64,000 nucleotides of DNA, from contig NZ_WTYU01000002.1 in NCBI RefSeq assembly GCF_009827615.1, forward strand, positions 479,020-543,019, written 5' to 3'. Made by a program: the position numbers and the translations under genes. The stretch's first letter is position 1. Each line of letters begins with the position of its first letter. A model generated the notes under the pieces. The model worked only from the letters and a program-made list of their open reading frames with translations. It ran no database searches and was not told where the DNA came from. Positions 1 to 64,000 of the stretch are shown here, piece by piece. Source of the DNA: Allopontixanthobacter confluentis (GTDB taxonomy: Bacteria; Pseudomonadota; Alphaproteobacteria; Sphingomonadales; Sphingomonadaceae).

Positions 1-1
1 C

Positions 2-220
2 AACGGGGTGCGCGTGTGCCGTGCCAGCCAGCCGGTTGCGGTGGGCGATGTGCTGACTTTCCCCTGGGGCAGCGGGGTCCTGGTGATCGAACTGCTGGCG
101 CTGCCGGCGCGGCGCGGTTCGCCTGCCGAAGCGCAAAGTTTTTATCGGATGCTTGACCAGCAGGGCCAAACCGCCATAGCACCGGACAACAGTTTAACAG
201 CCTCAGATATTCAGGACTAA
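2..220 (+). CDS. S4-domain RNA-binding protein (Hsp15-like), C-terminal part
   Basis: The frame is already open at the left edge of the window, so only the last 72 codons are seen; the true start lies outside. The visible residues include a basic NGVRVCRAS-type strand and a VAVGDVLTF turn, which fit the second half of an S4 RNA-binding fold as in Hsp15-like heat-shock proteins that bind stalled 50S subunits. The C-terminal tail is short and acidic. It ends 15 bp before fdxA on the same strand, an arrangement common in alphaproteobacteria. The family call rests on half a domain and on context; another S4 protein is possible. Confidence 0.65.
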   Translation, partial: NGVRVCRASQPVAVGDVLTFPWGSGVLVIELLALPARRGSPAEAQSFYRMLDQQGQTAIAPDNSLTASDIQD

Positions 221-235
221 GGGGAACACGCAGCC

Positions 236-574
236 ATGACTTATGTCGTTACCGACGCTTGCATCAAATGCAAATATACCGACTGCGTCGAAGTTTGCCC
301 GGTAGACTGCTTCTACGAAGGCGAAACGATGCTGGTCATCAACCCCAGCGAATGTATCGATTGCGGCGTTTGCGAACCTGAATGCCCCGCCGAAGCGATT
401 TTGCCCGATACCGAAGACAATCTGGAAAAGTGGTTGGAACTGAACACCAAATATTCGGCTGAATGGCCCAATATCACCACCCAGAAAGATCCGCCGGAAG
501 ATGCCGACGAACATAAGGGCGAAGAAGACAAGTTCGACAAATACTTCACGCCTGAACCGGGCGAAGGCGACTAG
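236..574 (+). CDS. fdxA: 7Fe ferredoxin FdxA
   Basis: Small acidic cytoplasmic electron carrier of 112 residues. The N-terminal half has the two cysteine groups of a 3Fe-4S/4Fe-4S (7Fe) ferredoxin: [18 protein letters not shown] near residues 9-26 and [12 protein letters not shown] near 40-51. The C-terminal 50 residues are the charged extension typical of the FdxA family, with a conserved WLELNTKYS stretch. Length matches the family. It follows the S4-domain gene at 15 bp and is followed by two hairpins that look like transcription ends. The redox partner cannot be read from the sequence. Confidence 0.95.
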
Positions 575-592
575 ATTTTTGCGGCAACGCAG

Positions 593-618
593 GACAGGGG
601 CAATGGATTGCCCCTGTC
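593..618 (+). other. Perfect 11-bp hairpin after fdxA
   Basis: An inverted repeat with 11-bp perfect arms (593-603 and 608-618) and a TGGA loop lies 18 bp after the fdxA stop. No T tract follows, so it is more likely an mRNA 3' stabilising stem than a complete intrinsic terminator. Confidence 0.5.
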
Positions 619-628
619 TGAAACTCCT

Positions 629-669
629 GCCCGGGCCACTGTAATGGTGTGTCCGGGCTTTGTTGTATT
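629..669 (+). terminator. Probable rho-independent terminator of fdxA
   Basis: GC-rich hairpin: GCCCGG (629-634) pairs with CCGGGC (653-658), extended inside by CCAC/GGTG, followed by a T-rich run TTTGTTGTATT. It is the second stem after fdxA and the better candidate for the transcript end. Confidence 0.55.
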
Positions 670-974
670 GGCGAGGCAGCTTGCGTTCTTTTGGCCAGCC
701 GCCTGGGCCTTTAACGGCCAAACACCGTGGTTTGGCGCTGGATAACGCCCTCACCCAATTGTGTGATTGGCCTTAGATTCGCGAGTCTGGCAATTTTGTT
801 GCGAATCTGCTATATAATAGTGGAACTGCTCTGGCTCACGATGGGTAGAGTTAGTATCTGGAAAGGCGCAGACCCCCAACCACAGACAATTTCCCGCTTT
901 CCGGCGCGGTATTCCGCGGCCTGCTGGAATGGCCTCCCTATGGTTCAGGTGCTGCCCGCACGAAAGGATTTTAT
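670..974 (+). promoter_or_regulatory. Intergenic leader upstream of carD
   Basis: No credible gene was found in this 300-bp stretch; the open frame starting at 727 runs into carD in another register and looks like a shadow. A TATAAT hexamer at 813-818 is the best -10 candidate, but no convincing -35 lies 16-18 bp upstream. If used, it would give carD a leader of about 150 nt, with small GC-rich inverted repeats around 920-940. AGGA at 964-967 is the ribosome-binding site for carD. Confidence 0.35.
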
Positions 975-1508
975 ATGGCAACCGAAGCAAACGTCTTCGA
1001 CGTTGGCGATTATGTTGTTTACCCCAAACATGGGGTGGGTCGCGTCATCGAACTGCAAAATGAAGAAATCGCCGGAATGCAGCTGGAACTGTATGTCCTG
1101 CGTTTCGAAAAAGAGCGCATGACCCTGCGTGTGCCGACCAACAAGGTCGAAGCCATCGGGATGCGCAAGCTGTCCAGCGACAAGACGCTGAAGGAAGCCA
1201 TGGAAACCCTCAAGGGCAAGCCCAAGGTCAAGCGCACCATGTGGTCCCGCCGTGCGCAGGAATATGAAGCGAAGATCAATTCGGGCGATCTGGTGTCGAT
1301 TGCCGAAGTGACGCGCGACCTGTTCCGCCCGGAAGACCAGCCTGAGCAGAGCTATTCCGAACGTCAGATTTTCGAAGCTGCGTCCAGCCGCCTTGCCCGC
1401 GAACTGGCGGCGATGGAAAAGACGGACGAGCCTGCTGCGCTCGAAAAGATTCTCGACGTGCTGCGCGAACATGCGCCGCAATATTACGAGAACACCGAAG
1501 ACGCGTAA
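975..1508 (+). CDS. carD: CarD family transcriptional regulator
   Basis: A 177-residue protein of the CarD/CdnL family, which binds the RNA polymerase beta subunit and stabilises open complexes at rRNA and housekeeping promoters. The N-terminal Tudor-like RNAP-interaction domain is clear (FDVGDYVVYPKHGVGRVIEL, residues 9-28, then ELYVLRFEKERMTLRVPT). The C-terminal helical DNA-binding domain holds the basic tryptophan segment KVKRTMWSRRAQEYEAKI near residues 87-104. The ATG is preceded by AAAGGA at 6-7 nt. It is monocistronic, with a long leader and a strong terminator just after it. Confidence 0.93.
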   Translation: MATEANVFDVGDYVVYPKHGVGRVIELQNEEIAGMQLELYVLRFEKERMTLRVPTNKVEAIGMRKLSSDKTLKEAMETLKGKPKVKRTMWSRRAQEYEAKINSGDLVSIAEVTRDLFRPEDQPEQSYSERQIFEAASSRLARELAAMEKTDEPAALEKILDVLREHAPQYYENTEDA

Positions 1509-1552
1509 GCGCGCGGGCCGGTCCATCGACCAGCGACATAATTCAATCGATC

Positions 1553-1580
1553 AGGGCCGTCCGAAAGGGCGGCCCTTTTT
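1553..1580 (+). terminator. Rho-independent terminator of carD
   Basis: Ten-base-pair stem, arms 1553-1562 and 1567-1576, closed by a GAAA tetraloop and followed by TTTTT. One G-T pair, no bulge. It lies 45 bp after the carD stop. Confidence 0.9.
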
Positions 1581-1658
1581 GGTGGTCAGCTTGCGAGCCG
1601 CCCGTTGCTGTATTATATCGGTAACACGCAAGAATGCAGGATTATGGAGGTAGGCAGC

Positions 1659-2411
1659 ATGTTGCAGGATTTCTTCAGGAAGATTGCGCCTATCGCAGTC
1701 GCCGCAATGTCGGTCGGGCTTTCCGGGTGCGACGAGGCAAACGTGACAGTGAATGGCGAAAGCGGCGTTCCGCTGTCAGAACTGGACATGACGGGCGATG
1801 CACCAACCGAAGTGCTGCTGGCTGGGCCTGATACTATCGTCATCACCGACGGTACGAAGCTGGCAATCGATGTGGAAGGCGATGCCAAAACCGTCGCCGC
1901 AATGCGTTTTTCGCTGAAAGACGGCACGCTGGCCATCATGCGCGCAAAAGGAAATTGGAAGGATGGCGGCAAGGCGACTGTCAATATTACCATGCCATCG
2001 CCCGAAGCGCTGATCCTGGCCGGGTCGGGCACCATCAACGCTGCGTCCCTCGCCAGCCAGGCTGATGTCAAAATCCTCGGCAGCGGCAAGGCATCGACTG
2101 CCAGTATCGCGGCGGATAAGCTGGAAGTCACTGTCGCTGGTTCGGGCACCTATCTGGCGTCAGGCGTGGCCAAGGCGCTGGATCTGACGGTGGCAGGCTC
2201 TGGCAGTGCGCGGATGGGCGGCCTCAAGGTCGAAACGGCGGACATCAAGATCGTCGGTTCTGGCGATGCCGAATTCGCATCCGATGGCACGGTCGATGCC
2301 AGCATCATGGGATCGGGCGATGTCACCATCACCGGCCGCGCTACCTGCAAGGTGAAATCCATGGGTTCCGGCACGGTCACTTGCCAGAACGTAACGCAGG
2401 AAACGGAATAA
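1659..2411 (+). CDS. DUF2807 (putative auto-transporter adhesin head, GIN domain) lipoprotein
   Basis: A 250-residue exported protein. Residues 1-25 form a signal peptide ending in a lipobox-like LSGC, so lipid anchoring is likely. The rest is a repetitive beta-rich domain with recurring G-S-G turns (LAGSGTI, ILGSGKA, VAGSGTY, VAGSGSA, IVGSGDA, IMGSGDV, MGSGTV) about every 20 residues, the pattern of the DUF2807 beta-helix-like family. An upstream in-frame ATG at 1644 exists, but GGAGG at 1646-1650 overlaps it and sits 8 nt before the ATG at 1659, which decides the start. The function is unknown; a cell-envelope role is inferred from export only. Confidence 0.85.
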   Translation: MLQDFFRKIAPIAVAAMSVGLSGCDEANVTVNGESGVPLSELDMTGDAPTEVLLAGPDTIVITDGTKLAIDVEGDAKTVAAMRFSLKDGTLAIMRAKGNWKDGGKATVNITMPSPEALILAGSGTINAASLASQADVKILGSGKASTASIAADKLEVTVAGSGTYLASGVAKALDLTVAGSGSARMGGLKVETADIKIVGSGDAEFASDGTVDASIMGSGDVTITGRATCKVKSMGSGTVTCQNVTQETE

Positions 2412-2523
2412 GGCACACAATCTGCCGCTGAATGGCGTTTCAGTCTGATGGGAATGTTTGATATCGGCTGATTAATCGACCGGACACATCAAACAGGCTA
2501 TGCGGCGCTGGAAAGGAATTTTC

Positions 2524-2856
2524 ATGCGCCGCATTGCCCCTGCCTTTGCTGTATGTGCAGCCCTGTCATTGTCAGGCTGCCTTGCGAAAACCGCGCTGGA
2601 CGTGGTCACCGCGCCGGTGAAAATCGCTAGCAAAGCCGTTGACCTTGCTACCACCAGCCAATCCGAAGCTGACGAGAAACGCGGGCGCGAATTGCGCAAG
2701 CGGGAAGAACAGCTGGGCAAACTCGACCGCCAGCGCGAAAAGCTGGCCCGGGAATGCGATGACGGAAACAATTCCGCCTGCCGGGATCTGGTCGATGTGG
2801 AAGAAGAAATCCGCCTGCTGGTCCCTACCGTGCCGGTGGAACGCCAGCCGCGCTAA
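2524..2856 (+). CDS. Small putative lipoprotein with charged coiled coil
   Basis: A 110-residue protein not assigned to a named family. Residues 1-20 are a signal peptide with the lipobox LSGC. The middle (about residues 50-80) is highly charged and heptad-like (KRGRELRKREEQLGKLDRQR), suggesting a short coiled coil. Two further cysteines (ECDDGNNSACRD) could form a periplasmic disulfide. An upstream in-frame ATG at 2500 would spoil the signal peptide, while AAAGGA just before 2524 supports the later start. Small lipoproteins of this shape are common in sphingomonads; no role is proposed. Confidence 0.75.
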   Translation: MRRIAPAFAVCAALSLSGCLAKTALDVVTAPVKIASKAVDLATTSQSEADEKRGRELRKREEQLGKLDRQREKLARECDDGNNSACRDLVDVEEEIRLLVPTVPVERQPR

Positions 2857-2886
2857 AGTGTTAGAATAGTGTGGCGGCCCTGAATT

Positions 2887-3825
2887 TCAGGCCGCTGCGC
2901 GTCGAAGCCGATCATTAATGGCAATGCCCACGCCCGTATGCGGCACAGGCGCAACGGCAATTTTTGCAAAACCGGAATCACCAGCGCGGTGCAGCGCTGC
3001 GTAAAGCGCGCCTGCGGCTTCTTCCAGATCGGCAGAAGCTGACAGATTATCGTGCCCGGCGATGTGCCCGAACCCGATCAGATATTCATCTGCCTGCGCG
3101 CTATCTGCATTCAGCCGCACCGGCTTTCCGGGTGAATAATGTGATGCCATCTGGCCCGGCGCTTCCAGCCTGCCGCCGACCGCGCTGGCCGCATCCTGCC
3201 CGGCTGTCGCCTCGATTGTAATCGGGCCCGGTCGTAACACGTCGATGGTGCCGTCATGGCGGACCGCTACTATCGTTGATTCCACGCCTTTTTCGCACGG
3301 GCCAGCATCCAGTATCAGGTCGATCCGCCCGTCCAGCGTGGCTGCCACATGGGCGGCGCTGGTGGGGCTGACGGCGTTGCTCCTGTTGGCAGAAGGGGCC
3401 GCCAGCGGGCAGCCACTTTCCCGGATCAGCGCCCGCATCGCAGCATGGGCCGGCATCCGCACCGCGATGGTCGGCAGGCCTGCAGAGACCGCAGCGGTAA
3501 CCGGCGCCCCGCCCAGCAGTGGCAGGACCAGTGTCAGCGGGCCGGGCCAGTAGCGCGCTGCCAGCGCCTTTGCCGCGTCACTGAAATGCGCCAGCGTTTC
3601 TGCCTGATGGAGTGTATCGACATGGACGATGAGCGGATTGACGCCGGGGCGTCCTTTCGCATGGTAGATTTTTGCAACCGCCGCGGCATCATCGGCGCGG
3701 GCCGCCAGACCGTACACAGTCTCTGTCGGAACCGCCACAATGCCCCCACCGCGCACGATTCGCGCAGCGCGCGCAATTCCGGCATCGTCAGCCCATACCG
3801 TTTCCGTAGCGTTCTTGCCGGACAT
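2887..3825 (-). CDS. tsaC: L-threonylcarbamoyladenylate synthase (Sua5/TsaC family)
   Basis: Makes threonylcarbamoyl-AMP from threonine, bicarbonate and ATP, the first step of the t6A modification at position 37 of ANN-decoding tRNAs. The N-terminal 200 residues are the YrdC/Sua5 catalytic domain, with the signature GIVAVPTETVYGLAARADD near residue 30 and KGRPGVNPLIVHV near 57. At 312 residues it is the long Sua5 form, with a C-terminal Sua5 domain (ASHYSPGKPVRL linker). It is divergent from the acyl-CoA dehydrogenase gene, with 79 bp between the starts. The symbol sua5 would also fit; the long form is why. Confidence 0.92.
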   Translation of the reverse strand: MSGKNATETVWADDAGIARAARIVRGGGIVAVPTETVYGLAARADDAAAVAKIYHAKGRPGVNPLIVHVDTLHQAETLAHFSDAAKALAARYWPGPLTLVLPLLGGAPVTAAVSAGLPTIAVRMPAHAAMRALIRESGCPLAAPSANRSNAVSPTSAAHVAATLDGRIDLILDAGPCEKGVESTIVAVRHDGTIDVLRPGPITIEATAGQDAASAVGGRLEAPGQMASHYSPGKPVRLNADSAQADEYLIGFGHIAGHDNLSASADLEEAAGALYAALHRAGDSGFAKIAVAPVPHTGVGIAINDRLRRAAA

Positions 3826-3904
3826 GCCGCCGCGCTATAGGTGGGAGGCAGAAAAGCCAAGCTCTTCCGGCGTATCTGCCGCGAAAGCTGCAAAGGAATT
3901 TGAC

Positions 3905-5647
3905 GTGATCCCATATACCGCGCCCACCCATGACCAGCTGCTCGCCATCAATATCTGCGCTGAAATCGAACATCTGGCGCAGAGCGAACGTTTCGCCGCG
4001 GCAGAGCCTGACATGGTTGAAGCCATCGTTGACGGCATTGGCGGGTTTGCCGCTGGCGAGTTTGCCCCGCTCAACCGTGCGGGCGATCTGGGAGGGGCAA
4101 AACTGGAAAACGGCATTGTGCGCCTGCCTGACGGATTTGCCGAGGCCTATGAAGCCTATGTCGCCCAAGGATGGAACGCGATCGGTTCCCCCACCGAATA
4201 TGGCGGGCAGGGCCTGCCTTTCACCCTTGCCTGCAATGTGCTGGAAAATCTGGGCAGCGCCAACATGGCCTTCACTCTCCTGCCGATCCTGTCTGTCGGC
4301 GCGGTTGACGCATTGGCTGATCATGGCAGCGACGCGCAGAAATCGCTGTATCTGCCCAAGCTGGTCAGCGGCGAATGGTCCGGCACCATGAACCTGACCG
4401 AACCGCAGGCTGGCAGCGATGTGGGCGCCCTGCGCAGCACCGCCACGCTGATCGCGGATGGCGAACATGCCGGAAAATACCGCATCACCGGCCAGAAAAT
4501 CTACATCACCTGGGGCGAGCATGAACTGGCCCGAAACATCATCCACCTGGTGCTGGCCCGCCTGCCCGGCGCACCGGAAGGCACACGCGGCATCAGCCTG
4601 TTTGTCGTGCCCAAATATCATGTGAACGCCGATGGCTCGCTGGGCGGCAGGAACGATCTGCGCTGCGTCAGCCTGGAACATAAGCTGGGCATCAATGCGT
4701 CACCCACCTGCGTCATGAGTTATGGCGACAATGGCGAATGTATTGGCGAATTAGTTGGCGCGGAAAACCGCGGTCTGGCGGCGATGTTCACGATGATGAA
4801 CTCGGCCCGCATCAATGTAGGCAGCCAGGGGGTGCAAATTGCCGAACGGGCCTTGCAGCAGGCCATGCATTACGCTGCTGACCGGGTGCAATCAGCCCGC
4901 GCAGGATCGCCTGACCGCCATTCGGTTGCGATTATCGAACATCCAGATGTGCGCCGTATGCTGCTGCGCATGAAGTCCCTGACAGAAGCCATGCGCGCAC
5001 TGCTGTATTACACCGCCGGGCAGGTGGACCGCGGCGCATTGGGCGATGAAGCCGCCGCGCGCCGCGCCGAAGTGCTGGTGCCGATGATCAAGGCCTGGGG
5101 CACAGATACCGGCGTGGAAGTGGCCAGCATTGGCATTCAGGTGCATGGCGGCATGGGCTTTGTCGAAGAAACAGGCGCAGCGCAGCATTACCGCGACGCG
5201 CGCATTGCCCCCATTTACGAAGGCACCAATGGTATTCAGGCGGCTGATCTGGTCACGCGCAAGCTGGGCTTTGAAGATGGCGCAGTATTTGCCGCACTGA
5301 TGGCGGATGTGGCCCGCGACAGCGCTGATGAGCCTGCCTTGCAGGCGCTTGCCAATGCGTGCGCCGACATTGGCCAATGGATGCGCAGCGATGCCAGCCT
5401 GGATGATCGGCTGGCAGGCAGTGTGCCGTTCTGCACCATGTGCGCCGTGGCCGTGGCAGGATGGCAGATGCTGAAACAGAAACGCGCGGTAGAGGCAGGC
5501 CATTCGCCTGCCCTGGCCGCGACTAAGCCGGTTACGGCGCGCTTTTTCCTTGACCATATTGTGACCGAGGCTGCGGGCCTCAAGGCATCCGCCACAGCGG
5601 GCGCAGGCCTGCTGTATGAATTGACCGCAGACCAACTGGCCGGCTGA
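3905..5647 (+). CDS. Acyl-CoA dehydrogenase with C-terminal extension (DmdC/FadE-like)
   Basis: A 580-residue flavoprotein of the acyl-CoA dehydrogenase superfamily, FAD-dependent alpha,beta-dehydrogenation of an acyl-CoA. Domains in order: N-terminal helical domain (to about 160), middle beta domain with the substrate/FAD signature LTEPQAGSDVGAL near residue 162, C-terminal helical domain with QVHGGMGFVEETG and YRDARIAPIYEGTNGIQ near 415-445 (the usual catalytic-region motif), then a roughly 120-residue extension found in 3-methylmercaptopropionyl-CoA-dehydrogenase-like members. The start is GTG at 3905, with AAAGGA 7 nt upstream; the open frame extends further but lacks family sequence. The substrate is not readable; fatty-acyl-CoA is the default guess. 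Confidence 0.9.
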   Translation: MIPYTAPTHDQLLAINICAEIEHLAQSERFAAAEPDMVEAIVDGIGGFAAGEFAPLNRAGDLGGAKLENGIVRLPDGFAEAYEAYVAQGWNAIGSPTEYGGQGLPFTLACNVLENLGSANMAFTLLPILSVGAVDALADHGSDAQKSLYLPKLVSGEWSGTMNLTEPQAGSDVGALRSTATLIADGEHAGKYRITGQKIYITWGEHELARNIIHLVLARLPGAPEGTRGISLFVVPKYHVNADGSLGGRNDLRCVSLEHKLGINASPTCVMSYGDNGECIGELVGAENRGLAAMFTMMNSARINVGSQGVQIAERALQQAMHYAADRVQSARAGSPDRHSVAIIEHPDVRRMLLRMKSLTEAMRALLYYTAGQVDRGALGDEAAARRAEVLVPMIKAWGTDTGVEVASIGIQVHGGMGFVEETGAAQHYRDARIAPIYEGTNGIQAADLVTRKLGFEDGAVFAALMADVARDSADEPALQALANACADIGQWMRSDASLDDRLAGSVPFCTMCAVAVAGWQMLKQKRAVEAGHSPALAATKPVTARFFLDHIVTEAAGLKASATAGAGLLYELTADQLAG

Positions 5648-5709
5648 TTACGGCCTGCTGCTTACTTCCAGCCGCTTACGAGCGACCGATAACCGCCAGC
5701 GGCCCTCCC

Positions 5710-7167
5710 TTACTGGGCGACTTGCTGGCGGGCATATTCTTCCTTGAAGCGCACCTGAGGATCGCCGCGCAATTCGCGCTGCGGCGGCAGTGACTTGGTG
5801 CGCGTGGTGGCAATTTGCGCCGATGGCTGCGCGCCCGGTGCGGTGACGCGCCAGATGATGCCGGCTGTATCGTCGCTGACCAGCAGCGAACCATTCCCAG
5901 CCCATGTGACCCAGGTGGGCCTGCCCTTGGTCGTGCCCTTGCCCGTCAGGAAGCCCGTCAACACCGGCACTGGCTTGCCTTGCGGATTACCGCGCGCATC
6001 GAAGGCGACATAGACCACATCATAGCCCGATGCAGGTTTGCGGTTCCACGAACCGTGGCGCGCAATGAACGCGCCGTTGCTGAACCCATCACCCATGGTC
6101 GTGCCCTGCTGCGAAAACACGAGGCCCAATGCAGCGACATGAGGGCCAAGGGCATATTCCGGGCGGCGCGCATATTCGTTGGTGTACGCGGGCATCGGTG
6201 CCTTTACGCGCTGGTCGATCGTGTCCTTGTAGTAAATCCATGGCCAGCCATAATTGGAGCCAAGCGGCACATTGGTCAGATAATCCGGCACCAGATCGGA
6301 GCCAAGCTGATCACGTTCGTTGACAGTGGTCCACAATTCGCCGCTCCACGGGTTCCAGGCCAGACCGTTGGGGTTGCGCAGCCCAGTGGCAAACAGCCGC
6401 TGGCGGCCTTCCGCCAGATCATATTCCCAGATGGCCGCGCGCCCTTTTTCCACGTCCATTCCATTTTCACCGATGTTGGACGCGGACCCGACTGCGACGT
6501 AAATTTTCGTCCCTTCAGGGTTGATGGTAATGTTGCGCATCCAGTGATTGCCTGCGGCAGGCAGATCCATCAGTTTCTCAGCAGCGCCGGAAACCGTCGT
6601 GCTGCCCATGGCATAAGGGAATTTCAGCAATTCATCATGGTTTGCAATGAACAGGGTGCCATCATTCCACGCGATGCCGGACGGCGAATCAAGATCATCA
6701 CGCAGCACCTGGCGCACATCTGCACTGCCATCGCCATCAGTATCGCGCAGCAGCACCAGCTTGTTGGGGGATGGCCCTGTCGCGCCAGCACGGGACATCA
6801 GAAGATTGGCAATCCATGCCGTGATGCCGCCACCATCGCCCGATGACGGTCCGCGGGTCAGCGTCACCAGCACATCGCCATTGGGCATGGTGTACATCAC
6901 GCGGGGATGGTCCAGACCTTCGGCAAAGCGCGTTACTGCCAGGCCTTGTGCTGCGGCGGGCACTTCGTTCGCAGCCCAGCCGACAGGCTCGGCGATGTTC
7001 ACCGTCGGGATAGCCTCGGCCTTGGGTTCTTCCAGCACCGGATCAGTGCCGGTCACGGCCGCGACATCCAAACTGGCGCGGTCCCCCTGTACGACCCATG
7101 CGGCCGCAAAAATAACCAGTAGGATTAGGACAAGGACCCAGGCGAGTATCTTCTGCTTTGTGCTCAT
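5710..7167 (-). CDS. Sorbosone/glucose-dehydrogenase-like beta-propeller protein, membrane-anchored
   Basis: A 485-residue protein with one N-terminal membrane helix (ILAWVLVLILLVIFAAAWVV), placing the rest in the periplasm. The body is the six-bladed beta-propeller of the PQQ-dependent soluble glucose/sorbosone dehydrogenase family: LDHPRVMYTMPNGDVLVT near residue 80, NITINPEGTKIYVAVGS mid-protein, GLRNPNGLAWNPWSGELWTTVNERDQLG, then GSNYGWPWIYY and RHGSWNRKPASGYDVVYV. The ATG at 7167 was preferred to an upstream TTG, because it gives a clean signal anchor. It is convergent with the acyl-CoA dehydrogenase and divergent from msrC. The sugar substrate and cofactor are inferred from the family only. 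Confidence 0.88.
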   Translation of the reverse strand: MSTKQKILAWVLVLILLVIFAAAWVVQGDRASLDVAAVTGTDPVLEEPKAEAIPTVNIAEPVGWAANEVPAAAQGLAVTRFAEGLDHPRVMYTMPNGDVLVTLTRGPSSGDGGGITAWIANLLMSRAGATGPSPNKLVLLRDTDGDGSADVRQVLRDDLDSPSGIAWNDGTLFIANHDELLKFPYAMGSTTVSGAAEKLMDLPAAGNHWMRNITINPEGTKIYVAVGSASNIGENGMDVEKGRAAIWEYDLAEGRQRLFATGLRNPNGLAWNPWSGELWTTVNERDQLGSDLVPDYLTNVPLGSNYGWPWIYYKDTIDQRVKAPMPAYTNEYARRPEYALGPHVAALGLVFSQQGTTMGDGFSNGAFIARHGSWNRKPASGYDVVYVAFDARGNPQGKPVPVLTGFLTGKGTTKGRPTWVTWAGNGSLLVSDDTAGIIWRVTAPGAQPSAQIATTRTKSLPPQRELRGDPQVRFKEEYARQQVAQ

Positions 7168-7245
7168 GATCAAATCGATAAGCCAGTGCGCGGTTTGCTG
7201 CAATCATTGGTTGCAGCAGGCCCGCCGCACGCTAGATAGAATTGC

Positions 7246-7728
7246 ATGTATGATTTTACCGCAGATGCCGATCTTGCCCCCGCCGAAATGCACCGCCAGC
7301 TGGTGCAGGCATGCGATGCATTGACCAATGGGGAAAGCGACGGCGTGGCCAATATGGCCAATGTCGCGGCACTGATGTGGGAATTTATCCCGCGCCTCAA
7401 CTGGGCCGGTTTTTACCGCGTCATCGATGGCGAAATGGTGCTCGGCCCTTTTGTCGGCAGGCCGGCCTGTATCCGCATCCCCATGGGGCAGGGCGTGTGC
7501 GGCACTGCTGCCAGCGAAGGAAAAACGCAGCTGGTGGAGGATGTTCACGCTTTCCCGGGGCATATTGCCTGCGATTCTGCGAGCAATTCCGAATTGGTGG
7601 TGCCCATTATGCGTAATGGCCAGGCGATTGCCGTGATCGATCTCGACAGTCCGGATCATGCCCGGTTCACTGCCGAAGATGCCTCGGGCGTGGAAGCACT
7701 GGCGCTAATGCTGTCCAGCCGGATCTGA
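7246..7728 (+). CDS. msrC: Free methionine-(R)-sulfoxide reductase (GAF domain)
   Basis: Cytosolic repair enzyme that reduces free methionine-R-sulfoxide with thioredoxin. The 160-residue protein is a single GAF domain. The three family cysteines are present: Cys75 (RPACIRIP), Cys85 (GQGVCGTA) and Cys109 (GHIACDSASNSELVVP), in the same arrangement as E. coli Cys84/94/118. NWAGFYRV and AVIDLDSP are also conserved. It starts 78 bp from the divergent sorbosone-dehydrogenase-like gene. GAF regulators are usually larger and lack this cysteine triad, so the enzymatic call is firm. Confidence 0.93.
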   Translation: MYDFTADADLAPAEMHRQLVQACDALTNGESDGVANMANVAALMWEFIPRLNWAGFYRVIDGEMVLGPFVGRPACIRIPMGQGVCGTAASEGKTQLVEDVHAFPGHIACDSASNSELVVPIMRNGQAIAVIDLDSPDHARFTAEDASGVEALALMLSSRI

Positions 7729-7869
7729 GCCTCCAGACCTTTAATGCTTAACGGTGGCCGGCCCGAAACGGGACGCAGGCAAAGCTTTGTTTGGAAATGC
7801 GCGGCAGAGGATGGTAAAAACACCCTTGCATTTCCGTCCATGTCAGGACGCGTGACACGGGGTATGACT

Positions 7870-8304
7870 ATGCGTATTCGCCTGCCATTGTGGACTGCCG
7901 CTGCGTGCATCACTGTTTTTGCAGCCGGCCACGTCGCTGCCCATCCGGTGGCCGTGGGCGAGGTGCCAGTAAATCCCGATGCACAGTATCACCATGCTGA
8001 CCCCGCGCCGAGTGGCGCAGACTTCCAACCGGCCTGGACAGAGCACCGTTACAAGCACGACTGGCACCATGATGCATATCGGCAGCCCGAAGCTTGCGTC
8101 TGGCACGAAGCGTCGCCGCAAGGATGGCAGGGCTGGCAGGGGCAGTCAGACAATATGTGCGCAGTGCAGCCCATCCTGTTGGATGATCTGGCCGCGCGCT
8201 ATCCCCACGGCATTGGCCCCGTCATGCTCGTGCCTGTCATGGTGGCCATTCCCCAGCGCGCCGTAATCCGCGAATATGTTACCGAGGAATGGATCGAGGA
8301 ATAG
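7870..8304 (+). CDS. Hypothetical secreted histidine- and tryptophan-rich protein
   Basis: Unrecognised protein of 144 residues with a clean signal peptide (MRIRLPLWTAAACITVFAAGHVAA region, cleavage near residue 24). The mature part starts HPVAVGE, is rich in His and Trp (RYKHDWHHDAYRQPE, GWQGWQGQ) and has two cysteines (EACVWHE and DNMCAVQP), which might pair in the periplasm. The end is acidic (VTEEWIEE). In-frame ATGs lie at 7744, 7840, 7864 and 7870; ACGGGG at 7857-7862 fits 7870 best. The histidine clusters suggest metal binding, but nothing proves it. It is convergent with the usher-like gene. Confidence 0.7.
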   Translation: MRIRLPLWTAAACITVFAAGHVAAHPVAVGEVPVNPDAQYHHADPAPSGADFQPAWTEHRYKHDWHHDAYRQPEACVWHEASPQGWQGWQGQSDNMCAVQPILLDDLAARYPHGIGPVMLVPVMVAIPQRAVIREYVTEEWIEE

Positions 8305-8350
8305 GCCGGTCTGCCAGCCCACCCATACTCCAGAAAAACACCATGCAAAA

Positions 8351-11122
8351 TCAGTCAGGTGATGCTGACGCCATAGCGCCGCTTCGCAGTCCTGAAATGG
8401 CGCCGGTGCTGGGCATGGTGGCAGCCTGAGCAATGGTAAAGCTGCCTTTTTGCAGTTGGATAATTCCCATCCGCGCCACATCCTTGTCCCGGGCAAGCTC
8501 GACCGCATCCTGAATCTGGCCGGTGACGCCCAGTGCCCTCGCGGCATCAGCGGCTACCCGGATGCGATAACGGCCATAGGGAATGCGTTCAAACAGGAAG
8601 AAACCGTCAAATTCGCTCACTGTGCTGGCAACAATGGCCCCGCGCGAATCAATCAGTTCCAGCGCGACCCCTGCCGCTTCCACGCCCGAAGTCGAATGGA
8701 TGACCCCTTCCACTTCGCCCGATGGGGACACGGGCAATTCAATGACCGTTGCCACGCCAGGCCGCGGCACGACCACAATCCCCTTGGTCGACGCGGCGAG
8801 ATAGGGATCACCCAGCGATGATTCGTCAATCCCCACCATTACCGGCACGAAGGGGCGCAATTCGTCGACAAAAGCCCGGCCATTTTCATCGGTTATGGCA
8901 TCGGTGGTGCGGAAGCCGGCTTCGACATAGACATCTTTCAGCACTTCCTCGTCCGGACCACGGCGGCCATCGCCATTGTCATCACGGAATACGGTGACGG
9001 CGGCCTGCCCGCTGCGCGCCAGTTTCTTTTCCGAAAAACGGATGCCGCCATCCAGCGGGTCCGGGCCGAAGCTGAAGGAAAGTGCAATATTGGCACCAAT
9101 CCCCCCGTTTTTCGAATAGCGCGCATCTGTGCGAAGGGAGAATTTGTCGAACCTGCGCGAATAGCCAAGGCTGAATTGTGTATCATCCGAACGTGCGTCA
9201 TATTCCACTTCGGCAGAAATATCCGATCGGTCGTCCAGCCCCTTGTCGGTGGATACAACCGCGCGGCTGAACCCCTTGTCTTCCCCTTCCAAGTCAAATT
9301 GCGCTGACCCGCGCAGGCGCAAGCCAAACATGCGGGTGTTGGCCAGCAGGCGAAGCTGCGTTTTCCTTAGGTCGCGCTGGTCATCTGCCGCATCGCGCAC
9401 ATTGCGCTCCAATTGCGCCGTCAACGCAATGCTGCGCATGGACACTGCAGTTTGCGTTAAGAATTTGGTAATATTTGTTCCGTCCCGCAGGGTGGACTGG
9501 CCGAAACTGGCCTGCAATGGCAGGGTAAGGCTGCCCAGACGCAACGCCGTGTCGAAATTGACAGCGAAACTATGGCGAAGGCCTTCCTCGACAAATTCAC
9601 TGATAAAATCTCCGCCAGCCCAGGTGGCCGCTGCACCAAAATTGACCGGCCCCACTCGGCCAAGGGCATTGGCCTGCACCGCCATGCCCGCGCCCAATTC
9701 ATGAGCGCCGCTCAATTCAAGCTGCATGGCCCCCATGGACCTGTAAACGCCCCCCTCGAGATAGTTGCGCCGGCGCCCGTTCAGGAACAGGCTTTGCGCG
9801 CCCACGGCGATGCTGGTGCGATCATTAAGGCCATGTTCCAGACCCAAACCCCCACGCCAGGCATCGGCGGTTTGCGTATCCTTCTTGTGCAACTCGAACA
9901 GATCGCGGTTCTGCTGCAGAATCCCTGCCCAATAATAGGTCTTGCCTGGTTCGATATTGCTTTGCCCCACAGGATGGTCAAAACGCTCGCGCCGGATTTG
10001 CCCCTGGGGCCCGTAAAGCACGACTTCGATGTCATTGCGCCCGTAGAACAGGTCAATATCGAAAAATTCGTAGCGGCCCGATGCCGTGTCCGATTGAAAA
10101 GCGATGAGCTGCCCGTTGCGATACAATTCCGCGTCCCATCCGGTCGGCAAAGTGCCGCGGACGGTGGTGGTGGAAAAGCGCGATTGGCGGCCGACTGGCT
10201 GGTTGGTGATGAACGCACCGCGGCCAACCGCAGTCTGACCGGTCAATTGGCCCGATTGTGTCTGCACATCGCCTGCGGCCATTTCGGTGGCGCGCAGCGG
10301 CCCAAGAAGATTGGCTGCCTCGTCGCGTCGGTATGCCCGCACTCGCAAGGAATCTGGCCGGAGCGAGCCATCGGAACTCAACCGCGCATCGAAGGCAGCG
10401 CCCGCAATCTCGCCGGCAGCATATAATTCATACCGCGCGTCAAGCTGCGACTTTCCGCCGGGCATAGAGGTATATGTGCTGCGAACTACCGCATCCACCG
10501 ATGGCGTGCGCCACACACGATATTCCGCATCCGCTCTCGGATAAGCGCTCAAATCAAACGGTGCCGGCTTTGCACGAAGTCGCGCGGCGCGACTTTTTCG
10601 CTCCAGCGTCTCCAGGAATGGCAGCCTCGTCTCACTCTCAACGCGAATTACGGAGTTATAAAGCTCCGGCTTAAGCGTGATGCCGAACCAGCGGGACAAT
10701 GCTTTGCTGTTTACGCACCAGCCTTCCGGAGTGTCGTAAATATCATTTCCGAGTGGCGAAAGAGTATCGTTCACGTTTTGTACCGTGCCGGCTTCTCGGT
10801 CGAGAGTGAATTTCTGGTCTTCCCTGAACAGCCAGCCAGTTGCGCGGCGCGACTTTTTATCCAGTCTGATTGGCAGATCGAACGACTGTATGACGTCACC
10901 AAGATCAAGGCAGATTCCCGTATCTGTTTGATATCCTCGGATTTCATTGGCGAGAGTATAGGTGCCGACGGCCACCTGGAGCAGGATAGCATCATCATCG
11001 CTGACCTGCCATGGCGCCGCGGCAACTTGTGCCTTTGCTGGCGGGGTTGCGGGCACAGCAACGCCAAATGCCGCCGCGAAGATCGCAGCGGCACTCAGCG
11101 TTAAAGAACTGTGCCTGGTCAT
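8351..11122 (-). CDS. Usher-like outer-membrane protein with C-terminal beta-sandwich domains
   Basis: A 923-residue secreted protein with a signal peptide (about residues 1-31). An N-terminal soluble region (EIRGYQTDTGICLDLGDVIQ, WLFREDQKFTLD, WCVNSKALSRWFGI) resembles the periplasmic N-terminus of atypical fimbrial ushers. The middle, about residues 300-680, is a run of alternating amphipathic strands consistent with a large outer-membrane beta-barrel, with a typical usher segment GTLPTGWDAELYRNGQLIAF and FDIDLFYGRNDIEVVLYGPQG. The C-terminus has a calcium-loop-like segment FRDDNGDGRRGPDEEVLKD and two carboxypeptidase-regulatory-like folds (FDGFFLFERIPYGRYRI). It follows the chaperone gene by 29 bp. 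The usher assignment is by pattern and neighbourhood. Confidence 0.78.
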   Translation of the reverse strand: MTRHSSLTLSAAAIFAAAFGVAVPATPPAKAQVAAAPWQVSDDDAILLQVAVGTYTLANEIRGYQTDTGICLDLGDVIQSFDLPIRLDKKSRRATGWLFREDQKFTLDREAGTVQNVNDTLSPLGNDIYDTPEGWCVNSKALSRWFGITLKPELYNSVIRVESETRLPFLETLERKSRAARLRAKPAPFDLSAYPRADAEYRVWRTPSVDAVVRSTYTSMPGGKSQLDARYELYAAGEIAGAAFDARLSSDGSLRPDSLRVRAYRRDEAANLLGPLRATEMAAGDVQTQSGQLTGQTAVGRGAFITNQPVGRQSRFSTTTVRGTLPTGWDAELYRNGQLIAFQSDTASGRYEFFDIDLFYGRNDIEVVLYGPQGQIRRERFDHPVGQSNIEPGKTYYWAGILQQNRDLFELHKKDTQTADAWRGGLGLEHGLNDRTSIAVGAQSLFLNGRRRNYLEGGVYRSMGAMQLELSGAHELGAGMAVQANALGRVGPVNFGAAATWAGGDFISEFVEEGLRHSFAVNFDTALRLGSLTLPLQASFGQSTLRDGTNITKFLTQTAVSMRSIALTAQLERNVRDAADDQRDLRKTQLRLLANTRMFGLRLRGSAQFDLEGEDKGFSRAVVSTDKGLDDRSDISAEVEYDARSDDTQFSLGYSRRFDKFSLRTDARYSKNGGIGANIALSFSFGPDPLDGGIRFSEKKLARSGQAAVTVFRDDNGDGRRGPDEEVLKDVYVEAGFRTTDAITDENGRAFVDELRPFVPVMVGIDESSLGDPYLAASTKGIVVVPRPGVATVIELPVSPSGEVEGVIHSTSGVEAAGVALELIDSRGAIVASTVSEFDGFFLFERIPYGRYRIRVAADAARALGVTGQIQDAVELARDKDVARMGIIQLQKGSFTIAQAATMPSTGAISGLRSGAMASASPD

Positions 11123-11151
11123 ATCAACCCGGTCCGGTCAGCGCGCCAGTC

Positions 11152-11988
11152 TCAGCCCAAAACCGTTTCGACAGATGCAATGACGCGGCCACCGGCTTCT
11201 GGCATCTCGCGATATTCGAACCGCAGCTGCCCCTTCATCTGCGCTGCCTGTTCCGCTGACAGCGGGAACTGCATGCGCCGTTCGTCAACTTCACTGTAGA
11301 TTGCGACACCGCGTGCCATGAAGACAGGTTCCGAGCTGCCGGGGCGGACAACGCGCAATTCCCCATAGGTGGAACTTTCGCCACTGCGACTCATCGCGAG
11401 GCGCAATTCAGGACCGTTTTCGCCTGTCACAACTTGCGGATTGTTGATCGCGACGGTCGCTTCAATACGGCCATTGCGCACGATGATGGGAATGGTGACC
11501 CCGTAAATGGGAATAAGATTGATCTGGATGCCTTCGGCTTTTTCAGCAGCCTCTGTCACAGGGCGAGGCGTGGGGATGGCGCGGAAGGACATATGGACGC
11601 GATATTCCCCGTCGGGAATGTCGGCACCCGGGCGCGCGCTGATGCGCACTGCCTGTGGCTGGCCCGGCGGAAGGGTTATCCGGCGCGGGGCATAGCGGAT
11701 CATCGACATAGCGGCTTTTTCAACTTCATTCGCGTCTGCTTCTTCCACATCGACAAGGTCGCCATCTTCAGTCATCCGCCGCAGTTCCAGGCCGATGCGA
11801 TAGGTCGCCTCGTCGCTCCCGACATTGCTCAGAATGACTTCGGTGCCCCGGCGGCCATCCAGAATGATTCTGGTAGGCGCCACGAGAAGATCGCCTTGTG
11901 CAGATGATGGCGTGCCAGAAAAAGCGCCAGCCAGAGCAGCGCAGGCAGCAAATGCGCGGTACAATCCGCGGGTAAAAGGTCGTTGCAT
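11152..11988 (-). CDS. PapD-like fimbrial periplasmic chaperone
   Basis: A 278-residue exported protein (signal peptide to about residue 30). The N-terminal domain carries the chaperone fold: LLVAPTRIILDGRRGTEVILSNVGSDEATYRI, including the strand-A arginine (PTRI) that in PapD-like chaperones contacts the subunit carboxylate, then MIRYAPRRITLPPGQPQAVRI, the F1-G1 edge and turn. The second domain is the smaller beta-sandwich ending in QLRFEYREM. It is longer than classical PapD (about 220 residues), as in CS1-type or archaic chaperones. Only a weak ribosome-binding site is visible (GGGGA 12 nt upstream). It stands between the DUF4402 gene and the usher-like gene, same strand. Confidence 0.85.
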   Translation of the reverse strand: MQRPFTRGLYRAFAACAALAGAFSGTPSSAQGDLLVAPTRIILDGRRGTEVILSNVGSDEATYRIGLELRRMTEDGDLVDVEEADANEVEKAAMSMIRYAPRRITLPPGQPQAVRISARPGADIPDGEYRVHMSFRAIPTPRPVTEAAEKAEGIQINLIPIYGVTIPIIVRNGRIEATVAINNPQVVTGENGPELRLAMSRSGESSTYGELRVVRPGSSEPVFMARGVAIYSEVDERRMQFPLSAEQAAQMKGQLRFEYREMPEAGGRVIASVETVLG

Positions 11989-12060
11989 TGGTGTCGGATC
12001 CCCGAAAAGTTTCTGCCAAATTCAGCGGCATGTCCGTAATTCTACGGGCTTTGTATCGGC

Positions 12061-12080
12061 TTAAGGTTAAAATCCGTTAA
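12061..12080 (-). promoter_or_regulatory. TTAA cluster upstream of the chaperone gene (CtrA-like)
   Basis: Three TTAA tetramers (12061-12064, 12067-12070, 12077-12080) occur 75-95 bp before the chaperone start; on the minus strand this reads GTTTAAC...TTTTAACC. Spacing between the last two is 6 nt, not the 7 nt of the canonical CtrA full site, so this is a weak candidate. Confidence 0.25.
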
Positions 12081-12127
12081 ACATGAGCGTGCCGGATGGA
12101 GCGGACGAAGCGTGGCGCCGTTGCACA

Positions 12128-12160
12128 GGAAAAAGGCCGCATCCTTGCGGACGCGGCCTC
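12128..12160 (-). terminator. Rho-independent terminator after the DUF4402 gene
   Basis: Read on the minus strand: AGGCCGC and GCGGCCT arms (12153-12159 and 12134-12140) with an inner TCC/GGA pairing around a GCAA loop, followed by a T run (plus-strand A tract at 12130-12134). It sits about 45 bp after the DUF4402 stop and before the chaperone gene. Confidence 0.85.
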
Positions 12161-12206
12161 TCCACCCCTGGTTTGATCATCGACCAAACCACGGTATTTC
12201 AGCTAT

Positions 12207-12782
12207 TTAGAGGTAATCGACCGCAACTACGAAGGAACCAGTGTAGGTGCCAACTGTTTCTGCGCCGTCGAAAGAGATCGTGCCGCCAACCGAGAAATCT
12301 GTGGTCGAGCCGCCGCCAACCAGCGACGCTGTATAATAGGAAGTGCCTGCTGCTGGGGTAACCAGTGTCTTGTTCGTGGTCATGCCGCTCAGAACGATGG
12401 TCTCATCGGCACCGCCACCGACAGTTACGCCGTTCACAAGATTAGTGACTTCGCTGAAATCAATGCGAACTGTCTTGCCGGTTGTGCCACCTTCGATCGA
12501 GAAGGTCGCAAGCCCGGTTGTGCCGCTGCACAGAATATCGCCGCTTCCGCCATCACAATTGCGCGAACCATCGGTGGGGTTCAGTGTTACGGTACCGGCG
12601 TTGCCTGTTGCCAGCACCACTGCGCCAAATTGCAGGTCGGTGTTCTTTGTGAGCGTGAAAGCGTCAAGAATTTCTGCAAAGGCGTCGGCCGAGGCGCTAT
12701 CTTGCGCCTGAGCGGCGGTGGCCATGCCCATCGAGGCAGCAAAAGCGACGCAAGCTACGCCGGTACGAAAAAGCTTTTTCAT
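12207..12782 (-). CDS. DUF4402 domain protein, candidate fimbrial subunit
   Basis: A 191-residue exported protein: signal peptide MKKLFRTGVACVAFAASM with cleavage after AQAQ, then a single DUF4402 beta-rich domain with typical motifs LTKNTDLQFGAVVL, GTVTLNPTDGSRNC, ATFSIEGGTTGKTVRIDF and the C-terminal TYTGSFVVAVDYL, which resembles the end strand of surface subunits. Two cysteines (RNCDGGSGDILCSG) could form a disulfide. The start at 12782 is supported by AAGGA upstream; the open frame before it is not signal-like. A strong terminator follows, which would let this gene be expressed apart from the chaperone and usher. DUF4402 has no settled function; the subunit role is inferred from the neighbours. 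Confidence 0.85.
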   Translation of the reverse strand: MKKLFRTGVACVAFAASMGMATAAQAQDSASADAFAEILDAFTLTKNTDLQFGAVVLATGNAGTVTLNPTDGSRNCDGGSGDILCSGTTGLATFSIEGGTTGKTVRIDFSEVTNLVNGVTVGGGADETIVLSGMTTNKTLVTPAAGTSYYTASLVGGGSTTDFSVGGTISFDGAETVGTYTGSFVVAVDYL

Positions 12783-12914
12783 GTTGTCCTGGTCCTTCCA
12801 AGGGTGGTCTTCGATCCCGTGCGGGAAAACCGACCTGGCTCCCCGCCGAACAGACCTTGTGGTCGTCCGATGACCCCTATGTAGAACCACGCAGTTCAAT
12901 CTTTGCTTCCGGGT

Positions 12915-12931
12915 ATGGTTAACGCGTCAAC
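12915..12931 (-). promoter_or_regulatory. CtrA-type half-site / near-palindrome upstream of DUF4402 gene
   Basis: The minus strand reads TTAACCAT (12915-12922), the half-site used by CtrA in several alphaproteobacteria, inside a 14-bp near-palindrome GTTAACGCGTCAAC (12918-12931). It lies about 135 bp upstream of the DUF4402 start, in the 213-bp gap after parB. Confidence 0.3.
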
Positions 12932-12995
12932 ACCGTTTTGTTAATATTTTCTGCCTGCAAGGCGCGTCAATTTTCAAGTAACCTTTTGTTTTTGC

Positions 12996-13997
12996 TCAAA
13001 TGTCTCCGCCGGTCAGTCTTTGGCAGACCAAATCCAGCTGGTCGAGCGTCCGATAACGGATGGTAACGGTGCCGGATCGGGGGTCAGTATCGGTCTTTAT
13101 TTTCACCGGAAGACCAAGGAATTCCTCGAGATGGCCTTGCACTGCCACAATATCGGCGTCCTTTGCCGGGTCGCGCGAGGTGCGGACAGTGCGCCGATTC
13201 GTTTCCTGAGTTGTCGAACCTGCGCGAATCATCCGTTCTACATCTCGCACGGATAATTTCTGCGCCACGACCTGTTTTGCCAATGACGCGGCATCATCAT
13301 GCCCGATCATTGCGCGGGCATGTCCCATCGATAATTTGCCGTGCTCTACCAGCGCCAGCACATCATCCGGCAAGGCCAGCAGGCGCTGAAGATTGGCAAC
13401 GTGGCTGCGCGATTTATCGACCAGCCGCGCTATTTCCGCCTGAGTCAGGCTTTCATCATCTGATAGGCGTTGATAGGCGCGCGCTTCCTCGACCGGATTG
13501 AGATCTTCGCGTTGAATGTTTTCAATCAGGGCGAGAGCCATAACTTCGCGTTCATCCAGTTCTCGGATGATTGCAGGTATTTCGTGCAAGCGCGCCTTTT
13601 GCGCGGCCCGCCAGCGCCTTTCACCCGCCACCAGCTGGTATCGGCCGCCTGCCAGCGGCCGCACGATGATAGGCTGAATGACACCTCTGGCCGCGATGGA
13701 TGCTGCCAATTCGTCCAGCGCGTCTTCATCGAAATGAGTGCGTGGCTGGCCGGGCAATGGTTCAATCGAGGCGACACTCAAGGACGCCATGCCATTGGCA
13801 GTTATCCTTGCTGGCGCTCCTGGCTCAGCTGGCGACGCGCCATCGGAAGATTTCTCGGCCTGCTGACGCACCAGTGGCTCTTCACGCCGCGTTTCGCCAA
13901 GCAAGGCGCTCAGGCCCTTGCCGAGCTTTTTCTTGTGATCGGCGGCATTGCGCGGTTGCATGGCAAAGCGGGCTGTTTCGGTCGGGGCATCACTCAT
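12996..13997 (-). CDS. parB: Chromosome-partitioning protein ParB
   Basis: CTP-dependent DNA clamp that loads at parS and spreads to organise the origin for segregation. The 333-residue protein has the N-terminal ParB/Sulfiredoxin CTPase fold (PLPGQPRTHFDEDALDELAASI, then the GERRWRAA motif near residue 125), a helix-turn-helix parS-binding region (SLTQAEIARLVDKSRSHVANLQRLL, about 182-206) and a C-terminal dimerisation domain ending in LDQLDLVCQRLTGGD. The extreme N-terminus (HKKKLGKGLSALLGE) is the ParA-stimulating peptide. Its start overlaps the parA stop by 4 nt (ATGA), so they are coupled. Four parS-like sites lie within 3.5 kb upstream. Confidence 0.97.
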   Translation of the reverse strand: MSDAPTETARFAMQPRNAADHKKKLGKGLSALLGETRREEPLVRQQAEKSSDGASPAEPGAPARITANGMASLSVASIEPLPGQPRTHFDEDALDELAASIAARGVIQPIIVRPLAGGRYQLVAGERRWRAAQKARLHEIPAIIRELDEREVMALALIENIQREDLNPVEEARAYQRLSDDESLTQAEIARLVDKSRSHVANLQRLLALPDDVLALVEHGKLSMGHARAMIGHDDAASLAKQVVAQKLSVRDVERMIRAGSTTQETNRRTVRTSRDPAKDADIVAVQGHLEEFLGLPVKIKTDTDPRSGTVTIRYRTLDQLDLVCQRLTGGDI

Positions 13998-14770
13998 GCG
14001 GCTTTCCTTTGTTCAGGCAGTCGCCCGATTAATTCACGCGCAAGGGCAATATAGGCGCGGCTGCCGGCGCAGGCATGATCATAGACCAGGGCTGGCAAAC
14101 CGTGGCTGGGTGCTTCGGACAGGCGGACGTTACGCGGAATTACCGAATCGAAAACCAGCGACCCGAGACAATCGCGAACATCGTCGGAAACCTGATCAGT
14201 CAGCCGGTTTCTGCGGTCAAACATTGTCAGGACCACGCCAATAATCCCGAGATCGGCGTTAAACCGCTGCTGCACTCTTTCTACGGTCAGCAAAAGCTGG
14301 CTGAGCCCTTCCAGCGCGAAAAATTCGCATTGCAGCGGCACCAGAAGCGTATCAGCAGCCCCCAAGGCGTTCAGCGTCAGCAGGCCGAGCGATGGCGGGC
14401 AATCGATGAAGCAGATATCATGATCGGTATGCCCGGAAAGCGCGTTGGCCAATCGGGCGGTCCGATCATCGACTGTCACAAGTTCAACCTCGGCGCCGCT
14501 CAGGTCCACCGTAGCCGGCACAATATCCAGTCCTGGAATACCAGTTGCCTGCATGCAATCATCAAGTGAGATCTCATCTACCAGAATGTCATAGCTCGAG
14601 CGTTCACGAGCATTCGTGGCCACCCCCATGCCAGTGGAGGCATTTCCCTGCGGATCCAGATCAATCAGAAGCGTTTTCCATCCCGTAGCGGCCATGGCCG
14701 TCGCGATATTGATGGCTGTGGTGGTTTTACCCACTCCACCCTTCTGATTCGCAATTGCGATCGTGATCAT
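13994..14770 (-). CDS. parA: Chromosome-partitioning ATPase ParA
   Basis: A 258-residue Walker-type ATPase (deviant Walker A KGGVGKTTTAINIA at residues 10-23) that binds the nucleoid and pulls ParB-bound origins apart. Walker B is seen in HDICFIDCPPSLGLLTLNAL, and FDSVIPRNVRLSEAPSHGLP is the family C-terminal motif. It lacks the N-terminal HTH of plasmid type Ia ParA, as expected for chromosomal ParA/Soj. Order rsmG-parA-parB on one strand, 10 bp after rsmG and overlapping parB by 4 nt, is the classic origin-proximal cluster. Confidence 0.97.
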   Translation of the reverse strand: MITIAIANQKGGVGKTTTAINIATAMAATGWKTLLIDLDPQGNASTGMGVATNARERSSYDILVDEISLDDCMQATGIPGLDIVPATVDLSGAEVELVTVDDRTARLANALSGHTDHDICFIDCPPSLGLLTLNALGAADTLLVPLQCEFFALEGLSQLLLTVERVQQRFNADLGIIGVVLTMFDRRNRLTDQVSDDVRDCLGSLVFDSVIPRNVRLSEAPSHGLPALVYDHACAGSRAYIALARELIGRLPEQRKAA

Positions 14771-14780
14771 CCTGAAACCT

Positions 14781-15401
14781 TCACTTTCTTGCCAGTTTTC
14801 CGACGATTATGCCCGAATCGTCGTCGGTTCTGGACTGTTCCACGTGGAACATCTTGCGGTCTTTTACAGACAGCAGTTCCAATTCTTGCGCTGCGGAACG
14901 GCCTTTCGGCAATAACCAAAGCGTATCCCTTGTGGAAAATCGCTCTGCAACAGCCATCATGCGGTCGAGTGGCGCGAAGGCTCTGGCGCTGATTATGGCG
15001 GCGGGGACTGTCTCAACATTTTCCAATCGGCTGCCGATGACTTCGCAATTGTCCAGTTCAAGCTCATCCCGCATGCGTTCCAGCCACTCGATGCGGCGCT
15101 TGCGAGATTCCACCAGATCCACTCTCATCTCAGGCCGCATGATTGCCACGACCAGTCCCGGCAGCCCCGCCCCGGTTCCAAGGTCCAGCCACAAGCCTGT
15201 TCCACGTGGAACATATTCAAGCAGCTGCGCGCTATCTGCGATATGTCGCTGCCAGAGTATCGGTATCGTAGCGCTGGCGATGAGGTTTTGCTGTTCGCTC
15301 TCAGCGATCAGCGCATCGACAAATTGGTCCAGCTTCTGCATGGCCGTGTCATCGCACAGGCTGGCGACATAGCTTCGCGCCGTTGCTTCATCGGCAATCA
15401 T
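14781..15401 (-). CDS. rsmG: 16S rRNA m7G527 methyltransferase RsmG
   Basis: Methylates N7 of G527 in 16S rRNA with SAM. The 206-residue protein has the family core: [18 protein letters not shown], the SAM loop [17 protein letters not shown] near residues 71-87, [17 protein letters not shown], and the late strand [13 protein letters not shown]. It starts with an ATG overlapping the mnmG stop by 4 nt. Two perfect parS 16-mers are embedded in this coding sequence (14836-14851, encoding MFHVEQ, and 15198-15213, encoding YVPRGT), so its codon use there is under a second constraint. Confidence 0.95.
14836..14851. other. parS site 1 (inside rsmG)
   Basis: Perfect 16-bp palindrome TGTTCCACGTGGAACA, matching the bacterial chromosomal parS consensus with CACGTG core. 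It lies near the 3' end of rsmG and is 840 bp upstream of parB. Confidence 0.92.
15198..15213. other. parS site 2 (inside rsmG)
   Basis: A second identical 16-bp palindrome TGTTCCACGTGGAACA, 362 bp from site 1, also inside the rsmG coding region. Confidence 0.92.
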
Positions 15402-17254
15402 GCCATGTGCCTTTCAAGTTTTCTCGCGTGGACCAGCACTGCCGACAAAGCGGCAGGGGTAATGCCAGCCACCCGCCCGGCCTCGGCAAGGTTCGCGGGC
15501 CGGGCGGCGGAAAGACGCTCGGTCATTTCGTTGGAAAGTCCGGGCACAGTTGCAAACGGAAAAGCAGACCCCAGACGAACCGATTCGCTGGCCCGCAAAT
15601 CCCGCAATTCACTGTCCTGGCGGGCAAGATATGGCGCGTACGTCGCATCTTCGGCCAATTCTGCGCCGACCTCATCTGCGGGATCAAGCCCATACGGCAA
15701 CCATTGTGCAAGCCCATCAAGATCAATGCCCCCGAAGCGCAGCCATTCATGCAGAGGCTTCGTCCCGCTATCCCGGCGCAATGGTAAACCTGCATCTGAA
15801 AGATCAGTGGCCGCGACCAGTCGGTCCAGCGCCTTCGCCCATTTGTCTGCCCGATTGCGCCGCTTTGTGAACCATTCCTGCCTGTCTGGTCCAATGCAGC
15901 CAGCATCCGTGCCTGCGGGAGTAAGGCGGGAACTCGCATTATTGGCGCGCAGGCGAAGCCTGTATTCTGCGCGCGAAGTCAGCATCCGATAGGGTTCGGT
16001 CACTCCGTGCAGGGTCAGATCGTCGATCATTACCGCGATATAGGAATTTGCCCGATCAAGCTTTGCCGGCGCGGTGCCCAGAACATTTGCCGCAGCGTGC
16101 ATCCCTGCCATCAATCCTTGCGCAGCGGCTTCTTCATATCCAGTCGTGCCATTGATTTGTCCGGCGCAGTAAAGCCCCGGCATGGGTTCCAATTCGAGGC
16201 CGCCCGTTAAAGCGCGCGGATCAATGTGATCATATTCGACCGCATAGCCGGGGACTGCCATTTCCACATTCTCAAGGCCGGCCATACTGCGAAGCATATC
16301 ATGCTGCACATCGGTGGGCAGCGAAGTGCTGATACCGTTCGGGTAGACAAGGTGCGTGCTCAACCCTTCGGGTTCGAGAAACACCTGATGCCCGTCGCGA
16401 TCAGCAAAGCGGTGGATTTTGTCTTCAATAGACGGACAATAACGCGGCCCTTGTGCACCGATTGCGCCTGAAAACAGCGGCGAGCGGTGCAGGTTCTTAC
16501 GAATAATGTCGTGGCTGCGCGCATTGGTGCGGGTGATGGCGCAAAACACTTGCGGATTGACCCTGCGCGCTGTGAGCGGAGACATGGTCCACTGGTCCTG
16601 ATCAGAAGGCTGTTCTTCCAGCACTGACCAGTCAATCGTCCGCCCATCCAGCCGTGGCGGTGTGCCTGTTTTCAGCCGCGCCATCGGCAGTTTCGCTTCA
16701 CGCAATTGCGCTGCCAGACGCCGGGCGGAATTTTCACCAATCCGCCCGCCTTCGAAGCGTTCCTCACCGCGAAACATCGTTCCACCCAAGAAGGTGCCTG
16801 TGCAAAGGATAACGGCCTGTGCATTCAGACGTCTACCATCCGCCAAAGTGACACCAGCGACCCTGCCCGCCTTCAATGTCAATGCCGCAACTTCGCCTTC
16901 AATCAGGTGCAGATCGCCCTGATGTTGCATCTGCTGCTGGATTGATGCCTTGAACAAGACCCTGTCCGCCTGAACGCGGGGGCCCCAGACTGCGCTGCCT
17001 TTGGAGCGATTGAGCATGCGATAATGGATGGCCGCCGCGTCTGCAGCCTTGCCAATCATCCCGTCGAGCGCATCCACTTCGCGCACCAGATGGCCCTTTC
17101 CCAGCCCTCCGATTGCCGGATTGCAGCTCATTGCACCGATAGCATCGAGCTCAAAGTTGATCAGAGCTACACGCGCGCCCATTCGGGCAGCAATCGCTGC
17201 TGCTTCGGCGCCGGCGTGGCCTCCTCCCACTACGAGGATTTGAAAATCTTGCAT
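15398..17254 (-). CDS. mnmG: tRNA U34 carboxymethylaminomethyl synthase subunit MnmG (GidA)
   Basis: FAD-dependent partner of MnmE that installs the cmnm5 group on wobble uridine 34 of several tRNAs. The 618-residue protein begins with the FAD dinucleotide fold [14 protein letters not shown] and has [21 protein letters not shown], both family signatures, plus [13 protein letters not shown] and YCPSIEDKI. The insert-2/C-terminal helical domain ([35 protein letters not shown]) is complete. The start is the ATG at 17254, since the upstream extension to 17290 is not conserved in type. It overlaps rsmG by 4 nt; two parS sites lie in the gap before it. Confidence 0.96.
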
Positions 17255-17314
17255 GAGTGGGCGAATAGTGCAGCGCAAACGACTGGTCAAAGGAAGACAC
17301 GACCGAATGGGCTA

Positions 17315-17330
17315 TGTTTCACGTGGAACG
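17315..17330. other. parS-like site 3 (mnmE-mnmG gap, imperfect)
   Basis: TGTTTCACGTGGAACG, which keeps the CACGTG core but differs from the perfect sites at two positions (T for C at 5, G for A at 16). Likely a weaker ParB site. It lies in the 122-bp gap upstream of mnmG. Confidence 0.75.
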
Positions 17331-17359
17331 TTGAAACAATTTTCAAAATGCATCGGCAA

Positions 17360-17375
17360 TGTTCCACGTGGAACA
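17360..17375. other. parS site 4 (mnmE-mnmG gap)
   Basis: Third perfect copy of TGTTCCACGTGGAACA, 45 bp from site 3 and abutting the mnmE stop codon at 17377. Confidence 0.92.
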
Positions 17376-17376
17376 T

Positions 17377-18651
17377 CTACTTCCCGATACAAAATCGTCC
17401 AAAAAGAGCGTCGAGCATGTCCTCTGTCGAGGTACGCCCGATCAGGCGATCAAATTCGACTCTGATCTGACGGAGACTTTCAGCCGTCAGGAGAAGATCG
17501 CCCGCGGGAATTATGGAAAGGATCGACGCGTGCACATTTTCCAATATCCGGTGCTGTCGTTCACTTAACGCAGCCTTCCCCTCACCGGGCATCGCTCCCC
17601 GCGCCGTTTCCAAAAGCGCATCGGTAAATTGCGCCATTCCCGCACCGGTTTTTGCTGAGACGCGGTAATCGGCAGTGGGCTTGCGGATGTCACCAGTTTC
17701 GTCACATTTGGCTTCTATTTCCCATGCACCCTCTGGCCCCCCACCCTCATTGCCCAGCCACAACACCAGATCGGCGCGCTGTGCTGCGGATTTTGCCCGC
17801 GCAATTCCTATCTGTTCAATTGCATCGTCGCTCGAGTCGCGCAGTCCCGCCGTATCCACGAATGTAAATGCGACGCCGCCGATTGCTACAGATCGTTCCA
17901 GCACATCTCGGGTCGTGCCTGCCGTTGGCGCGGTAATGGCTGCGTCATCATTGATCAAGCCGTTGAACAGAGTGGATTTGCCGGCATTGGGCGGGCCAGC
18001 CAGAACCACCCTGTATCCCTCCTTCAGCACCCTTGATGGCGGCCGCGATAGCCAGCTTTCCAAAGCTGATCGCAAATGGTCAAGCATGCTGGTGAAAGAT
18101 GGGGGAAGCGCAGCTGCATCTTCCTCGTCCGAAAAATCGAGCACGGCTTCCACTTGTGCCGACAGATGCAGGACCTGTTCGCGCCAGGCTTCGATTTCGC
18201 GCGAAAGAGCGCCCCCGGCCATTGCCATGGCGGAACGCCGCTGCATTTCCGTTTCCGCCTCAAGTAAATCGGCCAGCCCTTCCGATTCCGCCAGATCAAT
18301 CCTGCCGTTCAGGAAAGCACGCCGCGTAAATTCGCCCGCTTCTGCACGGCGCAGCCCGTCCAGCGTTGCGAGTTCGCTTTCCACTGCGGCCACGACTGCC
18401 CTGCCGCCGTGCAGATGCAGCTCTGCCACATCTTCGCCAGTGGCAGTGGCAGGGCCAGGCAGCCACAGCACCATCGCATGATCAAGTTCATCACCTGACG
18501 AACTGCGCAGTTTGCGCGCAGTTGCGCGGCGGGGCGCTGGCATTGCGCCCACCAGCGATGCCAACGCGGTGCCAGCAGATGGCCCGCTAATGCGCACCAC
18601 GGCAATACCGGCCGGAGGACTGCCGCTCGAAAGAGCAAAGATTGTTTTCAT
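17377..18651 (-). CDS. mnmE: tRNA modification GTPase MnmE (TrmE)
   Basis: GTPase partner of MnmG in wobble-U34 modification; uses formyl-tetrahydrofolate. The 424-residue protein has the N-terminal tetrahydrofolate-binding domain (IFALSSGSPPAGIAVVRISG), a helical domain and an inserted G domain with G1 GPPNAGKST (about residue 226), G3 DTAGLRD and G-domain switch TAGTTRDVLE. It ends with the diagnostic C-terminal FCIGK, whose cysteine is needed for the modification. It precedes mnmG by 122 bp holding two parS sites. Confidence 0.96.
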   Translation of the reverse strand: MKTIFALSSGSPPAGIAVVRISGPSAGTALASLVGAMPAPRRATARKLRSSSGDELDHAMVLWLPGPATATGEDVAELHLHGGRAVVAAVESELATLDGLRRAEAGEFTRRAFLNGRIDLAESEGLADLLEAETEMQRRSAMAMAGGALSREIEAWREQVLHLSAQVEAVLDFSDEEDAAALPPSFTSMLDHLRSALESWLSRPPSRVLKEGYRVVLAGPPNAGKSTLFNGLINDDAAITAPTAGTTRDVLERSVAIGGVAFTFVDTAGLRDSSDDAIEQIGIARAKSAAQRADLVLWLGNEGGGPEGAWEIEAKCDETGDIRKPTADYRVSAKTGAGMAQFTDALLETARGAMPGEGKAALSERQHRILENVHASILSIIPAGDLLLTAESLRQIRVEFDRLIGRTSTEDMLDALFGRFCIGK

Positions 18652-18680
18652 TTCAAGAGTTTGCCGAGATTTCGGAAGTG

Positions 18681-18953
18681 TCAGTCGTTTTTCTTGGTGC
18701 CGGCTTTGCCTGCTGTTCCCCCGCTTGCCGCGTTGAGGCTGCCTTCCACGAAGTTCTGGAAAAGCTTCATTCCCATTTGGCCCATGGGTGCCAGATGTTT
18801 TGCGTAATCCTGCAATTGTTCAGGGTTGCTTACACCTTTCATCGCCTTGGTAATGGTGTCGATGTAGATATCATTCGCCTTGCCCACATCGGGCAGGCCC
18901 ATGAAACTGCGCGCTTCTTCTGGTGTGCAATCTATTTCGACATGGACCTTCAT
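18681..18953 (-). CDS. DUF6489 family small protein
   Basis: A 90-residue cytosolic protein beginning MKVHVEIDCTPEEARSF, with a central LPDVGKANDIYIDTITKAMKGV and a C-terminal FQNFVEGSLNAASGG reminiscent of a phasin-like helix. The family is found beside mnmE in sphingomonads and relatives and has no known function. The ATG at 18953 is preferred to in-frame starts at 18983 and 19013, since the conserved strand begins there. The gene ends 29 bp before the mnmE start, so co-transcription with mnmE is likely. Confidence 0.78.
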   Translation of the reverse strand: MKVHVEIDCTPEEARSFMGLPDVGKANDIYIDTITKAMKGVSNPEQLQDYAKHLAPMGQMGMKLFQNFVEGSLNAASGGTAGKAGTKKND

Positions 18954-19069
18954 GGCGCTTTCTCCGTTAGATAATGACATCAACATGCCTGCTACCCCAC
19001 TTGGGTTTGGCAAAGCGTGCGTGCAAGCGTTAAGCCGCCTTAAAACACATTCGCGAGGATTAGACCAAC

Positions 19070-19768
19070 ATGACCGAGATTGTCAGCATCCCTACCCTGT
19101 CCGGCGATGGCAGCTTCAACGCCTATGTTGCGCGCCCTGCGGGTGAGGCAAAGGCAGCCATTCTGGTGATCCAGGAAATTTTCGGGGTGAATGCCGGCAT
19201 CCGCCGCAAATGCGACAAATGGGCAGAGGCAGGCTATCTCGCGGTGGCGCCAGATCTGTTTTACAGGATCGAAAGCGGGATCGAGCTGGATCCCGATGTT
19301 GAGCCGGAAATGGCCCGCGCCATGGAATTGTTCGGCCAGTATAAGCCTGATGAAGGCATCTGCGACATCGAAGCAACCATTCGCTGGATCAGGAACGAAG
19401 CGGGCGTCGAAAAAGTCGGCGCGGTGGGATACTGCCTTGGCGGAAAGCTTGCTTATATGACCGCGGCACGCACCGATATTGATGCAAGTGTCGGATATTA
19501 CGGCGTGATGATCGACCAGATGCTGCATGAAGCCAAGGCAATCGCACATCCCCTGATGCTGCATATCCCCACAGCCGATCATTTCGTGAATGCCGCTGCA
19601 CAGCGCGCCATGCACGATGCGCTTGATAACCATCCCAAGGTGACACTGCATGATTATGCAGGGCTGGACCATGGTTTTGCCACCGAACATGGCGATCGGC
19701 GGGATGAAGACGGAGCAACGCTGGCTGACAGCCGCACCGAGGCGTTTTTCAAGCAGCATCTGGCATAA
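19070..19768 (+). CDS. Dienelactone hydrolase family protein
   Basis: A 232-residue alpha/beta hydrolase of the dienelactone hydrolase (carboxymethylenebutenolidase-like) family. Seen: the N-terminal strand AILVIQEIFGVNAGIRRKCDKWA with the conserved glutamate, the nucleophile elbow VGYCLGG with a cysteine (Cys in GAVGYCLGGKLA, near residue 125) as in true DLHs, an acid residue in PTADHFV, and His in GLDHGFATEHGDRRDEDGA. No other gene for catechol degradation is near, so its natural substrate is open. It is divergent from DUF6489, 116 bp away, and 13 bp before the glutamate-synthase-like gene. Confidence 0.88.
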   Translation: MTEIVSIPTLSGDGSFNAYVARPAGEAKAAILVIQEIFGVNAGIRRKCDKWAEAGYLAVAPDLFYRIESGIELDPDVEPEMARAMELFGQYKPDEGICDIEATIRWIRNEAGVEKVGAVGYCLGGKLAYMTAARTDIDASVGYYGVMIDQMLHEAKAIAHPLMLHIPTADHFVNAAAQRAMHDALDNHPKVTLHDYAGLDHGFATEHGDRRDEDGATLADSRTEAFFKQHLA

Positions 19769-19781
19769 GACCAGACCTGTG

Positions 19782-21383
19782 ATGCAAGCTTTCGCACCGC
19801 GCTATTCCATCCCTTTCATGCTGCTAGTCCTGACCGTAGCAGCCGCCTTGTGGCCGCCGTTGCGATGGGCGCTGCTGGGTCTGGTGCCCATGCTGCTGGT
19901 TGCGTTGTGGGATTTTGCGCAGGCCAGCCACGCCTTGCGCCGAAACTATCCACTGGTCGCACGAATCCGCTGGATCATGGAGGATCTGCGCCCTTTCGCC
20001 CAGGCCTACATCGTCGAGGATGATCTGGAAGGCCGACCTTTCAGCCATCAGGAACGTGCCCTTGTCTATGCCCGCGCCAAGGGGGAGCTCGATTCGCACC
20101 CGATGGGCACCGAACTCAATGTCTATTCGGATGAATATGAATGGTTGAGCCATTCCATCGTGCCCAATGATCATGCCCCGCAATGGTGGCGCGTCAATGT
20201 GGGCGGTGCCGATACGGCCAAGCCTTATTCTTCCGCCTTGCTGAATATCTCCGCGATGAGTTTCGGGTCGCTTTCGGCCCGCGCAATCGAGGCGTTGAAT
20301 GCAGGCGCGCGCATGGGCAATTTTGCCCATAATACCGGGGAAGGCAGCATCAGCCGCTATCATCGCGGACCGGGCGGCGATCTTATCTGGGAAATCGGCA
20401 GCGGCTATTTTGGCTGCCGCACCGATCAAGGCGGCTTTGACGCGGGCGAATTCGCCGAAAATGCGCAGGATGATCAGGTCAAGATGATCGAGATCAAACT
20501 GAGCCAGGGTGCCAAACCGGGCCATGGCGGCGTGTTGCCCGGCCGCAAGGTGACGCAGGAAATTGCCGAAGCGCGCGGCATCACGCAAGGCGAAGATTGC
20601 GTTTCGCCCGCGGCCCATTCCACCTTTTCTACGCCTGTTCAACTGATGGAATGGGTGGCACAGCTGCGTGATCTTTCGGGTGGCAAGCCTGTCGGCATGA
20701 AATTATGCGTCGGCAAACCGCATGAAGTTTTCGCGCTGGCCAAAGCGATGCTGGCAACGGGTATTACCCCGGATTTCATCACGATTGATGGCGCCGAAGG
20801 CGGGACCGGCGCTGCCCCGCTGGAACTGTCCAATTCGGTCGGCATGCCCATGCGCGAAGGGCTGATCATGATGCGCAATGCGCTGGTGGGCGCCGGTTTG
20901 AAGGACGGGGCAGCACACGGTGTCAAACTTGCCGCATCAGGCAAAATCCATTCCGGCGCGCAAATGGCCAAGGCCTTCGCATTGGGCGCAGACTGGTGCA
21001 ACGCAGCGCGGCCATTCATGTTCTCGCTGGGCTGTGTGCAATCCATGAATTGTCACACCGGCGAATGCCCGACCGGCGTTGCCACGCAGGAACCGTGGCG
21101 GCAAAAAGGGCTGATCGTGGAAGACAAAGCCCCCCGCGTGGCCCGTTTCCAGCGCCAGACTGTCGCCAGCCTGCGCGAAATCGTGGTGGCGATGGGGCTG
21201 GATAACCCATGGGAAATCGGCCCGCATGATATGAGAGAACGGCTGAACGGCGCCAAATCCAACGCGATTGATGCCATTTACACCTTTGTCCAGCCAGGCC
21301 AGTTGCTGCATGATGCATCCGGTACATCGCTCGGCCTGCACTGGCACGCGGCCAGCGCAGACACTTTCAGGAGAATGGCATGA
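19782..21383 (+). CDS. FMN-binding glutamate-synthase-like protein, membrane-anchored
   Basis: A 533-residue protein with two N-terminal hydrophobic helices (residues 10-50), then the FMN-barrel/3Fe-4S synthase domain of GltB: SAMSFGSLSARAIEALNAGA, HNTGEGSISRYH, VKMIEIKLSQGAKPGHGG, DFITIDGAEGGTGAAPLELSNSVGMP, and the cluster cysteines in RPFMFSLGCVQSMNCHTGECPTGVA. It lacks the amidotransferase and C-terminal domains of true glutamate synthase, and no GltD is nearby, so classical glutamate synthesis is doubtful. Single-domain relatives are widespread and mostly uncharacterised. The ATG at 19782 starts the anchor helix; the earlier open frame overlaps the hydrolase gene. Confidence 0.87.
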   Translation: MQAFAPRYSIPFMLLVLTVAAALWPPLRWALLGLVPMLLVALWDFAQASHALRRNYPLVARIRWIMEDLRPFAQAYIVEDDLEGRPFSHQERALVYARAKGELDSHPMGTELNVYSDEYEWLSHSIVPNDHAPQWWRVNVGGADTAKPYSSALLNISAMSFGSLSARAIEALNAGARMGNFAHNTGEGSISRYHRGPGGDLIWEIGSGYFGCRTDQGGFDAGEFAENAQDDQVKMIEIKLSQGAKPGHGGVLPGRKVTQEIAEARGITQGEDCVSPAAHSTFSTPVQLMEWVAQLRDLSGGKPVGMKLCVGKPHEVFALAKAMLATGITPDFITIDGAEGGTGAAPLELSNSVGMPMREGLIMMRNALVGAGLKDGAAHGVKLAASGKIHSGAQMAKAFALGADWCNAARPFMFSLGCVQSMNCHTGECPTGVATQEPWRQKGLIVEDKAPRVARFQRQTVASLREIVVAMGLDNPWEIGPHDMRERLNGAKSNAIDAIYTFVQPGQLLHDASGTSLGLHWHAASADTFRRMA

Positions 21384-21778
21384 CCACCCATGATGCATTG
21401 GCCCGGTGGCACACAATCGCCGCGCAAGGCAGCCCGCGCGCCGCGCTGGAACAGATCATTGCCGAAAATGCCGTGTTCCATTCCCCCGTGGTCCACACAC
21501 CGCAGCGCGGCCGCGCGCTGGTGGTTGCCTATCTGTCAGCAGCCGGACAAGTGCTGGGCAATGACAGTTTCACCTATGTCCGCGAAGTGGTGGACGGAAA
21601 CAATGCCGTGCTGGAATTCACTGCCGAAATCGGCGGTATCTTCGTCAATGGCATCGACATGATCGAATTTGATGATGCCGGCCAGATCGTGGATTTCAAG
21701 GTGATGGTAAGGCCGATGAAGGCGATGAACAAATTATGGGAAATGATGGCTGAACAACTGGTCCGCAACCATTCCTGA
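21380..21778 (+). CDS. NTF2-like/SnoaL family protein
   Basis: A 132-residue single-domain protein of the nuclear-transport-factor-2 fold: HTIAAQGSPRAALEQIIAENAVFHSPVV, a helix then strand, GRALVVAYLSAAGQVLG, and the edge strands FTYVREVVDGNNAVLEFTAEIGG and GIDMIEFDDAGQIVDFKVMVRP. Family members are polyketide cyclases, isomerases or ligand-binding proteins; no catalytic set is clear here. It overlaps the preceding gene by 4 nt, so the two are translationally coupled and probably function together. Confidence 0.8.
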   Translation: MTTHDALARWHTIAAQGSPRAALEQIIAENAVFHSPVVHTPQRGRALVVAYLSAAGQVLGNDSFTYVREVVDGNNAVLEFTAEIGGIFVNGIDMIEFDDAGQIVDFKVMVRPMKAMNKLWEMMAEQLVRNHS

Positions 21779-21781
21779 TGT

Positions 21782-22180
21782 CTAGGCCAAAGCGGCCGAC
21801 TGCTCGATAAAACTGCGGATTTTTCGCTGCATGGTGAGAGGAAGATTGGCTGGCAATACTTTGCCCAATCGTTCTGCAGCGTCGTTACCTGACAAAACAA
21901 TGCGCTTCATCGTCCAGTTTGGGCAATAGCGGCGGTCTGTTGCGCGGTCGTCCAGCCGCCGGATATTGCAATGGCGCGGATCGCGCGCCAGACGCTCCAT
22001 CAACGCGTCGAGGTTTTCCTGTTCGCCTTCCACAAGCTGGAGAAATTTCTGCCCGTCAAAAACCAGGAAACCGGTGATGCCATTGCGGCCATTATTGCGC
22101 GATGACGCTTCCAGCAGATTGACCATGTCTAATTGCTGGAAGCCTTCGCTGGCGGCACTGGTGTAGAGATATTGGCGCAT
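21782..22180 (-). CDS. BLUF domain blue-light receptor (stand-alone)
   Basis: A 132-residue flavin photoreceptor with one BLUF domain and only a short C-terminal tail. All key residues align with AppA-type BLUF: Tyr6 (YLYTSAAS), Asn30 (SRNNGRNGITG), Gln48 (FLQLVEG), Trp89 and Met91 (NWTM). So it should form the red-shifted signalling state. No output domain is attached, so it would act through a protein partner that cannot be seen here. The ATG at 22180 gives the normal MRQYLYTS start; a 24-residue extension upstream is not part of the domain. It is convergent with the NTF2-like gene (3 bp). Confidence 0.92.
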   Translation of the reverse strand: MRQYLYTSAASEGFQQLDMVNLLEASSRNNGRNGITGFLVFDGQKFLQLVEGEQENLDALMERLARDPRHCNIRRLDDRATDRRYCPNWTMKRIVLSGNDAAERLGKVLPANLPLTMQRKIRSFIEQSAALA

Positions 22181-22263
22181 GGCCAATATTTGCCAAAAAA
22201 TACTTAAAGCATGATTAAGCAAGGCGTTACACACAAACCCTGCACCCTCCATTAAGCGTGTTT

Positions 22264-22309
22264 GCCCGCCCCGCCCATGTCAGTGATGAACTGACGAAGC
22301 GGAGCGGGC
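22264..22309 (-). terminator. Hairpin after rho
   Basis: Outer arms GCCCGC/GCGGGC (22264-22269 and 22304-22309) and a perfect inner 6-bp stem GTCAGT/ACTGAC (22279-22284 and 22290-22295). It lies just past the rho stop on the minus strand, before the BLUF gene. The T tract is poor, so termination is plausible but not certain. Confidence 0.45.
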
Positions 22310-22319
22310 AGAATTCTGC

Positions 22320-23585
22320 TTACTGGTTCATAGTGGCGAAGAAATCTTCGTTGGTCTTGGAATCCTTCATCTTGTCGAGCAGGAATTCCATGGAATCGAT
22401 TGTGCCCATCTGCATGAGGATCCGGCGCAGGACCCACATCTTCGACAGCTTGTCCTTTTCGACCAGCAGTTCTTCCTTGCGCGTGCCGGATTTGCCCACA
22501 TCCAACGCCGGGAAGATGCGCTTGTCCGCAACCTTGCGGTCAAGCACGATTTCCGAGTTGCCGGTGCCCTTGAATTCTTCAAAGATCACTTCGTCCATCC
22601 GGCTGCCGGTATCGATCAGCGCAGTGGCAATAATCGACAGCGAACCGCCTTCCTCGATATTACGGGCTGCACCGAAGAACCGTTTCGGGCGCTGCAATGC
22701 GTTGGCATCCACGCCGCCGGTCAGCACCTTGCCGGAACTGGGGACGACGGTGTTGTAGGCACGGCCAAGGCGGGTGATGGAATCCAGCAGGATCACTACA
22801 TCGCGCTTGTGTTCGACAAGGCGCTTGGCCTTTTCGATCACCATTTCAGCAACCTGCACATGGCGCTGCGCGGGTTCGTCGAAGGTGGAGGAAATCACCT
22901 CGCCCTTCACACTGCGCTGCATGTCGGTCACTTCTTCCGGCCGTTCGTCCACAAGCAGCACCAGCAGGAACACTTCGGGATGGTTGTCCGTGATCGCCTT
23001 GGCAATATTCTGCAGCAGCACGGTCTTACCCGTGCGCGGCGGCGCCACGATCAGGGCGCGCTGGCCTTTGCCCTGCGGCGAGATGATGTCGATCACCCGC
23101 GCGCTCTTGTCCGTCACGGTCGGGTCGAGCGTGTCGAGGTTGAGCTTTTCATCAGGATAGAGCGGGGTCAGATTGTCAAAATTGGTGCGCAGACGCACTT
23201 GGTCGGGATCTTCGAAATTGACCGTCGCCAGGCTGGTGAGCGCAAAATAGCGCTCGCCTTCCTTGGGCGCGCGGATTTCGCCTTCCACCGTATCGCCGGT
23301 GCGCAGGCCCCATTTGCGGATCTGGTTGGGCGACACGTAAATATCGTCCGGACCAGCAAGATAATTGGCTTCGGGGCTGCGCAAAAAGCCGAAGCCATCC
23401 TGCAGCACTTCAATGGTGCCGATACCCATGATCTGGTCGGTATATTCTTCGTCTTCCGCCAATTCGCGCAGGATGCAGAACATCAGATCCTGCCGGCGCA
23501 TGGTGGAGGCGCCCTCGACGCCCAGTTCTTCGGCCATGCTGACAAGCTCGGCCGGGGGTTTCTGTTTCAAATCTCTGAGATGCAT
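22320..23585 (-). CDS. rho: Transcription termination factor Rho
   Basis: Hexameric RNA-dependent ATPase that ends transcription. The 421-residue protein has an N-terminal Rho-N helical region ([25 protein letters not shown]), the RNA-binding OSB/CSD domain ([29 protein letters not shown]), Walker [16 protein letters not shown] near residue 185, Walker [18 protein letters not shown], and the Q/R-loop region [31 protein letters not shown]. Length and domain order are normal. In Caulobacter-type chromosomes rho, hemE and mnmE/mnmG sit on the same side of the origin, as here. Confidence 0.97.
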
Positions 23586-23755
23586 AAATAAAGTCCAAAA
23601 AAATGGAAAAATGGCCGGCAGGTCATTGGGGCTTGGAGAAAGCAGACCCGGTGCCCGCAGCAGCGGAACATCAGCCGGAATGGAAATTCAGATACGCCGC
23701 TGCGCACCATGCGTCAATTCGGTTTACACGCAGTCCGGCGCGGTAATCACACTTG

Positions 23756-24199
23756 TCAGAACGGTTTGACAACCACCAGCACCACGATGATGGCCGCAGC
23801 AATGCCGGGCACTTCGTTGAGCAGCCGCAATTTCTTGCCGGTAAGCAGGCGCTCCCCCCGGGCCAGTTTTTTGGCATAGGCGGACAGATAGCCGTGATAG
23901 CCCGACAACAGCAGTACCAGCAGCAATTTGGCGTGGAACCAGCCCTGCTGCAACGCCCCGATGGAACCGGCCAGCGCCAGCCCCAGCAGCCACACGGCAA
24001 TGATGGAGGGCAGCAGGATGATTTTCAGCAGCTTGTTTTCGCGGTCTGTCCACACGGCATCTTCGGCAGAACCTTGCGGCGCTTCCTGGTGATAGACGAA
24101 AAACCGCGGCAGCATGAACAGGCCCGCCATCCAGAATATGACAAAAATGATATGACCGGCCTTGAGCCAGAGATAGGTCATGGAAAGCACATCCTGCAT
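23756..24199 (-). CDS. hemJ: Protoporphyrinogen oxidase HemJ
   Basis: A 147-residue integral membrane protein with four predicted helices (about 10-32, 57-80, 85-105, 125-147). The first contains the conserved KAGHIIFVIFWMAGLFMLPRFFVYH, with the heme-liganding His near residue 15, and later SGYHGYLSAYAKKLARG. HemJ oxidises protoporphyrinogen IX in bacteria without HemG or HemY. It follows hemE by 31 bp on the same strand, so two heme-synthesis steps are linked. A copper-resistance CopD-like label would be less specific. Confidence 0.92.
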   Translation of the reverse strand: MQDVLSMTYLWLKAGHIIFVIFWMAGLFMLPRFFVYHQEAPQGSAEDAVWTDRENKLLKIILLPSIIAVWLLGLALAGSIGALQQGWFHAKLLLVLLLSGYHGYLSAYAKKLARGERLLTGKKLRLLNEVPGIAAAIIVVLVVVKPF

Positions 24200-24230
24200 G
24201 CAAGAAACCTAGGAACCGAAGAGGGTTTCG

Positions 24231-25280
24231 TCACCCCCTCCAGCTGCGAACTTTTTCGATCAGCCGTTCGACATGGGCAATCGGCGTGAACTGCCCGATC
24301 CCATGGCCCAGGTTAAAGACATGCGGGCGGCCGGCAAAACTGCGCAGGATATGGTCGGCCTGCGCATCCAGCGCATCGCCCCCTGCCAGCAGCAGCAGCG
24401 GATCGATATTGCCCTGCACCGGCATTCCGGCAGGCAATTCGCGTGCGGCCCATACAGGATCGATAGTTTCATCAATGCCCAGCGCATCCACCCCGGTTTC
24501 CTGCGCATAGGCAGGCAGTTTTTCGCCCGAACCTTTAGGAAATCCGATGATCGGCACATCGGGATAGCGCGCCTTTACCGCCGCAACGATGGCGGCATTG
24601 GGCGCAATCACCCAGCGTTCAAACTGCGCCGGTGCCAGGCTGCCGGCCCAGCTGTCGAACAATTGCACCGCTTCTGCGCCGGCATCGATCTGCCCCGCCA
24701 GATATTCGATCGTCACGCCGACAATCGCATCGATGATCTGCTGGAAAGCCGCCGGATCGCGGTAGGCCATGGCGCGGGTATCATGCTGGTCGCGGCTGCC
24801 CTCGCCGTTCACCATATAGGTCGCCACGGTCCACGGACTGCCGGCAAAGCCCAGCAAGGTGGTCTCAGGGCCCAGCAGCGCCTTCACCTTGGCGACGGTG
24901 CGGTAAATAGCCTCAAGACGCTCTGGCACGGCTTGCAGGCCTTCCAGCGGCGATGCGAGCGGCGAAGATCGCGGCGCATCCAGCAAGCGGGGTGACAGGC
25001 GCGGACCTTCACCGACCAGGAATTCCAGTGTCTGACCCATCGCATGGGGGACGATCAGAATGTCCGAAAACAGGATCGCCCCGTCAAAGCCGAACCGGCG
25101 GATGGGCTGAATGGTCACCTCGGCTGCGGCATCGCTGTCATAGACGAGGTCCAGAAACCCGCCTTTTTCCGCGCGCAGGGCACGGTATTCAGGCAGATAA
25201 CGGCCAGCCTGGCGCATGAGCCACAAGGGTATCTGGTCAGCACGGTTTCCGCGCAGGGTTTCGATCAAAAGACCGGGCAT
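24231..25280 (-). CDS. hemE: Uroporphyrinogen decarboxylase
   Basis: Cytosolic enzyme converting uroporphyrinogen III to coproporphyrinogen III by four decarboxylations. The 349-residue TIM barrel carries the signatures PLWLMRQAGRYLPEYR (residues 19-34, with the substrate-binding arginines), GFDGAILFSDILIVPHAMG (with the essential Asp), and LLGFAGSPWTVATYMVNGEGS. The C-terminal HVFNLGHGIGQFTPIAHV is also conserved (His). Its start lies directly beside the oriC gap; origin-adjacent hemE is characteristic of Caulobacter, Rickettsia and related alphaproteobacteria. Confidence 0.97.
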   Translation of the reverse strand: MPGLLIETLRGNRADQIPLWLMRQAGRYLPEYRALRAEKGGFLDLVYDSDAAAEVTIQPIRRFGFDGAILFSDILIVPHAMGQTLEFLVGEGPRLSPRLLDAPRSSPLASPLEGLQAVPERLEAIYRTVAKVKALLGPETTLLGFAGSPWTVATYMVNGEGSRDQHDTRAMAYRDPAAFQQIIDAIVGVTIEYLAGQIDAGAEAVQLFDSWAGSLAPAQFERWVIAPNAAIVAAVKARYPDVPIIGFPKGSGEKLPAYAQETGVDALGIDETIDPVWAARELPAGMPVQGNIDPLLLLAGGDALDAQADHILRSFAGRPHVFNLGHGIGQFTPIAHVERLIEKVRSWRG

Positions 25281-25600
25281 CGAAGGAGTCCAATCAAAAT
25301 AATATAGTATTTAATAAGGATTGTAGGAGTCTGTTGGCCCTGTGGATATCGGGGACATCTGCGTTCTGCCCGATTTGTCCCAGCTTGAACAGGCTTGTCA
25401 GCTTTGCGAATCCCGATGGCTTCGCGTCAAGCAATGTTTATCCCCACTGTCCCCAGCCTGTTCAAAACCATGTTCGCCTGTCCACAAAGCCGGTTGGAAA
25501 TGGCCGGTAGTGGGTATGGAATCAGTGGTGTAACTTGTCGCCAGCTTTATCCCGTGGTTTATGCCAATTCTTGTCCACAGCCATCAAGACCCCTTTATCC
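25281..25600. other. oriC: Chromosomal replication origin oriC (hemE-ppsR gap)
   Basis: The gap has no gene but has several DnaA-box-like 9-mers relative to TTATCCACA: TTATCCCCA (25438-25446), TTGTCCACA (25571-25579) and, on the minus strand, ATATCCACA (25341-25349), each one mismatch; CTGTCCACA (25478-25486) and TTATCCATG (25595-25603) have two. An AT-rich block at 25291-25322 is the natural unwinding candidate. Five GANTC sites (CcrM type) lie in or next to it (25286, 25327, 25408, 25519, 25608). An 11-bp inverted repeat spans 25385-25465. Flanking genes match the alphaproteobacterial origin. No sequence comparison was run. Confidence 0.88.
25385..25465. repeat. Inverted repeat within oriC
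   Basis: TTGAACAGGCT (25385-25395) and its exact reverse complement AGCCTGTTCAA (25455-25465), 59 bp apart, bracketing the best plus-strand DnaA box. Purpose unknown. Confidence 0.8.
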
Positions 25601-26446
25601 ATGAGCCGACTCCACCTTCATCTGGTGTCAGATTCCACGGGCGAAACGCTCGAAATGGTCGCCAAGGCCGCCCTCGCCCAGTTCGAGGATGCCGAAATCG
25701 TGCGCCACTTCTGGCCCATGGTCCGTTCGCGCCAGCATCTGGACCGGATTGTGCCTGATCTGGCGGATAATCCCGGCCTGGTCCTGTTTACTCTGGTCAA
25801 TCCTGAAACCCGCGCCCGGCTGGAAGACCATTGCCGCCAGCTGGGCCTGCCTGCCGTTCCTGCGCTGGATGCCGTCACAGAAGCGCTGGAAAACCAGCTG
25901 GGGCAGGAAGCCCATGGCCGCCCCGGGCGCCAGCATATCATGGACGAGGCCTATTTCGCGCGCGTCGATGCCATTCATTACACCATTGCCCATGATGATG
26001 GCATTGGCTGGGAAAACTGGGAAGAAGCGGATATTGTGCTGGCAGGCGTGTCGCGCTGTTCCAAAACACCGACCAGCATCTATCTGGCCAATCGCGGGTT
26101 CAAGACCGCCAATATCCCGCTGGTGGTGGAAAGCCCCCCGCCCAAGGCGCTGTACGGGTTGCGCCACCCGCTGGTGGTGGGGCTGACAACCGCCCCCGAA
26201 CGGCTGGTGCAGATCCGCCGCAACCGGCTTCTCAGCCTCAATGAAGCGACCGAGACCGCTTATGTGGATAGTGAACGGGTGCGCGAGGAAATCCAGTTCG
26301 CGCGGCGCATGTTTGCCGATAATGGCTGGCCAGTCATTGATGTGACGCGCCGTTCCATCGAAGAAACGGCCGCAGCCGTGATCAAGCTGTATAATGAACG
26401 CGACAAGCGGGAAACCGAACCGCACATCGGCACCAATCCGATATGA
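25601..26446 (+). CDS. ppsR: Pyruvate-phosphate/water dikinase regulatory protein (kinase/pyrophosphorylase, DUF299)
   Basis: A 281-residue bifunctional ADP-dependent kinase/Pi-dependent pyrophosphorylase that inactivates and reactivates PEP synthase or pyruvate phosphate dikinase. Seen: [23 protein letters not shown] at the N-terminus and the P-loop [32 protein letters not shown] near residue 150. The ATG at 25601 gives the standard [15 protein letters not shown] start; no Shine-Dalgarno sequence is seen before it, and a degenerate DnaA box overlaps the ATG. It is the first gene right of oriC (the RP001-type position). Which dikinase it regulates here is unknown. Confidence 0.93.
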
Positions 26447-26456
26447 TCGCCGGCAA

Positions 26457-27041
26457 ATGATTATTCTGGCATCCAAATCCGCCTCGCGCGCCGCCATGCT
26501 GGATGCAGCGGGGGTGGCCTATGAAGCCGTGCCCGCCAATGTGGACGAACGCGGGATCGAAGCGGGCCTGGCTGGCCAGTCGTGCGAAGACATCGCCCTT
26601 GCCCTGGCCAAGGCCAAGGCAGCAGCGTTGACCAATGCCTATCCCGGCACGCTTGTCCTGGGCAGCGATTCGCTGGTGAGCGTGGCCGGACAACGTTTCG
26701 ACAAGCCGGCAAACCGCGCTGCTGCAGCCGAGCATCTGCGCTATTTTTCCGGCAAGACCATGCATCTTCACAGCGCGGGGGCCCTTGCCCGCGATGATGC
26801 GATTGTGTGGCAGCATGCCGCGCTGGCCACCTTGCAGGTGCGGGCGTTGTCGGACGAATTCATCCACGCCTATCTCGATGCAGAATGGCCAGAGGTGTCC
26901 CACTGCGTCGGTGTTTTCAGGATTGAGGCAATGGGTGTACAATTGTTCGATGCGGTGGATGGCGATCAGTTTACCGTTCTTGGCATGCCGCTGCTGCCGC
27001 TGCTTGGTGCGCTGAGGGATGCAGGGGAACTGCGTGCATGA
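26457..27041 (+). CDS. maf: Maf family nucleotide pyrophosphatase
   Basis: House-cleaning dNTP/NTP pyrophosphatase of 194 residues. The family signature [22 protein letters not shown] is at the N-terminus, with [18 protein letters not shown] near residue 64 (catalytic Asp) and [16 protein letters not shown] after it. The ATG at 26457 lies 10 bp after ppsR. Order ppsR-maf-aroE-coaE-dnaQ is the known origin-side series. Substrate class (dTTP/UTP or m7GTP) is not assigned. Confidence 0.94.
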
Positions 27042-27054
27042 CGATGGTGAATTC

Positions 27055-27909
27055 ATGACCCTTCTTGCCCATGTCATTGGCGATCCTGTGGCACAGTCCA
27101 AATCTCCTGCGATCCATAATTTCTGGGCGGGAAAACTCGGCCTTGATGCGCATTACACCGCGCAGGGCGTGGCGACAGACGGTCTTGCAGACTATCTTGC
27201 CCGGTCGCGCCAGAACACGGACTGGCGCGGCTGTAATGTGACCATGCCGCACAAACAGGCCATCATTCCGCTGCTGGACCGGCTTGACCCGGTGGCACAG
27301 GCGATTGGCGCGGTGAACACCGTGGTGCGCGGCCCCGATGGCGCCCTGTCGGGCTATAATACGGACGCCGCCGGTTTTCTCGAACCGCTGGCGGATGATT
27401 TGGGCCGCAGCCATCTGTTCCGCATGGCGCGGGTTATCGGCACTGGCGGCGCAGCACGGGCAATCGTCGCGTCACTGGCGCAGCACGGGATGGTGGTGGT
27501 TCTGGCCGCGCGCAATCCGGACAAGGCGCGCGTGTTGCTGGATGAACTGGCTCCGGGGGCCGACCATCATGTGGCTCCGCTCGGTCATTTTGCACAGGCA
27601 ACCGATTTTGCTTTTGATGACCGCGAAGGCTGTCTTGATCTGGTGGTCAATGCCAGCCCTTTGGGCATGCGCGGCCAGCCCCCGCTTGAATTTCATTTCA
27701 GCCATGCCCCGCCCGGCTCGATCGCTTATGATATTGTGACAGACCCGGTTGAAACAGAATTTCTGGCACAAGCACGCGCCGCAGGGTTTCGCACCGTGGA
27801 TGGCCTGTCGATGCTGATCGGTCAGGCCGCTGCGGCATTTTCCCTGTTTTTCGGCATGGAGCCGCCGCGCCAGCATGATGCCGAATTGCGCGAAAGGCTG
27901 CGGGCATGA
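27055..27909 (+). CDS. aroE: Shikimate dehydrogenase
   Basis: NADPH-dependent reduction of 3-dehydroshikimate in aromatic amino acid synthesis. The 284-residue protein has the substrate motifs [16 protein letters not shown] at the N-terminus and [17 protein letters not shown] near residue 62, with the catalytic lysine (HK), and the cofactor loop [10 protein letters not shown] near 126. [14 protein letters not shown] near the end is also standard. Its start is 13 bp after maf, and its stop overlaps the coaE start by 4 nt. Confidence 0.95.
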
Positions 27910-28526
27910 CAAAGCCGCTTATCTTGGGGCTGACAGGGTCCATCGGCATGGGCAAATCCACCGTGGCCAGAATGTTCATGGATGCAGGCGTGCCGGTCTT
28001 TGATGCAGATGCCGCAGTGCATGTGCTGCAGGGCCGCGATGGGGCGTTACTGCCCGCAATCGAGGCGGAATTTCCCGGAACGACCAGTGCTGCGGGGGTG
28101 GACCGGGTAAAGCTGGGGGAATTAGTCTTTGGCGATCCTGCCGCACTGGAACGGCTGGAAGCCATCGTGCATCCCGCCGTTGCCACCATGCGGCAGGAAT
28201 TTCTGCTGGGCCATGCAGATGCGCCCGTGGTGATGTTCGATATTCCGCTGTTGTTCGAGAAAAACGGCCAGGACCGGGTCGATCAGGTGGTGGTCGTGTC
28301 CGCCCCTGCTGACGCACAGCGAGAGCGGGTGCTGAAGCGCCCCGGCATGACGCCGGAAAAATTTGCCCACATTCTGTCATTGCAGGTGCCCGACGCGGAA
28401 AAACGCGCCCGCGCCGATCATGTCATTGATACAGGCGGCACCCTTGCCCGCACAGAAGCCGCGGTTGCCGTGCTGGCGGACCGGCTGAAACAGCAGGCCA
28501 AAGACAATGCAGCGCGCTTAAAATGA
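27906..28526 (+). CDS. coaE: Dephospho-CoA kinase
   Basis: Last step of coenzyme A synthesis. The 206-residue P-loop kinase has Walker [18 protein letters not shown] (residues 8-24), the CoA-binding region FDADAAVH, and [11 protein letters not shown], all in place. The start overlaps aroE by 4 nt (ATGA). Confidence 0.95.
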
Positions 28527-28571
28527 CCGCACCCCTTGCACAGCGGCGCAGACGGTCCGATAGTATAGAGA

Positions 28572-29261
28572 ATGCGTGAAGTTGTTTTCGATACCGAAAC
28601 GACCGGTCTGGACCCCAGAACGGGGGATCGTATGGTCGAAATCGGCTGCGTCGAGATGGTCAACCGTGTGGCCACCGGCAGCAGTTACCATGCCTATTAC
28701 AATCCCCAGCGCGATATGCCGGCAGGGGCAGAGGTTGTTCACGGCCTATCTGCGGCCTTTCTGGCTGACAAGCCGCTGTTTGCCGACATTGCCGCTGACC
28801 TGATTGAATTTATCGGCGATGCGCCGCTGGTGGCGCATAATGCCAGCTTCGATTTTGGCTTTCTCAATGCCGAACTGGCGATTGCCAGCATGGAACCTGT
28901 GTGCCTGACGCGGATGGTGGACACTGTGGCCATTGCGCGCAAGAAACATCCCGGCGCCAAACTGTCGCTGGATGCGCTGTGCAGCCGCTACGGCGTGGAT
29001 CGCAGCCACCGGGTCAAGCATGGCGCGCTGCTGGATGCCGAATTGCTGGCGCAGGTCTATGTCGAATTGACCGGCGGCCGCCAGATCGGGCTGGAACTGG
29101 CGAACGAGGGGGCGGCATCTGCCAATGTGCTTGAAATTCGCGCCCGAACGCCCGTTTCGCAAGACCGGCGGGAGCCCCGCCCCCATTCGGCAAGGCCTGA
29201 GGAACTTCTGCGTCATCACGAGTTTATGAAAGGGATAAAGTCGCCGCTCTGGGGCGAATGA
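28572..29261 (+). CDS. dnaQ: DNA polymerase III epsilon subunit (proofreading exonuclease)
   Basis: 3'-5' proofreading exonuclease of the replicative polymerase. The 229-residue protein has all DEDDh residues: Asp7 and Glu9 (FDTETTG), Asp94 (HNASFDFGF), His150 and Asp155 (KHGALLDAEL). A flexible proline-rich C-terminus (EPRPHSARPEELLRHHEF) likely contacts the alpha subunit. It lies 45 bp after coaE. In Caulobacter secB follows; here a ribosome-hibernation gene follows instead. Confidence 0.95.
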   Translation: MREVVFDTETTGLDPRTGDRMVEIGCVEMVNRVATGSSYHAYYNPQRDMPAGAEVVHGLSAAFLADKPLFADIAADLIEFIGDAPLVAHNASFDFGFLNAELAIASMEPVCLTRMVDTVAIARKKHPGAKLSLDALCSRYGVDRSHRVKHGALLDAELLAQVYVELTGGRQIGLELANEGAASANVLEIRARTPVSQDRREPRPHSARPEELLRHHEFMKGIKSPLWGE

Positions 29262-29332
29262 ACACTTAAAAATCCAACCGGGTCGGCCAGATCCGCATCT
29301 GGGCGCCCCCTATAACAAAAAGAGGTATTTCA

Positions 29333-29896
29333 ATGGATATTCGCGTTTCAGGCCACCAGGTGGAAACAGGTGCAGCGCTGCAGGATCACACAGCAGAGCG
29401 CCTGAACTCGATTGTTGAGAAATATTTCAATCGCGCCCTGTCCTCCCATGTCACTTTTGGCAAAGCGCCTGCCGGTGCTTTCAGCTGCGATATTGTGACC
29501 CATGTCATGCAAGGGTTCATCGTCAAAAGTCATGGCGAAGCGCAGGATGCCCATCTCGCGCTTGATCAGGCAGCAACCAAGATCGACACCCAGCTGCGCC
29601 GCTATAAACGCCGCCTCAATGACCGGCATGAACAATCCGCCCATGCGTCGCGCGAGGAAGAAGCTGCCTACCGCATTTTCGCGCCCCAGGAAGTGGATGT
29701 GGAAGAAGCCGCCGATGCACCGCTGATTGTGGCAGAAACAAAGGTCGATATTCCTGAAAGCAGCGTGGCTGATGCCGTCATGATGCTGGACCTGCGCGAT
29801 ACCAATGCCATGTTCTTCAAAAATGCTGGAACCGGCCGCCATAATATGGTCTATCGCCGCAACGACGGATCGATCGGCTGGGTCGAACCGCATTGA
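29333..29896 (+). CDS. hpf: Ribosome hibernation-promoting factor, long form
   Basis: Stationary-phase factor that binds the 30S decoding centre and dimerises 70S ribosomes. The 187-residue protein has the N-terminal HPF/RaiA domain (MDIRVSGHQVETGAALQDHT... with a basic LRRYKRRLNDRHEQ segment) and the C-terminal dimerisation domain of the long form (LRDTNAMFFKNAGTGRHNMVYRRNDGSIG). AAAGAGG about 8 nt before the ATG is the ribosome-binding site. A strong hairpin follows before ptsN. In many relatives hpf and ptsN follow rpoN; no rpoN is here. Confidence 0.93.
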   Translation: MDIRVSGHQVETGAALQDHTAERLNSIVEKYFNRALSSHVTFGKAPAGAFSCDIVTHVMQGFIVKSHGEAQDAHLALDQAATKIDTQLRRYKRRLNDRHEQSAHASREEEAAYRIFAPQEVDVEEAADAPLIVAETKVDIPESSVADAVMMLDLRDTNAMFFKNAGTGRHNMVYRRNDGSIGWVEPH

Positions 29897-29961
29897 TGGC
29901 CTGCTTTGCTGCCCGATAGAGTGGTGGTTTTGCGGCCTTCCGCCAGATCATTCATCCAGGC

Positions 29962-29998
29962 ACTGCCTGCCCCCGCTATCGGGACGGCAGGCAGTTTC
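29962..29998 (+). terminator. Hairpin between hpf and ptsN
   Basis: A 10-bp perfect stem (29962-29971 with 29986-29995), extended by CCCG/CGGG inside, followed by a short TTT. The position 66 bp after hpf suits a terminator or a processing stem. Confidence 0.6.
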
Positions 29999-30084
29999 GG
30001 GCCACAACTTTGCTGCAGCCATCAATTGTGCTGGAGCCCACAACTCCGCCGGAGCACGGTCGTAAGACAGACGTAATTCAACTT

Positions 30085-30558
30085 ATGAACGCAAATTTCA
30101 AACTCCTTCCCGAAGCTGTCGCCATCGTGGGCGCCGCCGACAAGGCGCAGATTCTGGCCCTGCTGGCGGAGCGGCTGGCCGCAGCCTATGGGCTTGACCG
30201 TGATGAAGTGCTGGAAGGGCTGGAAGAACGTGAGAAGCTGGGCAGCACGGGTTTTGGCAGCGGTGTGGCAATCCCGCACGCGCGGATTGACGGGCTGAAG
30301 CGCCCTGTTGCCGCATTGCTCAAGCTCGAAACATCGGTGAATTTTGATTCTGCTGACGGGATGCCGGTTGATCTGGTCATTGGCCTGTTATCGCCCAGCA
30401 ATGCCGGTGTGGCGCATCTTCATGCACTGGCGGCCATTTCGCGCATGGTCCGCGATGAAGCGACTTATGAGTCGCTGGCAGGCGCCACTGATGTGGAAGC
30501 CCTGAACGCCTTGCTGACCAATCTTTCAGGCAGCGGGATAGACCGCGATGCGGCCTGA
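30085..30558 (+). CDS. ptsN: PTS IIA-like nitrogen regulatory protein PtsN
   Basis: EIIA-Ntr of the regulatory phosphotransferase system, a 157-residue phosphocarrier. The phosphorylated histidine is in GSGVAIPHARIDGL (about residue 66), preceded by REKLGSTGFG and followed by LVIGLLSPSNAGVAHLHALAAISRMV, the family core. The ATG at 30085 is chosen because the domain starts there; no clear Shine-Dalgarno is visible. Its 3' end overlaps the thioesterase start by 11 nt. Confidence 0.92.
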   Translation: MNANFKLLPEAVAIVGAADKAQILALLAERLAAAYGLDRDEVLEGLEEREKLGSTGFGSGVAIPHARIDGLKRPVAALLKLETSVNFDSADGMPVDLVIGLLSPSNAGVAHLHALAAISRMVRDEATYESLAGATDVEALNALLTNLSGSGIDRDAA

Positions 30559-31039
30559 CGATAGTTCTGCCAGCCACGAGGCGCCCGGCGCCAGCCTGCA
30601 TTACCGCGCGCTGGAACGCCTGTATGGGTCTGCGCCGGTCAACAGATTGTTCGCCTCCACACTGCAGATCGAAGGCGAAGGCCGCTCAAGGCTGATGTTC
30701 GACGTGACAGAGGCGTGTTACCATGCCGCTGGCGCCGCGCATGGCACGATTTATTTCAAAATGCTGGATGATGCCGCGTTTTATGCGGCCAATACGCTGG
30801 TGACTGACCGGTTCTTGCTGACGACATCGTTCAACCTCCATTTTACCAAGCCGGTCCGCGCAGGACGGGTCATAGCAGAAGGCCGCTGGATCAGCGGGCG
30901 GCGCAGGGTTTATGTCGCCGAAGCGCGCCTAATTGATGAAGAAGGCGATGAAATTGGCCGCGGCACTGGCACCTTCATGCGCTCGCATATCCTGTTGTCG
31001 GGCCTGGCCGGCTATAGTCCGGGCAGCGAGACTGCATGA
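30548..31039 (+). CDS. PaaI/hotdog-fold thioesterase family protein
   Basis: A 163-residue single hotdog domain: YGSAPVNRLFASTLQIEGEGRS, the helix CYHAAGAAHGTIYFKMLDDAAFYAAN (with the HG..YFKMLDDA motif typical of PaaI-like thioesterases), then LTTSFNLHFTKPVRAGRVIAEGR. Acyl-CoA thioesterase activity is a family inference; the acyl group is unknown. It is coupled to ptsN (11-nt overlap) and to the DUF1491 gene (4-nt overlap). Confidence 0.85.
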   Translation: MRPDDSSASHEAPGASLHYRALERLYGSAPVNRLFASTLQIEGEGRSRLMFDVTEACYHAAGAAHGTIYFKMLDDAAFYAANTLVTDRFLLTTSFNLHFTKPVRAGRVIAEGRWISGRRRVYVAEARLIDEEGDEIGRGTGTFMRSHILLSGLAGYSPGSETA

Positions 31040-31374
31040 GCGATGCGCGCCTTCCGGCCCATGTCGAGGTTTCGGCGCTGATTCGGGCAGTGCAGGCAAA
31101 TGGCGGTTACGCAGCAGTTCTGGCCAAGGGTGAGCGAGACGCTGGTACCATCCTTGTATTAACCATCGACAGACACCGAAACGGGGCCCTTTACGAAAGA
31201 ATGCCCCAGCCGGACGGATCGCGTAATTTCGTCGTAACAAAAAAGCAAACACCTGACAATAAACAGGAATTTGACGAATATCTTGACCGGCGCAAGCGTC
31301 AGGATAGCGATATCTGGATCATCGAGGCGGATATCGCAGATGCAGAACGGTTCATCGATTCCCTCAACGGTTAA
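31036..31374 (+). CDS. DUF1491 family protein
   Basis: A 112-residue cytosolic protein matching the DUF1491 pattern: LPAHVEVSALIRAVQANGGYAAVLAKGERDAGTI at the N-terminus and DSDIWIIEADIADAERFID at the end. The function is unknown; the family occurs almost only in alphaproteobacteria. It overlaps the thioesterase by 4 nt and ends the short ptsN operon. Confidence 0.85.
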   Translation: MSDARLPAHVEVSALIRAVQANGGYAAVLAKGERDAGTILVLTIDRHRNGALYERMPQPDGSRNFVVTKKQTPDNKQEFDEYLDRRKRQDSDIWIIEADIADAERFIDSLNG

Positions 31375-31442
31375 GTTGACTTAGTCTCAAATGTAACTAT
31401 TTGGCCCGCCAGCTACCGAGTGCGTAGGCGGTCGTGGAGGAC

Positions 31443-31565
31443 ATGGGGTCATCCAGACAGGCACGCAGACGGGTGGCGGCCGGCAGGCTTGAAATCGGAC
31501 CAAATCCTAAATCGCAAATAACGCGAACAGGTCCCACCTGCGTCTGTGCTCGTCAACCGCCGTAA
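31443..31565 (+). CDS. Possible 40-codon small frame before the cell-wall hydrolase
   Basis: ATG at 31443 with GGAGG only 2 nt upstream, which is too close. The product is basic (MGSSRQARRRVAAGRLEIG) and ends 11 bp before the hydrolase start. It could be a leader peptide or chance. No homology can be judged. Confidence 0.15.
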   Translation: MGSSRQARRRVAAGRLEIGPNPKSQITRTGPTCVCARQPP

Positions 31566-31576
31566 CGAACGAGATT

Positions 31577-32236
31577 ATGAGTCGTAAGACCAATATTGCA
31601 TCTTTGTCGGCAATCGCCGCAACACTGACAGTAACCATAGCCAGCGCCGTAAGTTCCGGCGCATTTGCCCAGCAGGGCGAAATTCACGAAATCAGCAACC
31701 AGTCTCTGACCGAAGAAACCGTCCCGGTGTTCGTGGCAGAAGAAGTGGTTCAACCCATTACAGAGCAGGTAGCCGACGACATCGCGGCTGATGCCAAGGC
31801 GAATGCCGTGCCGCAGGCCGCTTCGCTCAACGCGCTGGTTTCCAGCGTTACCACGCCCGCCAGCCTGTCCAGCGAAATGGAATGTCTGGCAGGGGCAATC
31901 TATTTTGAATCGCGCGGCGAACCTGTAGCCGGCCAGCTGGCTGTCGCTCAGGTTATCGTCAATCGCGCAGAATCCGGCCAGTTTCCCGAAAGCTATTGCG
32001 GCGTCGTCTTCCAGCGCTCGCAATTTTCCTTCGTGAAGGGCGGCGCCATGCCCAGCATCAAACGCGGATCATCCGCGTGGAAACGCGCCAAGGCTGTTGC
32101 CCGCATCGCGCATGAAGGTCTGTGGGACAGTCAGGCCGCCGATTCGCTGTATTTCCATGCGAAATATGTGCGCCCGTCATGGAGCCGCAAGAAAGTGGCC
32201 CGCGCCACCATCAACACCCATATTTTCTACCGCTGA
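31577..32236 (+). CDS. SleB-like cell wall hydrolase
   Basis: A 219-residue exported protein: signal peptide (about residues 1-33, ending SGAFAQQ), a spacer of about 60 residues, then the hydrolase-2/SleB domain from residue 95: EMECLAGAIYFESRGEPVAGQLAVAQVIVNRAESGQFPESYCGVVFQ, with the catalytic-type glutamate in FESRGE, and SLYFHAKYVRPSW, YINTHIFYR-like end. SleB-type enzymes are lytic transglycosylases of peptidoglycan; in alphaproteobacteria they are thought to help wall remodelling. The ATG lacks a good Shine-Dalgarno. A terminator follows. Confidence 0.9.
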   Translation: MSRKTNIASLSAIAATLTVTIASAVSSGAFAQQGEIHEISNQSLTEETVPVFVAEEVVQPITEQVADDIAADAKANAVPQAASLNALVSSVTTPASLSSEMECLAGAIYFESRGEPVAGQLAVAQVIVNRAESGQFPESYCGVVFQRSQFSFVKGGAMPSIKRGSSAWKRAKAVARIAHEGLWDSQAADSLYFHAKYVRPSWSRKKVARATINTHIFYR

Positions 32237-32261
32237 TTTTGCGCCGATATTTTCGGGCCGT

Positions 32262-32288
32262 TGATTTAGGGCCGATGATTTAGGGCCG
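32262..32288 (+). repeat. Tandem 14-bp repeat after the hydrolase
   Basis: TGATTTAGGGCCG occurs at 32262-32274 and again at 32276-32288, period 14. A third, degraded copy (TGATTTTGCGCCG) begins at the hydrolase stop codon at 32234. Confidence 0.8.
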
Positions 32289-32310
32289 GGAATTATCGCA
32301 AAGTGATCAA

Positions 32311-32341
32311 ACCCCCTTCCGCAATGGGAGGGGGCTTTTTC
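32311..32341. terminator. Rho-independent terminator between SleB and xth
   Basis: Nine-base-pair stem CCCCCTTCC/GGGAGGGGG (32312-32320 and 32326-32334) with a GCAAT loop and CTTTTT after it. The plus strand is the better terminator, but the stem would also serve convergent xth. Confidence 0.88.
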
Positions 32342-32344
32342 GCG

Positions 32345-33118
32345 TCAGTCCCGTACTTCAAACCATACCGGAGCATGGTCGCTGGCTTTCTCCCGCCCGC
32401 GATGGTCCTTGTCCACCCCGGCGCCCACCAGCCTGTCAGCCAGTTCAGGCGACAACAGCATATGGTCGATGCGGAAGCCATGATCGCGCTGCCACGCACC
32501 TGCCTGATAATCCCAATAGGTCCACACCCCGCCCCGCGGGTTGAGAGTGTCCAGCGCGTCGGTCCACCCGTCTGCCAGCAGCCGCGCATAGGCATCGCGT
32601 GATGCTGGCTGCATCAGGGCGTCACTTGCCATGGCCTTGGGCGACCAGACGTCCTTGTCTTCGGGGATAACGTTGAAATCGCCGACCACAGCGCAGGACA
32701 GTTCCAGCGACCAGAGATGCTGCATACGGCTGCGCAGCCGCTCCATCCATGCCAGCTTGTAATCAAATTTAGGGCCGGGCTGCGGGTTACCATTGGGCAG
32801 GTAGATGCACACAACGCGCACCCCAGCCACATCCGCTTCCAGATAACGCGCCTGTTCGTCTTCGGGCGCGCCGGGCAGGCCGCGCTGCATTTCCACCGGT
32901 TTTACCCCGTCTGCCAGGATGGCAACGCCGTTAAACCCCTTCTGGCCATGCCAGATTGCCTGATAGCCGATTTTCTCGAATTCTTCGGCGGGAAAGCCTT
33001 CGTCCTGGCTTTTCACTTCCTGCAGGCACGCAACCTTAGGCCGTGTTTCCTGCAGCCATTCAAGCAGGCGGGGAAGGCGTGCCTTGACGCCGTTGATATT
33101 GTAGCTGGAAATTTTCAT
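32345..33118 (-). CDS. xth: Exodeoxyribonuclease III (AP endonuclease)
   Basis: Base-excision-repair nuclease cleaving 5' of abasic sites and digesting duplex DNA 3'-5'. The 257-residue protein has the metal-binding Asn7 and Glu34 (KISSYNINGVKARLPRLLEW, VACLQEVK), the catalytic GDFNVIPEDKDVW, YWDYQAGAWQRDHGFRIDHML and the terminal ASDHAPVWFE. Length is normal. Symbol xthA is equally used. Confidence 0.95.
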   Translation of the reverse strand: MKISSYNINGVKARLPRLLEWLQETRPKVACLQEVKSQDEGFPAEEFEKIGYQAIWHGQKGFNGVAILADGVKPVEMQRGLPGAPEDEQARYLEADVAGVRVVCIYLPNGNPQPGPKFDYKLAWMERLRSRMQHLWSLELSCAVVGDFNVIPEDKDVWSPKAMASDALMQPASRDAYARLLADGWTDALDTLNPRGGVWTYWDYQAGAWQRDHGFRIDHMLLSPELADRLVGAGVDKDHRGREKASDHAPVWFEVRD

Positions 33119-33181
33119 GGCCGCAGCCTTAGCGCGGACCTGCGCGCAACGTCCATCATGACCTGCATATCAGGAAAGGCC

Positions 33182-33227
33182 GATCACACTGGTACTTCAG
33201 CCGGGCAGATCACACTGGCACTTCAGC
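33182..33227. repeat. Two 20-bp direct repeats between xth and erpA
   Basis: GATCACACTGGTACTTCAGC at 33182-33201 and a copy with one change at 33208-33227, period 26. Confidence 0.85.
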
Positions 33228-33249
33228 TTGGCCCTTCAAACCGGACCGG

Positions 33250-33579
33250 TCAGATGCCGAAGCTGGAACCGCAGCCGCAACCGGCTGCCGCCTGGGGATT
33301 TTCGACCTTGAAAGCCGCGCCGCCAAGCGATTCCACAAAATCCACCACACTGCCCGAAACGAGATCAAGGCTGACAGGGTCCACCACCAGCGTCACGCCA
33401 TCTGTTTCGCTGATACTGTCGTCCGCTTCGGCATTTTCTGCCAGATCGAACTTATATTGGAAGCCTGAACAGCCACCCCCTTCGACAGACAGGCGCAGAA
33501 TGGCGGGTTTTGCCTGTTTTTCGGCAATCCAGGCCACGCGTTTTGCTGCAGAAGGCGTCAAGGTAAGGCTGTGGGTCAT
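33250..33579 (-). CDS. erpA: Iron-sulfur cluster insertion protein ErpA
   Basis: A-type carrier that passes Fe-S clusters to apoproteins. The 109-residue protein has the three cysteines of the family: Cys37 (VEGGGCSGFQYKFDL) and Cys101/Cys103 (AAGCGCGSSFGI). GAAFKVENPQA precedes the end. The start at 33579 (MTHSLTLTPSA) is preferred over an upstream extension. It complements the suf operon at the right end of the window. IscA/SufA type cannot be strictly excluded. Confidence 0.9.
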   Translation of the reverse strand: MTHSLTLTPSAAKRVAWIAEKQAKPAILRLSVEGGGCSGFQYKFDLAENAEADDSISETDGVTLVVDPVSLDLVSGSVVDFVESLGGAAFKVENPQAAAGCGCGSSFGI

Positions 33580-33669
33580 CCAGCCTATGTAGGGTGCCCC
33601 ACGCGCGCGCTCAAGAGAGAGGTTCTTGTCCTGTCGTCCCACTGGGGCCAACTGGCAGAAAAGCTGCTA

Positions 33670-34101
33670 TCACACGGTCTGGATATAATGGCGCATCGCT
33701 TCTGCTTCATGGGCGATCTCATCGAGGCGTGATTTCACCAGGTCACCGATGGAAATGAAGCCGCACATTGTGCTGCCGTTCACCACTGGCAAATGGCGGA
33801 TCCGCCGCCGTGTCATCAGGCCAAGTGCGTCCAGCACCGTTTCATGCTTGCTCACGGTGATGGCAGGGGCGGTCATCACCTCGCCAACCGGGCGTTCCAG
33901 ACAATCCGAACCAGCCTCCGCCACGCGGTAGATAAGGTCCCGCTCGGAAAAGATTCCGGCCACTTCATCACCGCGCAGGACAGGCAGGGCGCCAATCCGG
34001 CGTTCGGCCAGCAGCGCAATAACTTCGCGCACCGGCGTCGACACATCGCACGTCACAATCTGCGACGGGTCGCGGCCTGCTATCAGGTGGGAAATTTCCA
34101 T
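33670..34101 (-). CDS. CBS-domain pair protein
   Basis: A 143-residue protein of two tandem CBS domains (about 9-60 and 75-128) forming a Bateman module: VTCDVSTPVREVIALLAERRIGALPVLRGDEVAGIFSERDLIYRV, then VMTAPAITVSKHETVLDALGLMTRRRIRHLPVV. Such modules bind adenosyl nucleotides and control a partner, which is not apparent here. AAGGAGG lies 7 nt before the ATG at 34101, deciding that start over the ATG at 34140. Confidence 0.92.
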   Translation of the reverse strand: MEISHLIAGRDPSQIVTCDVSTPVREVIALLAERRIGALPVLRGDEVAGIFSERDLIYRVAEAGSDCLERPVGEVMTAPAITVSKHETVLDALGLMTRRRIRHLPVVNGSTMCGFISIGDLVKSRLDEIAHEAEAMRHYIQTV

Positions 34102-34214
34102 GACGCGCTTCCTCCTTTTGATGAGGTGGAAATATGCCATGAAACATTGTCCTTGGCGAATCCGCCCGTCGAAGCGGCATTGCAACCTGTGGCCGCACGC
34201 GGCAAAGGAAAGTC

Positions 34215-34508
34215 ATGAAAGACCGTCCCTCGCTTGAAGATCCTGAAAATGCGGCTTTTGCCTGGGCGCGCTATCGCCGGCTGATGCGGTTCATGCTGCT
34301 GATAACCATCGGCACCGTGCTGATTGCCGTGGCATTGCTTTACAAGACCAACGGAATGGTCTCGGTCCATTTCTACATCGCGACTGCGCTTGGCATCGGC
34401 TTTGCCATGCTGCTGACATCCGCTCTGATGGGGCTGGTGTTCTTATCCAGCGGGACGGGGCATGATGAAAACGTGCGCGATAACCAGAAAGATTCGCGCC
34501 GCGACTGA
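34215..34508 (+). CDS. Hypothetical two-helix membrane protein
   Basis: A 97-residue protein of no known family. Residues about 25-45 (FMLLITIGTVLIAVALLY) and 53-78 (FYIATALGIGFAMLLTSALMGLVFL) are membrane helices; both ends are polar, and the C-terminus is charged (DENVRDNQKDSRRD). The topology suggests both termini in the cytoplasm. It is divergent from the CBS gene by 113 bp. Confidence 0.75.
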   Translation: MKDRPSLEDPENAAFAWARYRRLMRFMLLITIGTVLIAVALLYKTNGMVSVHFYIATALGIGFAMLLTSALMGLVFLSSGTGHDENVRDNQKDSRRD

Positions 34509-34542
34509 TTGCCGGTTGCAGATGTTCACCTGGCGATTGTGA

Positions 34543-34932
34543 TCAATCGGCCATGCCGGTGAGGCGGTATTCTTCAACCACCTGCCCGCCGATCAGATGC
34601 TGCTGGATGATCTTCTCCAGCACATCCTCATTGCATGAATGATACCACACCCGGTCAGGCCAGATGACCGCGATCGGCCCTGCCTCACAAATTTGCAGGC
34701 AATCCGCCTTGGCCCGCTGCACGCCGCCTGTGCCGTCATCCCGCTTGGGGCCCACCAGACCCAGCTGTTTCAGCCGTTTCTTGAGGTAATCCCACGCGGC
34801 CTTGCCTTCCGACCTGCTGCAGCATTTCTGTTTTTCTGACGGACCACACAGGAAAATCTGCCGATCAACGGTTTCCCCGCCAATCTTGGCCAGCGCACGC
34901 CGCGCTTTGGCCAGTGCCCTGTCTTCGTTCAT
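34543..34932 (-). CDS. Thioredoxin-like 2Fe-2S ferredoxin domain protein
   Basis: A 129-residue protein with four cysteines in the pattern of thioredoxin-fold ferredoxins: FLCGPSEKQKCC near residues 29-38 and ADCLQICEAGPIAVIWPD near 79-96. Such proteins carry a 2Fe-2S cluster, in cobalt or hydrogenase systems and elsewhere. The ATG overlaps the S9 peptidase stop by 4 nt, so the two are co-translated. An in-frame start at 34995 lies inside the peptidase and is not likely. Confidence 0.85.
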   Translation of the reverse strand: MNEDRALAKARRALAKIGGETVDRQIFLCGPSEKQKCCSRSEGKAAWDYLKKRLKQLGLVGPKRDDGTGGVQRAKADCLQICEAGPIAVIWPDRVWYHSCNEDVLEKIIQQHLIGGQVVEEYRLTGMAD

Positions 34933-37070
34933 TCTGTATCCTGCTGCGGTTTTGCCAGCCAGCGGTCGAGCCAGCCAAACACCGTCTGATGCCATTGCAG
35001 CGAATTTTTCGGCTTCAGCACCCAGTGGTTTTCATCCGGAAACACCAGCAATTGGGCGGGAATACCCTTGCGCTGAAGCGCGGTGAATGACGCAATGCCC
35101 TGCGTATAGGGAATGCGGAAATCCTTTTCGCCAGTGATGACCAGCATTGGCGTTTGCCAGTTCTGGACATAATTGACCGGGTTCCACCGTTCGAACGCAG
35201 CCGGGTCCTCGAAATAGGCCTTGCCGCCATGTTCCCATTCGATGAACCACAATTCCTCGGTTTCGTAATACATCGCACGCTGGTCAAATACGCCATCGTG
35301 CTGGACCAGACATTTGAACCGGTCAGGCCATTGACCGGCAATCCAGTTCATCATGTATCCGCCATAAGAAGCGCCCATCGCGCAGGCCCGGTCGCCGTCA
35401 ATCTGCGCGTCCAGTGCTAAGGCAGCGGCCAGGCCTTTTTGCAGATCTTCCAGCGGTTTACCGCCCCAGTCATTGGTGATGGCATCGGTAAATGCCTGCC
35501 CGTAACCAGTGCTGCCGTGAAAATCGATGGAAATGACGGCATAGCCCTGGCTGGCCAGAACACGCGGGTTCCACCGGCTCGACCAACTGTCATTGAACGA
35601 GCCTTGCGGCCCGCCATGCACATAGAGAATGGCCGGAATTTGTGCAGCATCCGCGCCCTGTTTCATTTCAGGTTTGGTGATCTGGCCCCACACCGTGTCG
35701 CCATCTGCACCTGTAAAGCTGAACCGGCGGATGACCACAGGCGACAGTTTGCCCATTTCCGCCAATGCCACAGAAGTAACCGGCTGCGCTTGTCCCCAGC
35801 CTTGCGACAAATACATTTCTGACGGTGCGCCGATGGAATTGCGCGTAAACAGCAATCGTTGGCCCGGCAGGGTGGTCACATCGCCGATATGCGCTTCGTT
35901 TCCGGGCATCAGGTCAAGGGTTTCGACCGCGCCGCTGCGGGGGTCGATGCGGAAAGCTGGCGTGTCCAGCGTGTCCTGCGCGGTGGCGACGATCCACCGC
36001 GAATCAGGCGTCCATGCAATGGAATCAAACGAGCGGTCAAAACCTTGCGTCAAGGCGCGGGTCTGGCCGTTTTTCAGGTTGCGCAGCTGGATGATCTTGC
36101 GGTCCGCTTCATATCCCGGCCGCGCCATGGCAACATAGGCCAGCCATTTGCCATCAGGCGATGGTGCAGGCAGCGCATCGAACGCCGTATTGGCCGCAGT
36201 CAGATTACGCGGCGCGCCGCCTGCCGCAGGCGCCCAGTAAATATCCACATTGGTGGACAGTGGCTCCTGCGCATCAGCCACACGGGCAGCAAAATACACG
36301 CCGGAACTGTCCGGCGCCCAGACGACATCTTCGCCCCCGCCAAATGGCTTGGTCGGCGCATCGCCTGTCAGCGCGCCCGTGCCTGCCGGGCCATCGGCGG
36401 CAACGCCGGGTCCTGTGGCCCTGCCATCCAGCAGATCGAAAGTGAACACCCGGCTATGGTTGCCCGGCGTTTCCCAACTGTCCCAGTGGCGGATGAAGCC
36501 GTCCTGCGCATCATACAACCTGCCTGTTCCGGGGCCGGGCAAATGCGAAGCAGGCGCATCACTGCAACCAAATGTGGCGCAATCACGCGGAATATCGCCC
36601 CACACGGCAATCTTGCGGCCATTGGGCGACAGGCTGAACCCAGCCACTTCGGCGTCCAGATCGGTTACTTGGGTTACGGTGATGGCTTGCTGGCCAGTGG
36701 CAGGTGCAGCCGTGCGCCACACCTGACTGGTGTTTTTGCCATCCTTGCCGCTGGCCAGGAAATACACTGCACCGTCAGGCGCGAATTTGGCGTCAGACGC
36801 GCCATCCGGCAGGTTCAGGACGACAGGCGTTGCAAGTTTTGCCGACAGGTTCTGCAAATAATAACGCGTGCTGCGAGCGTACGTTGCGGGATCTGTCTGC
36901 GTGACAGGATAAATGACCCACTGCCCATCGGCGCTGGTGGCTCCTGCCCCCAGCCTCGGCATTGTGACAAGGTCCTGCGCGGACATTGGCGCAGTCGTGT
37001 CAGAGGCGGAAAGCGGTGCGGCCATTGCCAGCGACACAGCGGTGAGTGCAAACCCGGTGTTGATTTTCAT
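34929..37070 (-). CDS. S9 family prolyl oligopeptidase-like peptidase, exported
   Basis: A 713-residue protein with a signal peptide (MKINTGFALTAVSLAMAAPLSA). An N-terminal beta-propeller of about 400 residues (VTDLDAEVAGFSLSPNGRKIAVWGD, DVVWAPDSSGVYFAAR, SIAWTPDSRWIVA repeats) covers a C-terminal alpha/beta hydrolase with the nucleophile serine in CAMGASYGGYMMNWIAG, an Asp in VITGEKDFRIPYTQG and the His in FPDENHWVLKP. It resembles acylaminoacyl peptidases (S9C). It likely digests periplasmic peptides. It shares an operon with the ferredoxin-domain gene downstream. Confidence 0.93.
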   Translation of the reverse strand: MKINTGFALTAVSLAMAAPLSASDTTAPMSAQDLVTMPRLGAGATSADGQWVIYPVTQTDPATYARSTRYYLQNLSAKLATPVVLNLPDGASDAKFAPDGAVYFLASGKDGKNTSQVWRTAAPATGQQAITVTQVTDLDAEVAGFSLSPNGRKIAVWGDIPRDCATFGCSDAPASHLPGPGTGRLYDAQDGFIRHWDSWETPGNHSRVFTFDLLDGRATGPGVAADGPAGTGALTGDAPTKPFGGGEDVVWAPDSSGVYFAARVADAQEPLSTNVDIYWAPAAGGAPRNLTAANTAFDALPAPSPDGKWLAYVAMARPGYEADRKIIQLRNLKNGQTRALTQGFDRSFDSIAWTPDSRWIVATAQDTLDTPAFRIDPRSGAVETLDLMPGNEAHIGDVTTLPGQRLLFTRNSIGAPSEMYLSQGWGQAQPVTSVALAEMGKLSPVVIRRFSFTGADGDTVWGQITKPEMKQGADAAQIPAILYVHGGPQGSFNDSWSSRWNPRVLASQGYAVISIDFHGSTGYGQAFTDAITNDWGGKPLEDLQKGLAAALALDAQIDGDRACAMGASYGGYMMNWIAGQWPDRFKCLVQHDGVFDQRAMYYETEELWFIEWEHGGKAYFEDPAAFERWNPVNYVQNWQTPMLVITGEKDFRIPYTQGIASFTALQRKGIPAQLLVFPDENHWVLKPKNSLQWHQTVFGWLDRWLAKPQQDTE

Positions 37071-37180
37071 GGGCTGAGGATTAGCCGCTCCGCCGGCAGG
37101 TGCAAGCCCCTTGTGTGCCGCGCAGTATCGCCGCCGTCACGCGGCTGCCAAACGGGCGTTTACCCGATCGGCGCCAGCTT

Positions 37181-37741
37181 TCAGCCGCGCTTTCCGGCAA
37201 TCCGGGCGATTTCGGCCTGAACCATTTTTTCCACCATTGATGGCAGGTTGCTGTCCAGCCATTCCGACAGCATCGGGCGCAGCATATCGCGCACCAGACC
37301 TTCCAGCGAAGTTTCCCCTGAACGCACGATTTGCGGCGCAGCGCCCGGCTGCGACAGCATTGCCAGCGCGGCAAAATTTTCACGCATGGAATCGCGCACT
37401 GGCTCAGCAGTCAGCGGGATATCATCATCGTCATGATCATCTTCGAACCGGGAATCGTCAAAGCCATCCGATGCGGGTTCTTCTTCGGCGAAATCGGCCA
37501 TGCCGAGGTCCAGAACTTCGTCTGCCTCATCCGCGTCCGCCGGTTCGACGCTGGTGTCCGAGGTGGCTCCAGCGGTCATTTCGCGTGTCATTTCGCGCGT
37601 CATTTCTGTGGCGAGATGGCGGATTCCATCCGATTCGCGCTGGCGGCGTTCTTCGGCAGCACCGGCGCGGTTGTCGCGGGCGATCACTTTTTTGATCGAT
37701 TCAAGGATTTCTTCAACCGATGCTTCGCTCTGTTGGCGCAT
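37181..37741 (-). CDS. DUF2497/PopZ-like polar-organising protein
   Basis: A 186-residue acidic protein with the PopZ-type layout: an N-terminal helix SVEEILESIKKVIARDN (residues 8-24, the conserved EEIL-SI-IIA motif), a long acidic, low-complexity middle with aspartate runs (EDDHDDDDIPL) and a short EMTREMTREMT repeat near residues 46-56, then the C-terminal helices SLEGLVRDMLRPMLSEWLDSNLPSMVEKMVQAEIARIA. In Caulobacter PopZ forms a polar hub that anchors ParB/parS origins. It lies 37 bp after tolC, the usual context, but the usual valS is missing from its other side. Confidence 0.85.
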   Translation of the reverse strand: MRQQSEASVEEILESIKKVIARDNRAGAAEERRQRESDGIRHLATEMTREMTREMTAGATSDTSVEPADADEADEVLDLGMADFAEEEPASDGFDDSRFEDDHDDDDIPLTAEPVRDSMRENFAALAMLSQPGAAPQIVRSGETSLEGLVRDMLRPMLSEWLDSNLPSMVEKMVQAEIARIAGKRG

Positions 37742-37778
37742 TATGAACTAGCCTTCGAAAAGTCTGGCGTCAGATGGT

Positions 37779-39245
37779 TCAGGTGCCCGACTGCGAGTCA
37801 CCTTGTGCTGGAATTTCAGCGTCCGGAGCAGGAATGTCAACGGTGCGTGTCGATTGTGCGGCAGGATCTGGGTCGCGTGACCAGTCGAACCACTTGCCCG
37901 AAACGCGGTCCGCATTGACTTGCGGGTCATACAACAGCCCTTCATCGGCCAGCCCCAGATCGCGCGCTTCTGCGCGGCCCATGGCGGCCAGCAGGCTGAA
38001 CCCGGCCACATAAGCGTTGCGCCGTGCTGTCACCAGCAACACGCGGGATTGCAGCAATTCCTGCTCGGCATTGAGAATGTCGAGAATGGTGCGATTGCCG
38101 ACCGAATTTTCCGCCCGGACGCCTTCCAGCGACAGTTCGGCAGCCGACACGCCCGCCTGCGACGAGACGATGATGGCATTGGCAGCCTGCCAGCTGGCAT
38201 AGGCCGCACGGACCTGGGCGATCACTTCGCGTTCTGCCGCAATCACCTGTTCCAGCGCTGCTGCGGAACGGGCCTGCGCCTGACGCTGAAGGGCGGCAGG
38301 GCGCCCGCCCTGAAACAAGGGCACACTCACTTGTACACCAGCCTGCGCCGATGTGGAGGTTTGCGGCAGATTGCCGGAGATATTGCCGCCCAGAGTGCCC
38401 AGAAAATTGGAATAATCGCTGCCCGCAAACAGCGACACACGCGGCAGGCGGCCCGCGCCGGCCACGCTGATATCATATGCGCTGGCTTCGGCGCGTTCGC
38501 GGGCGGCAATCAGGTCAGGGTTGTTTTCCAGCGCCGTATACAGCGCGGCGTCCGCGCTCTCGGGCAGACCCGGCAGGGGTGGTGGGGGCTGCAGGTCAAC
38601 CGGCATCTGGCCAACCAGCTGAATGTAATTTTCGCGCGCGGATATGAGATTGGACTGCGCTGTCTGCAAATCGCTTTGTGCCACGGCCAGCCGCGATTGC
38701 GACTGGGCAATGTCCGTGCGGGTCAGGTCGCCAATTTCAAACCGGTCACTGGTGGCCTGCAGATTGACCGACAGGACATCGACCTGATTGCCAGACAGGC
38801 CGACAATGGCCTGATTGCGCAGCACATCCATATAGGCCGCGACAACCTGAGTGAAAATCGCCGATTCGGTCCCGCGCAGGTCAGCCTGCCCTGCTTTCAC
38901 CCTTGTTTCAGCCGACCGGATTGCATTCTTGACCGCGCCGCCTGAATAAATTGGCACGCCCAGGTCCAGGCCTGCACCAATAGAGCGTTCGGGCGCGGTG
39001 AAACTGGTGGAGGACTGCTTGATGAATTCCACATATTGGCCCGAAGCAGACGCGTTGGGCCTGCCTGCGGCCTTTTCAACCGCCACAGTCTCGTCAGTGG
39101 CGCGCTGGTTGGCGCGGGCAGACTGCAGGGTGGGGTTGGTGACATAAGTTGCCGCCAGCGCCTCGCGCAGGGTGTCGGCATTGGCTGGCACTGCAAGGGA
39201 TGCCGCGCTGGCGAGTAGCGCCATTTTTACCAGCCTGCGATACAT
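37779..39245 (-). CDS. tolC: TolC family outer-membrane channel
   Basis: A 488-residue outer-membrane efflux/secretion channel with a signal peptide (MYRRLVKMALLASAASLAVPANA). Two tandem OEP repeats each give long helices: LQSARANQRATDETVAVEKAAGRPN near the start, LRNQAIVGLSGNQVDVLSVN and then ISVAGAGRLPRVSLFAGSDYSN, AAYASWQAANAIIVSSQAGVSA, and NSVGNRTILDILNAEQELLQSRVLLVTARRNAYVAGFSLL. It is the channel partner of RND, ABC or type I systems; none of those is nearby. The C-terminal tail is unusually rich in Asp and Pro. Confidence 0.93.
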   Translation of the reverse strand: MYRRLVKMALLASAASLAVPANADTLREALAATYVTNPTLQSARANQRATDETVAVEKAAGRPNASASGQYVEFIKQSSTSFTAPERSIGAGLDLGVPIYSGGAVKNAIRSAETRVKAGQADLRGTESAIFTQVVAAYMDVLRNQAIVGLSGNQVDVLSVNLQATSDRFEIGDLTRTDIAQSQSRLAVAQSDLQTAQSNLISARENYIQLVGQMPVDLQPPPPLPGLPESADAALYTALENNPDLIAARERAEASAYDISVAGAGRLPRVSLFAGSDYSNFLGTLGGNISGNLPQTSTSAQAGVQVSVPLFQGGRPAALQRQAQARSAAALEQVIAAEREVIAQVRAAYASWQAANAIIVSSQAGVSAAELSLEGVRAENSVGNRTILDILNAEQELLQSRVLLVTARRNAYVAGFSLLAAMGRAEARDLGLADEGLLYDPQVNADRVSGKWFDWSRDPDPAAQSTRTVDIPAPDAEIPAQGDSQSGT

Positions 39246-39247
39246 GG

Positions 39248-39925
39248 TCAGAAGCTCCAGCCTGTCGTCTTGTCGAATTCGGATAGGCGCGGGATGCCCA
39301 TTTCTGCCAATGCCAGCAGCCCGATGCCGCTGGTTGATTTGCGGCCCACTGCAAGTTTGGTCACACCATTTGTCACCAGCCCCGTCAGGATGCGGGCGCC
39401 ATCGTCCATCCGTTGTGCCAATGTATCGGGCAGTTCTTCCACTGCGCCGTCCACCAGCACCAGCGAATAGCGTGCTGGTGACGCAGTTTCCGCAGCGGCA
39501 TCTTCAGGGGTTATGACATCGAGCGAGCCGACCAGCGGGCGCAGCAATTCAGGCAGGTAACCACTGCCGCTGTCCACCACCAGCGCCGTGTCGGACAGGC
39601 CGGGCTGCGCTTCTGCCAGTATCATCCCGTAAAACAGCGGCGCCGCAAGGCGGCGGCCGTTGGCAAGCGGGATGGACCGGTCAATATAGGCTGTATCGCG
39701 CGCAGCTTCAGGGACGAAATCCTCCCGCGCCACAGCGGACATGCGCGCCAGCACAAAGGGTTCATTCACGCCGCTGGTGCGCAGCTGGCTGTCAATCATC
39801 GCGCGGCGCGCCGTGTGCGCCTTTGTCGGTTGCGCCAACTGGCCCGATTGCGCCGGATGTGCTGATTGGTTCAGGGACGAATGCTGCGAAAATGTGTCTG
39901 CGGTGGTGGTGTCGGTCATGGTCAT
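39248..39925 (-). CDS. Protein-L-isoaspartate O-methyltransferase-like protein
   Basis: A 225-residue protein of the PIMT family: AMIDSQLRTSGVNEPFVLARMSAVAREDFVPEAARDTAYIDRSIPL at about residues 42-87 is the family start, and VVDSGSGYLPELLRPLV near 118 is a degenerate SAM loop (the usual EIGTGSGYQ is altered), so catalysis may be weak. It ends 2 bp before tolC, an arrangement common in alphaproteobacteria (PIMT, tolC, DUF2497). The first 40 residues are polar and may not be translated; an in-frame start also lies at 39919. Confidence 0.8.
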   Translation of the reverse strand: MTMTDTTTADTFSQHSSLNQSAHPAQSGQLAQPTKAHTARRAMIDSQLRTSGVNEPFVLARMSAVAREDFVPEAARDTAYIDRSIPLANGRRLAAPLFYGMILAEAQPGLSDTALVVDSGSGYLPELLRPLVGSLDVITPEDAAAETASPARYSLVLVDGAVEELPDTLAQRMDDGARILTGLVTNGVTKLAVGRKSTSGIGLLALAEMGIPRLSEFDKTTGWSF

Positions 39926-39934
39926 CTCTGGCTA

Positions 39935-39961
39935 CTGTATCACACCAACAATACAGTTGGT
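39935..39961. promoter_or_regulatory. Overlapping inverted repeats in the PIMT-fumarase divergent gap
   Basis: CTGTAT/ATACAG (39935-39940 and 39951-39956) and ACCAAC/GTTGGT (39944-39949 and 39956-39961) interlock just upstream of the PIMT start. They look like an operator pair or two alternative stems in the 145-bp divergent promoter gap. Confidence 0.35.
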
Positions 39962-40070
39962 CAATCCGCTTGGGCTTTACGGTGTAGGGCCGCTTACGCC
40001 AAGTGCTTTGACGCTAGGGGCCGCCTGCGCCTATGGACCGCTTCATTCGACCGGAAGGAGTATGCGTTCG

Positions 40071-41627
40071 ATGAGTGACTTGGCGAAGGGCGACACGGCA
40101 ATGGCCGAAATGGTGACGATCCGCGAGGAAGACCTGATCGAAAGCGTGGCCGACGCGCTGCAATATATCTCCTATTACCACCCGATGGATTATATCCGCG
40201 CATTGGGCGTTGCCTATGACGCAGAGCAGGGGCCTGCCGCGAAAGACGCCATCGCGCAAATCCTGACCAACAGCCGCATGTGCGCTGAAGGCCACCGGCC
40301 CATCTGCCAGGACACCGGCATCGTCAATGTGTTCGTCAAATGGGGGCAGGACTGCCGCCTTGGCTCATCGCGCAGCCTGCAGGATGTGGTCGATGACGGG
40401 GTCCGCAAGGCCTACACCAATCCGGAAAACAAGCTGCGCGCATCCATTCTGGCAGACCCGGCCTTCACCCGCCGGAACACGCGCGACAATACGCCCTGTG
40501 TCCTGTCGGTTGAAATGGTGCCGGGCAATACGGTTTCCATCGATGTGGCGGCCAAGGGCGGCGGCAGCGAGAACAAGTCGAAGTTCAAGATGATGAACCC
40601 GTCCGACAATATCCTCGACTGGGTGGTGGAAATGCTGCCCTTGATGGGCGCTGGCTGGTGCCCGCCCGGCATGCTGGGCATTGGCATTGGCGGCACTGCC
40701 GAACATTGCATGAAACTGGCCAAGCAAAGCCTGATGGACCCGATTGACATGGCGCAGCTGAAGCAGCGCGGCGCACAGACCGATATCGAGCAGCTGCGGA
40801 TCGACATTTTCGACGCCGTTAATGCGCTGGGCATCGGCGCGCAGGGGCTGGGCGGCCTGTCCACCGTGCTGGACGTGAAAATCTACGATGCACCGTGCCA
40901 TGCCGCGGGCAAGCCTGTGGCGATGATTCCCAATTGCGCGGCCACCCGCCATGCCCATTTCACGCTGGATGGTTCCGGCCCCACATTCCTCGAAACGCCC
41001 AAGTTGGATGAATGGCCTGACGTGGACTGGCAACCCGATGTCGAAGCAAAACGGGTCAATCTGGATAGCATCACCCCTGACGAAGTGCGGAGCTGGAAAA
41101 ATGGTGACCGTCTGCTGCTCAGCGGCAAGATGCTGACCGGGCGAGATGCGGCGCACAAGCGCATTGCCGACATGATGGCCAGGGGCGAGGAACTGCCGGT
41201 CAGTTTCGAAGGCCGCGCGATCTATTATGTCGGTCCGGTTGATCCGATCATGGGTGAAGCAGTGGGTCCGGCCGGCCCGACCACGGCCACGCGGATGGAC
41301 AAATTCACCAAGATGATGCTGGACCTTGGCCTGCTGCTGATGATTGGCAAGGCTGAACGCGGGCAGGGCGCGGTTCGGGCGATTGCCCAGAACAAGGTTG
41401 CCTATCTCATGGCCACAGGCGGCGCAGCCTATCTGGTCAGCCGCGCAATCAAGGAAGCCAAGGTGGTCGCATTTGAAGACCTTGGCATGGAAGCAATTTA
41501 CGAATTCACCGTCGACAATATGCCGGTGACTGTCGCGGTGGATAGCGAAGGCAACAATGTCCACACGCTGGCGCCGGCGTTCTGGAAAGACAAGATCGCC
41601 CGCGAACATTTGCTGCCGGGCACCTGA
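40071..41627 (+). CDS. fumA: Fumarate hydratase class I
   Basis: Fe-S-dependent enzyme converting fumarate to L-malate in the citric acid cycle. The 518-residue protein has both class I domains fused: alpha part with CQDTGIVNVFVKWGQD (first cluster Cys), TRRNTRDNTPC, PIGTGGTAEHC-type region, and beta part with GDRLLLSGKMLTGRDAAHKR, VGPVDPIMGEAVGPAGPTTATRM and KAERGQGAVRAI. GAAGGAG at 40054-40060 lies 10 nt before the ATG at 40071 and 1 nt before an alternative ATG at 40062, so 40071 is chosen. The open frame before it is not part of the protein. The oxygen-labile 4Fe-4S form is inferred from the cysteines. Confidence 0.94.
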   Translation: MSDLAKGDTAMAEMVTIREEDLIESVADALQYISYYHPMDYIRALGVAYDAEQGPAAKDAIAQILTNSRMCAEGHRPICQDTGIVNVFVKWGQDCRLGSSRSLQDVVDDGVRKAYTNPENKLRASILADPAFTRRNTRDNTPCVLSVEMVPGNTVSIDVAAKGGGSENKSKFKMMNPSDNILDWVVEMLPLMGAGWCPPGMLGIGIGGTAEHCMKLAKQSLMDPIDMAQLKQRGAQTDIEQLRIDIFDAVNALGIGAQGLGGLSTVLDVKIYDAPCHAAGKPVAMIPNCAATRHAHFTLDGSGPTFLETPKLDEWPDVDWQPDVEAKRVNLDSITPDEVRSWKNGDRLLLSGKMLTGRDAAHKRIADMMARGEELPVSFEGRAIYYVGPVDPIMGEAVGPAGPTTATRMDKFTKMMLDLGLLLMIGKAERGQGAVRAIAQNKVAYLMATGGAAYLVSRAIKEAKVVAFEDLGMEAIYEFTVDNMPVTVAVDSEGNNVHTLAPAFWKDKIAREHLLPGT

Positions 41628-41775
41628 CGCCGCGACGCAAAGCTGGGCATTACATAGGGGTGGGGCGCGCATTTTCGGCGTGTCCCGCCCTTTTTGCTGC
41701 TCGACGAAAGGCGCTGCCTGTTCGACCGGAGCGCTGGCGCTGCGCCGCTGTTGTGGCGTAGAACCAGACATCATT

Positions 41776-43026
41776 ATGACAGAGCCCGACATCACCACTA
41801 TCCCTGCACGCTTGCCATTTCGCGTTGTCCTCGCGTCGATGGTCGGGCTGTGGCTGTGCTATTTCCTGCTTACCACTTTGCGCGGCAGCATCGTCGGCCT
41901 GGAAATGCAGGATGAATTGCTGTGGCGGCGCGGCCTGGTCAGTCTTGCCGGCGTGGTCGTCACTTTTGTCATGTGGCTGGTGCTGCGCCTGTTTGACGAA
42001 CGTCAGCTGTGGGCCAAGATCGTCGCCGCATTGCTCGTCGCATTACCGGCTGCGGTCCTCATCGCGCAGGCAAACCAGATGGTATTTGCCGATATTGAAG
42101 CCAAAGTGATTGAAAAGATCGGTGCCCGTCAGGGGGTGAAGATCAGGCGGGATGAAGCCGGCAATGTGCTGGTCGATGTGCCGGGCCTGCCGGGCGAATT
42201 GGACGATCCGCAAAACCCGCCAGAGCGGAATATCCAGTCAGACAAGTCCACGGTGGCCGCCACCGTGACGCTGGCGCGCGCGCCAACCGGCCTCGACAGG
42301 TGGCGCCAGTTGACCGATATTGCGCTGGGCCGCTATTTCCTGCTGCTGGCATGGGCATCGCTTTACCTGGCGCTGCTGGCAGGCGCGCAGGCCCGCGCTG
42401 CTGAACGGCGCGAAGGCGAATTTCGCCGCGCAGCCAAGGCATCGGAACTTCGTTCGCTGCGCTATCAGGTCAATCCGCATTTCCTGTTCAACGCCCTGAA
42501 TTCGCTGTCCGCACTGGTCCTCACCGGCAAGGTGGATCGCGCCGAAACGATGATCCAGACCATTTCCAATTTCTACCGCCACAGCCTGGCCGATGATCCA
42601 ACCTCGGATGTATGTCTGGCGGATGAATTTGCACTGCAGCGTCATTACCTTGATATTGAAGCGGTCCGTTTTCCTGATCGGCTGCGGCCGGTGTTCGACC
42701 TGCCGGACAATCTGGCAGAAGCGCGCATTCCCGGCATGATCATGCAGCCGCTGGTCGAAAATTCGGTGAAATATGCTATCGGCCCGTCGAAGGTTCCGGT
42801 GACCGTTACGCTGGCTGCGCGTGAGGAATATGGCCGGCTGGTGGTTTCTGTCAGCGACAATGGGCCGGGCGCTAATGCGGAAAGCAAGCATGGTTTCGGC
42901 ATTGGCCTTGCCAATGTGCGGGACCGGCTGAAAGCGCGCTTCGGCAAGGATGCGACGATTGTTTCAGGGTCAACAGCGGCAGGATATCTGACTGAATTGA
43001 GGATACCGATGGTGAAGCATGGCTGA
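41776..43026 (+). CDS. LytS/YehU-type sensor histidine kinase
   Basis: A 416-residue membrane kinase. Four hydrophobic segments lie in the N-terminal half (about 15-35, 55-75, 80-100, 185-210), with a periplasmic or loop region of about 80 residues between the third and fourth. The catalytic part carries the His_kinase H-box LRYQVNPHFLFNALNSLSALV (phospho-acceptor His) and the ATP-binding SDNGPGANAESKHGFGIGLANVRDRL at the end. It overlaps the LytTR response-regulator gene by 8 nt, so the pair is a two-component system. The signal is unknown. Confidence 0.9.
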   Translation: MTEPDITTIPARLPFRVVLASMVGLWLCYFLLTTLRGSIVGLEMQDELLWRRGLVSLAGVVVTFVMWLVLRLFDERQLWAKIVAALLVALPAAVLIAQANQMVFADIEAKVIEKIGARQGVKIRRDEAGNVLVDVPGLPGELDDPQNPPERNIQSDKSTVAATVTLARAPTGLDRWRQLTDIALGRYFLLLAWASLYLALLAGAQARAAERREGEFRRAAKASELRSLRYQVNPHFLFNALNSLSALVLTGKVDRAETMIQTISNFYRHSLADDPTSDVCLADEFALQRHYLDIEAVRFPDRLRPVFDLPDNLAEARIPGMIMQPLVENSVKYAIGPSKVPVTVTLAAREEYGRLVVSVSDNGPGANAESKHGFGIGLANVRDRLKARFGKDATIVSGSTAAGYLTELRIPMVKHG

Positions 43027-43759
43027 AGACACAAGCGACCAACCGCTGCGCACGCTGATCGTTGATGATGAACCGCTGGCAGTGGAACGGATGCAGGTTA
43101 TCTGCGCGAAACTGAAGGATCTGGCTGTTGTTGGCACCGCCAGCGACGGTGCCTGCGCGCTGCGACTGGTGGAAGCACTGAAGCCCGATCTGGTGCTGCT
43201 GGATATGACCATGCCCGAAATGGACGGGCTGGCCGTGGCACGCAAACTGGCGCGGCTGGAACAGCGTCCGGCGGTCATTTTCGTCACTGCGCATGATCAT
43301 TTTGCGGTCGAGGCGTTTGATCTGGACGCGGTTGATTATGTGCTGAAACCGGTCGCGCCCGACCGGCTGGGCCGGGCCATTGAACGGGCCATGGCGCGGC
43401 GCGGTGAAGCGGTGGCTGCCGCCAGCGAATGGCTGACCGAATTATGGGTGCCGCACCGGTCGGAATTGCTGCGAATAGAGATTGCACAGGTTTCGCGTAT
43501 CGATGCCGAACGTGATTATGTGCGGCTGCATGTGGCAGATCGCAATTATCTGCTGCTGCAAACCATCGCCGGGCTGGAAAAACGGCTCGATCCTGCGGAA
43601 TTCATTCGCATCCACCGCTCCACTATCCTGCGGCGCGAACATATTCATGGCCTGCGCCATGATGGGCTGGGTGTGTGGTCGGTCGAACTGGATGATGGCG
43701 AGGCGCTGCGTATCGGCAGGACCTATCTGCCCAAGGTCAAGGCCATGGCCGGGCGTTGA
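43019..43759 (+). CDS. LytTR-family response regulator
   Basis: A 246-residue regulator: an N-terminal receiver with the acidic pocket DDE (residues 16-18), phospho-acceptor Asp62 (VLLDMTMPEMDG) and the switch AVDYVLKPV, then a C-terminal LytTR DNA-binding domain (RIDAERDYVRLHVADRNYLLLQTIAGLEKRLDPAEFIRIHRSTILRREHIHGL). It is the partner of the kinase upstream. The target promoter is not identifiable; AlgR- or LytR-type imperfect repeats would be needed. A strong terminator follows. Confidence 0.93.
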   Translation: MAEDTSDQPLRTLIVDDEPLAVERMQVICAKLKDLAVVGTASDGACALRLVEALKPDLVLLDMTMPEMDGLAVARKLARLEQRPAVIFVTAHDHFAVEAFDLDAVDYVLKPVAPDRLGRAIERAMARRGEAVAAASEWLTELWVPHRSELLRIEIAQVSRIDAERDYVRLHVADRNYLLLQTIAGLEKRLDPAEFIRIHRSTILRREHIHGLRHDGLGVWSVELDDGEALRIGRTYLPKVKAMAGR

Positions 43760-43815
43760 TCGTCCCGAAGAATTCGGGACCAGTGTAACCACAGGTGACA
43801 TAACCGGAAATAAGA

Positions 43816-43842
43816 AGGCCGCCTGACGGGCGGCTTTTTTTG
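43816..43842 (+). terminator. Rho-independent terminator of the two-component operon
   Basis: GCCGCC (43818-43823) pairs with GGCGGC (43829-43834), followed by seven T. It lies 58 bp after the response-regulator stop. Confidence 0.9.
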
Positions 43843-43885
43843 GTGTTTCACACCGTATCCCTTGGAAGCGAACGGTAGCAGGGGT

Positions 43886-43922
43886 TTGACCCGGGCCAGG
43901 GGACTGGTCCGGCCCGGGTCAA
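43886..43922. repeat. Large perfect inverted repeat between the LytTR and urcA genes
   Basis: TTGACCCGGGCC (43886-43897) and its exact complement GGCCCGGGTCAA (43911-43922), with a second GGAC/GTCC pairing inside. About 16 bp of stem in 37 bp. No T tract follows on either side. It is downstream of both convergent genes. Confidence 0.85.
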
Positions 43923-43939
43923 GACGGCTGACGGGCAAA

Positions 43940-44257
43940 TCAACCGCCGAGGCGCTGATCGGTCAGGATGGCTGCAAACTGCTTTTCAGCCTGCGCTTTG
44001 GCCGTGTGGAAGCACTGCAGTACATCGCGAGTTGGCACGCGGGTGCCAGTGACAGCACGGTCCATTCCGCAAACTTCGCGGGCGGCCTTGATAATCCGCT
44101 GGTTGAGCGTTTTCTGGCCAGCAGCGGTGGCAAGGTTGAGATCGGCATATTCGACATGAATCGTCTGCTTTTGTTCAGTGTTCGCGAATGCCGGTGCGGC
44201 TGTGCCAGCGGTGACGGTTGCGCCAAGGGCGGCAAGAGCAATCATTGCATGTTTCAT
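43940..44257 (-). CDS. UrcA family exported protein
   Basis: A 105-residue protein with a signal peptide (MKHAMIALAALGATVTAGTAAPAFA) and one UrcA-type domain: IHVEYADLNLATAAGQKTLNQRIIKAAREVCGMDRA...LQCFHTAKAQAEKQFA, with two cysteines (VCGMD and LQCFH) likely paired. UrcA is widespread in sphingomonads and Caulobacter and lacks a defined role. GGAGGAG 7 nt before the ATG at 44257 decides the start over one at 44287. Confidence 0.88.
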   Translation of the reverse strand: MKHAMIALAALGATVTAGTAAPAFANTEQKQTIHVEYADLNLATAAGQKTLNQRIIKAAREVCGMDRAVTGTRVPTRDVLQCFHTAKAQAEKQFAAILTDQRLGG

Positions 44258-44463
44258 AATCTTCTCCTCCAATTGCGAGACCACCAAGAGGGGGGCGGGC
44301 GGCCTTCACAAACATTGGAGTAGGCGGCTTTCGCGATCACTTCAGCCAGACTTCGACAGCGGCGCGCATTCTTCCGACCACGGATGTAGTCGGCAGATGA
44401 ATGCTGTAAAACCGCGGTCGAATGCTGTTTGGCAATCGACGAAGGGCAGTGCATGATGTGCCC

Positions 44464-44730
44464 ATGGTGCTGATTGTCATCTTCATGCTGGGAATCGGCA
44501 ATTTCGCCCTCCACCGCGCCGTGCTGGAAAGCAGGCACCCCTTGCTTGGCCAGATGCCGTGGTTTGTGCACATGCTGGGCGGGCGCGTGACCATGGTCAC
44601 CGAATTCGTGGTTTTGCTGGCGTCCATGTTGTTGGCGGCCAATGGCTGGCCGTCGCTGGTGTGGGCCTATCTTGGCTATACTGCGCTCAATGCTGTTGCT
44701 GCCTGGTTGATCCTGACGCGTCGCATCTGA
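44464..44730 (+). CDS. Hypothetical small inner-membrane protein
   Basis: An 88-residue protein of unknown family with three hydrophobic helices (MVLIVIFMLGIGNFAL, VTEFVVLLASMLLAANGW, VWAYLGYTALNAVAAWLIL), and the conserved-looking motif HPLLGQMPWFVHMLGG. No Shine-Dalgarno distinguishes this ATG from one at 44422, but the later one begins the first helix. It precedes the lipid-kinase gene by 85 bp, and could sit in the same transcript. Confidence 0.6.
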   Translation: MVLIVIFMLGIGNFALHRAVLESRHPLLGQMPWFVHMLGGRVTMVTEFVVLLASMLLAANGWPSLVWAYLGYTALNAVAAWLILTRRI

Positions 44731-44815
44731 CCTTGATTTGCGCCGCAACGGGCTTGTGCGCCGCGTATTTGGCGGGGTTCGGGAACAACCAGCCGCCTTG
44801 CCGCGCTTAGGCTGT

Positions 44816-45667
44816 ATGGAACCAAATTCGACAACATGGCTGGTCATCAACAGCGCCAGCGGCAGTCACGATCCGGAAATGGTGGAAACCATTACGGGCG
44901 CATTGGCAGATGGCGGTTATCCGGCCAAACGGGTGGTGGATTGCAAGCAGGATGAATTGCCTGATGCCGCCATGGCAGAACGCGAGGGCGTGACCCATGT
45001 GGTGCTGCACGGCGGGGATGGCACGCTGAATGCGGCAATCACCCGGCTGGAAGGGTGGGACGGCGCCATTCTTCCCTTGCCCGGCGGCACCTCCAACCTT
45101 TTGTGCCACCGTCTGTTTCCCGATTGCGATACATTGGCCATTCTGCGCAGTTTCACGTCTGGCGAGTTGGTGCGCCGGCGTGAATTTTGCCTCCGCGGGG
45201 AAAATCATGTGGCCTTGTGTGAGATACTGGCTGGCCCCGGCGCATTATGGGCCGACGTGCGCGAGGAAATGCGTGAATACAACATCGGTCAAACGCTGGC
45301 CAAGGCCATTGATGCCAGCGGAATTGGCGATACCGGCCCCAATGTTGTGCTGGCCGATCCGCAGCGCGGCAAGGATGAAGGGTATGGCGGGCTGCGTCTG
45401 ATTGTGGAAGCGCACACCATGCGTATCGAAGGATATGGCCCCGATGGCTTGTCGGAATTTGTCGAACAGGGCATCGCCATTTTGAAGCGCAATTTTCGCG
45501 AAGGCCCGCACGATGATCTGGGCGTGGCCGAAAAAGCGGTGCTGCGGTCGGCCGAAAATCAGCCGATACCGCTCATGGTTGATGGCGAACGGCATACAGG
45601 CGGGGCGGAAATCACGTTTTTGCTTGCCCCGCTCCAAGTCGATCTGCTTGGGCCGGTGAATGGCTGA
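44816..45667 (+). CDS. Diacylglycerol-kinase family protein (YegS-like lipid kinase)
   Basis: A 283-residue protein of the DAGK catalytic family. Seen are the N-terminal INSASGSH strand, the nucleotide-binding loop VVLHGGDGTLNAAI near residue 64, and ILPLPGGTSNLLCHRL near 86, then a beta-sandwich second domain (CLRGENHVALCEILAGPGALWADVREEM). It may phosphorylate diacylglycerol, sphingoid or other lipids; in sphingomonads sphingosine-type substrates are conceivable but not shown. The stop overlaps the phosphoesterase start by 8 nt, so the pair is coupled. Confidence 0.85.
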   Translation: MEPNSTTWLVINSASGSHDPEMVETITGALADGGYPAKRVVDCKQDELPDAAMAEREGVTHVVLHGGDGTLNAAITRLEGWDGAILPLPGGTSNLLCHRLFPDCDTLAILRSFTSGELVRRREFCLRGENHVALCEILAGPGALWADVREEMREYNIGQTLAKAIDASGIGDTGPNVVLADPQRGKDEGYGGLRLIVEAHTMRIEGYGPDGLSEFVEQGIAILKRNFREGPHDDLGVAEKAVLRSAENQPIPLMVDGERHTGGAEITFLLAPLQVDLLGPVNG

Positions 45668-46514
45668 CAGCACTCTATTATTTCACCTGAGCGATATTCA
45701 TTTTGGCCTCGAGGATAACCGCGCGCTGGACTGGGTCGCGGCGGAAGTATCACGCCGCAAACCTGACGCCGTGATGATCACCGGCGATCTGACCATGCGT
45801 GCAAGGCACCGCGAATTTGCCGCAGCGCGGGAATGGATCTGTTCGCTGGAAGCACCGGTTACAGTGGAAGTCGGCAACCATGATTTGCCCTATTTCAACC
45901 CGGTGGAACGGTTTTTTACCCCGTACAAGCGATTCAAGGGCATGGAAGCCATGGTGGAGCGTGAACTGGACCTGCCAGGCCACGCGATCATTTCGCTGAA
46001 GACCACCGCACGCGCGCAATGGCGGATGAACTGGTCGAAGGGCTGGGTGACCGATGCGGCGCTGGAAAAAACGCTTCGCGCTATCGATGCCCTGCCGCCG
46101 GGCCGTCAGGTGCTGATTGCCGCCCATCATCCGCTGGTGGAGGTGGGCACCCATGGCACTGCGCTTACGCGGGGCGGAACACGGGCGCTGGCGGAACTGG
46201 CCAAGCGCAACGTGGCCGCCGTGCTGACGGGCCATGTGCATGATGCATTCGATATCATGCAGGAAACTGAAAATGGCATGGTCCGCATGATTGGTGCAGG
46301 CACGCTGTCACAGCGAATCAGATCAACCCCGCCCAGTTTTAACGAACTGACGATTGTGGGCGGGGATGTGCGCGTGGAAGTGCGCAATCTGCAGCATGTG
46401 GCGAGCGAAGACATGATGATTGACGAGGTGCCCGAAGATGCAACCCCGCCGCGCAGTGCTGGCGAACCCGTCGCGCCGGTCAACCAGGTGCCGCGCACTG
46501 ATCCGCCAGTGTGA
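45660..46514 (+). CDS. Metallophosphoesterase
   Basis: A 284-residue calcineurin-like phosphoesterase with the five metal motifs in order: HLSDIHFGL (residues 8-16), ITGDLTMRAR, EVGNHDLPYF, AAHHPLVEVG and TGHVHDAFD. The substrate (cAMP-like or lipid-head phosphodiester) is not set by sequence. Co-translation with the lipid kinase suggests a related lipid or envelope role. The C-terminal 60 residues are polar and unstructured. Confidence 0.9.
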   Translation: MADSTLLFHLSDIHFGLEDNRALDWVAAEVSRRKPDAVMITGDLTMRARHREFAAAREWICSLEAPVTVEVGNHDLPYFNPVERFFTPYKRFKGMEAMVERELDLPGHAIISLKTTARAQWRMNWSKGWVTDAALEKTLRAIDALPPGRQVLIAAHHPLVEVGTHGTALTRGGTRALAELAKRNVAAVLTGHVHDAFDIMQETENGMVRMIGAGTLSQRIRSTPPSFNELTIVGGDVRVEVRNLQHVASEDMMIDEVPEDATPPRSAGEPVAPVNQVPRTDPPV

Positions 46515-46555
46515 AAGACTGATGCCTGACAGTTAAAAACCCCTGGCAAACAAAG

Positions 46556-46588
46556 AAAAAGGCGGCCCGTTTCCGGACCGCCTTTTTT
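46556..46588. terminator. Bidirectional rho-independent terminator
   Basis: GGCGG/CCGCC stem extended by CCG/CGG, with an A tract before (46556-46560) and a T tract after (46583-46588), so it works on both strands. It separates the convergent phosphoesterase gene and rpsI. Confidence 0.9.
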
Positions 46589-46608
46589 GTAGCGATTGTC
46601 TGTAACGC

Positions 46609-47133
46609 TTAACGCTTCGAGAACTGGAAGCTACGACGTGCCTTCGCACGGCCATACTTCTTACGTTCCACCACGCGGCTGTCGCGGGTCAGGAAGCCGG
46701 CAACCTTCATGGTCGCACGCAATTGCGGTTCGAACTTGGAAAGTGCCTGGGCGATGCCGTGCTTTACCGCGCCAGCCTGGCCGGAAAGACCGCCACCCTT
46801 GACGGTGCAGATCACATCATACTGTTCCAGACGGTCAGCAATGCTGAAAGGCTGGTTGATCACCAGACGCAGCGTTGGACGTGCGAAATACACTTCCTGA
46901 TCGCGGCCATTGACGGTGATCTTGCCCTTGCCGGGCTTGATCCACACGCGAGCCTTGGCGTCTTTACGACGGCCAGTGGCATAGGCGCGGCCCTGCGCGT
47001 CCAGTTCCTGCTCACGCAGCGGCGTGGAAGGCACCTGGGCAGTTGCAATTGCAGCGGCATCCGCATCGGGAGTGTCACCAGCGATGGTCTTCAGATCGGC
47101 GAGATCGGAGACGGTGTTGTTTTCGTCAGCCAT
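46609..47133 (-). CDS. rpsI: 30S ribosomal protein S9
   Basis: A 174-residue S9. The 130-residue core starts near residue 48 ([31 protein letters not shown]), has [19 protein letters not shown] and ends with the basic tail [19 protein letters not shown] that reaches the P-site tRNA. The 45-residue acidic N-terminal extension ([18 protein letters not shown]) is typical of alphaproteobacterial S9. Its ATG overlaps the rplM stop by 1 nt (TAATG). Confidence 0.97.
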
Positions 47134-47612
47134 TACGAAGCAGCCTTGTTCTTGCGGTTCAGCGACGCGACGTCCATCACGGTGGGCTGCTGCCCGTCAT
47201 GCGGATGTTCGGTGCCGTTATAGAGGTGGAGTGCCTTCATCTGCGCACGGCCAAGTGGCCCGCGCGGAATCATGCGCTGCACAGCCTTTTCCATAACCCG
47301 CTCGGGGAAACGGCCTTCCAGCACCTTTGCCGGTGTGGTTTCCTTGATCCCGCCAGGGTGGCCGGTGTGCTTGTAATAGATCTTGCCGGTCATCTTGTTG
47401 CCGGTGAACTTCACCTTGTCGGCATTGATGATGATGACATGATCGCCGCAATCGACATGCGGGGTGAAGCTGGGCTTGTGCTTGCCGCGCAGCAGGTTTG
47501 CTACGATGGTGGCAAGGCGGCCAACGACCAGACCTTCAGCATCGATCAGATGCCAGTTTTTTTCAACCTCGGCCGGTTTGATCGACCGGGTGCTCTTGGT
47601 GAGCGCCTTCAT
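47133..47612 (-). CDS. rplM: 50S ribosomal protein L13
   Basis: A 159-residue L13, the assembly-initiating 50S protein. Family motifs: [56 protein letters not shown] and [15 protein letters not shown], then [21 protein letters not shown]. The ATG at 47612 gives the standard length; an in-frame ATG at 47651 would add 13 residues. It is followed directly by rpsI, the conserved pair. Confidence 0.97.
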
Positions 47613-47795
47613 GGCTTGGTTCCATTCCTGAAAAATTGCAGGCCCCATCATGACAGGGCCGGATAGTTTTTCGCGAATCCCCGAAATGGGTTCCGCAAAG
47701 ATGGCGCGATTTGTTCGTTTATGCAGCCTAAGTCAAGCAAATCCGCGCATCTTGGTGGAGGTAAAATAATACCGTCAGCGCAATGCCCGCGTGTT

Positions 47796-48548
47796 TCAGG
47801 CGGACAGCAGGGACCAGTTCTCGCAAGACGTGCGGCTGGCGTCGCCAATTTGTGTGACGATGCAGCGCTGTGCCCGTTGCATCAGGTGCGCCGCAGGATC
47901 GGTGGCGGCGCTGAACGTGACGATGACTGACCCGCTTTGACCATGCGGCAGATCAATCTCGCGGCGTTGCTGCCAACTGGACTGCGCCGGATTGAAGAGG
48001 TCTTCCGGCAACTGGCTGGCAAGCTGCGCGGCAGATTGCTGCAGATAGGCCAGAAACTGTCTGGCATCTGCTTGCTTGGCATCTGACAGCCTTGCCGCAT
48101 CAATCTGCCGGCGGGCCTGCAATATCGCCTGATCAATTTGGGCGGGCGCGCCGTCTGCCTGTTCTGCGGTGATGAGGCCATATTGGTCCAGCGCGATCGG
48201 GAACATGGCGTTTTCTGTCCGGCCACGCTCGATCGCGGCGAGCATGCCCAGGCTTTGCGGAGCGGAAACATCGACGCCCACTTGCTCGCCTTCAAGGGAA
48301 AAGCCCGCATCCTGATCGGTGAATTGCACCTGCCAGATGCGCTGCACGACAATATGCGCGCCATCACCAAGCTCGCGGGACAATTCCCGCGTCAATCGCA
48401 TGGGGGTGGAGGGGGGATTAAAAGCGTTTGCCGCTTGCCGCGCGCTGGCAGGCCGGGCGCGGGCAGGGCGAGTGGTAGCCAGCAGCGGTACCAGGGCTGC
48501 GCCTGCCAGCCAGGCCATGGATTGCCGCCGGTCGAGCGGGCCGGTCAC
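47796..48548 (-). CDS. Hypothetical Tat-like exported protein coupled to ctaA
   Basis: A 250-residue protein of unrecognised family. The start is a GTG at 48548 that overlaps the ctaA stop (GTGA, 4 nt). The N-terminus is twin-arginine-like: LDRRQSMAWLAGAALVPLLATT, so export of a folded protein is possible. The mature part is alpha-helical and glutamine/alanine-rich (AAQLASQLPEDLFNPAQSSWQQ) and has two cysteines near the end (CIVTQIGDASRTSC). A downstream ATG at 48515 would remove the arginine pair. The conserved neighbour ctaA hints at cytochrome assembly, but this is only context. Confidence 0.65.
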   Translation of the reverse strand: MTGPLDRRQSMAWLAGAALVPLLATTRPARARPASARQAANAFNPPSTPMRLTRELSRELGDGAHIVVQRIWQVQFTDQDAGFSLEGEQVGVDVSAPQSLGMLAAIERGRTENAMFPIALDQYGLITAEQADGAPAQIDQAILQARRQIDAARLSDAKQADARQFLAYLQQSAAQLASQLPEDLFNPAQSSWQQRREIDLPHGQSGSVIVTFSAATDPAAHLMQRAQRCIVTQIGDASRTSCENWSLLSA

Positions 48549-49621
48549 TTGCGCCGCCCCAGAACATGGGCGCCCCACGCGGTGGCCGACACCAGCAATG
48601 CGCCGACCGCCTGATGGGCGACGCCCAGCCACAATTCGACACCGGACAAAACCGTGGCAATGCCGAGCAAGATCTGGATGCCAAAGGTGCTGTGGATGGC
48701 CACGGACGCCCGCCGCTCGAACGGTTTGACCTTGCGCGCCAGCACAATCAGCGCCGCCACCGCCACCCACGCCCACCACCGATGCAGGAAGTGCAGGAGG
48801 AAGGGATCATGTGTGGCTGCGTAGAAAAACCCGCGCGCGCCATCATAATCGGGCACGAAACGGCCTTGCATCAAGGGCCAGCTGTCGGACGCAAGGCCCG
48901 CATTGAGGCCCGCGACCCATGCGCCCAGCAGCAATTGTATGAACAGGATCGATCCGGCCAGCACCGTCACCCCGGTCAGCCGCGCCGGCCGCGCTGAACC
49001 CAGCGTGCCCAGCCGTGTCAGATCAAGCGCAGTCCAGATCAGGCCGGCAAGCGTGAACAGCGCAGTCAAAAGATGGATCGACAGCCAGAAATGGCTCACA
49101 TCGGTCATCTCGCCTGACAGGCCGGAGCGGACCATGAACCAGCCGAATGCACCCTGCAGCGCGCCCAGCGCCAGCAGCGCCACCAGCCGCAGTTTATAGC
49201 CCTGCGGTATCTGCCGCCTGATCCAGAACCATGCCAGCGGCAGGAAAAATGCCATGCCGATGATGCGGCCCAGCAGGCGGTGGAACCATTCCCAGAAGAA
49301 GATAAACTTGTAATCAGCCAAGACCATGCCCGCTGGCCCGTTGACCTGCGTATATTCAGGGATTTGCTTGTAAGCATCGAACTGAGCCTGCCATTCGGCC
49401 TGCGTCAGCGGCGGCAAGGCGCCTGTAATTGGCTTCCATTCGGTAATCGACAGGCCTGATTCGGTCAGCCGCGTTATGCCGCCCACCACCACCATGATGA
49501 ACACCAGTACCGCCACACACCACAGCCACCGCGCCAGAAGAAGCGGGCGGCCATCAGCCTTTTCGCTATCAGCGGCCAAGCCGGGCGGGGAATGATCTAC
49601 GTTTCCGATTGCTGCGACCAT
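48545..49621 (-). CDS. ctaA: Heme A synthase (CtaA/COX15)
   Basis: Inner-membrane hydroxylase/oxidase converting heme O to heme A for aa3-type oxidase. The 358-residue protein has about eight helices. Family motifs: the first helix AVLVFIMVVVGGITRLTESGLSITEWKPITGALPPL, EWFHRLLGRIIGMAFFLPL (heme-ligand His), HFWLSIHLLTALFTLAGLIW and LLHFLHRWWAWVAVAALIV (His). Length suits the COX15 type of alphaproteobacteria. It works with hemE/hemJ products elsewhere in this window. Confidence 0.95.
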   Translation of the reverse strand: MVAAIGNVDHSPPGLAADSEKADGRPLLLARWLWCVAVLVFIMVVVGGITRLTESGLSITEWKPITGALPPLTQAEWQAQFDAYKQIPEYTQVNGPAGMVLADYKFIFFWEWFHRLLGRIIGMAFFLPLAWFWIRRQIPQGYKLRLVALLALGALQGAFGWFMVRSGLSGEMTDVSHFWLSIHLLTALFTLAGLIWTALDLTRLGTLGSARPARLTGVTVLAGSILFIQLLLGAWVAGLNAGLASDSWPLMQGRFVPDYDGARGFFYAATHDPFLLHFLHRWWAWVAVAALIVLARKVKPFERRASVAIHSTFGIQILLGIATVLSGVELWLGVAHQAVGALLVSATAWGAHVLGRRK

Positions 49622-49731
49622 GCGCCCCTACTGCGATGCAGCCTGAAAAAGCGCAAGGGCAATCAGGTTGCGAAGCGCGCATGATTGGTTGCGCAAATTG
49701 CACCACAAAACTTTTGTTGCGCCCTTGCGCA

Positions 49732-49748
49732 ATGTTACAACGTCACAT
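49732..49748 (+). promoter_or_regulatory. Zur-like operator upstream of the MerC gene
   Basis: ATGTTACAACGTCACAT, a 17-bp imperfect palindrome (6 of 8 positions paired), resembles the Zur consensus core (ATGTTATA-N-TATAACAT). It ends 14 bp before the MerC ATG, where repression would block transcription. Two TTGCGCAA palindromes (49689-49696, 49725-49732) lie just upstream. Confidence 0.45.
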
Positions 49749-49762
49749 ACATGGAGGCTCTG

Positions 49763-50134
49763 ATGCGCCAGGGACTTCTCTCGATTCGCGCCCGTCTGGA
49801 CCGTGCGGGCATTCTGCTGTCGGGGCTGTGCGCCTTGCATTGCATTGCCAGCATCCTTTTCCTGTCGGCCCTTGGCGCGGGCGGCCACTTGCTGCTTTCG
49901 CCTGAAATTCACCGCATTGGCCTGCTGCTGGCGACATTGATTGCCGCAGTCGCGATTGGCTGGGGCGCATTGCGGCACCGGCGCGCGGCCCCTTTTGTGG
50001 TGGCCATGACCGGGCTCAGTTTCATGGGCGGCGCGCTGGCCGTTCAGCATGGCGTGGAAGAAGCCGTTCTCACCATTATCGGCGTCGCTCTGGTCACGCT
50101 GGGTCACATACTCAACTTGCGCCACGCGCATTGA
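49763..50134 (+). CDS. MerC domain membrane protein
   Basis: A 123-residue protein with four hydrophobic helices and the MerC hallmark cysteine motif [15 protein letters not shown] near residues 20-34. In mercury operons MerC imports Hg(II); here no merA/merR is present. Chromosomal relatives are often single genes of unknown metal role, and the Zur-like site suggests zinc or related metal uptake. GGAGG lies 6 nt before the ATG at 49763, supporting this start over ATG 49751. It is followed at 17 bp by thiSG. Confidence 0.85.
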
Positions 50135-50151
50135 ACGCTATCTGGCGGGGT

Positions 50152-51144
50152 ATGAGCGCCCACCTTACCCTTACCGTTAACGGCGAAACCCGCCGTACCC
50201 AGGTCACCACCATCGCGGCACTCGTGCGCGAGCTGGAACTTGATCCGGCCAAGGTGGCAGTGGAGCGCAATGGCGACATTGTGCCGCGCTCAACCCTGGA
50301 AGGCGCCGCTCTTTCAGACGGTGATGCTCTTGAAATCGTGCATTTCGTCGGCGGGGGCGATCATCAGCCACCAGCAGACGATAGCTGGGAAGTGGCTGGC
50401 CGCAAGTTCACCTCGCGGCTGATTGTCGGAACCGGCAAATACAAGGATTTCGCACAGAATGCCGCGGCGCTGGAGGCCAGCGGCGCCCAAATCGTCACTG
50501 TTGCTGTGCGCCGGGTCAATGTTTCTGATCCCAAGGCGCCCATGCTGACGGATTACATCGATCCCAAGACAACAACCTATCTGCCCAACACGGCAGGCTG
50601 TTTCACTGCTGAAGATGCCATTCGCACGCTGCGTCTGGCGCGCGAAGCTGGCGGCTGGGACTTGGTGAAGCTGGAAGTGCTGGGCGAAGCGCGCACGCTC
50701 TATCCCAACATGCGCGAAACGCTGCGCGCCACCGAAGTGCTGGCCAAGGAAGGCTTCCTGCCGATGGTGTATTGCGCTGATGATCCCATCGCTGCCAAAC
50801 AGCTGGAAGAGGTGGGTGCGGTGGCCATCATGCCGCTGGGCGCGCCCATCGGCTCCGGCCTTGGCATCCAGAACCGCGTGATGATCCGCCTGATTGTGGA
50901 AGGGGCGAGCGTGCCCGTGCTGGTCGATGCCGGTGTCGGCACTGCATCTGATGCCGCGGTGGCCATGGAACTGGGCTGTGACGGGGTGCTGATGAACACC
51001 GCCATTGCCGAGGCGAAAGACCCGATCCGTATGGCCAAGGCCATGAAGCTGGCCGTTGAAGCAGGCCGCCATGCCTATCTGGCAGGCCGGATGGCAACCC
51101 GTAAATATGCCGACCCCAGCAGCCCGCTTGCCGGCCTGATTTAA
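50152..51144 (+). CDS. thiG: Fused sulfur-carrier ThiS / thiazole synthase ThiG
   Basis: A 330-residue bifunctional protein in thiamine thiazole synthesis. Residues 1-69 are a complete ThiS ubiquitin-like fold ([22 protein letters not shown]-type helix, [12 protein letters not shown]), ending in the glycine run Gly67-69. A 10-residue linker ([12 protein letters not shown]) leads to the ThiG barrel: [29 protein letters not shown] with the Schiff-base lysine, and [28 protein letters not shown]. In two-protein systems the ThiS C-terminal glycine is thiocarboxylated; here it is internal, so cleavage or a different chemistry is needed. The ATG at 50152 is close to a GC-rich ribosome site; a TTG at 50131 overlaps MerC by 4 nt. 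Confidence 0.92.
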
Positions 51145-51174
51145 AGCCTCGCTGATTTAAGGCACCTCTGATTT
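51136..51174. repeat. 16-bp periodic repeat at the end of thiG
   Basis: CTGATTT starts at 51136, 51152 and 51168, exactly 16 bp apart; the longer unit CTGATTTAAAGCCTCG is partly conserved. The first copy contains the thiG stop codon. Confidence 0.7.
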
Positions 51175-51196
51175 GGAGCATTCTGGTTACCGGAAA

Positions 51197-51204
51197 TTAA
51201 CCAT
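51197..51204 (+). promoter_or_regulatory. CtrA-type half-site before the 51.2-kb gene
   Basis: TTAACCAT, the CtrA half-site of several alphaproteobacteria, ending 39 bp upstream of the ATG at 51244. A related GAAATTAAC also appears at 51799-51807 before the next gene. Confidence 0.3.
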
Positions 51205-51243
51205 CTTGGGCGATGTTCTCCTTGCAACAGGGGACAAACGACC

Positions 51244-51771
51244 ATGTCGACCACCAGCACTGCTTCGATGACCATTGCCGAAATGCGGGAATTTGCCAGC
51301 TTTGATGCTTGCGAACAGCGGTATATCAAACGCAGCCTCGATGTGGGGTTGGGCCGCCATGATGCGTTCAAACTGTGGGCACGCGATGCGGCGGAAAACG
51401 CCTCCATCCGCAGCCAATATGTCATCTATCAGGATTTGAAGGCGCTGCGCTGCCGGATGCCGAGCGAAATCGGGTTTGACGATCTGGACCCGTTCATGGG
51501 CAAGCTGATGCGCGTCACCGCTTTTGACCTGGCACAAGAAAGGCTGACCAGCTTTTCTGCGTATCGGTTTCTTTATGAGCGCCTGCTTGGCGCAGATGTG
51601 CGCCCCTGGCTGCCCAGCGCATTTTGCGCCGCGTCAGCATTGCCACAAATCCGGCCCGAAAGGCGGCGCGATCTGCTCAAATCCCTGAGCGAAGCTGCCG
51701 CAACCGCGCCGGGATGGTCTGACCGTCAGCCAGCCTTCTATCCTGACTGGGTCGAAGAAATAGCCGCCTGA
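51244..51771 (+). CDS. Unknown protein of 175 residues
   Basis: Not recognised. The product is a soluble, alpha-helical-looking protein without signal peptide or membrane helix. It starts with a Ser/Thr-rich tail, then TIAEMREFASFDACEQRYIKRSLDVG and a mid-part with three cysteines in all (CEQRY, LRCRMP, FCAAS). The end is tryptophan- and proline-rich (APGWSDRQPAFYPDWVEEI). The ribosome-binding site is GGGACA-like and weak. A CtrA-type half-site lies 39 bp upstream. Neighbours (thiG, then another unknown) give no function. Confidence 0.65.
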   Translation: MSTTSTASMTIAEMREFASFDACEQRYIKRSLDVGLGRHDAFKLWARDAAENASIRSQYVIYQDLKALRCRMPSEIGFDDLDPFMGKLMRVTAFDLAQERLTSFSAYRFLYERLLGADVRPWLPSAFCAASALPQIRPERRRDLLKSLSEAAATAPGWSDRQPAFYPDWVEEIAA

Positions 51772-51829
51772 GGGTGAATTTGCGGATTGTGTAGACGCGA
51801 AATTAACGACCCTGCTCCACATATCCGGC

Positions 51830-52360
51830 ATGGCCATTGCCACGCCAGCCCACGCGTTCGGACTTGAACAGCAGGGTGATATTCTTGTTCTGGGCACAAT
51901 CTGGCGCGGCGCCATGATTGGCATGTATTCCAGCACCGATGCCGCCATAATCCAGTGTCTCGAACAGGCATCTGATGCAGGTCTGGCGTTGCCCCAAGGC
52001 GCATTTGACGAATGCCCGCAAAAGCGGCTGTTGGCGCTCGAAGGGCTGGTTTCAGACCGGACCGGTCAGGAAAATGATGCTCAGGCAAATAATGCTGCAA
52101 CCATCAAGGCCTTGTCGATCTGGCGGCAAATGTCCGCCATGCGGGGGCCGGTCATGAACGGGCGCTTTTCGGCCAAGGGCCGGCGCCTGAAAATGGAATG
52201 GAGCCAGTTCAGAAACGGTGTGCGCGAACATTGCGGCCCGCTGACATGCAGCCCGCTTGACCTGTTCGAACAATTGGTCAGCCTGAAACGCGCGTCCGAG
52301 GGTCTGGAACTGGAACTGGTGAAAATCCGCCGCGACATGGCCCGCGGCGAGCCTGCCTAG
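51830..52360 (+). CDS. Unknown protein of 176 residues
   Basis: Not recognised. It begins MAIATPAHAFGLEQQGDILVLGTIWRGAMIG without a clear signal sequence; the middle has CLEQASDAGLALPQGAFDECPQKRLLALEGL; the C-terminal half is basic and helical (WSQFRNGVREHCGPLTCSPLDLFEQLVSLKR) with four cysteines over the whole protein. It follows the other unknown by 58 bp on the same strand. Its stop overlaps the stop of the convergent acyl-CoA ligase (TAG/CTA, 4 nt). Co-expression with 51.2 kb is likely. Confidence 0.6.
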   Translation: MAIATPAHAFGLEQQGDILVLGTIWRGAMIGMYSSTDAAIIQCLEQASDAGLALPQGAFDECPQKRLLALEGLVSDRTGQENDAQANNAATIKALSIWRQMSAMRGPVMNGRFSAKGRRLKMEWSQFRNGVREHCGPLTCSPLDLFEQLVSLKRASEGLELELVKIRRDMARGEPA

Positions 52361-54174
52361 CTGCGATAGAGTGCATCCAGCCGGTCACCATAGCGTTCCC
52401 TGATCTTGTGCCGGCGGATTTTCAGGCTGGGTGTCATTTCTTCGTTCTCGATTGAAAACGGTTCGTCGGCAAAGGTGAACTGCCGGACTTTTTCCACCAC
52501 TGACAGTTCCTTGTTCACCCGGTCCACCGCGGCGCGGATGGCGCTGCGGAATTCAGGGAGTTCCTGCAATTGCTGGCAATCGAATTTCTTGCCCTGCTCG
52601 CGGCACCATTCCACCTGCCATTCCGCATCGGGAACAATCAGGCCGACCACGTAAGGGCGCTTGTCCCCTGAAACCATGGCCTGGGCAATTTCGGGTTGCA
52701 GGGTCAGCATTCCTTCAATCTTTTGCGGGGCAACATTGTCGCCCTTGTCATTCACGATCATGTCTTTCTTGCGGTCGGTAATCACGATCCTGCCGCGGCT
52801 GTCGATGTGCCCGATATCCCCTGTATGCAGCCAGCCATTTTGCAGCGCGCGGGCGGTTTCCGCCTTGTTCTGCCAATAGCCATGCATCACCAGCTCGCCG
52901 CGGCACAGAATCTCGCCATCTTCGGCGATTTTTATTTCCACGCCGCGCATGGGCGGGCCGACGGTTTCCATGGCAATGCCAGCGGCAGGGCGGTTGCAGC
53001 TGATGACGGGTCCAGCCTCTGTCTGGCCGTAGCCCTGCAGCATGGTGAGGCCCATGGATTCAAAGAAAATGCCCACTTCGGGGTTAAGCGGCGCGCCGCC
53101 CGACACCATCGCTTTCATCCGCCCGCCGAACCGCTGGCGGATCTTGGGCCGCAGCGCCTTGTCGATGAGGAATTCCATGGGCCGGTCGCGCAGGCGCATT
53201 TTGCCGCCCGCCCTGATTTCGCCAATCGAAAGGGCGCGGTCCATCATGTAATTGGCCAGTTTGCCCTGTTTCGACACCTGTTTCATGATGCGCGTGCGCA
53301 GCACTTCGAACAAGCGCGGCACCACCACCATGATGGTCGGCTGCACTTCCTCGATATTGCTGGCCAGTTTTTCCAGCCCTTCGGAATAATAGATTTCCGC
53401 GCCCATGCCGATCGGCAGATATTGCCCGCCGGAATGTTCATAGGCATGGCTCAGTGGCAGGAAGCTGAGGAAGCGTTCTTCCCCCCAACCAAAATCATCC
53501 GCCAGAATTTCCGCAGCGCCCGCCACATTGCACAGGATGGAACCGTGATGCTGCATCACCCCGCGCGGCGCGCCACCAGTGCCGCTGGTGTAAATGATGC
53601 AGGCTGTGTCTGACCGGCCAATGGCGGCAATGCGCTTGTCCACTGCGGCGCGGGCGGCGGCGGCATCCCCTTCCATCATGCTGGACCATTGGTGGCATGT
53701 CAGCGCGCCTGACTGATATTGCGCGATAGCGTCAATCGCGATGATATGTTCCGGCACGCCGGACCGCATCATGGCAGGGATCAGCGGCTGCGACAGTTTT
53801 ACGTTGGAAACAATCACCGCGCGGGCGCCGGAATTGTCCAGAATATGCTGGTGGTCGCGTTCGGTATTGGTGATGTAGGTCGGCACAGACACGCAGCCAG
53901 CCGCCATGATGGCGAGATCGGCAATGCACCATTCGGGCCGGTTTTCCGACACCAGCGCAACCCGGTCGCCTTCATCCAGGCCCAGCCCGCGCAGGTTTTC
54001 CGCCAGCAGGCAGACCATGTCTGCCGCTTCGCGCCAGCTGATTGTCTGCCAGTGGCCGTCCTTTTTTGCGGCCAGAAACGGCTTGTCGCCCCGTTCCTGC
54101 GCACGGGACAGAAAAAGCTCGACGAGGTTATTCGCCGAATCAAAATCGGAAAGCTGCAATATCCGCTCCTGCAC
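52357..54174 (-). CDS. Long-chain acyl-CoA synthetase (AMP-forming ligase)
   Basis: A 605-residue member of the ANL superfamily that activates fatty acids through an acyl-AMP. Motifs in order: A3 P-loop CIIYTSGTGGAPRGVMQHHG near residue 192 (the usual PKG lysine is arginine), A4-A5 FLPLSHAYEHSGG, MLQGYGQTEAGPVIS, A7 TGDIGHIDSRGRIVI, A8 DRKKDMIVNDKGDNVAPQKIE, and the catalytic-lysine region PSLKIRRHKIRERY at the end. It lies 69 bp from ggt on the same strand. Substrate chain length is not readable. The gene symbol fadD would be a guess. Confidence 0.9.
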   Translation of the reverse strand: MQERILQLSDFDSANNLVELFLSRAQERGDKPFLAAKKDGHWQTISWREAADMVCLLAENLRGLGLDEGDRVALVSENRPEWCIADLAIMAAGCVSVPTYITNTERDHQHILDNSGARAVIVSNVKLSQPLIPAMMRSGVPEHIIAIDAIAQYQSGALTCHQWSSMMEGDAAAARAAVDKRIAAIGRSDTACIIYTSGTGGAPRGVMQHHGSILCNVAGAAEILADDFGWGEERFLSFLPLSHAYEHSGGQYLPIGMGAEIYYSEGLEKLASNIEEVQPTIMVVVPRLFEVLRTRIMKQVSKQGKLANYMMDRALSIGEIRAGGKMRLRDRPMEFLIDKALRPKIRQRFGGRMKAMVSGGAPLNPEVGIFFESMGLTMLQGYGQTEAGPVISCNRPAAGIAMETVGPPMRGVEIKIAEDGEILCRGELVMHGYWQNKAETARALQNGWLHTGDIGHIDSRGRIVITDRKKDMIVNDKGDNVAPQKIEGMLTLQPEIAQAMVSGDKRPYVVGLIVPDAEWQVEWCREQGKKFDCQQLQELPEFRSAIRAAVDRVNKELSVVEKVRQFTFADEPFSIENEEMTPSLKIRRHKIRERYGDRLDALYRS

Positions 54175-54243
54175 CCGCTATCATTTGTCGATCTTGCGGT
54201 TCGTCATTTATCTAGGCCGCCGCAACCGTAGCGGCAAGCCATC

Positions 54244-55986
54244 TCATTGCGGCACCGATGCCCCTTCGCTGCGCGGATCGGCCGCGCCGACCCAGCCGGT
54301 CGCGGTGCGTTCTGCAGCGTTGGTCTTAAGCGGCAATTCGCGCGCCATAACCTGGCTGTGGCCCAGCGCAGTCAGCGCGGCTGTCATGCTTTCCAGCATC
54401 GAACCCTGTTCGATCACGACCGTATCGCCGGGTGAATAAAGCTGCGGCAGGGCCAGCGCATCAGCCAGCGGCAAGCGAAAATCAATCAGGCCAATCAGCG
54501 TCTTGGCCACCTGCACAGGGATGGTCCCGCCGCCTGCTGCGCCCAGAATATAGATCAACTGCCCATCCGGCGCATAAACGACCGTTGGCGCCATGGAACT
54601 GCGCGGGCGTTTGCCGCTTTCCACGCGGTTGGCCACCATTTGCCCGTCCACCACCGGGGCCAGGCTAAAATCGGTCAGTTCATTATTGAGATAAAAACCC
54701 CCCATCATCAGGCCGGATCCAAACGGCCCTTCGATGGTGGAAGTATAGCTGACGGCAGTGCCTTCGCGGTCAAGCGCGACGAAATGCGACGTGCCGTTTT
54801 CCGGCGGCTCGGTGCCATCCGGCGGGGCGATTGCCAGCGCAGGCGCGACACCCGCCTCGACCTTTTGCATGGTGGCGCTGGTAGAAATCAATCGTGCGCG
54901 GCCAGCCAGATAATCGGGCTGCAACAGCCACTGGACCGGCACAGTGATGAAATCAGGGTCCGCCAGATAGCGTTCGCGGTCGGCATAGGCGAGGCGCTGG
55001 GATTCGGCGAACACATGCCAGCTGACCGGCGAATTTACGCCCAGCCCATTCAGGTCGAACGGTTCCAGCTGTTTCAAAATGGCGATGACCGTGGTCGCGC
55101 CCGATGATGGCGGGCCCATGCCGCAGATGCGGTAGGCGCGATATTCACCGCATACCGCATCGCGCGGCTTGGCTTCATAGGATGCCAGATCCTGCGCGGT
55201 CATTCCGGCATCGCGGGGCGTGGCACGGCGGATGCGGGCGGCTATTTCTGCGCCTGCTTCATTGGTGTAGAACCAGTCCGGCCCGCCAGCGGCAATGCGT
55301 TTCAATGTGGCGGCAAGGTCGGGGTTGCGGATAATGGTGCCAACCGGCTTTGCGTCGCCTGCATCGGTGTAGAACAGCGCCCGCCCCTCGGCACTGGCGG
55401 CGGCGCGTGGCTGGTATTTGACCAGAAATTCGTTGAACCGCGGCGATACGGCAAAACCGTCTTCTGCCAGCTTGATTGCCGGGGCGAACAGGCTGGCCCA
55501 TGCCAGTCTGCCATATTGCCGGTGCGCCTGTTCAGCCAGGCGAATATTGCCCGGCACCCCTATGCTCAGGCCGGTCATGACCACATCACCATAGGATTTT
55601 GCGGTGCCATCATCCGCCAGAAACCAGTCCGGCCCGGCAGCGGCAGGCGCGGTTTCGCGGCCATCTATGGTGCTGACCTGGCCATCAGCCGTGCCTCGCA
55701 CGAAGAACCCGCCGCCGCCAATGCCTGAACTTTGCGGTTCCACCACCGTCAGTGCCAGCATGGTGGCAATGGCTGCATCGGTCGAACTGCCGCCCTGCCG
55801 CAACATTTGCGCGCCCGCATCAGCGGCGCGCGGGTCGGCCGCGCTGACCAGACCGGTTGGCGCCTGAAGGGCGGGTGCCGCTGCTTCTGTTCCTGCGGGC
55901 CGGGCAATCTCGCCAGTGGTCGCACAGGCTGATAGCAGCAGGCTGGTGGCAACAAGCGGGGCGAGGCGGGTGAAACGCATTGTCAT
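54244..55986 (-). CDS. ggt: Gamma-glutamyltransferase, exported lipoprotein
   Basis: Splits glutathione and transfers gamma-glutamyl groups in the periplasm. The 580-residue precursor has a signal peptide with LLLSAC (lipobox). Family motifs: GLVSAADPRAADAGAQMLRQGGSSTDAAIATMLALTVVEPQSSGIGGGGFFV, the autoprocessing site before ENGTSHFVALDREGTAVSYTSTIEGPFGSG (Thr of GTSHF is the nucleophile; the common form is TTH), and RSSMAPTVV near the end. Stop to pyrD start is 10 bp, same strand. Start MTMRFTRL at 55986 or 6 bp later. Confidence 0.92.
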   Translation of the reverse strand: MTMRFTRLAPLVATSLLLSACATTGEIARPAGTEAAAPALQAPTGLVSAADPRAADAGAQMLRQGGSSTDAAIATMLALTVVEPQSSGIGGGGFFVRGTADGQVSTIDGRETAPAAAGPDWFLADDGTAKSYGDVVMTGLSIGVPGNIRLAEQAHRQYGRLAWASLFAPAIKLAEDGFAVSPRFNEFLVKYQPRAAASAEGRALFYTDAGDAKPVGTIIRNPDLAATLKRIAAGGPDWFYTNEAGAEIAARIRRATPRDAGMTAQDLASYEAKPRDAVCGEYRAYRICGMGPPSSGATTVIAILKQLEPFDLNGLGVNSPVSWHVFAESQRLAYADRERYLADPDFITVPVQWLLQPDYLAGRARLISTSATMQKVEAGVAPALAIAPPDGTEPPENGTSHFVALDREGTAVSYTSTIEGPFGSGLMMGGFYLNNELTDFSLAPVVDGQMVANRVESGKRPRSSMAPTVVYAPDGQLIYILGAAGGGTIPVQVAKTLIGLIDFRLPLADALALPQLYSPGDTVVIEQGSMLESMTAALTALGHSQVMARELPLKTNAAERTATGWVGAADPRSEGASVPQ

Positions 55987-55996
55987 GCCGCTACTG

Positions 55997-57031
55997 CTAT
56001 TCACTCCCGACCGCCTCGGCAATGCTGGAAAATCCATCGCGCCGCATCAATCGTTCCAGACCCCTGGTGATCTGCCGCGCCAGACCGGGGCCGTGATAGA
56101 TCATCGCGCTGTATAGCTGGACCAGCGTGGCTCCTGCCCTGATCCGCGCCCAGGCATCTTGTGCCGAGGCAATACCGCCTACGCCCACCAAGGGCATCTC
56201 GCCGCCGGTTGCCTGCCGGAAATCGCGAATGCGCTGCTGCGCCAGCCCGCGCAACGGCGCGCCGGACAGGCCGCCTGCTTCATCACGGTGAGGGGATTTG
56301 AGGGCAGGGCGAGAAATGGTGGTGTTGGAAACAATCAGCGCGCCCAGCTTCTTGTCCACCGCGATGCGGGCAATGGCGTCTATGTCGGCAGGTTCAAGAT
56401 CCGGCGCCACTTTGAGGAAAACCGGCACCTGTGCGGCGCCGCGTGCTTCCAGCACTGCGTCCAGCAGGGAAACCAGCGCGCCTTCATCCTGCAAGGCGCG
56501 CAGGCCCGGCGTGTTGGGGCTGGAGATATTGACTGCCAGATAGCTTGCCAGCGGCGCCATCAGCCGCGTCAGCTGGGCATAATCATCAATGCGGTCGGCA
56601 GAATCCTTATTGGCCCCGATGTTGACGCCGACAATTCCCCCGCTTCTGACCTTGCGCCGTTCCGCCAACCGGCGCGCCGCCACTTTTCCACCGCTGTTGT
56701 TGAAGCCCATGCGGTTGATCACCGCCTCATCCTCCACCAGCCGGAAAATGCGCGGTTTGGGGTTTCCTGCCTGTGGCAGCGGAGTGATCGACCCCACTTC
56801 GGTAAATCCGAACCCGAGGCCCAGCAGCGCATCGGGCACCTGGGCATCCTTGTCGAAACCCGCCGCCATGCCCAGCGGATTGGGAAAGGACAGCCCGGCC
56901 ACATCCACGGCCAGGGGGCCAGCCCGCGGGGGCGATTTGAACGGGCTGCATTCCAGCCCCGCAATCGTCAGCCGGTGGGCCTTTTCGGGGTCAAGAATAA
57001 ACAATGCCGGGCGTATCAGGGAGAAAACCAT
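55997..57031 (-). CDS. pyrD: Dihydroorotate dehydrogenase (quinone, class 2)
   Basis: Membrane-associated flavoenzyme of pyrimidine synthesis. The 344-residue protein has the class 2 N-terminal helix, FPNPLGMAAGFDKDAQVPDALLGLGFGFTEVGSITPLPQ, NRMGFNNSGG, GVNIGANKDSADR, NISSPNTPGLRALQ (catalytic serine position), and GVGGIASAQDAWARIRAGATLVQLYSAMIY near the end. Length is normal. It starts divergently from the DUF885 gene with a 430-bp structured gap. Confidence 0.96.
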   Translation of the reverse strand: MVFSLIRPALFILDPEKAHRLTIAGLECSPFKSPPRAGPLAVDVAGLSFPNPLGMAAGFDKDAQVPDALLGLGFGFTEVGSITPLPQAGNPKPRIFRLVEDEAVINRMGFNNSGGKVAARRLAERRKVRSGGIVGVNIGANKDSADRIDDYAQLTRLMAPLASYLAVNISSPNTPGLRALQDEGALVSLLDAVLEARGAAQVPVFLKVAPDLEPADIDAIARIAVDKKLGALIVSNTTISRPALKSPHRDEAGGLSGAPLRGLAQQRIRDFRQATGGEMPLVGVGGIASAQDAWARIRAGATLVQLYSAMIYHGPGLARQITRGLERLMRRDGFSSIAEAVGSE

Positions 57032-57151
57032 GGTCTGGCGCTATGCCCAAATGGCCTGCCCCTGTCGACTATTCCGGGCGCAGATCGCGCAACAAGGGTG
57101 AAGATAAATAGGTCGCAGGGACAGGATGCTGCACCAAGATTGTCGTTTACA

Positions 57152-57274
57152 TACAATAAAAACCAGGGGGAACCGGTGTAAGAGGCTGATGCGACCCGAA
57201 GGGCTCGATGCAGCAATGTAACGAGTTCCTCGACTTCAGGAGCGGTTCCTTCACGAAGGGCCGCTCCTTTTTTT
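57152..57274 (+). ncRNA. Candidate small RNA or leader with intrinsic terminator
   Basis: TACAAT at 57152-57157 (weak -10, no good -35) is followed by about 110 nt that end in a strong intrinsic terminator (57238-57274). Inside is a 10-residue frame MRPEGLDAAM (57189-57221) after an AGAGG sequence at 4 nt. No long gene ends here, so a transcript made for its own sake is plausible: a trans-acting sRNA or a leader-peptide attenuator. It matches no RNA family I recognise. Confidence 0.35.
57238..57274 (+). terminator. Strong intrinsic terminator without an upstream gene
   Basis: AGGAGCGG (57238-57245) pairs with CCGCTCCT (57261-57268), with an inner CCTT/AAGG stem (57248-57251, 57256-57259) and seven T (57268-57274). 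It lies on the plus strand 207 bp from the divergent pyrD start. Confidence 0.92.
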
Positions 57275-57461
57275 GTCCTGAATCCAGCTACATCTTGGTG
57301 CGGCCAGCGGTTGTTGCGCTGGCCTGCCAGCCTTTTCCACGCTGCTGCGAATCGTCCAATCCTGACGAGATTCGCGGCAAAATCTGCAAAGTTTGGCCGC
57401 ATGCTCTAGCCAAAGCGCATTCTTTCCGCCTAGTTTGCCCAATAATATTCGGGTGGAGAAA
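57275..57461 (+). other. Structured gap before the DUF885 gene
   Basis: No gene seen. Two more perfect hairpins: GGCCAGCG/CGCTGGCC (57302-57309 with 57317-57324) and GCGAATC/GATTCGC (57347-57353 with 57369-57375, extended by GTC/GAC). They could belong to the leader of the DUF885 gene. Confidence 0.55.
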
Positions 57462-59309
57462 ATGATGATCCTTCGTGCTTCCGGTCTTGCGACCGCCGCA
57501 ATACTTGCCCTTTCCACCAGCGCCTGTGCGCCGCAAACCGCTGAAATTTCGAGTGCAAGTTCAGCGGCCGCACTTGCTCCGGCACCGGCCACAGCCCAAA
57601 ACGCGCAGCTGGCCCAGCTATTTGCGGATTATGACGCAGCGCAGCTTGCGCTTTCGCCCCAATCCAAGGCGTATCGCGGCATTCGTGACGATGATTATGC
57701 CCGCTGGGGCGATTTTTCCGACGCAAATGCCATCGCCAGCCAGAACCTGCTGCAAGCAACTGCCGCTAAAATGCATCAGGATTTCGTTCTGGCTGATCTT
57801 TCAGCGCAGGATGCCCTTTCCTACCGCTTGTTTAATGCCATGGCCAAGCGCAGCGCGGCGACATTCCCGTTCCGCAAATATGGCTATGAATTTGACCAGA
57901 TGAACGGCGCGCAATCCGGCCTTCCGGCTTTCCTGATCAATATTCATTCGGTCAAGAATCAGGAACAGGCAGCTGCCTATGTCACCCGGATCGGCACGCT
58001 GGGCCAGTCGCTCGACACGCTGACGCAAACATCACGTACCCGCGCAGATGACGGCGTGATGCCGCCGCGCTGGGTGTATGATTACGTCATTTCCGTTATT
58101 GAAAACCTGCTCTCTGCTGGCGATCAAAACGCCATTCTGGCAGATTTTGCCGCCAAGGTGGACGCAATCGACCTGGCTGAACCAAGCCGCACCGGCCTGA
58201 AGGCAGAGGCAGTGGCCGCCTGGAACACGGGCGCGCGCCCGGCCTATGCGCGCCTGCTGGATGAAATGAAGCGGCAGCAGGCCATTGCCGGCACAGCTGA
58301 TGGCATCTGGCGGTTTCCCGAAGGCGGCGCCTATTACAACGCTTTGCTCGGCAATTACACCACCACCGCGCTCAGTGCGGATGAAATTCATGACATCGGC
58401 CTTGGCGAAGTGGCCCGCATCCATGGCGAGATGGAACGCATCATGCGGCAAGTGGGCTTTACCGGCAGCCTGCAGGATTTCTTCAAACATACCCGCGACG
58501 GGGAAGAATTTTTCTACGACACGCGGGAAGCGTATCTGGCCGATGTCGATACCAAGCTGAACGCGATGCAGGCCCGCCTGCCGGAATATTTCGCCACCCT
58601 TCCGGCTGATCCGCTGACGGTAAAGCCAGTGGAAGCATTCCGCGAAAAAAGCGCGGGTAAGGCATTTTATCAAAGCCCCGCGCCAGATGGTTCGCGGCCC
58701 GGCACCTATTATGTGAACCTGTATAATCTGCGGGACATGTCGAAGAACGAGCTGGAAGCGCTGGCCTATCACGAAGGGTTGCCTGGCCATCATCTGCAGC
58801 GGTCCATCCAGACGGCGCTGGGTGATGTTCCGCCATTCCGCAGGTTTGGCGGCGTTACTGCCTATTCCGAAGGCTGGGGGCTTTATTCCGAGGAACTGGG
58901 CAAGGATATGGGCTTCTACAAGGATCCCTATTCAGACTTTGGCCGGCTGGGCATGGAATTGTGGCGCGCCTGCCGGTTGGTGGTGGACACTGGCATCCAT
59001 GACAAACGATGGAGCCGCGAAAAGGCGATCCAATATCTGACGGTCAACACGCCCAATCCCGAAGGGGACATCCGCAAGGCCATCGAACGCTACATCGTCT
59101 ATCCCGGCCAGGCGACGGCCTATATGATCGGCAAGCTGAAAATCATGGAATTGCGGTCACGCGCACAGAGCAGGCTGGGCGACCGGTTCGATATTCGCGC
59201 TTTCCACGATGTCATCCTGAAAACAGGGCCGGTGCCGCTTTCGATCATGGAAGAAAATGTCGACGCGTGGATTGCCGACCAATCCGGCGCATCGGACGCT
59301 GCAGGGTGA
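57462..59309 (+). CDS. DUF885 family exported metallopeptidase-like lipoprotein
   Basis: A 615-residue protein with signal peptide and lipobox-like STSAC (about residue 20). The large DUF885 domain is helical; the catalytic-like segment is ELEALAYHEGLPGHHLQRSIQ, an HExxPGH-type zinc motif (two histidines and glutamate), and later WGLYSEELGKDMGFY and YIVYPGQATAYMIGKLKI are family signatures. These proteins are thought to be peptidases of the periplasm. The ATG at 57462 (or 57465) follows GGAGAA. The Ala/Pro-rich linker to residue 50 is typical of a lipoprotein tether. Confidence 0.88.
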   Translation: MMILRASGLATAAILALSTSACAPQTAEISSASSAAALAPAPATAQNAQLAQLFADYDAAQLALSPQSKAYRGIRDDDYARWGDFSDANAIASQNLLQATAAKMHQDFVLADLSAQDALSYRLFNAMAKRSAATFPFRKYGYEFDQMNGAQSGLPAFLINIHSVKNQEQAAAYVTRIGTLGQSLDTLTQTSRTRADDGVMPPRWVYDYVISVIENLLSAGDQNAILADFAAKVDAIDLAEPSRTGLKAEAVAAWNTGARPAYARLLDEMKRQQAIAGTADGIWRFPEGGAYYNALLGNYTTTALSADEIHDIGLGEVARIHGEMERIMRQVGFTGSLQDFFKHTRDGEEFFYDTREAYLADVDTKLNAMQARLPEYFATLPADPLTVKPVEAFREKSAGKAFYQSPAPDGSRPGTYYVNLYNLRDMSKNELEALAYHEGLPGHHLQRSIQTALGDVPPFRRFGGVTAYSEGWGLYSEELGKDMGFYKDPYSDFGRLGMELWRACRLVVDTGIHDKRWSREKAIQYLTVNTPNPEGDIRKAIERYIVYPGQATAYMIGKLKIMELRSRAQSRLGDRFDIRAFHDVILKTGPVPLSIMEENVDAWIADQSGASDAAG

Positions 59310-59384
59310 TGTAGAGCGCAGCACCGCAGGGAAAAGGCGTAAGGAAAGGGCGCGCTGAAGGGGCGCGCGACGCAGGAGGACGAG

Positions 59385-60308
59385 ATGAAAGAAGACCGCC
59401 GGTTTACTTTCGAATTTGTCGGGTTTCCGGCTGATCTTGCGCCTTGTATCAACACGCTCTTCATTTTCCGCACAGACGAAGATGTGCTGGAAGATATTCT
59501 TCCTGCCTATTCGGCGCAGTTCTTCATCATGCCCATGGGGCAGGCAGAAATGCGCTTTGCCGACGGACGCGTGGCACATTCCTGCGCGGCATTTTTCACC
59601 ACGCCGCTGCAACAGGCCGCACCGTTTAAAATGCACGGCCCTGGCCTTGCCATCGGCGTATCGCTGAACGCTTTGGGCTGGGCGGCACTGGGCGGCATTC
59701 CGGTGGACCAATGTGCCAATCAGGTGCTGCGGGCCGATCAGGTCCTGCCAGCAGAGCTGGCGCAGCAGGTTATGAAGCTCAGCCAGTCTGTCAGTGAGGG
59801 CGAAATAGATCCCGCCGGGGCTTGCGCGCAGATGGCACAGATTGTGCGCAGCGGGATCAGGCCGATCGAAAATGGCCATGAAACCGTGATTGCCCGTGTG
59901 GTTGAATGGCTGAACAGCGATTTCAACCCGCCTGTCGAAGATTTATATGAGATGCTGGCTCTGTCCCCGCGGCAGGTGCAGCGCCTGACCAGACGGTATT
60001 TCGGCCAGCCCCCCTCGCGCCTGCTCAAACGGTTCCGCGCCATTCGTGCGGCCACGCTGCTTTCGCTGCCCGATCTGCCTGATGAAATGCGGCGGCAGGT
60101 GGCAGATGCCTATTATGATCAGGCGCATTTGATCAACGATATCCGCCATTACACGGGCCGCACGCCAAAGCTGCTGAAGCACGAAAGCCGCTCTGTCGCA
60201 ACCGATACACTGGCCCCCGCCGGGTATGGGCTGGTGCAGCCATTTGGTGGCGGAAGCCCTGACAGGCACGACATATCCGCCGACATGACCCTGCCCAGCG
60301 CCTGCTAA
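59385..60308 (+). CDS. AraC-family transcriptional regulator
   Basis: A 307-residue regulator. The N-terminal half has an effector-binding-like fold (FTFEFVGFPADLAPCINTLFIFRTDEDVLEDILPAYSAQFF); the C-terminal half has the double HTH: PPVEDLYEMLALSPRQVQRLTRRYFGQPPSRLLKRFRAIRAATLL and DQAHLINDIRHYTGRTPKLLKHES, the AraC signature. The last 45 residues after that are a non-conserved tail. AGGAGGA precedes the ATG. Its effector and targets are unknown; the neighbouring DUF885 peptidase gene is a possible target. It ends 107 bp before the suf regulator. Confidence 0.88.
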   Translation: MKEDRRFTFEFVGFPADLAPCINTLFIFRTDEDVLEDILPAYSAQFFIMPMGQAEMRFADGRVAHSCAAFFTTPLQQAAPFKMHGPGLAIGVSLNALGWAALGGIPVDQCANQVLRADQVLPAELAQQVMKLSQSVSEGEIDPAGACAQMAQIVRSGIRPIENGHETVIARVVEWLNSDFNPPVEDLYEMLALSPRQVQRLTRRYFGQPPSRLLKRFRAIRAATLLSLPDLPDEMRRQVADAYYDQAHLINDIRHYTGRTPKLLKHESRSVATDTLAPAGYGLVQPFGGGSPDRHDISADMTLPSAC

Positions 60309-60372
60309 CGACTCGCAACAAGGGGTTTGCCGTTGAAACCGGCCAGGTGGCTCCTTAGGTGAAATCGGAACG

Positions 60373-60385
60373 AATCAGTCTGATT
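60373..60385 (+). promoter_or_regulatory. Palindrome before the suf regulator
   Basis: AATCAGTCTGATT, a perfect 6-bp inverted repeat about a central T, 31 bp upstream of the regulator start; flanks CG and AA. It is a candidate operator for the operon's own Rrf2-type regulator. It differs from the usual IscR type 1 box. Confidence 0.4.
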
Positions 60386-60415
60386 AAGGCTGTACCACCT
60401 CAGCAGGAGCCGATT

Positions 60416-60858
60416 TTGCGCCTTTCGAGCATGGCCGATTATGCCGTTGTCACCATGAGCGCCGCTGCGCGCCATTGCGGGGGCGTGCGTGTTTCGGCGG
60501 CAGAACTGGCGACCGAAACCGGCCTTCCGGCGCCGACCGTGCAGAAACTGGTCAGTCTGTTGACCCGCAGCGGCTTGCTGCGTTCCATCCGCGGTGCCGG
60601 CGGCGGCCTGCAACTGGCCCGTCCCGCTGCGGCCATCACGCTGGCCGATATTGTCGAGGCGGTGGAAGGACCCATCGCGCTCACATCCTGTGCGCCGCAG
60701 GGCAAGCATGATTGCGCGCTGGAACAAAGCTGCGCTGTCCGCCCGCACTGGGCGATAGTGAATGAAGCAATGCGCGGCGCGCTGGCGGGTGTGCCGCTGA
60801 CCCGTCTGGCGCAAGGGGCGGTTCCCGCGCCGCAGAATGAAATTGATCGAGAAATGGC

Positions 60859-60862
<4 letters not shown>
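60416..60862 (+). CDS. Rrf2-family SUF Fe-S assembly regulator (SufR/IscR-like)
   Basis: A 148-residue Rrf2 repressor that senses Fe-S status and controls the suf operon. The HTH is [22 protein letters not shown]...[26 protein letters not shown]; three cysteines, Cys92, Cys100 and Cys106 ([17 protein letters not shown]), match the IscR cluster ligands. The start is TTG at 60416, 6 nt after AGGAG (60405-60409), and gives the family start MRLSS; GTG at 60359 would add 19 residues with no Shine-Dalgarno. The stop overlaps sufB by 4 nt. Confidence 0.93.
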
Positions 60863-62351
<1,489 letters not shown>

Positions 62352-62355
<4 letters not shown>

Positions 62356-62825
62356 AAAAGACACTCTCCATCAAGACAGGCCCCAAGGAAAGCAGTGCTG
62401 ACCCGCGTGACAATTGGGGCGTGAAGGGCAAGCGGCTGGACCGGCTGCATGAAATGGCCCGTGATCGCAAACGCAACCCCAGCGATGCTGAAAAGCTGAT
62501 GTGGAAGCAATTGGCCAATCAGAGACTGGGCGGCTTCAAGTTCAAGCGGCAGTTCATTGTCGGCACGTCGATTGTCGATTTCGCCTGCCCCGCCGTGTGG
62601 CTGGTGGTGGAAATTGACGATGCCGATATCGGCAGCGAAGTTGAAGCCTTGAGCGACCGCAAACTGGCCGAAGTGGGTGTGCGCGTTCTGCGTTTCACCA
62701 ACGAGCAGGTGCTGGAAGATGTCGAAGCGGTCTGCGGGCAGATCCTCGACATGCTGAACACCAAATTCGAAAAACCCAAGCGCCATCGGACATCCGATGC
62801 CGTCGCCTATAATTCCGATAATTGA
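62352..62825 (+). CDS. DUF559 endonuclease-fold protein inside the suf operon
   Basis: A 157-residue protein of the PD-(D/E)XK-like DUF559 family: [52 protein letters not shown], with the DFACP and EID acidic motif, then [18 protein letters not shown]. The common GxxH after EID is replaced by DDADIGS, so nuclease activity may be lost. It overlaps sufB by 4 nt and lies 9 bp before sufC. The N-terminal 35 residues are a basic, non-conserved extension. The coupled position suggests co-expression with Fe-S assembly, of unknown purpose. Confidence 0.88.
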
Positions 62826-62834
62826 GATTCCAGA

Positions 62835-63578
62835 ATGCTGAAAATTGACAACCTGTCTGCTGAAATTGGCGGCAAGCCCATCCTCAAAGGCCTGAGCCTG
62901 TTCATCAATGCAGGCGAAATCCATGCCATCATGGGCCCTAATGGCGCGGGTAAATCCACGCTGGCCTATGTGCTGGGCGGGCGCCCCGGTTATGAAGTGA
63001 CCGGCGGCAGCGTCACCTTCATGGGCAAGGATCTGCTGGAACTTGAAACGCATGAACGGGCGGCGCTGGGCCTGTTCCTGGGTTTCCAGTATCCGGTTGA
63101 AATTCCCGGCGTGTCCAACGTACAATTCCTGCGCGAAGCGCTGAATGCCCAGCGCGGTGCCCGCGGCGAAGCCCCGCTTTCCGGCGGCGAATTTCTGAAA
63201 CTGGCCAAGGAAAAGGCCTCCCTGCTGAAAATGGACATGGAAATGCTCAAGCGGCAGGTCAATGTCGGCTTTTCCGGCGGTGAGAAAAAGCGCGCCGAAA
63301 TGGTCCAGATGGGCATTCTCGACCCGGTTTTCGCCGTGCTGGATGAAACCGATAGCGGCCTTGATATCGACGCGCTGCGCATTGTGGGTGACGGGATCAA
63401 CACCATCATGCGCAAGCCTGAAAGGGCCGTGCTGCTGATCACCCATTACCAGCGCCTGCTGGATTATGTGAAGCCCGATTTCGTCCATGTGCTGGCCGAT
63501 GGCCGGATCGTCAAAACCGGCGGGCCGGAACTGGCGCTGCGATTGGAAGAAGAAGGTTACGAGGTGGTCGCAGCGTGA
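62835..63578 (+). CDS. sufC: Fe-S assembly ATPase SufC
   Basis: ABC-type ATPase that drives SufBCD. The 247-residue protein has Walker A GPNGAGKST (residues 34-42), signature SGGEKKRAEM, Walker B VFAVLDETDSGLDIDAL, and the switch ITHYQRLLDYV. Length and motifs are standard. It follows DUF559 by 9 bp and overlaps sufD by 4 nt. Confidence 0.97.
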   Translation: MLKIDNLSAEIGGKPILKGLSLFINAGEIHAIMGPNGAGKSTLAYVLGGRPGYEVTGGSVTFMGKDLLELETHERAALGLFLGFQYPVEIPGVSNVQFLREALNAQRGARGEAPLSGGEFLKLAKEKASLLKMDMEMLKRQVNVGFSGGEKKRAEMVQMGILDPVFAVLDETDSGLDIDALRIVGDGINTIMRKPERAVLLITHYQRLLDYVKPDFVHVLADGRIVKTGGPELALRLEEEGYEVVAA

Positions 63579-64000
63579 CCGAGGCAGCCACCCTTCCCAC
63601 CACGCGCGACGAGGACTGGCGCTATGCTGACAGCGAATTTCTGGCTGCAGCAAACCCGCAAGCGATCAACCATTGGCGCACGTTGACCGTTCCGGCGGGC
63701 GAAACCCGTGCCAGATATTCCGAGGAATCTTCCGGCGCGCAATGCCCCGGTTCGGTCGAGCGATACCGCGTGCATGTAGAGCGGGGCGGCAGGTTCGAGG
63801 CGTTTCACCTTGTCACGGGCGGCCGTTATGTCCGCCATGAAATCGAAGTTACGCTGGAAGAAGGCGCGCATTTCGAATTCGGCGGGGTCACTCTGGGCGG
63901 CGATGACAAGGTGCAGGAATTTGTCACCAGGGTCATCCATGCTGAGCCCAATGCGACATCGAACCAGGTTGTTCGCGCTGTCCAATGGGGCAAGTCGACC
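63575..64000 (+). CDS. sufD: Fe-S assembly protein SufD, N-terminal part
   Basis: Runs off the right edge; the first 142 codons are seen. The start is GTG at 63575, overlapping the sufC stop (GTGA). Family features: DEDWRYADSEFLAAANP at the N-terminus (SufD-type RDEDWRYT), then the beta-helix beginning RVHVERGGRFEAFHLVTGGRYVRHEIEVTLEEGAHFEFGGVTLGGDDK. With SufB and SufC it forms the scaffold complex. Confidence 0.92.
   Translation, partial: MTEAATLPTTRDEDWRYADSEFLAAANPQAINHWRTLTVPAGETRARYSEESSGAQCPGSVERYRVHVERGGRFEAFHLVTGGRYVRHEIEVTLEEGAHFEFGGVTLGGDDKVQEFVTRVIHAEPNATSNQVVRAVQWGKST

Follow-up and report, generated by a model that had tools for sequence, protein, structure and literature searches.

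The hemE-ppsR intergenic region and its conservation

Does replication of this chromosome start in the short intergenic gap between hemE and ppsR? According to the account given in PMC1914354, hemE and a COG1806 gene bound both the Caulobacter crescentus origin (Cori), which was identified experimentally, and the Rickettsia origin. For Sphingopyxis granuli TFA and other Sphingomonadaceae, PMC4741004 describes a predicted origin adjoining hemE, with conserved putative boxes and a DUE, and indicates that DoriC predicts a hemE-adjacent origin for most members of the family. The gap studied here is very probably a further member of these known hemE-type origins: its flanking genes are the same as those of the Caulobacter and Rickettsia origins, which lie at the equivalent place, and the S. 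granuli TFA origin also occupies an equivalent place, a likeness drawn from its published description.

The analyzed stretch of 64,000 nucleotides (hereafter, the window) corresponds to C2:479,020-543,019, C2 being one of the four contigs that make up a 2.93-Mb genome whose closest named relatives, judged by PpsR, are Erythrobacteraceae. The candidate oriC is the entire 320-base gap (25281..25600, no strand assigned) lying between two divergent genes, hemE on its left flank (24231..25280, minus strand; Pfam URO-D, 1.5e-110) and ppsR (COG1806/RP001) on its right flank (25601..26446, plus strand; Pfam Kinase-PPPase, 4.8e-94). Downstream of ppsR come maf, aroE, coaE, and then a dnaQ-like exonuclease gene. 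The hemE side carries rho and mnmE and, further out, parB, parA, rsmG, and mnmG, the latter four named from their translations.

Among 59 genomes (own genome included), ppsR was detected in 55 and hemE in 58, and both genes were adjacent and divergent in 53 of the 55 genomes having the two. The distance between the hemE and ppsR matches ranged from 298 to 707 bp in these 53 genomes, the 707-bp extreme being due to a partial ppsR match. In one genome (G047), the record consists of a single contig whose start falls between hemE and ppsR, and in another (G033) the two genes are found on separate contigs (loci L034 and L124).

For base-level comparisons, 110 loci were taken (30 from the genome set and 80 PpsR-relative loci, the best 80 of 583), from which the removal of 3 loci lacking hemE and 8 identical gaps left 99 gaps, that of the window included. 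This set is weighted to close relatives and carries no tree, and therefore counts over the 99 gaps are not independent events.

A cluster of off-consensus DnaA boxes

Five sites of the form NTNTCCMCA were found in the gap, at 25341 on the minus strand and at 25438, 25447, 25478, and 25571 on the plus strand. Three of them, 25341 (minus), 25438 (plus), and 25571 (plus), are DnaA boxes with one mismatch each, exactly as had been proposed. In 5000 dinucleotide-shuffled versions of the gap, three one-mismatch boxes per 320 bp (mean 0.09) were never reached, nor were five NTNTCCMCA sites, while the two TCCCCA cores by themselves were not significant (267/5000 gap shuffles). The sample scanned for such clusters comprised 1,423,019 bases, the window among them, or about 48% of the genome. 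In this 1.42-Mb sample, the gap was the only 320-bp span with three sites of either kind, and two one-mismatch boxes were found in six other spans of that length. Thus, the description of this gap as the only one with a cluster of DnaA boxes holds for the window and extends to the rest of the sample. Genome-wide, 366 one-mismatch boxes were counted versus 241 for the reversed pattern. The whole window contains nine one-mismatch boxes against a chance mean of 7.0, which is no excess, and therefore the signal lies in their clustering.

Conservation over the 99 gaps distinguishes the individual boxes. Box 1, ATATCCACA (25341..25349, minus strand), points at the AT-rich stretch and has a mean core conservation of 0.95, a value also reached by the core of box R, TTGTCCACA (25571..25579, plus strand). 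Box 2, TTATCCCCA (25438..25446, plus strand; core conservation 0.81), has the TCCCCA core of the Caulobacter W-boxes and is abutted by box 3, CTGTCCCCA (25447..25455, plus strand; 0.88), and the DnaA-like box 4, CTGTCCACA (25478..25486, plus strand), is weakly conserved (core 0.69). Taken together, the five cores are 0.86 conserved versus 0.66 elsewhere in the gap, and only 16 of 10,000 random placements of five 6-mers matched this conservation. The TCCACA and TCCCCA cores stay while the first three bases vary. A further box-like TTATCC on the ppsR start codon, noted initially, is indeed present at 25595, but it was not conserved, appearing in 1 of 99 rows within a poorly aligned stretch.

All boxes of the window's gap are off-consensus, the perfect TTATCCACA being absent from it, and 22 of the 99 gaps contain no one-mismatch box. 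Off-consensus boxes and TCCCCA cores are also features of the Caulobacter origin, where TCCCCA is the published W-box core and a very weak DnaA site, as described in PMC4285127. In contrast with the Caulobacter and Rickettsia origins, the gap of the window is devoid of the TGATCCACA G-box.

Since the gap sits between divergent genes, it could be read as merely the hemE and ppsR promoters, with DnaA regulating transcription there and the origin placed elsewhere. The gap does contain a conserved TTGTCGCCAG (25535..25544, plus strand) 18 nt ahead of TTTAT, and TTGTC-N18-TTTAT, whose spacing is fixed in 82 of 99 gaps, is promoter-like in that respect. However, a sigma-70 scan gave no match to this putative promoter pair. 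The separation of the two genes in G033 also bears on this point. On the ppsR side of that genome, TTATCCACA and TTTTCCACA are retained within 160 nt upstream of the gene, with a third one-mismatch box elsewhere in the ppsR locus, whereas no one-mismatch box was found in the 4 kb of the hemE locus; the boxes therefore go with the ppsR side and not with hemE, and remain there despite the departure of the latter. As the parS sites, the skew, and the start of the G047 record all indicate the gap as well, a purely promoter role appears very unlikely.

An AT-rich stretch facing box 1

The stretch at 25291..25322 (no strand assigned), initially put forward as an unwinding candidate on its AT richness, was corroborated by composition as the top 32-mer of the window: with 84% AT, it and its three one-base shifts are the only ones among 63,968 window 32-mers to reach this value. 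Its location is shared by the relatives, since the most AT-rich 30-mer begins at most 60 nt from the hemE start in 98 of the 99 gaps. Within the oriC reading, opening might follow the Bacillus subtilis BUS type, in which DnaA-trios would accompany box 1 and a GC-rich spacer. The order box, GC-rich spacer, AT-rich stretch is alike in both, with box 1 facing the AT-rich stretch across GGGCC. When the DnaA-trio rule taken from PMC8287927 was applied, however, at least three trios within a 16-nt spacer were found in 19 of the 90 gaps with CCTGTGGA, compared with 34% in mononucleotide shuffles, and the best run in the window's own gap was of two trios. DnaA-trios beside box 1 thus showed no enrichment and fell short of the three that distinguish the Bacillus-type unit, making this manner of opening improbable.

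A clade-restricted element next to box R

Adjoining box R there is an element, TCCCGTGGTTTATGCC (25550..25565, plus strand), which contrasts with the Caulobacter and Rickettsia origins in bearing the clade-restricted TCCCGTGGTTTATNCC. It is present as TGGTTTAT in 86 of the 99 gaps, and the conservation of the TCCCGTGGTTTATNCC element over these gaps equals that of the DnaA boxes. Its 13-letter form, CCGTGGTTTATNC, has a single exact copy in the genome, which is that at the gap. Exact copies of the element were found in 25 of the 59 genomes (own included), 16 just upstream of ppsR and 9 elsewhere. A genome-wide motif was also considered and discarded, given that 11 places (one exact) matched with at most one mismatch versus 12 for the reversed control. 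In a literature search with CCGTGGTTTAT, the titles among the matches listed concerned non-bacterial subjects.

The element may consist of degenerate DnaA boxes or be the site of another factor. The former, as a tandem array, is favored from the sequence, because TTATCCCGT at 25547, TTATGCCAA at 25559, and TTGTCCACA at 25571 follow one another in 12-base steps, and because some distant rows have TTTATCCC or ATATCCC where the window has TTATGCCAA. Perfect TTATCCACA boxes were detected in 2 of the 86 gaps having TGGTTTAT versus 7 of the 13 gaps without it. A speculative possibility, to which we give limited credence, is that the Erythrobacteraceae-type origin has been remade, losing consensus boxes for weak TCCMCA-core boxes and acquiring, next to the last box, a fixed TCCCGTGGTTTATNCC that would either be bound by an initiation factor specific to the lineage, for which a CtrA-like regulator is one candidate, or alter DnaA assembly.

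CtrA sites are part of the Caulobacter origin, and not of every hemE-type member. Unlike in Caulobacter, the strict site TTAA-N7-TTAA was found in none of the 99 gaps. The loose form TTWW-N7-TTWW occurred in 31 of 99 gaps versus 7.9 expected, with a match in the window at 25547 that overlaps the conserved element. An IHF-like WATCAN5WTR sequence was located at 25292 in the window and in 17 of 99 gaps versus 5.5 expected, with a stricter form in 0 of 99.

Accumulation of GANTC sites

The five GANTC sites reported in or next to the gap were all verified, four inside it (25286, 25327, 25408, and 25519) and the fifth (GACTC, 25608) just within ppsR. The density in the gap, 12.5 per kb, is 13-fold that of the sample (0.96 per kb), and only 0.19% of the 320-bp spans have at least four sites; the excess is milder when measured against the gap itself, 69 of 5000 shuffles of which contained at least four. 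Two of the sites recur among the relatives (no strand assigned to either): that at 25327..25331 has a GANTC at the equivalent place in 67 of 99 gaps, and that at 25408..25412 is kept in 89 of 99 with a variable middle base (49 GAATC, 39 GACTC, and 1 GATTC). Retention of the latter with a split middle base, which would be expected of a methylation mark, points to selection for the methylation motif. The genome encodes GcrA and a RAMA domain as in CcrM. GANTC motifs are also described in the Caulobacter origin (PMC3973325).

Nucleotide skew and segregation sites

A GC-skew minimum at this locus had been named as support for the origin. Skew was computed from sampled data (1.42 Mb, 48% of the genome, in 20-kb stretches), with the order of contigs C1 and C2 inferred from skew sign and C3 and C4 left out. 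The sampled skew was noisy; predominantly negative values gave way to predominantly positive ones near 0.50 Mb of C2, and the opposite change occurred near 0.95-1.08 Mb of C1. In the inferred order, the cumulative minimum fell at C2:513,685, about 9 kb from the gap (C2:504.3-504.6 kb), and for C2 alone at 517,000, about 13 kb from it, with a trough at 610-620 kb almost equal in depth (-2876 versus -2976). Thus, the expected proximity was observed, but a bootstrap range as wide as C2:370-778 kb means that the skew fits the place without pinning it, and supports the region rather than the exact gap. The TA-skew minimum lies elsewhere, at odds with GC skew. A distance of about 158 kb separates the cumulative GC-skew maximum, near C1:0.90 Mb, from the single dif-like site of the genome (C1:1,060,721; three mismatches, none in the reversed control), which is near the C1 skew switch opposite the candidate origin. 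With this contig order, which omits C3 and C4, the replichores would be uneven (1.21 and 1.70 Mb).

Four parS-like sites with at most three mismatches were found within 14836..17375 (14836, 15198, 17315, and 17360; no strand assigned), 8-10 kb from the gap, versus 0.16 expected and in 0 of 100 shuffles. These palindromes (TGTTCCACGTGGAACA and near forms) are spread across rsmG and the mnmG-mnmE junction, adjoining parB (12996-13997) and parA (13994-14770), two minus-strand ORFs (12996..14770) named by reading their translations. Their position could suggest that the origin is located elsewhere, in the parAB-mnmG-mnmE block a few kb off or beside dnaA, with the gap merely binding DnaA, and the skew cannot resolve such distances. 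Nevertheless, dnaA is 341 kb from the gap, no second box cluster exists in the window or the remaining 1.42-Mb sample, and the AT maximum of the window falls in the gap, so that another location is hardly credible.

The hemE-ppsR gap, which is kept in relatives and has a skew minimum nearby, is therefore very probably the chromosomal oriC of an Erythrobacteraceae bacterium. It is pinned by its DnaA-box cluster and AT maximum, by the parS sites, and by the conservation of its flanks and box cores, which upholds on sequence grounds the candidacy proposed in the initial annotation.

A model for the origin and its implications

From these features, we infer a model of how the gap would work as an origin, whose opening and timing steps are drawn from general DnaA biology. 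DnaA would bind box 1, adjoining the AT-rich stretch, as well as the same-direction, mostly weak array formed by boxes 2, 3, 4, and R on the ppsR side, and the resulting filament would melt the AT-rich stretch adjoining hemE. Two forks would then set out from the gap and meet near dif, CcrM-methylated GANTC sites would label freshly copied origins, and parS/ParAB, 8-10 kb off, would segregate the new origins.

A hemE-COG1806 gap as origin is already known; what is less ordinary here is the combination of weak boxes with a fixed TCCCGTGGTTTATNCC motif common to close relatives, to which the GANTC retained at 25408 with a variable middle base may be added. Where PMC4741004 gives predictions for sphingomonad origins, an exact 320-bp candidate is now defined, and the 99 aligned gaps allow the parts that are kept (box 1, box R, the TGGTTTAT element, and one GANTC) to be told apart from those that are free to vary. 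The existence of weak-box and perfect-box gaps among relatives lets segment swaps probe how DnaA distinguishes the origin from other sites.
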